Shown in pieces: positions 1 to 32,057 of a stretch of DNA of 32,057 bases. The translations under genes were made by a program, and so were the position numbers. Source of the DNA: Solobacterium sp. GTDB taxonomy: Bacteria; Bacillota_I; Bacilli_A; Erysipelotrichales; Erysipelotrichaceae. The stretch spans positions 1 through 32,057 of the forward strand of contig JAFUGM010000051.1 of assembly GCA_017469355.1 (NCBI GenBank). The letters are read 5' to 3'. Positions within the stretch are counted from its first letter, which is position 1, and each line of letters starts with the position of its first letter. Under the pieces are notes generated by a model. That model worked only from the letters and a program-made list of their open reading frames with translations, had not been told where the DNA came from and did no database searches.

Positions 1-33
1 CGCTCCTTATGTTCTATTACCATTCCATCATAA

Positions 34-81
34 AAGACTGCACATTATCTGAATAGTTATTATTCAAATCGCTGCAGTCTT
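34..81. terminator. Imperfect stem-loop, possible terminator
   Basis: The arms AAGACTGCA (34-42) and TGCAGTCTT (73-81) are perfectly complementary, with a smaller GAATA/TATTC pairing inside. On the minus strand the stem runs into TCTTTTATG; on the plus strand into TTGTCTTCATTT. It may end a gene lying left of the window. The long loop makes this uncertain. Confidence 0.35.
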
Positions 82-334
82 GTCTTCATTTAATGTGATT
101 ACATTTGCGATATTAATCGGATATCTGCGCGCCGTTCTACACATAATCATTCGGAATCAGGATGGATGGGTTCATCTTGTATTTGCGTATTCTGTGGAAT
201 CCGTCGACCTTGGTGATACCGCAGATTTCTATGCTCTGCCACTATGTCATAGTGTCCTGACCACACCCGAGCAGGATGAGCAGGCAATCGATGCGGCTGG
301 GGTCATTGTTTCAGGACTCGCATCAAACAACTAA
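80..334 (+). CDS. Unrecognised small ORF or 3' gene remnant
   Basis: This is an 84-codon reading frame that would start at TTG inside the hairpin arm at 73-81; no ribosome binding site is visible. The frame stays open a little further upstream, to a stop at 50-52. The first 25 or so residues are hydrophobic and the rest is mixed and acidic, ending in IDAAGVIVSGLASNN. A clear terminator lies 53 bases after the stop, so this could be the true 3' end of a gene whose 5' part is lost. I do not recognise the family. It may equally be a chance frame. Confidence 0.25.
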   Translation: MSSFNVITFAILIGYLRAVLHIIIRNQDGWVHLVFAYSVESVDLGDTADFYALPLCHSVLTTPEQDEQAIDAAGVIVSGLASNN

Positions 335-386
335 TCTAATCGAAAGCTTTATCACATTCTCTGAAATAACAATTACAGCCAAATAT

Positions 387-420
387 ACCGCCTGATCTTC
401 TGTGCAGGCGGTTATTTTAC
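387..420 (+). terminator. Intrinsic terminator
   Basis: The stem ACCGCCTG (387-394) pairs with CAGGCGGT (405-412), with a 10-base loop, followed by TATTTTA. It separates the left edge from the operator array of the next gene. Confidence 0.7.
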
Positions 421-455
421 ATCACATATCAATGGATTCAGATGACACTGGAGCC

Positions 456-519
456 ACTTCAGTGAAGTAGTGTAGTTTTCAGTGAAGTACAGTGAAGTTT
501 TACTACACTGCACTTCACT
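456..519 (+). promoter_or_regulatory. Operator-like array of AGTGWAGT octamers
   Basis: Six octamers are visible: AGTGAAGT at 461-468, AGTGTAGT at 469-476, AGTGAAGT at 481-488 and 491-498, then the inverted copies ACTACACT at 502-509 and ACTTCACT at 512-519; a partial ACTTC sits at 456-460. The last four form a symmetric block with a TTT centre. The array ends 6 bases before a TATAAT box and covers the expected -35 region, so a protein bound here should block transcription of the gene at 553. The same block recurs just behind that gene. Confidence 0.7.
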
Positions 520-525
520 AAGATG

Positions 526-541
526 TATAATATGTGAGGGG
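526..541 (+). promoter_or_regulatory. -10 box and ribosome binding site of the AlbA_2 gene
   Basis: TATAAT lies at 526-531, and GAGGGG at 536-541 serves as SD 11 bases before the ATG at 553. No good -35 is visible; the place is occupied by the inverted octamers. If the TATAAT box is used, the 5' leader is only about 15 bases, and the SD would lie at its extreme 5' end. Confidence 0.5.
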
Positions 542-552
542 TTTGGTCATAC

Positions 553-2013
553 ATGAAAATCGAAAACATTGTTGAACAGGCATATCTCGAAACAAAAGAA
601 ATCGAGTTTAAGGTCACGATTGAAGAAGGAAAAAATGATAAAGGAAAGCTGAAAGAAATCAACTGGCTGAAAACGATCTGCGCCTTTTCTAATACGGAAG
701 GAGGCGTGATTTATATTGGTGTTGATGATGAAACACACGATGTAAGAGCGTTTACCCATAAGGAAGCAGATAAATTGATTCAGATGATCCATCGGCAGAT
801 CAGAAACAGAATCACCCCTCTCATCAGCTATGATATTTCCACCATTACCATTCCCGCAAAAGAACAGCCTCGTTATGTAATTTGCGTTGTGGTGGAAAAA
901 AGTTCTGCTCTTCCTGTCGCACTGCACGAAGAAGGACTATTGGGGATCTATGTCCGCAGCTACGGGCGAACCGATATCGCATCATCCGAGCAGATTCGCA
1001 ATCTTGTCCTGATGAGCGAAAACGTTCCATACGACTCGATGTTCACCGATGCGATTTTCACGAAAGAATGGTTTTCAGAATTTCTGAATACGGCTGAAAG
1101 CGCCGGAAACAGGGTAACCGAAAAGGAACTGATATTAAAGAAAGTGATCTCTGACAAAAAGAAGCTTTCCAAAGGTGCATTGTTATTCACGGATGACTGT
1201 GAAGATCTAATCACAAAGGTTGTCGCTACACACTGGCCAGGTATCAATAAAGGCGACAGTATTGTAATTAACAGTCAGGTGTTTACCGGCAACCTGATCA
1301 GCGTCATCCGAAACTCAGTTGATTTTGTGTCCGCCCATTCCGCAAATGGATTTGTGAAACAAAGCAATGGCAGATCAGATTACATCGCATATCCACCGCG
1401 ATCCGTGCTGGAAGGAATTGTAAATGCGGTGGCACATCGAAATTACTATATCGATGGCACTCAGATTGAAATAAACATCTTCAAAGACCGTCTTGAAATC
1501 ACATCTCCCGGATCCTTGTTAGGTGTACAGAGGCTTTATAAGGAAAAAAGCATTTCCTCTATCATCCCCAGACGCAGAAACGAAATCATCTGTTCCATGT
1601 TGGAGCTTTGCAAACTCCTGGAAGGAAAAGGGACTGGATTTGACAAAATCGAGGAAGATTACGCAGTTTTTGAGGACAGGTATCGTCCCTTTGTTTCATG
1701 TGATGCTCACGCTTTCACACTCACATTGCCTGATGTGACATATAAAAGTGGTGTAGTAAGTGAAACTGATACAATTCCGTCTGTATATGTGGAAGGAATG
1801 TTATCAGGGAAACACGATCTGAGTATTCTGGCATTCTGCTTTAGTAAAGAACGAACTGTAAAGGAGATCTCAGAATACCTGAACGTAACACCTTCCACCT
1901 ATTTCCGCAGAAACGTTATAGGTCGCTTGTGTAATGACGGTTTCCTGATTGAAGTTAAACACGAAAGAGGCAATACCTACCGGGCAAATACAAGAAAAGT
2001 TAAATTACAGTGA
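553..2013 (+). CDS. AlbA_2/Schlafen-type ATP-binding regulator with C-terminal winged helix
   Basis: The 486-residue protein starts with an AlbA_2 (Schlafen-AAA_4 type) domain: KEIEFK at 15-20 and the AFSNTEGGVIYIGVDD segment near 44-59. A RecG-like ATP-binding region follows in the middle, with VNAVAHRNYY and LEITSPGSL typical of this family's GHKL-like fold. A helix-turn-helix resembling a winged helix lies at about 415-486 (ERTVKEISEYLNVTPSTYFRR). Proteins of this family are annotated as transcriptional regulators or RecG-like helicases, and their true role is rarely known. The gene stands alone and is bracketed by matching octamer arrays; its TGA stop lies inside the second array. Autoregulation through these sites is my inference. 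An accessory or defence-related role is possible but unproven. Confidence 0.85.
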   Translation: MKIENIVEQAYLETKEIEFKVTIEEGKNDKGKLKEINWLKTICAFSNTEGGVIYIGVDDETHDVRAFTHKEADKLIQMIHRQIRNRITPLISYDISTITIPAKEQPRYVICVVVEKSSALPVALHEEGLLGIYVRSYGRTDIASSEQIRNLVLMSENVPYDSMFTDAIFTKEWFSEFLNTAESAGNRVTEKELILKKVISDKKKLSKGALLFTDDCEDLITKVVATHWPGINKGDSIVINSQVFTGNLISVIRNSVDFVSAHSANGFVKQSNGRSDYIAYPPRSVLEGIVNAVAHRNYYIDGTQIEINIFKDRLEITSPGSLLGVQRLYKEKSISSIIPRRRNEIICSMLELCKLLEGKGTGFDKIEEDYAVFEDRYRPFVSCDAHAFTLTLPDVTYKSGVVSETDTIPSVYVEGMLSGKHDLSILAFCFSKERTVKEISEYLNVTPSTYFRRNVIGRLCNDGFLIEVKHERGNTYRANTRKVKLQ

Positions 2014-2054
2014 AGTACAGTGTAGTTTTACTACACTCACTTCACTGTACTTCG
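2009..2054 (+). repeat. Second copy of the AGTGWAGT inverted array
   Basis: AGTGAAGT (2009-2016), AGTGTAGT (2019-2026), TTT, ACTACACT (2030-2037) and ACTTCACT (2039-2046) repeat the architecture of the block at 481-519, followed by a partial ACTTCG. The stop codon at 2011-2013 is part of the first octamer. As RNA it would form a stem of about 16 pairs, but no U-tract follows, so it is not an ordinary terminator. Confidence 0.75.
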
Positions 2055-2095
2055 TAAGTTGACTGCAGTACTTGCCAATTCAACTACCCCGATTT

Positions 2096-2126
2096 CATAA
2101 AAATGCCTGGGCACTCGCTCAGGCAT
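2096..2126 (-). terminator. Terminator of luxS
   Basis: Read on the minus strand, ATGCCTG and CAGGCAT pair (2126-2120 with 2109-2103) around a 10-base loop and run into TTTTTATG. It lies 9 bases after the luxS stop. Confidence 0.7.
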
Positions 2127-2134
2127 GTAATATA

Positions 2135-2659
2135 TCAGGAGTCAAAGAACTGACGTCCATCTTCTATCACAAGACGTTCTGTTCCAGGATACCGAAAGAT
2201 ATCCGGGTTTTCTGCATTCTCTGCCAGATACCCGGCAAATTTACGCGCATACCATTTTGCCATAGTGAGATTATGCATAAGATAATTTCCACAATTCTCC
2301 GCAGAAGCTCCAGGAACCTCATCTACCTGTTCAACAGAGTTAAATGCGCTGAGAAGGAAGGAGAAGATCTCTTCCGGCTTCCGTTCTCCCTTAAGAATCA
2401 GATAAAAGCCTGTCAGGCAACCCATCGGTCCCCAATAGATCACCTGATCCTTCCACTCCGCATCATTTCTCATATACGTCGCGATCAGATGTTCCAGCGT
2501 ATGCATGGCAGCTACATCAATTCCCGGTTCGATGTTAGGCCGTGTGACTCGTACATCATAGGTTGTAATCTTCTGATCCCCCAGAGTGTCTACGCGGCTG
2601 ACGTAGATTCCCGGAATGATTCTCGTATGATCAACGGAAAAACTCGGAATTAAATCCAT
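2135..2659 (-). CDS. luxS: S-ribosylhomocysteine lyase LuxS
   Basis: LuxS cleaves S-ribosylhomocysteine to homocysteine and DPD, the precursor of autoinducer-2, in the activated methyl cycle. The 174-residue protein shows the metal site HTLEH (H53, E56, H57) with C123 in AENCGNY, and the catalytic Cys C81 in GPMGCLTGFY. It is somewhat longer than the usual 155-160 residues because of its C-terminal tail. The start at 2659 is chosen because CCTCCT at 2669-2674 gives an AGGAGG SD nine bases upstream. An ATG-like start at 2686 would lie inside the -10 box. The gene is monocistronic, with its own promoter and terminator. No other quorum-sensing gene is in the window. Confidence 0.97.
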   Translation of the reverse strand: MDLIPSFSVDHTRIIPGIYVSRVDTLGDQKITTYDVRVTRPNIEPGIDVAAMHTLEHLIATYMRNDAEWKDQVIYWGPMGCLTGFYLILKGERKPEEIFSFLLSAFNSVEQVDEVPGASAENCGNYLMHNLTMAKWYARKFAGYLAENAENPDIFRYPGTERLVIEDGRQFFDS

Positions 2660-2668
2660 AACACAAAT

Positions 2669-2713
2669 CCTCCTGTTACTTTCCAATATAACTTAGCCTT
2701 AGTGCTGGCGCAA
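2669..2713 (-). promoter_or_regulatory. luxS promoter and SD
   Basis: On the minus strand, TTGCGC (2713-2708), a 17-base spacer and TATATT (2690-2685) form a good sigma-70/SigA type promoter. AGGAGG follows at 2674-2669. Confidence 0.6.
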
Positions 2714-2766
2714 AACCATGTACTCCTGATTCTGGCTTTATCTCAGATGCTTTTCTTTCTTGTCTC

Positions 2767-3546
2767 TTACCCAAGTGCTACATCGAGCACCATCATAAGA
2801 ACAAAACCGAATGAGAAGGCGATGGTCCCCCAGTTGGAGTGCTTCCCTTCTGACATCTCCGGAATCAGTTCTTCCACTACGACATACATCATCGCTCCGG
2901 CCGCAAATGCCAGAAGATATGGCATGACAGGGACAACGGCCCCTGCCGCAATAATCGTAATGAAAGCGGCGATCGGTTCCACAATGCCAGAGAGTACGCC
3001 AAATAGAAATGTCATTCCTTTATTCATTCCTTCCGCTCGCAGCGGCATGGATACGATTGCCCCTTCAGGAAAGTTCTGGATCGCTATACCTAACGCCAAT
3101 GCCAGTGCGCCAGCAGAAGTAATTCCCGCACTTCCGGAGAGAAACCCGGCATAAACTACACCGACTGCCATCCCCTCCGGAATGTTATGGAGCGTTACTG
3201 CCAGAATCAGCTTCGTCGTACGTTTTAACCCGGTTTTCGGTCCTTCTTCCTGATGATCAAAATGCATATGAGGTGTAACTTCATCCAGGAATAGAAGGAA
3301 TCCTACGCCGATTAAGAACCCGACCGCTGAAGGAAGAAACGACAACGATCCCAGCGCTGCACTGCTTTCAAGCGCCGGTTCGAGAAGACTCCAGAATGAT
3401 GCGGCAACCATGACTCCTGCCGCAAAGCCAGTAAGAATCTTCTGAAGATTTTCAGAAATATTCTGTTTCAGCACGAATACCATCGCTGCGCCAAGGCTTG
3501 TGCCGATAAACGGAATCAGTATTCCGATCGCTATATCTGTCCTCAT
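2767..3546 (-). CDS. ZIP-family divalent metal transporter
   Basis: This is a 259-residue polytopic membrane protein of the ZIP/ZupT type, which moves zinc, iron or manganese into the cytoplasm. The signature metal-binding helices are present: HNIPEG at 120-125 and NFPEG at 158-162. A variable loop between helices 3 and 4 carries the His-rich stretch HMHFDH at 93-98. The ATG at 3546 is preceded by AGGAGG at 3559-3554 with 7 bases spacing. The C-terminal helix ends in VLDVALG, as in full-length members. The luxS promoter lies just beyond its stop, so the two minus-strand genes are probably separate units. The exact metal cannot be told from the sequence. Confidence 0.9.
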   Translation of the reverse strand: MRTDIAIGILIPFIGTSLGAAMVFVLKQNISENLQKILTGFAAGVMVAASFWSLLEPALESSAALGSLSFLPSAVGFLIGVGFLLFLDEVTPHMHFDHQEEGPKTGLKRTTKLILAVTLHNIPEGMAVGVVYAGFLSGSAGITSAGALALALGIAIQNFPEGAIVSMPLRAEGMNKGMTFLFGVLSGIVEPIAAFITIIAAGAVVPVMPYLLAFAAGAMMYVVVEELIPEMSEGKHSNWGTIAFSFGFVLMMVLDVALG

Positions 3547-4043
3547 CCGTTTTCCTCCTGCGTTTCCTCGAAAATTCTATCACCAATTGACGCAGGACGT
3601 GATCGAAGCACAGTCTCACATCATAGCTTCGTAACCCATTTCTCTGGCGAAGTCAAAGATGTTTAGTAAGCAGCTAATGGAAATGGAGATGGATGAATTA
3701 ATCTTACGAACACGATATCCATTGGTTCCCCAAAAAACAGGATGCTCATTGACCGAATTTAGTGAAACATTCGTCTTAACGTCCAGGCGCCTTATCCAAA
3801 AGAGAAGCATTCGTTCGATCCAGCAGATGTAATAATTCCTTAATAGGCTACTTTTTTACGGTTCACTCCAAAAATCAATCGCGATAACTTCAGGCATGTT
3901 ATATAAATGATTAACAATGAATTCGTTACATAATCTCATTGCGACAGTGCTGCATCACGGTGACGGTCACCTCCTTGCGATCGGTATACTCTGATTTACC
4001 ATCTATGGTTTACCGGGGCCATGTTTGATAAAGGAAGAAGGCA

Positions 4044-4076
4044 CTTTACACAGAACGAATACGTATTTGTGTAAAG
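4044..4076. repeat. Inverted repeat CTTTACACA/TGTGTAAAG
   Basis: CTTTACACA at 4044-4052 and TGTGTAAAG at 4068-4076 are perfect inverted copies, with AATACGTATT (4058-4067) between them. TTTACACA-type ends occur in IS256-like elements, so this could be two degraded element ends facing each other. It may also be an unrelated protein-binding site. Confidence 0.4.
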
Positions 4077-4080
4077 ATTT

Positions 4081-4110
4081 TCAGATTGATTATAGAAATA
4101 ATCAATCTGA
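4081..4110. repeat. Perfect 13-bp stem with AGAA loop
   Basis: TCAGATTGATTAT (4081-4093) pairs fully with ATAATCAATCTGA (4098-4110). Neither strand has a T-tract next to it, so it is not a standard terminator. Function unknown. Confidence 0.6.
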
Positions 4111-4321
4111 GCATTATCCTTAAAGAGAAATACCCGCCAATACCTGCAAAGTTGACACGGTTATTTTAACCTATTAGCAAGTGGAGTAACCGCTGCCGTC
4201 GCACTAAATTATAACTAATTTTGCGATTATTTCAATCATTTTCTGATCAAGCCAAGATATATGCTTTATGATCGTACGAAGATGAGGACTTCTTCGTAAA
4301 TACGTTAAATATAGCTTCAGT

Positions 4322-4585
4322 TCACCTATAGACTTCTCTTCGATGCCCTACAGACAACACCAAGATTACGATCCCATCATCATGTATCTCACAGATGATC
4401 CTGTAATCTCCTATGCGGTATCTCCAGGGTCCTGCTTTATCTCCAGTCAATGCTTTGCCATGTACTCTAGGATCATCGCACCCCTCCAGATTCTTTCGTA
4501 TCCAGCCAAGAATAAGTGCAGACACTTATCTGTCCATCTTTTTCAGTTCTTTTATTGCCTGCTGCGATAATATGACATGAAACAT
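4322..4585 (-). pseudogene. RelE/ParE-type toxin with in-frame stop at codon 20
   Basis: Immediately after the antitoxin stop (TAG at 4588-4586), ATG at 4585 opens a frame reading MFHVILSQQAIKELKKMDR, then TAA (4528-4526), then [15 protein letters not shown] and on to GHRREVYR. The whole matches a RelE/YoeB-like mRNA interferase layout, including the [15 protein letters not shown] core. The stop splits an otherwise normal-length toxin of about 87 residues. A GTG at 4525, directly behind the stop, could restart translation, but the product would lack strand 1 and helix 1 of the RelE fold. The antitoxin remains intact. A sequencing error cannot be excluded from one read of the locus. Confidence 0.8.
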
Positions 4586-4804
4586 CTATAAGCCAAGCTC
4601 CTTTTCAACTTCTTCGAGAGTGTAAGTCTTTGGATCTTTTTTATATTCTTCGGTCGCTTTATTGTATGCGGCAAGATCAATCTCATCCTCTATTTTTTCT
4701 ATTACAGCCTGACGGATCAGATCAGAAACACTTATATTGTTGATCTTTGCATAGTCTTTGATCAGCTTCGTATCTTCTTCAGAAAGTCTCAATGATATAG
4801 CCAT
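4586..4804 (-). CDS. RelB/DinJ-like ribbon-helix-helix antitoxin
   Basis: This is a 72-residue protein with an N-terminal ribbon-helix-helix motif (MAISLRLSEEDTKLIKDYAKINNISVSDLIRQAV, here described as residues 1-34) and an acidic, Lys/Glu-rich tail that would wrap the toxin. Such antitoxins neutralise a RelE-type RNase and repress their own operon. The stop abuts the toxin ATG with no gap, so the two are translationally coupled. GGAGGAGG ends 8 bases before the ATG and lies inside the ssrA terminator hairpin. With the toxin broken, it may now act only as a repressor or as a guard against homologous toxins. Confidence 0.85.
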   Translation of the reverse strand: MAISLRLSEEDTKLIKDYAKINNISVSDLIRQAVIEKIEDEIDLAAYNKATEEYKKDPKTYTLEEVEKELGL

Positions 4805-4812
4805 AAATAAAA

Positions 4813-4859
4813 CCTCCTCCGTGTATTAAGCTGTATTACACAGAGGAGGATCATGTCAA
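4813..4859 (-). promoter_or_regulatory. ssrA terminator overlapping antitoxin promoter, operator and SD
   Basis: On the minus strand CCTCCTC (4849-4843) pairs with GAGGAGG (4819-4813), the stem is extended by TGTGTA/TACACG pairing, and TTTTATTT follows: a good intrinsic terminator 14 bases behind ssrA. The right arm is also the antitoxin SD. TTGACA (4859-4854) lies before the hairpin, with TAATAC or ATACAG as possible -10 boxes inside it. The GTGTAATAC/TTAATACAC symmetry could be the antitoxin operator. Confidence 0.65.
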
Positions 4860-4862
4860 TGA

Positions 4863-5225
4863 TGGAGATGACGGGAGTCGAACCCGTGTCCAAGAGCGGC
4901 CCCACATTCAAGCGTCTACAGTTTAGCTTACTGTAAGATAAGACAACAGACACGACAGTAAGCGAACCATCTGTTGAATCTGCCTGTAAGATTTTCGAGT
5001 TCCCCCTACAGGCGTTGGGTTCACCTTATCCATTTACCTACGCAGTCTGTATCAAACGGCAAATATACAGACCGGGATCACTGCAGAGCTTCTAGCTCAA
5101 TCAGGCAGCGAATGCGAAGCTTGCGCTTCTGTTGGTATTGTTTGCGTTTAAATTAGTTGGTGATATGGTCACCGCTCCACTGCAGCTTGAATCAAACCAG
5201 AACCTGTCGAAACCATTACATCCCC
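4863..5225 (-). ncRNA. ssrA: Transfer-messenger RNA (tmRNA)
   Basis: tmRNA rescues stalled ribosomes with SmpB and tags the nascent peptide for proteolysis. The acceptor stem pairs GGGGATG (5225-5219) with CATCTCC (4870-4864). The T-arm reads GGGTTCGACTCCC and the 5' part has the conserved TGGTTTCGACAGG. The tag frame begins with GCA at 5145 and encodes ANNTNRSASFAFAA before TGA at 5103-5101. The genome reads ATCA after the acceptor stem rather than ACCA, so the 3' CCA is apparently not encoded. smpB and rnr lie about 5.5 kb upstream on the same strand. Confidence 0.97.
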
Positions 5226-5283
5226 ATAAGTTCCAATGCGCTTCAGCGCATTAGAACTATAGCACTTCTTAACGTTTTTTCAA
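5226..5283 (-). promoter_or_regulatory. ssrA promoter and leader
   Basis: TTGAAA (5283-5278), a 16-base spacer and TATAGT (5261-5256) form the likely promoter. The -35 box overlaps the stop codon of the upstream reductase gene. A 7-bp stem AATGCGC/GCGCATT with a 4-base loop (5252-5235) lies between the -10 box and the mature 5' end; it could act in leader processing. Confidence 0.6.
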
Positions 5284-6149
5284 TATTTCCAGCCAAATTC
5301 TCTCAGACACCGTTCCAGATCGTCTTCCATCGTACCGAAGTCAATTCCATACCGCTTCAATTTTGAACCATCGAGACGATAGTCACGGAACCGATCTGCG
5401 TATCGCTCATTATCAGGCAGGATATACTGGTCAATCTCTTCCCTGCTATAGCCAAGCTCATTAGCGATATACCGGCAGAGATCATACGTAGTCAGATCAT
5501 TCTTTGATGTCACGTGATAGATACCATCTGGAAGATTCAAAATGTCAGACAGCCGATCCGCAAGATTCATCGCATATGTCATTCCACGCTTTTCATTGGG
5601 AGTGAATTTTGTCGGAGTCTTTGTGCGAAGTGCCTTATCTGTACGAACAAGGAAATTCGCACTTGGTTTTACACCCGGCATCGGAAGACCAAACATGGAT
5701 GATAACCGCAGAATAATATAGTTCGACGCATTCTCCTTCAGCCAGTTCTCTGTTTCGATCTTCTGTGTTCCGTAATCCGTCACACAGTTAACTTCATCCT
5801 CTTCGGTAAATGGTCCTTCATCTGATCTTCCATTAAATACCTGTTCCGTGGAAATGAATACAAACTTCGCATTCTTTGCGGAGGCAGCCTTCGCAGTTTC
5901 GATCGCGGATTCCGTATTGATTTTGTGCGAAAGTTCCGGATGCTGGGCACAGAATTCCGTGGTGGCGTTGGCAGCCATATGAATCAATACATCATAATCA
6001 ATGGAAGTAAGGTAGGGAACTACCGTTTCCGGTTTAGAAAAGTCCACTTCCTTCCTGGTAATATTAATGAACTCAAACCGATCCTGATTGTACAGGCGGA
6101 TGACGGACGCAAGATATCCATTGGCGCCGGTTAAAGCAATTTTAGTCAT
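5280..6149 (-). CDS. RmlD-like NAD(P)-dependent sugar-nucleotide reductase (extended SDR)
   Basis: The 289-residue protein has the Rossmann motif TGANGYLA at 7-14 and the catalytic Y126-x3-K130 (YGTQK), preceded by the STEQVFNG strand at 100-107. That strand corresponds to the STDYVFDG element of dTDP-4-dehydrorhamnose reductases. The likely reaction is reduction or epimerisation of an activated sugar, but no rhamnose genes (rmlABC) are nearby, so the substrate is open. The ATG at 6149 has AAGGAGA upstream with good spacing. It is a single gene, and ssrA follows at once with its promoter starting in this gene's last codons. Confidence 0.8.
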   Translation of the reverse strand: MTKIALTGANGYLASVIRLYNQDRFEFINITRKEVDFSKPETVVPYLTSIDYDVLIHMAANATTEFCAQHPELSHKINTESAIETAKAASAKNAKFVFISTEQVFNGRSDEGPFTEEDEVNCVTDYGTQKIETENWLKENASNYIILRLSSMFGLPMPGVKPSANFLVRTDKALRTKTPTKFTPNEKRGMTYAMNLADRLSDILNLPDGIYHVTSKNDLTTYDLCRYIANELGYSREEIDQYILPDNERYADRFRDYRLDGSKLKRYGIDFGTMEDDLERCLREFGWKY

Positions 6150-6232
6150 GACAGTTTCTCCTTCTGTTCTTTTTCATTGTAAAAGATTTTCCCTGTAGGA
6201 TGCGAATTGTTAAGCAGTTGTACCCTTTTATA

Positions 6233-6275
6233 TTCTGTTCGTTTTGTACTTCAGGTATAATATCCACGTTTGGAG
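6233..6275 (+). promoter_or_regulatory. Promoter and SD of the DUF885 gene
   Basis: TATAAT at 6256-6261 has a weak TTCTGT 17 bases upstream (6233-6238). GGAGA begins at 6272. This placement rules out the upstream ATG at 6200 as the start. Confidence 0.5.
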
Positions 6276-6283
6276 AACAGCAT

Positions 6284-8329
6284 ATGAAAACAACGAACTT
6301 ATGGAAACTGATCGGCAGTTTACTGATGAGTGCTGCCATTCTCTGTTCTGGAGTTACACCGGTACTGGCAGAGGAGGAAACGTTTGATGACTTCCTGGAA
6401 TGGGAATGGAAGGAACTCATGGAGAGTGATTACATGTCCATGCATTTTTCCGTGGAAGATTGGGCAGCCATGGGGCTTTCCAAACCGGAAGTCTCACTTG
6501 GGGAAATCAACTATGAAGCTTATGCGGATGCGGAAGAATCATTACGGGAATCGCTGGATACGCTTCACACCTTCGACTATGACTCCCTGGATGCCCGCCA
6601 GAAACATGACTATCTGGTATATGAAGATTATCTGGAATCCGCGATTGAATTAAACCAATTTCCAAACTACGAAGAAATGTTCAACCCCTATAATGGGCTG
6701 CTTGATAATCTTCAGACCACCTTTACAGAATTCGTATTCTACCAGAGGGATGATATTGACGATTATCTTGTTCTTGTCGATGAGCTCCCCTTCTTTCTGG
6801 ATCAGATGGTGGAATTTACCAAAGCACAGGCATCACAAGGGTATTTCATGGATGATGAAACTCTGGAAGAAGGACTTGAGCAGATGGATGGGTTCATTAA
6901 TGCTGGTGAAGACAACCCATTCATTGTCATTTTCAACAACAACATCGATGCCTTTGAAGGATTAACCGATGATGAGCGCGTTTATTACAAAGATCTGAAT
7001 CGAGAACTTGTTTTGAATCATGTACTTCCTGCCTATCAGTCAGCACGTGATACGGTAGCTTCGCTAAAGGGGAGCCGTATGGTAAGCGGATCGTTATATG
7101 ACTACCCGGATGGTCCGCAGTTCTACGAAGCACTGCTGCACGATAAGACAAGTTCATCTCAAACCCCACAGGAAGTATTTGACTACCTGAATAAGGCGAT
7201 GCAGGAAAGCTACCAATACCTTATCGCAGTGATCATCACCGGAGATCTGCAGAACAATGAGCCTGGGGTAATCACGGAACTTACTACGCCGGTAGAAGCA
7301 CTGGAGTACCTTCGCACTCATATGGAGGGATTCCCGGCGGGACCGGATGTCACCTATACTCCATCCTACCTCGATCCAAGTGTTGCCAACCCCGGAATCC
7401 TGGCGTATTACCTGACAACACCGATTGATAATCTCTATGACAATGTCATTCGCATCAACGGTGAAACAATCAATGAGGATGACCTTACCACACTGTATTA
7501 CACCCTTGCCCATGAAGGATTCCCTGGTCACCTCTATCAGTTCACCTGGTATCAGAACACCAATCCAAATCCTCTGCGCCATGACATCTCGGTGATCGGC
7601 TATCAGGAAGGCTGGGCACAGTATGTAGAAAAGATCATGTTGGATCGTTCAGAGCTTTCCTGGTATGACGCAGAGTATTATGCCATGGATACCTTCCTTG
7701 GCTATACGCTGAACGCCGCCGCAGATGTAGCAGTAAATGGTCTTGGCTATGATATCGAGCAGCTAGAACAATGGTTAGACTCGGCTGGCTTCAACAGTGA
7801 AATCGCCCCTGACCTTTATCAGGGAGTCATCGGAATGCCGGGAATGATTCTTCCCTATGGATATGGTATTGCGAAATTCTGGGAATACCGGGAACGTGTG
7901 GAGACAGCTCTTGGAGATCAGTTTGATGAAGAGGAATTCCACCTCCAGCTTCTCACCAACGGCCCGCGTCCCTTTGAAGTAGTCGAAGCAGATCTAGAGG
8001 CTTATGTCGCTTCCAAAGGCGCAGAACTTCCATCCGACTTCACCTTCTTCGCAGGTATAACACCTTCTGGCTATCGAAGTGAAGCCCTGAAGGCATTATG
8101 GCAACAGTACAAAGGTGTATTCATCATCGCCGCATTAGTGTTTATCGGACTCATCGCATTAATCATCTTCTTCATTGTTCGTGCCGTTAAAAAGCATAAA
8201 CGCAGAAAGCAGGAACAGCTTGCCCAGCAGCACATTTCCGATCATGTTTCAGACACTGCCATCGAACAGTTAGAACAACTGGAAGGCACGTCGCATCCTG
8301 AATCAGAAGACAACAACCAGGAGAATTGA
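6284..8329 (+). CDS. Secreted, membrane-anchored DUF885 putative zinc hydrolase
   Basis: The 681-residue protein begins with a signal peptide (MKTTNLWKLIGSLL, hydrophobic core, then VTPVLAEEE). A long extracytoplasmic DUF885 domain follows. The family hallmark HEGFPGH lies at 410-416 and GYQEGWAQY near 439-447, with E442. Both are the kind of His/Glu clusters that bind a metal in this family. A transmembrane helix at about 611-634 is followed by KKHKRRK, then a polar cytoplasmic tail. The product should thus be held at the outer face of the cell membrane. DUF885 proteins are thought to be peptidase-like hydrolases; no substrate is established. The start at 6284 is supported by GGAGA and the upstream TATAAT. 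A C-rich terminator follows. Confidence 0.85.
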   Translation: MKTTNLWKLIGSLLMSAAILCSGVTPVLAEEETFDDFLEWEWKELMESDYMSMHFSVEDWAAMGLSKPEVSLGEINYEAYADAEESLRESLDTLHTFDYDSLDARQKHDYLVYEDYLESAIELNQFPNYEEMFNPYNGLLDNLQTTFTEFVFYQRDDIDDYLVLVDELPFFLDQMVEFTKAQASQGYFMDDETLEEGLEQMDGFINAGEDNPFIVIFNNNIDAFEGLTDDERVYYKDLNRELVLNHVLPAYQSARDTVASLKGSRMVSGSLYDYPDGPQFYEALLHDKTSSSQTPQEVFDYLNKAMQESYQYLIAVIITGDLQNNEPGVITELTTPVEALEYLRTHMEGFPAGPDVTYTPSYLDPSVANPGILAYYLTTPIDNLYDNVIRINGETINEDDLTTLYYTLAHEGFPGHLYQFTWYQNTNPNPLRHDISVIGYQEGWAQYVEKIMLDRSELSWYDAEYYAMDTFLGYTLNAAADVAVNGLGYDIEQLEQWLDSAGFNSEIAPDLYQGVIGMPGMILPYGYGIAKFWEYRERVETALGDQFDEEEFHLQLLTNGPRPFEVVEADLEAYVASKGAELPSDFTFFAGITPSGYRSEALKALWQQYKGVFIIAALVFIGLIALIIFFIVRAVKKHKRRKQEQLAQQHISDHVSDTAIEQLEQLEGTSHPESEDNNQEN

Positions 8330-8332
8330 AAT

Positions 8333-8361
8333 CAGGGGGATTACGTTCCCCCCCCTTTTTC
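8333..8361 (+). terminator. Intrinsic terminator of the DUF885 gene
   Basis: GGGGG (8335-8339) pairs with the C8 run (8348-8355) around ATTACGTT, then TTTTTC. Confidence 0.7.
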
Positions 8362-8384
8362 ATTTACAGATGAAGGATGATCAC

Positions 8385-9212
8385 TCAGATGACTCCGGCG
8401 TATTCAAACGCATGGAGGAGACCATCATCGTCGATATCACTGGTAACCCAGTTGGCAGCCTGTTTTACCGCATCGGAACCATTTCCCATCGCAATCCCAA
8501 GTCCGCATGCCTGGATCATATCCAGATCATTTTCACTGTCACCGATTCCAACCGCATCCTTGAAGTCAGCCCCATACCAGTCCAGTACCCGACGGATTCC
8601 GTCGGATTTCATAATCGATCCATCACTGATATCCCCAAAGTCTCCCTCTGGAGAGGAGAGGGTCTGAATCAGACGGAATGGATGGGGAAGAACTTCTCGC
8701 AGGGGTTCAAAGGATATGCCATGGCTGACGCTTGCGCCCATCTTGTAGACCGGGTCTTCCGGATCGCGTTGTTCCATCTCAAACATGCCGTTTTCCCGCA
8801 TATCCTTACGCTTTGTCTCTTCGTCCGTTTCCGGTTTTGAAAAGTAGTTTTTCACATCTTCATAGCACTTCTGGTCAAGATATGCGTGATTCAATCCGCC
8901 AAGTAGTACACCCATTTCAAACCTGCGAATCAACCCCATAATCTCATTCACCAGTTCCGTAGAAATCGGATGATCATAAATTACCGTATTTCCAGCGACA
9001 CAGTACGATCCACTGCTGAAAATAAATCCATCCACATCAATATCCAGATATTTCATCGCCTCTGCCCGGCTGCGCCCGGTACAGAGAAATACCTTGGATC
9101 CATTCGCTCTGGCCAATCTTACTGCTTCCATCGCAGTGGCAGGAACCTGGCCGCTTTTTCCACTGTAAAACGTATTATCAATATCCAGAAACAAATACTT
9201 CGTCTCGGTCAT
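8385..9212 (-). CDS. Cof-type HAD-superfamily phosphatase
   Basis: The 275-residue protein has all four HAD motifs: DIDNT with nucleophile D10 and acid D12, CTGRS with T45, K202 in MKSDGIRRVL, and GDSENDLDM with D225 and D229. The large C2-type cap between about 85 and 190 places it with Cof/YbiV sugar-phosphate phosphatases. The protein is cytoplasmic; its substrate is probably a phosphorylated sugar or cofactor and cannot be narrowed. The ATG at 9212 has a weak GGGGGT SD. A fair promoter lies upstream, so the gene is likely transcribed alone. No terminator with a T-tract is visible in its own direction. Confidence 0.9.
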   Translation of the reverse strand: MTETKYLFLDIDNTFYSGKSGQVPATAMEAVRLARANGSKVFLCTGRSRAEAMKYLDIDVDGFIFSSGSYCVAGNTVIYDHPISTELVNEIMGLIRRFEMGVLLGGLNHAYLDQKCYEDVKNYFSKPETDEETKRKDMRENGMFEMEQRDPEDPVYKMGASVSHGISFEPLREVLPHPFRLIQTLSSPEGDFGDISDGSIMKSDGIRRVLDWYGADFKDAVGIGDSENDLDMIQACGLGIAMGNGSDAVKQAANWVTSDIDDDGLLHAFEYAGVI

Positions 9213-9233
9213 ACTCTTACCCCCAACGTTTCC

Positions 9234-9290
9234 ATACTAGTCTTTCCTGTTTTATTGCTCAATGAATGAAAGTGTCTCTTTTGCGCAAAA
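9234..9290 (-). promoter_or_regulatory. Promoter of the HAD gene with upstream palindrome
   Basis: TTGAGC (9262-9257), a 17-base spacer and TAGTAT (9239-9234) form the promoter. A perfect 12-bp palindrome TTTTGCGCAAAA at 9279-9290 lies just upstream of it and could bind a dimeric regulator. Confidence 0.5.
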
Positions 9291-9331
9291 TTAATCAATT
9301 CCGCTTCTCTTGTAATGATGGAACGTGACTA

Positions 9332-10561
9332 TCATGACCCATATACCGGCATAATCCATAATGCGTGAACACCATCATAGGTAAGATAGGAAAGTTCATG
9401 ACAGGAAATACCTGCTTCATTGATATAGCGAAAGCAGTTCTCACGATAAATCAGATCAGATACTGCGGACATCAGCTCATCATAATCAGAAAACTTCAGG
9501 AAGATGGTTTCTTCCTGATTAGAGGAAGCTTCCTGGATCCGCCCTTTGATCAGTTCCGAGTCATAGGTCTCAAAATAACACTCATTGCGGCGATACCAGT
9601 CAAGCGAATCATCCACGCAGGAAGGATAGCTTACTTCCAGTGGGGTATCCGACTGTCCCGAAGAGATGAGTGTATCGATCTTATGTTCTGCAGACAACAC
9701 CGTATCACTGACACAGAAATAGTTGTAATTGATCAATGCGGTTTCCGCATCCTCAAAGGTAGGATCACCCCAGGTAGTATCCGCCCAGTAATTCATCCCA
9801 TTGATCGTAATGAGATTCCACGCATGAGCCGCCTGCGTTCCATCCTTCAATACTGCTGTTCCTGTCACGTAGACACATGGAAGGCCTGCCTTATGACAAA
9901 GAAACTGAAACGCCTTGGAATATCCCGCGCATACCGAACGATGTTCAAAGAACACACTGGTCATATCCTGCCCTTCCGATGCGATTCCCGCATCATATTC
10001 CGTGCTTTGAATCACGTATTCATAGAGGGCCTGATATGCTTCATAGGGGTCTTCAGGCAACTTGGAGATTACCTCCTCAGCCAGTTCTTTCATACGCTGA
10101 ACGTTTGCCAGTTCGTTCCCAGAAAACTCAAACTGAAGGCTGTGCACAAGTCCTTCACCATCGGAATAATAGGTATAAGAGTGGTTCATCCAATAGTATT
10201 CGGGATGGTCATATGAAAAGGCAGTTACCGCATGAAAGAGTTCAGACTCGCTGACCTCCTGGCTCAGCTCAATCACATCCAGGAATTCCTCGCAGCTGAA
10301 ATACAGGCTCCGGTATACCTTCTGTTCCGTTTCACTTAGAAATGAGTAGTAATAGCCGCTGTTATGTTCCTGCCAATCCGGTTCTGATTCTTCCAGTTCT
10401 TCCTTTATTTCAGAAGAATCCGAAATCAGATTCCATGGAAGTAAATCAAAATGATCCATGACCACAAGTGCCAGGAGAAGCAGCGAGCACGCAAAAACAA
10501 GCCGCAGAAGCACTGTGCCAATCCTTCGGAATGGATGTCGTTGTTTATGCCTTTTTGCCAT
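9332..10561 (-). CDS. Membrane-anchored transglutaminase-like (cysteine protease fold) protein
   Basis: The 409-residue protein has a basic N-terminus and one transmembrane helix at about 14-35, so the bulk should face outward. A transglutaminase-core domain holds the triad C211 (RSVCAGYS), H246 (AHAWNL) and D261 (YWADTTWGDP). Bacterial members act as peptidases or crosslinking enzymes on cell-surface or wall peptides; the substrate here is unknown. The gene starts 17 bases after smpB, without an obvious terminator or promoter between them, so it is probably the last gene of the secG-rnr-smpB operon. Its SD is poor, which suggests low translation or dependence on coupling. Confidence 0.85.
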   Translation of the reverse strand: MAKRHKQRHPFRRIGTVLLRLVFACSLLLLALVVMDHFDLLPWNLISDSSEIKEELEESEPDWQEHNSGYYYSFLSETEQKVYRSLYFSCEEFLDVIELSQEVSESELFHAVTAFSYDHPEYYWMNHSYTYYSDGEGLVHSLQFEFSGNELANVQRMKELAEEVISKLPEDPYEAYQALYEYVIQSTEYDAGIASEGQDMTSVFFEHRSVCAGYSKAFQFLCHKAGLPCVYVTGTAVLKDGTQAAHAWNLITINGMNYWADTTWGDPTFEDAETALINYNYFCVSDTVLSAEHKIDTLISSGQSDTPLEVSYPSCVDDSLDWYRRNECYFETYDSELIKGRIQEASSNQEETIFLKFSDYDELMSAVSDLIYRENCFRYINEAGISCHELSYLTYDGVHALWIMPVYGS

Positions 10562-10578
10562 AGAAGATCATGGTTCAG

Positions 10579-11049
10579 TTATCTGGTAAGTTTCAGCGCT
10601 TTTTCCATTTCCCGTTTCGCATCACGGAGTTTCTGGGTCTCACGCTTGTCATAAAGGTTTTTACCTTTCGCTAATGCGATCTCCATCTTTGCCCGTCCGT
10701 GCTTGAGATAAATACGAAGCGGAACCAGCGTATATCCCTTCAGGCGAACCTTATCATACAGCTTGCGTATTTCATCTTTATGAAGCAGAAGCTTTCGGTC
10801 GCGTTCCGGATCCACATTGAAAATATTCCCGAATTTATAGGGACTGATATGCATTCCCTTGATCCAGGCTTCCCCATGACGGATTGAAATATATGAGTCC
10901 TTCAGCTGAATCCGGCCTTCCCGAACGGATTTGATTTCCGTTCCGGTCAGCGCCATTCCGGCCTCATAGGTATCTTCTATGAAGTAGTCATGACGTGCCT
11001 TGCGGTTATCCGCCACAACCTTGATCTTAGCGTTTTTTTGATCTGCCAT
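10579..11049 (-). CDS. smpB: SsrA-binding protein SmpB
   Basis: SmpB binds the tRNA-like end of tmRNA and carries it to stalled ribosomes. The 156-residue length is typical. The N-terminal barrel (KARHDYFIEDTYEAGMAL, TGTEIKSVREG, NLKDSYI-like LKDSYISI) and the basic C-terminal tail (GKNLYDKRETQKLRDAKREM) are all present. The ATG lies inside the end of rnr, overlapping it by 23 bases in another frame, with AAGGA upstream inside rnr. The partner ssrA lies about 5.4 kb downstream on the same strand. Confidence 0.97.
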   Translation of the reverse strand: MADQKNAKIKVVADNRKARHDYFIEDTYEAGMALTGTEIKSVREGRIQLKDSYISIRHGEAWIKGMHISPYKFGNIFNVDPERDRKLLLHKDEIRKLYDKVRLKGYTLVPLRIYLKHGRAKMEIALAKGKNLYDKRETQKLRDAKREMEKALKLTR

Positions 11050-13300
11050 TCTTATTCCGTCCTTTTCCGGAAGAAGTTCCGCGCTTCTTTACATTCAGAG
11101 GTGTTCCGTATTGTTCTGCCTTACGGGCAGCACGGGAACGGGTGCGGTGTTTCGGTTTCCCGGTTTCCGCTTTCTCCTTTACTTTTCCACCGCCCGCACG
11201 AACTACGCCAAACTCAACGGTTCGTGCCGCAATGGAAGCGGCTAGCACCTTCACAGTGATCGTATCACCGATCCGGTAAATCGTCTTGGTTCGATCGTTG
11301 ATCAATGCGAGGCGGCGTTCATCATATCGATAGTAACCATCATACAGGGAATCTACTCTTACAATCCCTTCGATGGTATTGGGAAGTGTAACATAAACGC
11401 CGAAGTTCTTAACTGAAGTAATGACACCTTCCGCTGTCATTCCGATGCGGGTGCTCATATACTCCGCTTTCTTCATGTCTTCACATTCATATTCCGCATT
11501 ATCCGCTGCCCGCTCCCGTTCGGAACTGCTTTCCGCATATCTGTGCACCAGTTCTTCATCACGATCCCGGTGTGAGTAATCCTGTTCAAAGTAATACCTT
11601 CTCAACATGCGGTGCACGATGAGATCAGGATAACGGCGGATCGGCGATGTGAAGTGAAGATATTCTTGTTCCGCCAGCCCGAAATGCCCCAGGCACTGTT
11701 TGTCATAGACTGCTTTTGCCATACAGCGAAGCATCTGAAAGGAAAGTACGGGATACTCGGGCGTATGTTCTACAGAATTCAGATACCGCTGAATTTCTCT
11801 TGGGGAAACACCGTTTTTCGCATTGAACGGATGTCCAAGCATATAGGCCATCTGGGCATAGGAATTCAGTTTCTTTTCCGAAGGCTCCGCGTGAATACGG
11901 TAAATACAGGGAATGTCCTGTTCCTTCATCAGTTTTGCGACAGAGACATTCGCCGCAATCATACAGTCTTCAATGATTCGCTCCGCATGTCCACGCTGTT
12001 TTACTTCCACAGAAATCGGCTTCCCGGTTTCATCTACCCGGATATCTGCTTCATCTGATTCAAAGTCAATCGCACCTTCTGCGACCCGATGGGCGCGGAT
12101 ACTGTCGGCGCAATCACGCAGTGCCTCCAGCAGTTCCAGAAGATGTGCATATTCTGTTCTGAGCTCCTGGTCCCCATCATAAATCGCATTGACCTTGGCA
12201 TAAGTCATACGCGCATCCGAACAGATGTAGGAAGGATATACACGGAATGATGTAATGATACCGGAGGTATTCACATTCATCTCACAGGTATTGGTTAAAC
12301 GAACAACATTTGGATTCAAACTGCAGATTCCATTGCTTAACTGCCTTGGCAGCATCCCTACAACACGATCAATCACATAACTGGAGGTGCCCCGTTCCGC
12401 TGCTTCCCGATCCAATGGACTTCCTTCTGTAACATAATGTGACACATCCGCAATCGACACGAGCAGCTTCCATCCTTCACTTGTTACTTCTACGGAGACC
12501 GCATCATCAAAATCCTTGGAGTCATCCCCATCAATCGTAATGGTAAGTACGGAGGTCAGATCTTCCCTTCCCTCGCATTCCTCATCCGATACGGACTGCC
12601 GCATCGCTTCTGCCTGTTTCATAACATCTTCTGGATATTCCGGATCAATGCCATGATCTAGCAGAACCGAAAGCAGATCCATTCCCGGATCATCCTTGAA
12701 TCCAAGGGTTTTCAGCCACGTCAGCTCCAAAGGGTTTCCATAGGTATCGATACGGGCAAGCACCTTCATTCCAGGCAGAGGTTTAAATCCCTCTGGCTCC
12801 TGAATGGAAATACTGTTCCCGCGGAACACTTCCTCGTCCGGCCAGAACCGTGGACCCCGTGGCGTATCAATATATGTTCCGATTACAGTAGTTTTTGCAC
12901 GTTTGAGAATATGAAGAACACTGCCTGTGACATATCCATAGGCATCACTCCCGTTTTTCCGGTCGATGTTCACCACAACGGTATCTCCGTTCATTGCCCC
13001 ATTAAGGCGAGCCGGAACAATCATGACGGAGGCATTGCCTTCCCGATCTACATAACCAGTGCCATACCGGTTGATATGAAGCACCCCTTCTGCAGCACCA
13101 TACTGCTCGCGGGTCATATAACAGTTTCCTCTGGCACGGAATAACAGTGCTTCTTCTTCCATGGCATCCATGAGACGATCAAATTCCGCAAGCTCCAGGG
13201 CATGCGTCAGATTCAGTTTCTTTGCGATGTCATTCCGATCCAGGGTTCCCTTGCGGGTATTGGCAACCAGATCCAGAATTCTGTCTTTCAGTTCTTCCAT
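11027..13300 (-). CDS. rnr: Ribonuclease R (RNB-family 3'-5' exoribonuclease)
   Basis: RNase R degrades structured RNA and, with SmpB-tmRNA, the defective mRNA released in trans-translation. The 757-residue protein has an N-terminal winged helix, cold-shock domains, and the RNB catalytic site DGDDSKDFDDAVSV at about 257-270. An S1 domain (GVITSVKNFGVYVTL) and a very basic tail rich in Lys/Arg complete it. The start at 13300 is chosen because the in-frame ATG at 13330 lies inside the secG terminator hairpin; AAAGGA precedes 13300. It follows secG and overlaps smpB, as in many Bacillota. Confidence 0.96.
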   Translation of the reverse strand: MEELKDRILDLVANTRKGTLDRNDIAKKLNLTHALELAEFDRLMDAMEEEALLFRARGNCYMTREQYGAAEGVLHINRYGTGYVDREGNASVMIVPARLNGAMNGDTVVVNIDRKNGSDAYGYVTGSVLHILKRAKTTVIGTYIDTPRGPRFWPDEEVFRGNSISIQEPEGFKPLPGMKVLARIDTYGNPLELTWLKTLGFKDDPGMDLLSVLLDHGIDPEYPEDVMKQAEAMRQSVSDEECEGREDLTSVLTITIDGDDSKDFDDAVSVEVTSEGWKLLVSIADVSHYVTEGSPLDREAAERGTSSYVIDRVVGMLPRQLSNGICSLNPNVVRLTNTCEMNVNTSGIITSFRVYPSYICSDARMTYAKVNAIYDGDQELRTEYAHLLELLEALRDCADSIRAHRVAEGAIDFESDEADIRVDETGKPISVEVKQRGHAERIIEDCMIAANVSVAKLMKEQDIPCIYRIHAEPSEKKLNSYAQMAYMLGHPFNAKNGVSPREIQRYLNSVEHTPEYPVLSFQMLRCMAKAVYDKQCLGHFGLAEQEYLHFTSPIRRYPDLIVHRMLRRYYFEQDYSHRDRDEELVHRYAESSSERERAADNAEYECEDMKKAEYMSTRIGMTAEGVITSVKNFGVYVTLPNTIEGIVRVDSLYDGYYRYDERRLALINDRTKTIYRIGDTITVKVLAASIAARTVEFGVVRAGGGKVKEKAETGKPKHRTRSRAARKAEQYGTPLNVKKRGTSSGKGRNKNGRSKKR

Positions 13301-13313
13301 AGTGTCCTTTCTC

Positions 13314-13350
13314 AAAAAAACAACCGGCACATGTACCGGTTGTTTTAATT
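13314..13350. terminator. Hairpin between secG and rnr
   Basis: AAAACAACCGG (13317-13327) pairs with CCGGTTGTTTT (13336-13346) around CACATGTA. On the minus strand it ends in TTTTTTT, so it should end part of the transcripts after secG and lower rnr expression. No other promoter for rnr is evident, so read-through is likely. Confidence 0.75.
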
Positions 13351-13354
13351 TCCT

Positions 13355-13576
13355 TTAGACAAGTCGAATTGCGATCACAAGAATGAAGAATACAACGCCA
13401 AGACCCAGTGTAATGTTGGAAATCACTTTCTCAGATCCGCGTTCCTTCACATTCGCAAACAGATTCAGTCCGCCGTTTCCGGTAAACGCACCTGAAATTC
13501 CGTCTGACTTTCCGCCCTGTAACAGGGTAAGTATGATCAGCATTGCGCTGTCAATCATCAACAATGCATTCAGCAT
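13355..13576 (-). CDS. secG: Protein translocase subunit SecG
   Basis: SecG is the small two-helix subunit of the SecYEG channel. The 73-residue product has helix 1 (about residues 1-20), the conserved LLQGGKSDGISGAF and NVKERGSEKVISNIT loop, and helix 2 near the C-terminus. An in-frame TTG at 13585 directly abuts the AGGAG sequence and cannot be the start; the ATG at 13576 has 9 bases spacing. It heads the secG-rnr-smpB run. Confidence 0.95.
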   Translation of the reverse strand: MLNALLMIDSAMLIILTLLQGGKSDGISGAFTGNGGLNLFANVKERGSEKVISNITLGLGVVFFILVIAIRLV

Positions 13577-13609
13577 CCCAAACAACTCCTTTTTTACGTG
13601 TGCCTGTCA

Positions 13610-13637
13610 ATTATAGCACACTGGGAAAACTACACAA
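13610..13637 (-). promoter_or_regulatory. secG operon promoter
   Basis: TTGTGT (13637-13632), a 16-base spacer and TATAAT (13615-13610). TGC before the -10 makes it an extended -10 promoter. Confidence 0.7.
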
Positions 13638-13656
13638 TCCCCGAAAAACCAGCCTC

Positions 13657-14349
13657 TTAGAGCAGAGAATACAGATACCGCATACCTAGCAACGGTATCA
13701 GCAGAACCAGGTTATACCTGTAATAGCGGAGAAAGCCAGAAGACACCTCCGGCACAAATCTCATATAGGCATAGCCGATAATCGCTCCGACAATAAACAT
13801 CGCAAAGATCAGAAGATAAACCTTCACACTGTAGTCGAACGTTCCCTTCCCTTCCTGTCGATTAACATACAGATTCGTCATCAGACGATTGATGTTGGCA
13901 GTCATGGTCGTAGCGGAATAGCCATACGTACTGAAACGGAAGAAGTTGTTGGTCAAAAAGGCCCCAAGCAATCCAAACAGAATTCCTGCCCCAAGCTTCA
14001 TGGGTGAGATCACTCCCGGATTCACATCGTTGGGAATGCATATCGCAAGAACCAGAAGTCCCATACTGATCCGCATACTATGGCGATTCCTGTTGCCAAG
14101 GTGGTGATGACCATACAGGTTTGAAAGATATACGCCTCCCGCAAACGAAAGTACAATCGTCAGAGTAATCAGAAACATCATCCAGTCTCCGTCCACAAGA
14201 TAGGCCGCAAGCTTGATGATGTTTCCGGTATGAAGAAGCGCGTAGATGTTGAAGTTATACAGACAGTAAACATCCAGAATTCCGCCGATGAATGACAACA
14301 GAATCGCAATGAACGCCTCCGTCCGCTGACGCTCCCCAATCTGTTTCAC
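13657..14349 (-). CDS. YoaK/DUF1275-family membrane protein
   Basis: The 230-residue protein has about six hydrophobic segments and the family signature HTGNIIKLA near residue 40, plus the TTMTANINRLMTNL segment. The family is widespread and its function is unknown; a transport or membrane-stress role is only a guess. It starts with GTG six bases behind the stop of the carboxylesterase gene, so it is probably co-transcribed and coupled with it. No strong SD is seen, in keeping with coupling. Confidence 0.8.
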   Translation of the reverse strand: MKQIGERQRTEAFIAILLSFIGGILDVYCLYNFNIYALLHTGNIIKLAAYLVDGDWMMFLITLTIVLSFAGGVYLSNLYGHHHLGNRNRHSMRISMGLLVLAICIPNDVNPGVISPMKLGAGILFGLLGAFLTNNFFRFSTYGYSATTMTANINRLMTNLYVNRQEGKGTFDYSVKVYLLIFAMFIVGAIIGYAYMRFVPEVSSGFLRYYRYNLVLLIPLLGMRYLYSLL

Positions 14350-14355
14350 AGGTGC

Positions 14356-16101
14356 TTATAACCTTAAAGTCTGAGTAGAAATATTTGGATCGGTATGTTC
14401 AATTTCTCCGGTATGGCTTTCGACATCCAGGAACATTGCCTGACGGGTTTCCTTGTCATATACCGGCCATTCCGGCAGTTCTTCCACATTGGGATCCTGA
14501 TTCTTGATAAACGCATTCCACATCGCAGAGGTCTGCTTGTATACCGCATCATATCCATCAAAACCAGAGATGGTCGGATCATTCGTGAAGGCGCCTGTAG
14601 CTACGCCAGAGCAGAGTGTATGTCCAGCCCCGTAACCGCCGCAGTCCCAGTCAAACCGATACATATAAATCCGGTTCCCCTGATCTGCTTCTGCGAAGGC
14701 ATCAAACATATCGATGCACGGGAAGCCATAGAAGTAGCGGGAAATAATCGCCACAAGACGATCCATATCCCCTTCGATATGGTATTTCTCAAGCACACTC
14801 ATGATATATGGTGTATTGCGTCCAAAGAACCCAACCAGATCATCTACGCTCTTCATCGGATAGTATGCCATGAGGGAAGAATACTCATCACGGTTATAAC
14901 CGCCGAGAATCGTGACATAGTTTGCCTTACCGGAACGGATGATTTCCAACGCATCCTCACCTTCGAAGTTAATGCCATCAAATACCGGACCCAGGTTCTG
15001 TAATGACGGTCCCGCAAAGAGCACGCCCTGATATTCCATCAGATCCTGCCAAGGCGCATCCAGAAGTTTTTCCTTCGCATTTTCCTTTGTGACACCATAT
15101 GCCTCCGCAAACCGCTCTGCGATCTCCTGGGCAGTATGAATATCACGAATTGCACTGGTAGCGCCGCTGTCCATCATAACCGCACTGAATAAGCCGTGCG
15201 CCTTTGGTGAACATAATAGTGCGCTGGCCATCTTGGCACCGGCAGACTGTCCGGCAACCGTAATCTTATCCGGATCACCGCCAAACGCTTCAATATTGGA
15301 ATGAACCCACTCTAGCGCCTTGATGATATCCAGCATTCCGGAGTTACCGGACTGAATATACTCTTCCCCAAGATACCGATCCAGCTGCAGGAAACCCAGT
15401 ACGCCAAGACGATATCCGGCAGTTACGAGAATGCAGTCCATCGCAGTTGTTCCATCAGGATCGGAATTCAGTGTATGATCACCAGTCTGGAACGCTCCAC
15501 CATGAATATTAAACAGTACCGGATGTTTCTTTCCGTCTGGTTTCGGTGTATAGATGTTCAGATACAGGCAGTCCTCAGAAGGTTCGCTGGAAGAACTTCC
15601 GCCAACCACACCGCCAATCGAGTTTACCGGACGAGCCTCAATCGGGCCATACGTATCGCAGACCTTGATTCCTTCCCATCCTTCAGGATCCACCGGAGGC
15701 TTGAACCGCAGTTCTCCAACCGGAGGTTTTGCGAAGGGAATTCCCTTATATGCGATATGTCCGTTTTCTTCTACTCCTTTGACCTTTCCAAGCGTCGTTA
15801 CGATAACGCCCTCTTCCTCATCAGAGCCAGCACCTTTTACCTGTTTCAGCTGAGTTTCCAGCGCACTCAGCTCATCCTTAATCTCGTTTACTGCCCCAAA
15901 CTGCAGTTCCAATCCTGCAAGGGGCTCTGTGCCGTAAACTTCATATACGGTTTCGCCGAGTTTCTCATATGCCTGAGAGAGTTTCTTTTCTGCTTTGTTG
16001 ATCTTTGCGTGAATCGCTGTAGTCTCGGCGGTTTCTTTTGCTTTTTCGCCGATTCCTGCCGCGAACTGCTGTACTGCTTTTGTGAAATCTTCCATCGCCA
16101 T
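14356..16101 (-). CDS. Type-B carboxylesterase with N-terminal helical extension
   Basis: The 581-residue protein has a carboxylesterase domain from about 98 to the end. It shows the oxyanion segment NIHGGAF at 198-204, nucleophile S286 in GQSAGA, E406 in NRDEYSS, and H494 in GAGHTLCSG. It should hydrolyse carboxylic esters; the substrate is unknown. The first 90 residues are a charged helical region (EKAKETAETTAIHAKINKAE onwards), likely a coiled coil of the type often found in small YtxH-like or zinc-ribbon proteins. No signal peptide is present. The start at 16101 has GGAGG 7 bases upstream; the frame's longer version to 16194 would run through the intergenic operator. It is divergent from a TetR regulator. 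Confidence 0.88.
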   Translation of the reverse strand: MAMEDFTKAVQQFAAGIGEKAKETAETTAIHAKINKAEKKLSQAYEKLGETVYEVYGTEPLAGLELQFGAVNEIKDELSALETQLKQVKGAGSDEEEGVIVTTLGKVKGVEENGHIAYKGIPFAKPPVGELRFKPPVDPEGWEGIKVCDTYGPIEARPVNSIGGVVGGSSSSEPSEDCLYLNIYTPKPDGKKHPVLFNIHGGAFQTGDHTLNSDPDGTTAMDCILVTAGYRLGVLGFLQLDRYLGEEYIQSGNSGMLDIIKALEWVHSNIEAFGGDPDKITVAGQSAGAKMASALLCSPKAHGLFSAVMMDSGATSAIRDIHTAQEIAERFAEAYGVTKENAKEKLLDAPWQDLMEYQGVLFAGPSLQNLGPVFDGINFEGEDALEIIRSGKANYVTILGGYNRDEYSSLMAYYPMKSVDDLVGFFGRNTPYIMSVLEKYHIEGDMDRLVAIISRYFYGFPCIDMFDAFAEADQGNRIYMYRFDWDCGGYGAGHTLCSGVATGAFTNDPTISGFDGYDAVYKQTSAMWNAFIKNQDPNVEELPEWPVYDKETRQAMFLDVESHTGEIEHTDPNISTQTLRL

Positions 16102-16139
16102 AGCGCTTCCTCCATCTTCATTGACAGTTATAAATCGTA

Positions 16140-16239
16140 GTGTTACATTTGTAGCACCGATACAAAAGTACTTGGTACAGAATAGGTCTGTCAATCAATT
16201 GGGCACGCTCTGCTACAGATATGCATGAATGTGTTACAT
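16140..16239. promoter_or_regulatory. Divergent intergenic region with TetR operator candidate
   Basis: GTGTTACATTTGTAGCAC at 16140-16157 is an 18-bp near-palindrome (GTG-TACA-TGTA-CAC). Its half site GTGTTACAT recurs at 16231-16239 next to the regulator start. TTGACA for the esterase side is at 16195-16190. One site near each divergent gene is what a self-regulating TetR protein would need. Confidence 0.5.
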
Positions 16240-16254
16240 CAGATGAGGAAATTC

Positions 16255-16782
16255 ATGAAAACAGAACTGGAAAACAAACAGATATCGCGATTATCCAACG
16301 CGGAGGCCAACCGCATCACAAAAGAATGCCTTCAGATTGCTTTAATGAAACTCATGGCAATTAAACCGTTTGAAAAAATCACGATCAGTGAAATCACAAA
16401 AAATGCCGGGGTGTCCCGTACTGCCTTCTATCGCAATTACAACTCCAAGGAAGAAATCATTGAGGACTCCTGTGAGTCTGTATTCCTTCAGCTTCAGGAT
16501 TCCTTTGAACGTCATGGGGATAACTGGAGGGAATGGTATCTGACATTTTTCAAAACAATTCAGGAGAATAAGGAAACCTTCAAATACGCTCTGGAAGCAC
16601 ATGTTCATATCGGCCCTACAGACTTTCTGAATATGGCCTTCCCGCCGAAGACAAGAGAAGAATATTACCTTCATATCGCAAAGGAAGCTGCCTTCTATCG
16701 AATTCTTGGGGACTGGTTCACTTCAGGGATGAAAGAGGCCCCGGAAACCATGGCAGATCTCTGTGTGAAGTTCTTTCATTAA
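16255..16782 (+). CDS. TetR/AcrR-family transcriptional regulator
   Basis: The 175-residue protein has a TetR helix-turn-helix in its first 65 residues: KPFEKITISEITKNAGVSRTAFYRNYNSKEEII is the classic DNA-binding core (shown here as a motif of the family). The C-terminal ligand domain is weakly conserved and resembles the TetR_C_7-like type. The start at 16255 is preferred because GAGG lies 6 bases upstream; ATG at 16225 has no SD and overlaps the second half site. It probably represses the divergent carboxylesterase-DUF1275 pair and itself. The ligand is unknown, perhaps an ester or the product of the esterase. Confidence 0.88.
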   Translation: MKTELENKQISRLSNAEANRITKECLQIALMKLMAIKPFEKITISEITKNAGVSRTAFYRNYNSKEEIIEDSCESVFLQLQDSFERHGDNWREWYLTFFKTIQENKETFKYALEAHVHIGPTDFLNMAFPPKTREEYYLHIAKEAAFYRILGDWFTSGMKEAPETMADLCVKFFH

Positions 16783-16794
16783 GTCCCTATTATA

Positions 16795-16830
16795 AAAACT
16801 GTGCAGATCATTGTTTATCCGCACAGTTTT
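16795..16830. terminator. Bidirectional terminator
   Basis: AAAACTGTGC (16795-16804) pairs with GCACAGTTTT (16821-16830). T-tracts lie on both sides, so it can end both the TetR gene and the convergent flavodiiron gene. Confidence 0.8.
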
Positions 16831-16834
16831 TTTA

Positions 16835-18037
16835 TTAACGGGCTTTCACCAGTTCCGCAAAGTTTGCGCCGAATGCCTTGGCCTGTTCTATGTCTGCTTC
16901 GGAAGGTTTGAACTTCACCTTCATGCCTTCCTGCACATTGTACTTAAGCTGAGTCAGGCGTGCGGTCAGGTTGGGTACCGCTTCTCCACTCCAGCCAAAA
17001 CTTCCAAAGGCTGCCGCGGGCTTTCCTTTTTCTAATGCCGCGTGGAGTCCATTCAGAAGATTGGCGACCGGAGGCAGTGCTTCACCGACAATCGTCGGAG
17101 ATCCGATAAGGAGACCATCAGCTGCTGTAATCGCCGCAATGACCTTATCCGCATCTTTTTCTTCCACCATGTCGTAGAGTTCTGTCTCTACGCCATTTTC
17201 ATTCAGGCCTTCTGCCATCGCTTTAGCGAGAGTTGCAGTATAGCCATATGCGGAAACATATGGAATGACGACGGTCTTATGATCCTTTACAGGATCGGTG
17301 CACCATTCCTTGTATTTTTCGACAAGCTCTTCAATATGGCTGTCGAGTACCGGGCCGTGTCCGGTACAGATCAGATCCACATCCAGTGTCTCAAACCGCT
17401 TGATTCCATTCTCCACAAACGGATGACGGAACGGACCCATAATACAATCAAAGTAATACTTCGTTGCCTTCCAGTAGCCCTCTTCATCCGTTACCAGTGA
17501 GCGCAGTACTTCTTTTGTGGCGAAATGGCTTCCGAAGGAATCACACGGGAATAAAGCCTTGAGTTCTTTCGCATAGGTCCACATCGTATCGGGCCAGTGA
17601 AGATTTGGGAGTGTATGGAATTCCAGTGTCACATCCCCAAGTGAGACCGTCTCAAGGTTCTTCACAATTCTGTATTTGAAATCATCCCGGTTCATGATCG
17701 CTTTCAGGTTATTGATCGCCGCAGGTGTACCGAGAATCGTAATTTCCGGATTCAGTTTCAGAAGTTCACCAATTCCATCAGCGTGATCCGGTTCGGTATG
17801 ATTCATGACGATATAAGTGATTGATGAAATCGGAGCTACCTGCTCAATTTCACGCACATAGTCGTCAAAGAAACGTGTCTTCTCCGTTTCAAACAACACG
17901 GTCGCTTCACTTCCCTTTAACAGATAGGAGTTGAAGCTGGAGCCGTACTCGGTTGTCATGATGACATCGAATACGCGCATGTCGAAATCTTCGATTCCAA
18001 CCCAGTAAAGATTATCTTTCAGTTTCAGGCTGTCCAT
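16835..18037 (-). CDS. Flavodiiron protein (FprA-type A flavoprotein)
   Basis: Flavodiiron proteins reduce oxygen to water or NO to N2O in anaerobes. The 400-residue protein has the metallo-beta-lactamase-like diiron domain with all expected ligands: H80-x-E82-x-D84, H147, D166 and H227. H85 follows D84. A flavodoxin domain starts near 253 (VVIPYVSAYGYTATLAKAM) and binds FMN. No rubredoxin domain is attached, so an external electron donor is needed. SD GGAGG precedes the ATG. The gene ends at the bidirectional terminator and is divergent from the ROK-GH1 operon. It fits an anaerobe that meets transient oxygen; the oxygen-sensitive NrdD is encoded 5 kb away. Confidence 0.95.
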   Translation of the reverse strand: MDSLKLKDNLYWVGIEDFDMRVFDVIMTTEYGSSFNSYLLKGSEATVLFETEKTRFFDDYVREIEQVAPISSITYIVMNHTEPDHADGIGELLKLNPEITILGTPAAINNLKAIMNRDDFKYRIVKNLETVSLGDVTLEFHTLPNLHWPDTMWTYAKELKALFPCDSFGSHFATKEVLRSLVTDEEGYWKATKYYFDCIMGPFRHPFVENGIKRFETLDVDLICTGHGPVLDSHIEELVEKYKEWCTDPVKDHKTVVIPYVSAYGYTATLAKAMAEGLNENGVETELYDMVEEKDADKVIAAITAADGLLIGSPTIVGEALPPVANLLNGLHAALEKGKPAAAFGSFGWSGEAVPNLTARLTQLKYNVQEGMKVKFKPSEADIEQAKAFGANFAELVKAR

Positions 18038-18126
18038 AAATCCTCCATACTTTCTGACTTACCGTTTCTATGATACCTGTTTCACTCCTGCGCTTCCAGT
18101 CATTCTTACCTTCAGATCCGATACAA

Positions 18127-18132
18127 TATAAT
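18127..18132 (+). promoter_or_regulatory. -10 box of the ROK-GH1 operon
   Basis: TATAAT at 18127-18132, 20 bases before the start; the -35 region (about 18104, TCTTAC) is weak. AAAGGA lies at 18138-18143 as SD. Confidence 0.5.
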
Positions 18133-18152
18133 GGTGAAAAAGGACAACAGCT

Positions 18153-19025
18153 ATGAACCTTCTTGCGATTGATATCGGCGGCTCAGCCGTAAAATATGCC
18201 GTTTCCGATGAAAACGGAACGCTGCGTAACCCTGGAGCCTTTCCTACCCCGGATCAGCTTGAACTCTTTCTGACGCAGTTGGAAGAGCTTCTCTCTCATT
18301 TATCATGTGAAGGGATCGCAATCAGCTCCCCAGGTACCGTCAACTGTACGACAGGTGAAGTGACAGGAATCAGTGCCGTTCCCTGGCTTCATCACCATCC
18401 ATTAAAGGAACTGTTTCTTGAACGCTTCCATCTTCCTGCTTCGTTTGAAAACGACGCCAACTGCGCTGCGCTTTCCGAGTTATGGAAAGGAAATGCGAGT
18501 GATGTGAAGGATTGTTATGTGGTCGTACTTGGGACAGGAATCGGCGGCGCCATGATCAAAGATGGAAAACTTCATCACGGGGCACACAATCAGGCCGGAG
18601 AAATTGGATTACTTCATTGTTGTGTGGAAGGAGATACCCCGCAGGTCTGGTCACACTATTCCACGATTCATACCGTGCGGCGGGCAGAACGTGAGGCAGG
18701 ACTCGTGGAAGGAACCCTGGATGGAAGAGCACTGTTTGACGAAGCATCTCACAACCCGATTTACCAGACTCATGTAAATCGGTTTTATGAGGCACTGGCT
18801 TCTGGTGTACTCGATATCCAGCAGCTCTATGATCCAGAGCGGATCCTTATAGGCGGAGGAATCTCTTCCCGCAGAGAACTGATTCCGGAAGTGTATCAGC
18901 GAATTGAACACATGACTGCGAGTCATCCAGGTGTATTTCTGATTCCGGATCTTAGAATCTGTCAGTTTGGAAAGGAAGCCAATCTGATCGGAGCCATTGC
19001 ACATTTTCTGGAGGAGAGGTTATGA
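18153..19025 (+). CDS. ROK-family sugar kinase, likely beta-glucoside kinase or glucokinase
   Basis: The 290-residue protein has the ATP phosphate-binding DIGGSAVKYAV at 7-17, catalytic D101 in ENDANCAALSE, LGTGIGG at 126-132 and AGEIG at 148-152. The zinc-binding CxCGxxGC cluster of ROK repressors and many glucokinases is missing. There is also no N-terminal helix-turn-helix, so it is an enzyme rather than a repressor. Coupling to a GH1 enzyme by a 4-base ATGA overlap suggests either 6-phosphorylation of beta-glucosides (BglK type) or phosphorylation of released glucose. No PTS gene is nearby. Confidence 0.88.
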   Translation: MNLLAIDIGGSAVKYAVSDENGTLRNPGAFPTPDQLELFLTQLEELLSHLSCEGIAISSPGTVNCTTGEVTGISAVPWLHHHPLKELFLERFHLPASFENDANCAALSELWKGNASDVKDCYVVVLGTGIGGAMIKDGKLHHGAHNQAGEIGLLHCCVEGDTPQVWSHYSTIHTVRRAEREAGLVEGTLDGRALFDEASHNPIYQTHVNRFYEALASGVLDIQQLYDPERILIGGGISSRRELIPEVYQRIEHMTASHPGVFLIPDLRICQFGKEANLIGAIAHFLEERL

Positions 19026-20413
19026 AACAATTTCCCAGCACATTTCTATGGGGCGCCGCTTCCAGCGGACCACAGAGTGAAGGCAGTTTCAATAAGCCCC
19101 ATGACAGTGTCATGGACGCATGGTTTAAAAAACGGCCGGAGGACTTCTTTGATCGAGTCGGGCCAGATATTGCAAGTGACAGCTATCATCATTATGACAG
19201 CGATTTTGAACAGATGAAGGAATGCGGATTCAACTCTTATCGCACCTCCATTCAATGGGCAAGGTTAATCCGAAACCTTGAGACGGGAGAAGCAGATGAG
19301 GATGGCGTGCAGTATTACCGCAATCTGATTCAAAGCGCCAAAGCTCATGGGATTCGGCTGATTATTAATCTCCACCATTTTGATCTTCCGGAAGAACTGC
19401 TGGAAACCTATGGCGGATGGACGAACCGCCATGTGGTGGACCTTTATGTCTCTTATGCTAAAACCGCATTTGAACTGTTTGGGAAGGATGTGGATCTATG
19501 GACAACATTCAATGAACCGATGGTGATTCCCGAATGCGGATATCTTGATGGTATACACTGGCCCAAATATAAACAGCGTGGGAAAGATGCCGTGCAGATC
19601 ATGTATCATCTGAATCTTGCGAGCAGTCTGGCAATACAGGAGTATCGCCGACAGAATCATTCCGGAAAGATCGGAATCATTCTGAACCTTACTCCTGCCT
19701 ATCCCCGATCCAATGATCCAGCGGACCTTCAGGCCTCAGCGTTTGTGGAAGACTTCTATAACCGGTTCTTTCTCGACCCTGCGGTATACGGAACCTTCCC
19801 CAGACGTCTTTGTTCATTATTGGAAGAACAAGGTGTGCTGTTTTCATCAAGCGAGAGTGATACCGCTGTATTCAAAAACAATACCGTGGATTTCCTTGGA
19901 ATTAATTACTACCATCCCCGTCGGGTAAAAGCCCGTGAGACTCCCCTGATCAAAGGTGAATGGACGCCAGCACAGTACTTTGAAGATTATGAAAAACCCG
20001 GTATCCGAATCAACCCATATCGTGGATGGGAAATCTACCCGGAAGCGTTATATGAAATCGCGCATACCATTCAAACGGAGTATGGGAATCTTCCCTGGTA
20101 TGTTTCTGAAAATGGAATGGGTGTCGAAGATGAACTTCGATTCGCGGATGAAGCCGGTATCATTCATGATCACTACCGCATCAATTTTTATAACGAACAC
20201 CTGGCCCAGCTTCATCGGGCCATTGAGGAAGGCTCTGCCTGCTTTGGGTTTCACGCATGGACATCAGTAGATTGCTGGTCATGGAATAACGCATATAAAA
20301 ACCGCTATGGATTCATATCCGTTGATCTGAAAACACAGGCACGCACAATCAAAGACTCCGGCCGATGGTTTCACCAGCTTGCGACAACGGGAGTACTGGA
20401 GGATGATTCCTGA
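19022..20413 (+). CDS. GH1 beta-glucosidase/6-phospho-beta-glucosidase
   Basis: The 463-residue protein is a full-length family 1 glycosidase, with acid/base E165 in TFNEP and nucleophile E363 in VSENG. The C-terminal segment S420-WNNAYKNR-Y429 corresponds to the phosphate-binding loop of 6-phospho-glycosidases. Ser and Tyr are kept; at the position of the usual Lys there is N427, with K426 next to it. Substrate phosphorylation state is therefore not certain. The SD lies inside the end of the ROK gene (GGAGGAGAGG). It converges with the GIY-YIG gene with no gap and no visible terminator. Confidence 0.92.
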   Translation: MKQFPSTFLWGAASSGPQSEGSFNKPHDSVMDAWFKKRPEDFFDRVGPDIASDSYHHYDSDFEQMKECGFNSYRTSIQWARLIRNLETGEADEDGVQYYRNLIQSAKAHGIRLIINLHHFDLPEELLETYGGWTNRHVVDLYVSYAKTAFELFGKDVDLWTTFNEPMVIPECGYLDGIHWPKYKQRGKDAVQIMYHLNLASSLAIQEYRRQNHSGKIGIILNLTPAYPRSNDPADLQASAFVEDFYNRFFLDPAVYGTFPRRLCSLLEEQGVLFSSSESDTAVFKNNTVDFLGINYYHPRRVKARETPLIKGEWTPAQYFEDYEKPGIRINPYRGWEIYPEALYEIAHTIQTEYGNLPWYVSENGMGVEDELRFADEAGIIHDHYRINFYNEHLAQLHRAIEEGSACFGFHAWTSVDCWSWNNAYKNRYGFISVDLKTQARTIKDSGRWFHQLATTGVLEDDS

Positions 20414-20977
20414 TTATCCGAAGAAAGACCGCTTCGTTCCTCCGCCTGCCGTACGGTTGTAATACTCTTCTGCCCGATATCGGCGAATCAGTTTGATTTC
20501 AAGATCATTCAGTTGGTCTTTCCGACATGGATACACTTCAATTTCCACGTGTCTTCCATCACGCACATCCGCATACACATCACCATTGCCCTTTCGGTTC
20601 AGGTGATTATGAATTCGTTGATAAACCTCCAGCGACTGCCCGACATACACATTAGAATAGCCGCCAGTCTGAGGAAGTAAATGCGGAAAACGATAGATCA
20701 AAATCACATAACAGCCCGGTTTATCCTGATAACGAAGGCCTTTCTTTGCGGAACGGTCGATAATCCATTTCTTCTCAAAGGAAGCCATAGTATAGCGTTC
20801 TGAACGCCGAAGTCTCGACATTCGTACAACAAGCACAGAAAGAAATACAATCAATCCAATCACAAAGACACCCGGCTGAGTTACCGGATGTTTTTGAATC
20901 ATCTGAATACACATCCATGCGCTGAACAACCCGAAACCGTCAACACACAGAAGAAGCAGTGAACGGATTCTTCGCAT
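20414..20977 (-). CDS. Membrane-anchored GIY-YIG domain protein
   Basis: The 187-residue protein starts with two hydrophobic helices (about 6-26 and 36-52), then a GIY-YIG nuclease fold: PGCYVILIY at 87-95, NVYVGQS at 109-115, R121, E160 and N174. The first motif is GCY rather than GIY. Small GIY-YIG proteins cut DNA or have unknown roles; attachment to the membrane is unusual for a nuclease. The end abuts the GH1 stop codon. The SD is GGAGAAGGA close to the ATG. Function unknown. Confidence 0.8.
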   Translation of the reverse strand: MRRIRSLLLLCVDGFGLFSAWMCIQMIQKHPVTQPGVFVIGLIVFLSVLVVRMSRLRRSERYTMASFEKKWIIDRSAKKGLRYQDKPGCYVILIYRFPHLLPQTGGYSNVYVGQSLEVYQRIHNHLNRKGNGDVYADVRDGRHVEIEVYPCRKDQLNDLEIKLIRRYRAEEYYNRTAGGGTKRSFFG

Positions 20978-20998
20978 TCCTTCTCCTTACAGTCAGGA

Positions 20999-21016
20999 GG
21001 CTGTCTTTCGACAGCC
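20999..21016 (-). terminator. Stem-loop behind phosphoglucomutase
   Basis: GGCTGTC-GAAA-GACAGCC on the minus strand: a 7-bp stem with a stable GAAA tetraloop. No T-tract follows, so it may be an attenuator or mRNA 3'-end stabiliser between the two genes rather than a strong terminator. Confidence 0.5.
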
Positions 21017-21025
21017 CCTGCAGTT

Positions 21026-22726
21026 TCATTCAATTGCGTTTACAAGATTGAGGATTTCTTCTTTGATCTCCGCATTGGCGGCTAATGCCTCCGCACGGGA
21101 ATTCTGTCTTGTGTAGAAATAGAACTTGATCTTCGGCTCTGTTCCAGAGGGACGAATCGCAAACCAGGATCCATCTTCCAGATAGAAACGAAGCACATTG
21201 GATTTGAATGCGGGATCCTCCGCGTTCAGATAATCCACAACATTACTGACTGCCCGGCCTGCTACTTCGGTAGGAAGGTTCGCCCGTACCGTCTCCATCA
21301 TCCTGCGGATTCGCTCTGCCCCTTCAATTCCTTCCAGAATCAGATTCGGCTCATCTTCCGCATAATACCCATAGGTTTCATAGAGGCCTTCCAATACCTG
21401 CCAGAGGGTCTTCCCCTGTTTCCGGTAATAAGCCGCAGCTTCCGCCACCAGCATCCCGGCAGAGATTCCATCTTTATCCCGGATATCCGGGCACGCCGCA
21501 TATCCGACGGACTCCTCGTATCCAAAGAGATAGGTGTAGTTGTTTTCTTCCAGGAAGGGAATGCGTCCGCAGATATTCTTGAATCCAGTCAGGGATTCAA
21601 ACATCTTCACACCATAGGCTTCTGCCATTACAGAAGACATGTCTGAGGTCACAATGGACTTCACCATCGCCCCACGGTCCGGAAGTGTTCCGGCATCCTT
21701 ATGTCCTTCCAGAATATAGTTCACCAGAAGGTAACCGGTCTGGTTTCCGTTAAGCCAGACATAATTACCATCATCCCCAAGCAGTTCAATCGCAAAGCGA
21801 TCTGAATCCGGATCTGTCGCCATCAGAAGTTCCGCATTGACCTTACGTCCCAGCTCTTCCGACATCGCAAAGGCCTTGGGGCTTTCCGGATTAGGATAAC
21901 CTACGGTAGTAAAATCAGGATCCGGCATACTCTGTTCTTCCACGATATGCCAGTTGGTAAACCCACGATCCTTCATCATCTGACGGAACGGCAATGACCC
22001 CGCACCGTTTAACGGAGTATAGACAAGCGGAATCGAAAGATCCAACTCATCCCCGGAATGAATCGCAATCGATTCGATGCGATCCAGATAATCCCGGTCA
22101 TAGCTTTCATCAAGAATGGTGATCATTCCCGAATTCACGCCCTCACTAAAGTCCATGGTATGAATGCCCGAGAAGTAATCCAGCGCATTGATCTCTTCCA
22201 GCATGCCATCTGCGACACTAGAGCTGACCTGACAGCCGTCTTCCCAATATGCTTTATACCCGTTATATTCCTTCGGGTTATGGGATGCGGTGATATTGAT
22301 GCCCGAGATCGTGCCAAGCTTCCGTACCATATAGGCAAGTTCCGGAGTCGGTCTGAGATCCGGGAAAGTATAGGCTTTAATGCCGTTAGCGGCGAAGATA
22401 CCTGCCGCAAACTGCGAGAATTCTTTGGAAAAGTGACGCGGATCATGGGCAATGACAACACCCTTGTCCATGGCGCTTTGACCCTGACGAATGATATAGT
22501 TCGCAATACCCTGGGTGGCACGTCCAACCGTATAGAAATTCATCCGGTTCGTACCAGCCTGAACAATCCCCCGCAATCCGGCCGTGCCGAACGCAAGGTC
22601 CTGAATAAAGCGCTCCCGGATTTCTTTTTCGTCTCCCTGAATCGCCACGAGTTCCTCGTGCAGTGGATCCGATTCCGGTATTTGGTTCAGCCAGGCCTCA
22701 TAACGATCCATATAGCTGCTGTTCAT
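21026..22726 (-). CDS. Phospho-sugar mutase, alpha-phosphoglucomutase type
   Basis: The 566-residue protein interconverts glucose 1- and 6-phosphate (and possibly mannose phosphates). It has the phosphoserine loop TASHNP (S148), the metal loop DPDSDR, the sugar-binding GYEESVG, and the phosphate-binding RPSGTEPK near the end. The length is that of PgcA/YhxB-type enzymes. A TTG at 22741 lies in the SD itself; the ATG at 22726 has GGAGG 8 bases upstream. It may supply glucose 1-phosphate for sugar nucleotides, or handle glucose 6-phosphate from the beta-glucoside genes nearby. Confidence 0.94.
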   Translation of the reverse strand: MNSSYMDRYEAWLNQIPESDPLHEELVAIQGDEKEIRERFIQDLAFGTAGLRGIVQAGTNRMNFYTVGRATQGIANYIIRQGQSAMDKGVVIAHDPRHFSKEFSQFAAGIFAANGIKAYTFPDLRPTPELAYMVRKLGTISGINITASHNPKEYNGYKAYWEDGCQVSSSVADGMLEEINALDYFSGIHTMDFSEGVNSGMITILDESYDRDYLDRIESIAIHSGDELDLSIPLVYTPLNGAGSLPFRQMMKDRGFTNWHIVEEQSMPDPDFTTVGYPNPESPKAFAMSEELGRKVNAELLMATDPDSDRFAIELLGDDGNYVWLNGNQTGYLLVNYILEGHKDAGTLPDRGAMVKSIVTSDMSSVMAEAYGVKMFESLTGFKNICGRIPFLEENNYTYLFGYEESVGYAACPDIRDKDGISAGMLVAEAAAYYRKQGKTLWQVLEGLYETYGYYAEDEPNLILEGIEGAERIRRMMETVRANLPTEVAGRAVSNVVDYLNAEDPAFKSNVLRFYLEDGSWFAIRPSGTEPKIKFYFYTRQNSRAEALAANAEIKEEILNLVNAIE

Positions 22727-22761
22727 GATGTTTTCCTCCAATTAGTTACCCTTATTGTAAC

Positions 22762-22790
22762 AAAGAACGGCCTGTTTCAGCCGTTCTTTT
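22762..22790 (-). terminator. Terminator of the nrdG-nrdD operon
   Basis: AAGAACGGC and GCCGTTCTT pair around an 8-base loop just after the nrdD stop; TTTGTTA follows on the minus strand. A TACAAT box for the mutase gene lies directly behind it. Confidence 0.6.
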
Positions 22791-22793
22791 AGG

Positions 22794-25169
22794 TCAAGCT
22801 CTGGTGTTGAGGTAACGCAGGATATTAGACGCATTCGGATACGTATCCGCATGATCTTTCCCAACCATGACAAGCGTCGGTGCCTGCATGATTCCATACT
22901 GCTTTACCAGATCCATATGTTCTTCCGCGTCCACTACTTCATAGCGGAATCCCGTCCGGTTCAACATGTTTTTCACCATATTGCAGTTGGGACAGGTCTT
23001 GGTCGTAAATAACAGTGCCTTTTCCTGGGAAGAAGTATGTGGTGGCGTAACTTCTACCGGCTCCGGTTCCTGGAATGACTTCACTTCCCGAACCGGGGAA
23101 GAACTCATTACCTTATAGGTCTCACGATCCTTGAACTCCTGTGTCTTTCCCGCATTCCAGTTATTTACCGGACGATAGTATCCGGTAATCCGGGAATAGA
23201 CTTCAGTATCTGCGCCGCACTTCGGGCACTTCCATACTTCTCCTGAGAGATATCCATCATTTTTACAGATGGAATACGTCGGACTCATGGTGTAGTACGG
23301 TAACCGATAATTCTCCGCAATCTTTCTTACCAGCATCGCCGCAGACTTCCAATCATTCAGACGTTCCCCAAGGAAGGCATGGAATACCGTACCGGATGTA
23401 TACAGGGTCTGAAGCTCATCCTGAATATCAAGGGCGGTGAAGATATCATCTGTAAAGCCAACCGGAAGATGAGAAGAATTGGTGTAATACGGTGTGCCGT
23501 CCATATTGGCAGTAATAATATCGGGATAACGTTCTCTGTCATGTTTGGCAAGACGGTAACTGGTCGATTCCGCCGGGGTCGCTTCGAGGTTATACAGGTC
23601 GCCATACTGTTCCTGATAATCGGAGAGCCGGGAACGCATATGCGTAAGAACCTCCTTCGCAAATGCCTGTGTTTCCTTATGCGTGAGATCCTTCTTCAGC
23701 CAGCAGGCATTCAATCCCGCTTCGTTCATTCCAACTAAACCGATTGTAGAGAAATGGTTATTGAAGGTGCCAAGATACCGCTTGGTATACGGATATAATC
23801 CAGAATCCAGGAGTTTGGTGATGACTTCGCGCTTTACCTTGAGAGAACGCGCGGATACATCCATCACATGATCCAGGCGCTGGTAGAACTCCTCCTTATC
23901 TTTGGAAAGATAAGCAATCCGAGGCAGGTTGATCGTAACCACGCCAACCGATCCGGTGCTTTCGCCGCTGCCGAAGTACCCGCCGCTCTTCTTGCGCAGT
24001 TCCCTCAGGTCCAGACGCAGACGGCAGCACATGGAACGAACATCACTTGGTTCCATATCAGAATTCACGTAGTTGGAAAAGTACGGTGTTCCATACTTCG
24101 CGGTCATCTCAAACAGCAGTTTGTTGTTTTCCGTTTCACTCCAGTCAAAGTCACGGGTAATGGAATAGGTAGGAATCGGATACTGGAAGCCTCTTCCATT
24201 CGCATCGCCTTCAATCATCGTTTCAATGAAGGCTTTGTTTATCATATCCATTTCCGGCTTGCAGTCTTTGTATTTGAAGTCCATTTCCTTCCCGCCAACA
24301 AGTGCCGGCAGTTCTGCCAGATCATTCGGCACTGTCCAGTCCAGCGTGATGTTGGTGAAAGGTGCCTGCGTTCCCCAGCGACTGGGTGTATTAACGCCAT
24401 AGATGAAGGACTGAATTTCCTGTTTCACCTGCTCATAACTCAGATGATCCACTTTGACAAACGGGGCAAGATAGGTATCAAAGCTGGAGAATGCCTGGGC
24501 GCCAGCCCATTCATTCTGCATGATTCCTAAGAAGTTCACCATCTGATTACATAAGGTGGAAAGATGTTTTGCGGGGGCAGAGGTAATCTTGCCAGGAATT
24601 CCTCCCAGGCCTTCCTGAATCAGCTGCTTCAATGACCATCCAGCACAATATCCTGTCAACATGGATAAATCATGAATATGAATATCCGCATTGCGGTGAA
24701 GTGAGGCAATTTCATTGTCATAAGCTTCTGAGAGCCAGTAGTTAGCTGTAATCGCTCCGGAGTTGGAAAGAATGAGGCCACCGACGGAATACGTAACGGT
24801 GGAGTTTTCCTTTACCCGCCAGTCGAGTGCCTTCAGATAGCTGTCTACCAGTTTCTTATAATCAAGTGTTGTTGCAGTGATATTACGCACATTCTCCCGC
24901 TGTTTCCGATAGAGAATATATGCCTTGGCCACATCCGCGTATCCGGCATTGGACAGCACTTTTTCCACACTGTCCTGAATCTCTTCCACTCCAATCAGAT
25001 CATCTTTGATCTTCGATTCAAAATCACTGGTTACCTGAAGGGCAATCATATCGATGATGCTTTCGGCATACTGTCTTCCTACCGCATCGAATGCCTTCTG
25101 GATCGCTGCACTGATCTTCTTTACATCAAATTCCGATACATTTCCATCCCGCTTTACAACTCTGAACAT
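22794..25169 (-). CDS. nrdD: Anaerobic ribonucleoside-triphosphate reductase with C-terminal thioredoxin-like domain
   Basis: NrdD makes deoxyribonucleotides under anaerobic conditions with a glycyl radical. The 791-residue protein has an N-terminal ATP-cone (1-90) for allosteric control and the ten-stranded barrel. A zinc site follows with C635 and CPKC (C648, C651). The radical loop is SRITGYYRPV with Gly663. After a Pro/Glu-rich linker a glutaredoxin/thioredoxin-like domain is fused (ALLFTTKTCPNCNMV; C726 and C729), which may deliver the electrons or repair disulfides. It starts 4 bases after nrdG, with AGAGGG inside nrdG as SD; the operon order nrdG-nrdD is the reverse of the common one. 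Confidence 0.95.
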   Translation of the reverse strand: MFRVVKRDGNVSEFDVKKISAAIQKAFDAVGRQYAESIIDMIALQVTSDFESKIKDDLIGVEEIQDSVEKVLSNAGYADVAKAYILYRKQRENVRNITATTLDYKKLVDSYLKALDWRVKENSTVTYSVGGLILSNSGAITANYWLSEAYDNEIASLHRNADIHIHDLSMLTGYCAGWSLKQLIQEGLGGIPGKITSAPAKHLSTLCNQMVNFLGIMQNEWAGAQAFSSFDTYLAPFVKVDHLSYEQVKQEIQSFIYGVNTPSRWGTQAPFTNITLDWTVPNDLAELPALVGGKEMDFKYKDCKPEMDMINKAFIETMIEGDANGRGFQYPIPTYSITRDFDWSETENNKLLFEMTAKYGTPYFSNYVNSDMEPSDVRSMCCRLRLDLRELRKKSGGYFGSGESTGSVGVVTINLPRIAYLSKDKEEFYQRLDHVMDVSARSLKVKREVITKLLDSGLYPYTKRYLGTFNNHFSTIGLVGMNEAGLNACWLKKDLTHKETQAFAKEVLTHMRSRLSDYQEQYGDLYNLEATPAESTSYRLAKHDRERYPDIITANMDGTPYYTNSSHLPVGFTDDIFTALDIQDELQTLYTSGTVFHAFLGERLNDWKSAAMLVRKIAENYRLPYYTMSPTYSICKNDGYLSGEVWKCPKCGADTEVYSRITGYYRPVNNWNAGKTQEFKDRETYKVMSSSPVREVKSFQEPEPVEVTPPHTSSQEKALLFTTKTCPNCNMVKNMLNRTGFRYEVVDAEEHMDLVKQYGIMQAPTLVMVGKDHADTYPNASNILRYLNTRA

Positions 25170-25173
25170 ACCG

Positions 25174-26319
25174 TTATCCCTCTTTTATCCCTCGTAATTC
25201 CGCGGCCGGCACATAAACCTGTACCTGGGCCAGCAGTTCTTTCATTTCTTCGCTGGTATAGGCGCTCCATCCTGGCTGGATTACATTCCCGCTGTCGGTG
25301 TACTGCTGTAAATAGTAGTGTGGACTTCCCTGAATCCATTTTGCGATCGCCACCAGATCTTCCGCTTCATGGAATTCCCGCACGACTGTCGTTCGGAATT
25401 CATGTTCGATCCTGGAATGCTTGAGATATTCCACCGATGCTTCAATCGGCTCCATTCGGAATACATCCTGATTCAGGCCTACCGTTTCGTAATAGCGGTC
25501 CGGGCTGTTTTTGATATCCATCGCCACATAATCGATGAGCCCTGCCTCACACAGTTCCTTCAATCGGTCCGGGAAATATCCGTTCGTGTCAAGCTTGACC
25601 AGATATCCGATCTTACGGATTTCCTTAATAAATCCTTCCAGATCATCCTGAATCAACGGTTCTCCGCCGGTAATACATACACCATCGAGGATCCCCTTCC
25701 GCTTTTCCAGATAGGAGAGCACTTCATCCGGGTCAAAGAACTCATAGCTTCCCGGCACAAAGACCAGATCACGATTATGACAATATGGACACTTGAAATT
25801 ACATCCTCCGGTAAATATCGTCGCGGCTACCTTTCCCGGATAATCCAGCATCGTCATCTTCTGTAATCCGGCAATCCGGATTCCGGAATATAACGGCTCC
25901 GGATTCAGATACATTCGGGAATTGGAAGTCACTTTTGATAAGAGTGACTCAAACCGTTCGATATCTGTTTCTACCGCAAGTTTCGTCCGACATTCATTCC
26001 GAAGCTCATACAGCTCATTCATGATCTCCAGGGCACGCTCCGTCGTATAAAGACGTTTGACACGGCGGTCATTCTCATCCACCCGTGCCTGCACATAACC
26101 CTGTTCAATCAGTTTCTGAATGCTTTTCGTCGTTGTGCCTTTATCCACTTCCCCATAGCGGGAAACTTCATTCATTGTGATTCCTTCCTGCTCGTTGATC
26201 AGAAACAGGAAGGTCAGCTGCCCGCTTCCGATGTCATATTTCGCCATGGTCTTATCGAAATATTTCTGCACATTCCGATACAGCGCTGAGATATCAATCA
26301 GGAAGTTTGAATCTGCCAT
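25174..26319 (-). CDS. nrdG: MarR-like DNA-binding domain fused to NrdG radical-SAM activase
   Basis: The 381-residue protein has two parts. Residues about 1-140 look like a MarR-family winged helix: helices, then MNEVSRYGEVDKGTTTKSIQKLIEQGYV as recognition region and a wing with ENDRRVKRLYTT. From about 147 a radical-SAM activase follows: GGCNFKCPYCH with C173, C177 and C180 binding the 4Fe-4S cluster, then TGGEPL for SAM. NrdG generates the Gly radical on NrdD. A normal NrdG lacks the DNA-binding part. Two palindromes in the 5' leader are candidate sites for it. Autoregulation of the operon is therefore likely, perhaps sensing the cluster state or the NrdD partner; this is inference. Confidence 0.9.
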   Translation of the reverse strand: MADSNFLIDISALYRNVQKYFDKTMAKYDIGSGQLTFLFLINEQEGITMNEVSRYGEVDKGTTTKSIQKLIEQGYVQARVDENDRRVKRLYTTERALEIMNELYELRNECRTKLAVETDIERFESLLSKVTSNSRMYLNPEPLYSGIRIAGLQKMTMLDYPGKVAATIFTGGCNFKCPYCHNRDLVFVPGSYEFFDPDEVLSYLEKRKGILDGVCITGGEPLIQDDLEGFIKEIRKIGYLVKLDTNGYFPDRLKELCEAGLIDYVAMDIKNSPDRYYETVGLNQDVFRMEPIEASVEYLKHSRIEHEFRTTVVREFHEAEDLVAIAKWIQGSPHYYLQQYTDSGNVIQPGWSAYTSEEMKELLAQVQVYVPAAELRGIKEG

Positions 26320-26349
26320 GGCGTTCCCCTTTCAAACGACAGGAAGTGA

Positions 26350-26378
26350 TTGGTTACCCAATTTAGTTGGATTTCCAA
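26350..26378 (-). promoter_or_regulatory. Tandem TTGG-N4-CCAA palindromes upstream of nrdG
   Basis: TTGGTTACCCAA (26350-26361) and TTGGATTTCCAA (26367-26378) have the same arms, with centres 17 bases apart. They lie between the likely transcription start (near 26390) and the ATG at 26319, where a bound MarR-type dimer would block elongation or the promoter. Confidence 0.65.
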
Positions 26379-26396
26379 GCGAATCGTTCGACCCTG

Positions 26397-26427
26397 ATTC
26401 TAGCACGATTTTGAATCCGTGAATCAA
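26397..26427 (-). promoter_or_regulatory. nrdG-nrdD promoter
   Basis: TGC-TAGAAT (26405-26397) is an extended -10; TTGATT (26427-26422) lies 19 bases upstream. The leader would be about 70 bases. AAGGGG is the SD, 7 bases before the ATG. Confidence 0.6.
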
Positions 26428-26440
26428 CCTTTCCGACAAA

Positions 26441-26505
26441 GAAAAAAACGTGTGTTGTGGGAAATAATGGCCTGCTGGAAACCACGATTTGACACGCACG
26501 TTTTC
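26441..26505 (-). terminator. Terminator of the MFS-glycerophosphodiesterase operon
   Basis: On the minus strand AAAACGTG (26504-26497) pairs with CACGTTTT (26452-26445), with inner TGT/ACA and GTGG/CCAC pairings, and the stem runs into TTTTTTTCTTTG. It lies about 105 bases after the stop and just before the nrdG promoter. Confidence 0.6.
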
Positions 26506-26528
26506 ATGAAGCGTTTCTCTGCTTTTTT

Positions 26529-26549
26529 ATTTCCCGAAATCCGGGAAAT
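26529..26549. repeat. 8-bp stem ATTTCCCG/CGGGAAAT
   Basis: A perfect 8-bp inverted repeat with a 5-base centre. It has no T-tract downstream in the minus direction. The surrounding 100 bases also hold GGGAAATAATGG and GTGAAATAATTA, which share a core. Possible regulator site; function unknown. Confidence 0.45.
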
Positions 26550-26609
26550 ATCGCAGTTTATTGTGAAATAATTACTTTTTGTGGAATATGTTTCACGAAG
26601 AAACCTACC

Positions 26610-27449
26610 CTATTTCGGGTCGAATCCTTCGAAAATGAAGAGATCAAATTTCCCGTTCAATGCGTCCAGTTCCTCCTGACTCTGTACCGTCCAGGCAACT
26701 GAAGGCCCATGAAACAGATGTTTTACCGTACGGCGGGAACCGTTGCGTTCAAACTTACTGTTATAAGCGATAAAGTCCGGTCGTCCATACCAGTCAAACA
26801 GCAGATGTTCTGACGCAAACAGCGTCGGAGTTCTTCCTTCCCTGTTTCTCGTGAAGGCATCAGAGAGCTGCCCACGAATCACGGAAGGACGATGTGTCCG
26901 ATACCAGCGCACCGCCATGGGATGAAAGCTTTCCACGACATAAGGCCCATCGTAATGAGACAGAATCGCATCCGCAATCTCACATACCTGACAGCTATGA
27001 TCTTCGGTCTTCATCTTCAGCTCAACGATGAGCGGAACCGCTCCGCCAATCACCTCAAGCACCTCTTCAAATGTCGGAATCCGCTCATTACTGTTCAGCA
27101 GATGAAACTGTTGAAGTTCTTCCAGGGTAAAGTCATCCACCATGCCAGAAACGGGAGTTCCTTCACTGTTTCTGACCATTCGGTTTACTTCAAAATCATG
27201 GAAGACTACGGCCTTCCCATCCTTGGTCAGCTGCACGTCCAGCTCAATTCCATAGCCGTGCTCAACTGCGATCGCAAAGGCACGCAAGGAGTTTTCCGGT
27301 GCTTCCCCATTGTTGTCATAACGGCCTCGATGGGCATAATAGACGCCATCAAAGCCCTTTCTCCATGATGTACGCAGCGATGGGGCAATCGCATAGAGGT
27401 ATGCACCAGCCGTAAATGGAATAAGAAGCCAGCTTCCTTTCCTGCTCAT
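26610..27449 (-). CDS. Glycerophosphodiester phosphodiesterase (GDPD family)
   Basis: This enzyme hydrolyses glycerophosphodiesters to glycerol 3-phosphate and an alcohol. The 279-residue protein has an N-terminal hydrophobic helix at about 7-24, then AHRG (H40), ENSLRAF, the metal ligands E69 and D71 in IELDV, TKDG, and H84 in VFHD. The helix suggests it is anchored in the membrane, where it could act on lipid or teichoic-acid derived substrates. Its ATG overlaps the end of the MFS gene by 4 bases, so the two are one operon. Confidence 0.92.
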   Translation of the reverse strand: MSRKGSWLLIPFTAGAYLYAIAPSLRTSWRKGFDGVYYAHRGRYDNNGEAPENSLRAFAIAVEHGYGIELDVQLTKDGKAVVFHDFEVNRMVRNSEGTPVSGMVDDFTLEELQQFHLLNSNERIPTFEEVLEVIGGAVPLIVELKMKTEDHSCQVCEIADAILSHYDGPYVVESFHPMAVRWYRTHRPSVIRGQLSDAFTRNREGRTPTLFASEHLLFDWYGRPDFIAYNSKFERNGSRRTVKHLFHGPSVAWTVQSQEELDALNGKFDLFIFEGFDPK

Positions 27450-28678
27450 CCGTTAATCACATCTCCGTGCTTCACTTTCAGCATCGTCACAAATGCCAGA
27501 ATGGTGAAGAACGCCGCATACGGAAACAGTGTGCGGTAAGACACATACTCCAGCAGGAAGCCGGAGAGAATCGGTGTTACGACCTGCGCTGCCATAGAGA
27601 AAGTGTAATAGGTTCCGGTAAACTTGCCGATATCACTTCCGCTGGCCATTTCCACAACCATCGGATAGGAGTTGACATTAATCGCTGCCCAGCCAAACCC
27701 GATTAACACAAAGAGCGCGTTAATCCATCCGGCATAGGAGCTCACAAACCCTGCTGCTAAGAAGCAGATGCCCATCGCAGTAACGCCAGTCAGAATCACT
27801 TTCTTTCGTCCGATCTTATGAGAAATCCATCCGATCGGAAGATAGGAAACAATCGCCGCCGCATTGGCAATCAGAAGACAGTTGGCATAACTTCCATCCC
27901 GTAATCCCCACACTTCTCCAACATAGCGGGAGAATGCTGTCGTTACTGCATTATATGCGGTAAACCAGAGGAACACAGAGAGTAACAGGAACCGCATGGA
28001 CTTCCGCACTTCCGGTGCCATTTCCGCCGTACCGCTGCGTGCTTCTTCTTCATCGATTCCCTTTTCCACCTGAAGCTCATTTTCATTGATGGAAAGAAAC
28101 AGAATCACTACCGCAATTACCATCAATGCGGCAACCGCCCCGGTTAGAGGGAAATAGTTCTGCAGTTTCCCGGGTTCCGGTTCCTTGATCAGAAGAGAAA
28201 TCATTCCCAGCGTAAATACACCGCCGATCGTTCCCATCAGATTAATCACTGCGTTGGCCTTGGAACGTAACGGAGCCGGTGTTACATCCGGCATCAATGC
28301 GACTGCCGGAGAACGATAGGTTCCCATGGAGATGAGAAGGCATAGCAGAACAACAATAAACGGCACAAGCTTCGTTGGCTGCCCGGCAAGCCAGGTCAAT
28401 ATCATCAGGAAGATCACGGAAGCAGCCGTTCCTCCAACAATATATGGCATGCGCTTTCCCCATCCAGATTTTGTCTTATCTGATAACGAACCGAAGAACG
28501 GAAGCAGAAACAGCGCCAGAATGTTATCCAGTGCCATAATCGCTCCGGTAATGGTCTCTCCCAGTCCGAATGTATTCTTCAGAATTTTTGGAATTTCATT
28601 GTCATAGAACTGCCAGAATGCGCAGATCGAAAGAAACGCCATTCCAACAAGAACCGTACGTTTATAATTCAGTTTCAT
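27446..28678 (-). CDS. Major facilitator superfamily transporter
   Basis: The 410-residue protein has about 12 transmembrane helices and the loop-2/3 motif GSLSDKTKSGWGKRMPYIV of the SLC45/GPH-like sugar transporter branch. A long charged cytoplasmic loop (about 192-218) separates the halves, and GWISHKIGRKK occurs in the second half. The substrate is likely a small sugar or glycerol-phosphate type compound; coupling with a GDPD gene favours a glycerophosphodiester, but this is only inference. SD AAGGGGG is 5-6 bases before the ATG. TGC-TAGAAT at 28735-28727 is a possible extended -10 promoter. Confidence 0.88.
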   Translation of the reverse strand: MKLNYKRTVLVGMAFLSICAFWQFYDNEIPKILKNTFGLGETITGAIMALDNILALFLLPFFGSLSDKTKSGWGKRMPYIVGGTAASVIFLMILTWLAGQPTKLVPFIVVLLCLLISMGTYRSPAVALMPDVTPAPLRSKANAVINLMGTIGGVFTLGMISLLIKEPEPGKLQNYFPLTGAVAALMVIAVVILFLSINENELQVEKGIDEEEARSGTAEMAPEVRKSMRFLLLSVFLWFTAYNAVTTAFSRYVGEVWGLRDGSYANCLLIANAAAIVSYLPIGWISHKIGRKKVILTGVTAMGICFLAAGFVSSYAGWINALFVLIGFGWAAINVNSYPMVVEMASGSDIGKFTGTYYTFSMAAQVVTPILSGFLLEYVSYRTLFPYAAFFTILAFVTMLKVKHGDVING

Positions 28679-28726
28679 CAGCTACCCCCTTAAATGATAT
28701 GGTTCACTACCCGCAATTCTTCTTTC

Positions 28727-28770
28727 ATTCTAGCATTTCCTTCTTCGCCCCGATATGATGAAAGCGGAGG
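28727..28770. promoter_or_regulatory. Divergent promoter region of MFS and aldo/keto reductase genes
   Basis: For the minus-strand operon, TGC-TAGAAT lies at 28735-28727. For the plus-strand gene, TATGAT at 28754-28759 is a possible -10 box and GGAGG at 28766-28770 the SD. No clear -35 boxes are seen on either strand. Confidence 0.4.
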
Positions 28771-28779
28771 AAAATCATC

Positions 28780-29775
28780 ATGTATAAACCAGCTTCTGAC
28801 CGATATGAATCCATACCGTTTCGCCGCAGCGGGCACAGCGGTCTGGATCTTCCCGCCGTATCATTAGGGTTATGGCATAACTTCGGAGACAATGCGGACC
28901 GCTCCAACATGAAGCAGATGTTACATACCGCATTTGATCATGGCATCACACATTTCGACCTGGCCAATAACTATGGCCCTGAGGTCGGTGCAGCAGAACG
29001 CAATTTCGGCTCCATTTTGAAAGAAGACTTCGCCTCTTATCGGGATGAACTTCTGATCAGCACAAAGGCAGGCTATGACATGTGGCCTGGCCCCTATGGC
29101 AACTGGGGCAGTCGGAAGTACCTGCTCTCCTCGCTGGATCAAAGCCTGGAGCGTCTTGGCCTTGATTATGTGGATATCTTCTATCATCACCGCATGGACC
29201 CCAACACCCCATTAGAAGAAACAATGGGTGCGTTAGCTCAGGCAGTCACCAGTGGAAAGGCATTATATGTCGGGCTCTCCCGTTATGATGAGCCGCGGAT
29301 GAAAGAGGCCGCATCCATTCTGAAACGATTGAATGTCCCCTATGTAATCAACCAGGACCGTTACAGCATCTTTGATCGAACTATTGAAACAGACGGGCGT
29401 CTTTCTTCCACAAGGGAACTGCGCAAGGGGCTGATCTGCTTCTCCCCGTTAGCCCAGGGCCTTCTTTCCGATAAATACCTTCATGGCATCCCCGCTGACA
29501 GCCGGATGAAAACCGATGGACGATATCTGAAGGAATCCGTACTGACAGAAGAAAAGCTCCAACAGATCACCGCCCTCAATGAACTGGCCAAACAGCGTGG
29601 AGAAACCCTTGCCCAGATGGCATTATCCTGGGTGTTGAGCCACGAGGAAGTAACCTCAGTTCTGATTGGTGCCTCACGTCCTTCACAGATTCTCGATAAT
29701 CTGGAAGCGGTGAACTATACGACCTTTACCGAAGAAGAGCGCAGCGCTATCGATCAGATCACACAGTTCCAGTAA
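28780..29775 (+). CDS. Aldo/keto reductase, YghZ-like
   Basis: The 331-residue NAD(P)H-dependent reductase has the family tetrad D60, Y65 (NNYGP), K96 (STKAGY) and H137 (YHHR), and the cofactor-binding IGASRPSQILDNL near the C-terminus. The sequence is of the Kv-beta/YghZ type, whose E. coli member reduces methylglyoxal and L-glyceraldehyde 3-phosphate. It probably detoxifies small aldehydes in the cytoplasm. The ATG has GGAGG 9 bases upstream. A strong terminator follows 5 bases after the stop. Confidence 0.92.
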   Translation: MYKPASDRYESIPFRRSGHSGLDLPAVSLGLWHNFGDNADRSNMKQMLHTAFDHGITHFDLANNYGPEVGAAERNFGSILKEDFASYRDELLISTKAGYDMWPGPYGNWGSRKYLLSSLDQSLERLGLDYVDIFYHHRMDPNTPLEETMGALAQAVTSGKALYVGLSRYDEPRMKEAASILKRLNVPYVINQDRYSIFDRTIETDGRLSSTRELRKGLICFSPLAQGLLSDKYLHGIPADSRMKTDGRYLKESVLTEEKLQQITALNELAKQRGETLAQMALSWVLSHEEVTSVLIGASRPSQILDNLEAVNYTTFTEEERSAIDQITQFQ

Positions 29776-29778
29776 TCG

Positions 29779-29815
29779 TTACAGGCACCTTGCAGGGTGC
29801 CTGTCTTTGTTTTTA
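29779..29815 (+). terminator. Terminator of the aldo/keto reductase gene (repeat copy 1)
   Basis: ACAGGCACC (29781-29789) pairs with GGTGCCTGT (29796-29804), and CTTTGTTTTT follows. Bases 29779-29807 recur exactly at 31619-31647. Confidence 0.85.
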
Positions 29816-29930
29816 TTCCAAACCGGAAGAAGGCATCCGATTCAGTGATCTTGGATCTGTATTTCTCATGCAGCTCTTCCGAATTTCTGACGTATGCATC
29901 ATCCACATATAACCTCCGATACCCTCATAC

Positions 29931-30020
29931 TTTTGGCGCTAAGTGGTAAATTTTAGTAGTTACCGCCAATTATGTCGTTGTTTTTGGCGGTAAGTGCATC
30001 TAAAATATAGTTACCGCCAA
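29931..30020 (+). promoter_or_regulatory. Two 39-bp inverted-repeat units upstream of the ATPase gene
   Basis: Unit 1 (29931-29969) and unit 2 (29982-30020) each begin TTTTGGCG, end GTTACCGCCAA and are 39 bases long. In unit 2 the arms TTGGCGGTAA and TTACCGCCAA are perfect inverted copies; unit 1 has one change in the left arm. The inner 13 bases differ between units but are both rich in TAAA/TTTA. The candidate -10 box lies in the inner part of unit 2. Confidence 0.7.
29978..30006 (+). promoter_or_regulatory. Likely promoter of the ATPase gene
   Basis: TTGTTT (29978-29983), a 17-base spacer and TAAAAT (30001-30006). The arms of unit 2 lie over the spacer and just behind the -10, so occupation of the repeat should repress it. 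AGGAGG at 30035-30040 is the SD. Confidence 0.5.
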
Positions 30021-30048
30021 AGCTTATTACTTATAGGAGGAAATAAGA

Positions 30049-31467
30049 ATGTTAATTGGCAGAGAACATGAAATTCAAGTACTCGAAGAAGCATATCAGG
30101 CACAAGAGTCCCAATTTATAGCTGTGTACGGCAGACGCAGAGTTGGCAAAACCTACTTAATCCGTGAAAGCCTGAACTCAAAAATCACGTTCCAACATTC
30201 AGGATATTACGGCGGAAAACTATCTGACGAATTATTTGAATTCTGCTCATCTCTCAGGGAATATGGATTGACAGAATTTTCCAGGCCAAAAAACTGGCTT
30301 GAGGCGTTTGAATTACTCAAAGAGCTGATTCGAACATCGCCTCACGAGAAAAAAGTCATTTTCTTAGATGAACTATCATGGATGGACACATCTGGAAGTG
30401 ATTTTCTCATGGCACTTGAAGGATTCTGGAATGGATGGGCTTCCGCTAGAAAGGATGTTCTGTTAATTGTCTGTGGGTCTGTGACTTCCTGGATGCTAAA
30501 CAACATCATTCATAACAAAGGCGGACTATATAACCGGCTGTCCTATCGCATTCATCTTCAGTCATTTACCCTGAAAGAATGTGAGGAGTACATCCAATCC
30601 CGAAACATTATCATGAATCGGCATCAAATCCTTGAATGCTACATGATTATGGGAGGAATACCCTATTACTGGAGCTTCCTTCAAAAAGGCCTCAGTTTAC
30701 CACAAAATATCGATCGTCTCTTTTTTGCCAAAGATGCGATGTTGGAAGATGAGTTCAATCATCTATATGCCGCATTATTTAAAAAACCTGATGCTTACAT
30801 CAAGATTGTGGCTGCGTTAGGAAAAAAGAAAGCTGGCATGACAAGGGAAGAACTGCTGGCCGCAACCCATCTTGCAGACTCAGGGAATTTCACAACCAAG
30901 TTAGAAGAACTGGAAAGCTGCGGTTTTATTCGAAGATATCAACGTTATGGCATGAAAGAGCGACAGGCTATATTTCAATTGATTGATAACTTCACCCTGT
31001 TTTATTACAAATTCCTGGAAAACAAGCCAACCGATGAACATTTCTGGACAAATCAAATTAATACGCCCTCAGTTAACGCATGGTGCGGCATCGCATTTGA
31101 ACGGGTTTGTCTTCAACATGTTTTCCAAATGAAACAGGCGTTAGGAATATCCGGTGTTTTAAGCGAATCATATTCATGGGCCTGCAAAGCAGATTCCGAA
31201 AAAGGGATCCACGGTTCCCAGATTGACCTGATGATTGTAAGGAAAGATCAGATTATCAACTTGTGTGAAATGAAGTTTTCAAGAAGAACATTCACAATCA
31301 CTCAAGATGTTGCGGATGAAATCAGACATAAAAGCTTAGATTTCTTATCTGTCACAAACTCCCGTTATGCAATTCACCCAGTTATGGTTACACCTTATGG
31401 TATTTCTGATAATTCCTATGCTGGAGATATACAAAAAGTGATCACTACAAAAGATCTATTCCAATAA
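30049..31467 (+). CDS. AAA-family ATPase with DUF234/PD-(D/E)XK C-terminal domain
   Basis: The 472-residue protein has Walker A GRRRVGKT at 28-35 and Walker B VIFLDEL at 103-109. A winged-helix part near 262-300 follows (MTREELLAATHLADSGNFTTKLEELESCG region). The C-terminal nuclease-like domain has E351, D393 (SQIDLM) and E407-x-K409 (CEMKF). This is the layout of archaeal-type ATPases with DUF234, common as accessory genes in gut Bacillota and Bacteroidota and of unknown biological role. It stands alone behind a double inverted-repeat operator, and both flanks carry the same 29-bp terminator sequence. A defence or mobile-cassette role is possible; no direct evidence. Confidence 0.9.
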   Translation: MLIGREHEIQVLEEAYQAQESQFIAVYGRRRVGKTYLIRESLNSKITFQHSGYYGGKLSDELFEFCSSLREYGLTEFSRPKNWLEAFELLKELIRTSPHEKKVIFLDELSWMDTSGSDFLMALEGFWNGWASARKDVLLIVCGSVTSWMLNNIIHNKGGLYNRLSYRIHLQSFTLKECEEYIQSRNIIMNRHQILECYMIMGGIPYYWSFLQKGLSLPQNIDRLFFAKDAMLEDEFNHLYAALFKKPDAYIKIVAALGKKKAGMTREELLAATHLADSGNFTTKLEELESCGFIRRYQRYGMKERQAIFQLIDNFTLFYYKFLENKPTDEHFWTNQINTPSVNAWCGIAFERVCLQHVFQMKQALGISGVLSESYSWACKADSEKGIHGSQIDLMIVRKDQIINLCEMKFSRRTFTITQDVADEIRHKSLDFLSVTNSRYAIHPVMVTPYGISDNSYAGDIQKVITTKDLFQ

Positions 31468-31618
31468 TATCGAGTGGGAGAAGATGATTTCAGTAGTTGA
31501 CATTTTGACTGATTCGTAATGGCTGAATCACACTTTTTGATAGGGCCAGTTTCACGATCCTCGTGTTGTCCGCTCTCCAGCAACCTTCCCACCAATTTGG
31601 CTCAATGTACGCCAACAA
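31468..31618. other. Gene-free stretch, possible insertion-sequence debris
   Basis: No supported gene. The minus strand ends in TGTCAACTACTGAAATC and holds GATTC/GAATC inverted copies, which would suit the end of an IS21-like element. I cannot identify it firmly. Confidence 0.3.
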
Positions 31619-31647
31619 TTACAGGCACCTTGCAGGGTGCCTGTCTT
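31619..31647 (+). repeat. Second exact copy of the 29-bp terminator sequence
   Basis: Identical to 29779-29807, including both hairpin arms, but the T-tract is replaced after CTT by the right end of the TnpB element at 31648. No gene ends just upstream. Confidence 0.9.
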
Positions 31648-31850
31648 AGGTGAACCCTCCCCGCCTTACGCTTATGCGTTGAAGTGCGGGGCTTCCAACA
31701 TATGCAAAGCATACATACTCCCTTTAGGGGAGTGGACTACCTTTCCTCCGTGCAGGCAAAACTCAGTAACTGTATGCTCACGCATACAGCACCGCATTAA
31801 GTCTAAAGAGAGAGGATAAGGTGCAGGTGGTTCTCTTAGCACACTCCGGA
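31648..31850 (-). ncRNA. Probable omega-RNA (reRNA) and right end of a TnpB element
   Basis: Behind and overlapping the tnpB 3' end the minus strand can fold into several stems: CTGTATGC/GCATACAG (31789-31770, with the tnpB stop codon in the loop), ACTCCC/GGGAGT (31733-31717), and CCCCGC/GCGGGG (31691-31659) enclosing ACGC/GCGT. It then ends in GGGTTCACCT at 31648. This is the expected place and form of a TnpB guide RNA scaffold. The guide would be the minus-strand sequence from 31647 downwards, that is, the 29-bp repeat. The 5' limit is a guess. Confidence 0.5.
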
Positions 31851-32057
31851 ACTTTTGCCAGGGTGGCTAACCTTGCCGTCTCCGACAAGGATTTAAGTAT
31901 CTCGCGCACAAAGTAGCGCGCGGCGATGTTGTAGCTCGCGTTCAGATCGCAATTGTACATCTTCCCATTCTGGAACTGACATACACTGTATGATGCATTC
32001 TCGGAAATACCGCGTCCGCGTTTTACGGTGCCGGAACCGTCAAACGCAAGCTTTGAC
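31778..32057 (-). CDS. tnpB: TnpB (IS200/IS605 OrfB) C-terminal part, cut by window edge
   Basis: The open frame covers 92 residues from the window edge to TGA at 31780-31778. It begins SKLAFDGSGTVKRGRG and continues with YNCDLNASYNIAARYFVREILKS. This is the C-terminal region of a Bacillota IS605-type TnpB subgroup, whose final RuvC aspartate lies in CDLNASYNI. The protein is an RNA-guided nuclease that keeps the element at its site. Only the last quarter or so is visible, so intactness cannot be judged. No TnpA is in view. Confidence 0.85.
   Translation of the reverse strand, partial: SKLAFDGSGTVKRGRGISENASYSVCQFQNGKMYNCDLNASYNIAARYFVREILKSLSETARLATLAKVPECAKRTTCTLSSLFRLNAVLYA

What the first reader, a model, noticed from the sequence alone, without database searches (positions are those of the whole stretch)
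456..2054. AlbA_2 regulator gene bracketed by two copies of the same inverted octamer array
The block AGTGWAGT x2, TTT, ACTWCACT x2 is present over the promoter (481-519) and again over the stop codon (2009-2046), with two more octamers upstream. A palindromic array on both sides of a single gene could allow loop repression, or mark the gene as a cassette with its own ends. The family is often found as an accessory gene of unknown role.
Basis: partly seen in the sequence, partly recalled or inferred. Interest (0 to 1): 0.62.

Follow-up and report, generated by a model that had tools for sequence, protein, structure and literature searches.

The report
Schlafen gene cassette bracketed by operators
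A likely anti-phage RNA-cutting gene of the Schlafen family sits between two direct copies of a repeat array that its own protein probably binds, and in related bacteria the whole gene is missing with exactly one array left behind, so the arrays act as precise cassette ends.

Summary
The arrays are real: AGTGWAGT octamers at 461-519 and 2009-2053, 11 hits against 1.15 expected, and perfect pairs occur nowhere else in the genome. The gene (553-2013) encodes a bacterial Schlafen: SLFN_AlbA_2 domain with the ExxxxExK RNase motif, a GHKL/HATPase domain and a C-terminal winged helix.

In relatives the promoter array is a subfamily feature, but its motif differs (GTGAAGT, TTGAAGT, TAGAAGT, GCGAAGT). 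In 25 non-redundant loci the promoter array is repeated downstream, always as a direct repeat, usually starting at the stop codon. The bracket is scattered on the tree (16 changes, like shuffled labels). At four gene sites in other genera, a close relative has the two flanks joined by exactly one array and no gene, as with solo LTRs or attB. Gene-less arrays are conserved: at one site 42/42 motif positions are kept across species while spacers and flanks fall to 58-68%.

Looping is possible but untested; specific co-variation with the HTH was tested and not found. No precise empty site exists for this window's own locus. Best reading: a self-regulated, probably anti-phage Schlafen cassette whose operator arrays double as recombining ends.

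The parts
461..476 (+). two head-to-tail octamers AGTGAAGT, AGTGTAGT upstream of the main block
480..519 (.). 5' (promoter) copy of the direct-repeat array: AGTGAAGT-AC-AGTGAAGT-TTT-ACTACACT-GC-ACTTCACT
   Evidence: direct repeat to 2008-2046, 95% over 40 columns
526..531 (+). likely -10 box TATAAT; the array occupies the -35 region
   Evidence: read from sequence; inference
536..541 (+). likely ribosome-binding site GAGGGG, 11 nt before ATG
   Evidence: read from sequence; inference
553..2013 (+). 486-aa bacterial Schlafen protein
589..612 (+). ExxxxExK motif (E13, E18, K20), the Schlafen RNase catalytic signature; nearly invariant in homologues
   Evidence: A1; motif defined in PMC12215978
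589..972 (+). SLFN_AlbA_2 domain (PF04326), residues 13-140
   Evidence: E 6.5e-20; Schlafen structures found by profile and fold
1456..1728 (+). HATPase_c_4 / GHKL domain (PF13749), residues 302-392; conserved E287/N291 (N-box-like) just before it and a GxGFDKI stretch within it
   Evidence: E 7.4e-16; A1
1816..1986 (+). C-terminal winged helix, residues 422-478 (H-H-H-strand-strand), ArsR/SmtB-like
   Evidence: AlphaFold model pLDDT about 90 there; Foldseek 1smt 2.1 A over 62 columns, a weak hit by E-value, 0.049
2008..2053 (.). 3' copy of the array, starting in the stop codon: AGTGAAGT-AC-AGTGTAGT-TTT-ACTACACT-C-ACTTCACT-GTACTTC

Best explanation
The gene encodes a stand-alone bacterial Schlafen (RNase domain, GHKL ATP-binding domain, winged helix), probably an anti-phage effector. 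Its winged helix probably binds the octamer array; several dimers on the array cover the -35 region and repress the gene, keeping a harmful RNase low. The array is also repeated directly after the stop codon, so array-gene-array forms a cassette with direct terminal repeats. Recombination between the two arrays removes promoter and gene exactly and leaves one array (a solo array); the reverse event, homologous recombination of incoming cassette DNA with a solo array, would put a gene back. Shown here: arrays, direct-repeat bracket, its repeated occurrence, precise gene-less alleles with a single array in relatives, purifying selection on solo arrays, domain content and catalytic motif. Inferred: binding, repression, RNase activity, defence role, direction of the event, and that the window's own locus behaves like its relatives.
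For: Domains: Pfam, PDB profile hits to SLFN5/11/14, fold match to 3lmm E 1e-18 and to Schlafen N-terminal domains. The ExxxxExK residues that SLFN14 needs for RNA cleavage (PMC12215978) are E13/E18/K20, nearly invariant. Bracket: 25 non-redundant loci with 90-100% identical 5'/3' blocks, all direct (sign test p 6e-8), most starting within -11..+16 of the stop codon. The bracket label changes at least 16 times on the tree, as for shuffled labels. Precise gene-less alleles: L092 site, G676 = left flank + one 55-nt block + right flank; L076 site, G676 and G551 one array; L084 site, G559 one array, flanks 92-94%; L088 site, G676 one 79-nt block identical to G646's, no gene. Solo arrays conserved: site D motifs 42/42, spacers 13/21, flanks 58-68%, p 1.5e-7. 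More distant homologues mostly lack arrays, so the arrays belong to this subfamily. [quoted passage not shown]
Against: No near relative with an empty allele exists for this locus: the nearest luxS neighbourhoods (66-79% protein identity) have neither gene nor array but differ right past luxS. The solo-array cases come from another family of the same class, where the homologues are only about 35-45% identical. Motif-HTH co-variation beyond whole-protein relatedness was not found. Some homologues have 5' arrays only. The genomes are probably mostly metagenome assemblies, so identical repeats could be collapsed in assembly, although sites B and D (diverged or shared arrays, long contigs) argue against that. 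Conservation of solo arrays without a gene is not predicted by a pure scar view.
Confidence: 0.6

Rival explanations
1. Loop/handcuffing autoregulation only: the 3' array is a second operator, and protein bound at both ends bridges the gene and shuts the promoter. Precise loss is just an accidental by-product of repeats.
For: 3' motifs are conserved in the vertically inherited trio L081/L083/L102 and the 42-nt block is nearly identical in L089/L092 although the genes are 76% identical. GHKL domains dimerise on ATP (general knowledge). Iteron plasmids (P1 repA, F repE) have this layout (general knowledge).
Against: Looping does not require direct orientation, near-identity of spacers or a start at the stop codon. 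The 3' array is absent in 18 of 46 scored homologues with no phylogenetic pattern. Solo arrays are conserved without the gene.
Confidence: 0.2
2. Mobile element whose own protein (or a host recombinase) inserts and excises it at arrays, the arrays being att-like ends.
For: attL/attR/attB-like geometry at four sites; the arrays include or touch the stop codon and end before the -10 box. Closest proteins lie in different families and phyla (Erysipelotrichaceae, Lachnospiraceae, Coriobacteriaceae) while same-genus proteins can be only 35-37% identical. L063 carries a further 91-nt direct repeat of the gltD end outside the arrays.
Against: No recombinase fold or cut-site signature. No near-identical copies at different sites were seen. 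Plain homologous recombination over 40-80 nt repeats suffices for the losses.
Confidence: 0.12
3. Tandem-duplication remnant: array-gene-array is what remains of array-gene-array-gene after the second gene decayed.
For: Direct orientation, and a 3' copy abutting the stop codon, as in a tandem unit; L072 repeats terminator plus array on both sides.
Against: tblastn with the homologue set found no second gene or pseudogene after the 3' array in the bracketed loci, and the break is at the stop codon rather than at varied points; the gene before L033 is a Crp-like regulator judging by its translated sequence, not a paralogue.
Confidence: 0.08

Closest known systems
Bacterial Schlafens / COG2865 (Schlafen RNase + minimal histidine-kinase-like ATPase + wHTH), structure 3LMM
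   Same: Domain order, fold (3lmm top Foldseek hit) and the ExxxxExK motif; the architecture is described beside BREX loci (PMC12839542)
   Different: Stand-alone orphan here, next to luxS and not in a defence operon; the operator-array bracket and solo arrays are not described in the papers found
Insertion with long target duplication of restriction-modification genes in Helicobacter pylori (Nobusato et al. 2000, cited in PMC3031569 and PMC4978471)
   Same: A defence gene flanked by long direct repeats; gene-less allele holding one repeat copy (the latter partly from general knowledge of that work)
   Different: Here the repeat is the gene's own operator array with a protein-specific motif, and single copies are conserved without the gene
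Iteron-controlled replicons (P1 repA with incC/incA; F repE with incB/incC), from general knowledge
   Same: Autoregulator gene with its binding-site arrays on both sides
   Different: Not a replication initiator; chromosomal; precise gene-less alleles
Solo LTRs / attB sites (general knowledge)
   Same: Recombination between direct terminal repeats leaves one copy
   Different: No reverse transcriptase or known integrase; the repeat is a DNA-binding-site array

Membership tests
Bacterial Schlafen (SLFN_AlbA_2 RNase) | SLFN_AlbA_2 domain | tested here: met
   PF04326 E 6.5e-20, score 72 against cut-off 25
Bacterial Schlafen (SLFN_AlbA_2 RNase) | ExxxxExK catalytic motif | tested here: met
   E13, E18, K20 nearly invariant in A1; motif from PMC12215978
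Bacterial Schlafen (SLFN_AlbA_2 RNase) | C-terminal GHKL ATPase and wHTH | tested here: met
   PF13749 E 7.4e-16; model with winged helix 422-478
Bacterial Schlafen (SLFN_AlbA_2 RNase) | RNase / anti-phage activity | not testable with these tools
   needs assay
Insertion with long target duplication | long direct repeats flanking the gene | tested here: met
   480-519 against 2008-2046
Insertion with long target duplication | gene-less allele with a single repeat copy | tested here: inconclusive
   met for relatives at four sites; no comparable allele found for the window's own locus
Insertion sequence / DNA transposon | inverted terminal repeats and transposase | tested here: not met
   terminal arrays are direct repeats; no transposase domain
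Iteron replicon | replication initiator protein and origin | tested here: not met
   Schlafen-type protein with no initiator domain, embedded beside luxS, not a separate replicon
Loop-repressed operon | both arrays bound by the same protein and both needed for repression | not testable with these tools
   needs binding and reporter assays

The most novel reading that the evidence does not exclude
Chromosomal arrays of short binding sites act as lasting docking sites at which Schlafen defence genes are gained and lost as exact cassettes, with the Schlafen protein's own array binding (possibly its nuclease and ATPase) driving or guiding the exchange. The arrays are kept by selection even while empty.
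Probability: 0.12. Interest if true: 0.85.

Novelty: new variant of a known kind. Interest (0 to 1): 0.62.

Why it matters
Stand-alone Schlafens are widespread accessory genes of unclear behaviour. This gives a concrete, testable cis-element for them: a protein-specific operator array that is also a precise cassette end. It offers a route to how single defence genes come and go without transposases, and gene-less conserved arrays can be used as markers to find the sites. It also predicts the DNA-binding specificity of each homologue from its own promoter.

Tried and rejected
Phage or plasmid origin: no relative in viral contigs with this query; one plasmid homologue (Butyrivibrio pCY360, 37%, locus L113) with a 5' array only. 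Known defence family: only weak PADLOC similarity to Argonaute-associated proteins. Array-HTH co-variation by eye looked good but failed the control for whole-protein relatedness. Tandem paralogue upstream of L033: it reads as a Crp-like regulator instead. Empty site for the window via luxS synteny: none precise. Empty site via L081 flanks in its genus: the fourth genome has the flanks on different contigs. Genus of G807: no relatives with matching flanks. L066/L067 difference: contig ends with what looks like an insertion element inside the 5' array, not a different insertion site.

Full report
OBSERVATION. The two blocks are a 40-column direct repeat (480-519 and 2008-2046, 95%). In the host genome perfect octamer pairs occur only here. 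The 5' block fills the -35 region before a TATAAT at 526-531; the 3' block begins inside the stop codon.

PROTEIN. The 486-aa product has SLFN_AlbA_2 and HATPase_c_4 domains. An AlphaFold model (mean pLDDT 84) shows a C-terminal three-helix plus two-strand winged helix. Foldseek puts 3lmm (a Corynebacterium protein of unknown function) first, then Schlafen N-terminal domains, the SAMD9 tRNase domain and, weakly by E-value, SmtB/ArsR winged helices. The ExxxxExK motif, whose Glu and Lys residues are needed for RNA cleavage by SLFN14 (PMC12215978), is E13/E18/K20 and nearly invariant. [quoted passage not shown] I therefore call it a stand-alone bacterial Schlafen; RNase and defence activity are inferred.

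ARRAYS IN HOMOLOGUES. I collected homologues from the genus, family, order and phylum and from genome contigs and scanned their flanks. Most have a promoter array. The motif has a common core (xyGAAGT) and varies: GTGAAGT (window, L063, L088), TTGAAGT (L035, L090, L106), TAGAAGT (L081, L105, L109), TAGAAAT (L107, L111), GCGAAGT (L075). Paralogues in one genome can use different motifs (G646: GTGAAGT, TTGAAGT and AAGAAGT types). More distant homologues (23-32% identity) mostly lack arrays. Motif similarity follows whole-protein similarity (partial p 0.0002) but not the HTH specifically (p 0.28), so 'the wHTH reads the array' remains an inference.

BRACKET. In 25 non-redundant loci the promoter array recurs downstream at 90-100% identity; all are direct repeats (sign test), and 21 start within -11 to +16 of the stop codon. 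The block often contains the stop codon and ends just before the -10 box. On a 48-protein tree the label 'both sides' needs 16 changes, against 15.5 for shuffled labels, with at least 11 forced by well-supported branches. The bracket is therefore gained or lost again and again, each time as a copy of that gene's own array. In three vertically related loci (L081, L083, L102) the duplication is older than the species split and the copies drift apart, the motifs less than the spacers.

GENE-LESS ALLELES. Flank searches in two genera and fetched sequence gave precise comparisons. Site A: G646 carries L092 between two 55-nt blocks; G676 has the same flanks (97-99%) joined by exactly one block; G551 carries the orthologue L089. 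That distribution suggests loss in G676. Site B: G646 carries L076; G676 and G551 have one array. Site L084: G592 carries the gene; G559 (flanks 92-94%) has one array; G593 has neither gene nor array. Site C: G646 carries L088; G676 has one 79-nt block identical to G646's 5' block although the flanks are 78% and 54% alike. At L093 (5' array only), G676 matches G646 up to the end of the array, then differs. Site D: an array of six TAGAAGT copies without any Schlafen gene in G646, G676 and G551; between G676 and G551 the motif positions are 42/42 identical, spacers 13/21, flanks 58-68%. In 1.19 Mb of G676 and 0.36 Mb of G646 every cluster of four or more sites belongs to such a locus, and shuffled sequence gives none; the first 0.4 Mb of G551 shows the same at the cut-off of four.

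MECHANISM. The simplest account: the array is the protein's operator; a second direct copy at the gene's end makes a cassette; recombination between the copies removes the gene cleanly and leaves a solo array. Homologous recombination over 40-80 nt is enough for loss. How the second copy arises is open: integration of incoming cassette DNA at an existing array, insertion with target duplication, or an activity of the protein itself. A resembling case is the 'insertion with long target duplication' of restriction-modification genes (Nobusato et al., cited in PMC3031569 and PMC4978471). Conservation of empty arrays is the least explained fact. Either the gene is polymorphic in populations, so the array is selected where the gene is present, or the arrays are bound in trans, or they have a function of their own.

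LIMITS. The window's locus itself has no close empty relative. The gene-less alleles come from other genera of the class, in homologues about 35-45% identical. Binding, repression, RNase activity and defence were not tested.

Noticed in passing
L063:2732-2822 and 4578-4668: A 91-nt direct repeat (97%) of the 3' end of gltD lies outside the two arrays of the Coriobacteriaceae copy, like a long target duplication around the whole cassette.
   Followed up: partly
G646:C1:110329-110391, G676:C1:493231-493293, G551:C1:163619-163681: Shared solo array of six TAGAAGT sites without a Schlafen gene, with motif positions fully conserved across three species.
   Followed up: yes
L107 upstream region: Three array copies (two upstream, one downstream) around one gene, perhaps a solo array beside a complete cassette.
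   Followed up: no
G450:C15 end and G450:C6 end (L227, L067): An insertion-element-like sequence with inverted ends (GGC...GCAAGAA) interrupts the 5' array of the L066-type element.
   Followed up: partly
L093 site in G676:C1:782014-797332: The promoter array of L093 is kept but gene and promoter are replaced by about 15 kb of other DNA.
   Followed up: partly
L046 flanks: A more distant homologue also has an 83-nt, 92% direct repeat on both sides without an obvious octamer array.
   Followed up: no
window 2135-2686 (-): luxS (S-ribosylhomocysteine lyase) is convergent to the Schlafen gene; a ZIP-like transporter gene follows (name from reading the sequence).
   Followed up: partly
L100, L104, L080: Homologues with a 3' array but no 5' array, possibly with a replaced promoter or dying copies.
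   Followed up: no
window 30049-31467 (+): 472-aa protein that reads like an ATPase of the AAA/DUF234 kind (recalled resemblance); no NCBIfam match.
   Followed up: no
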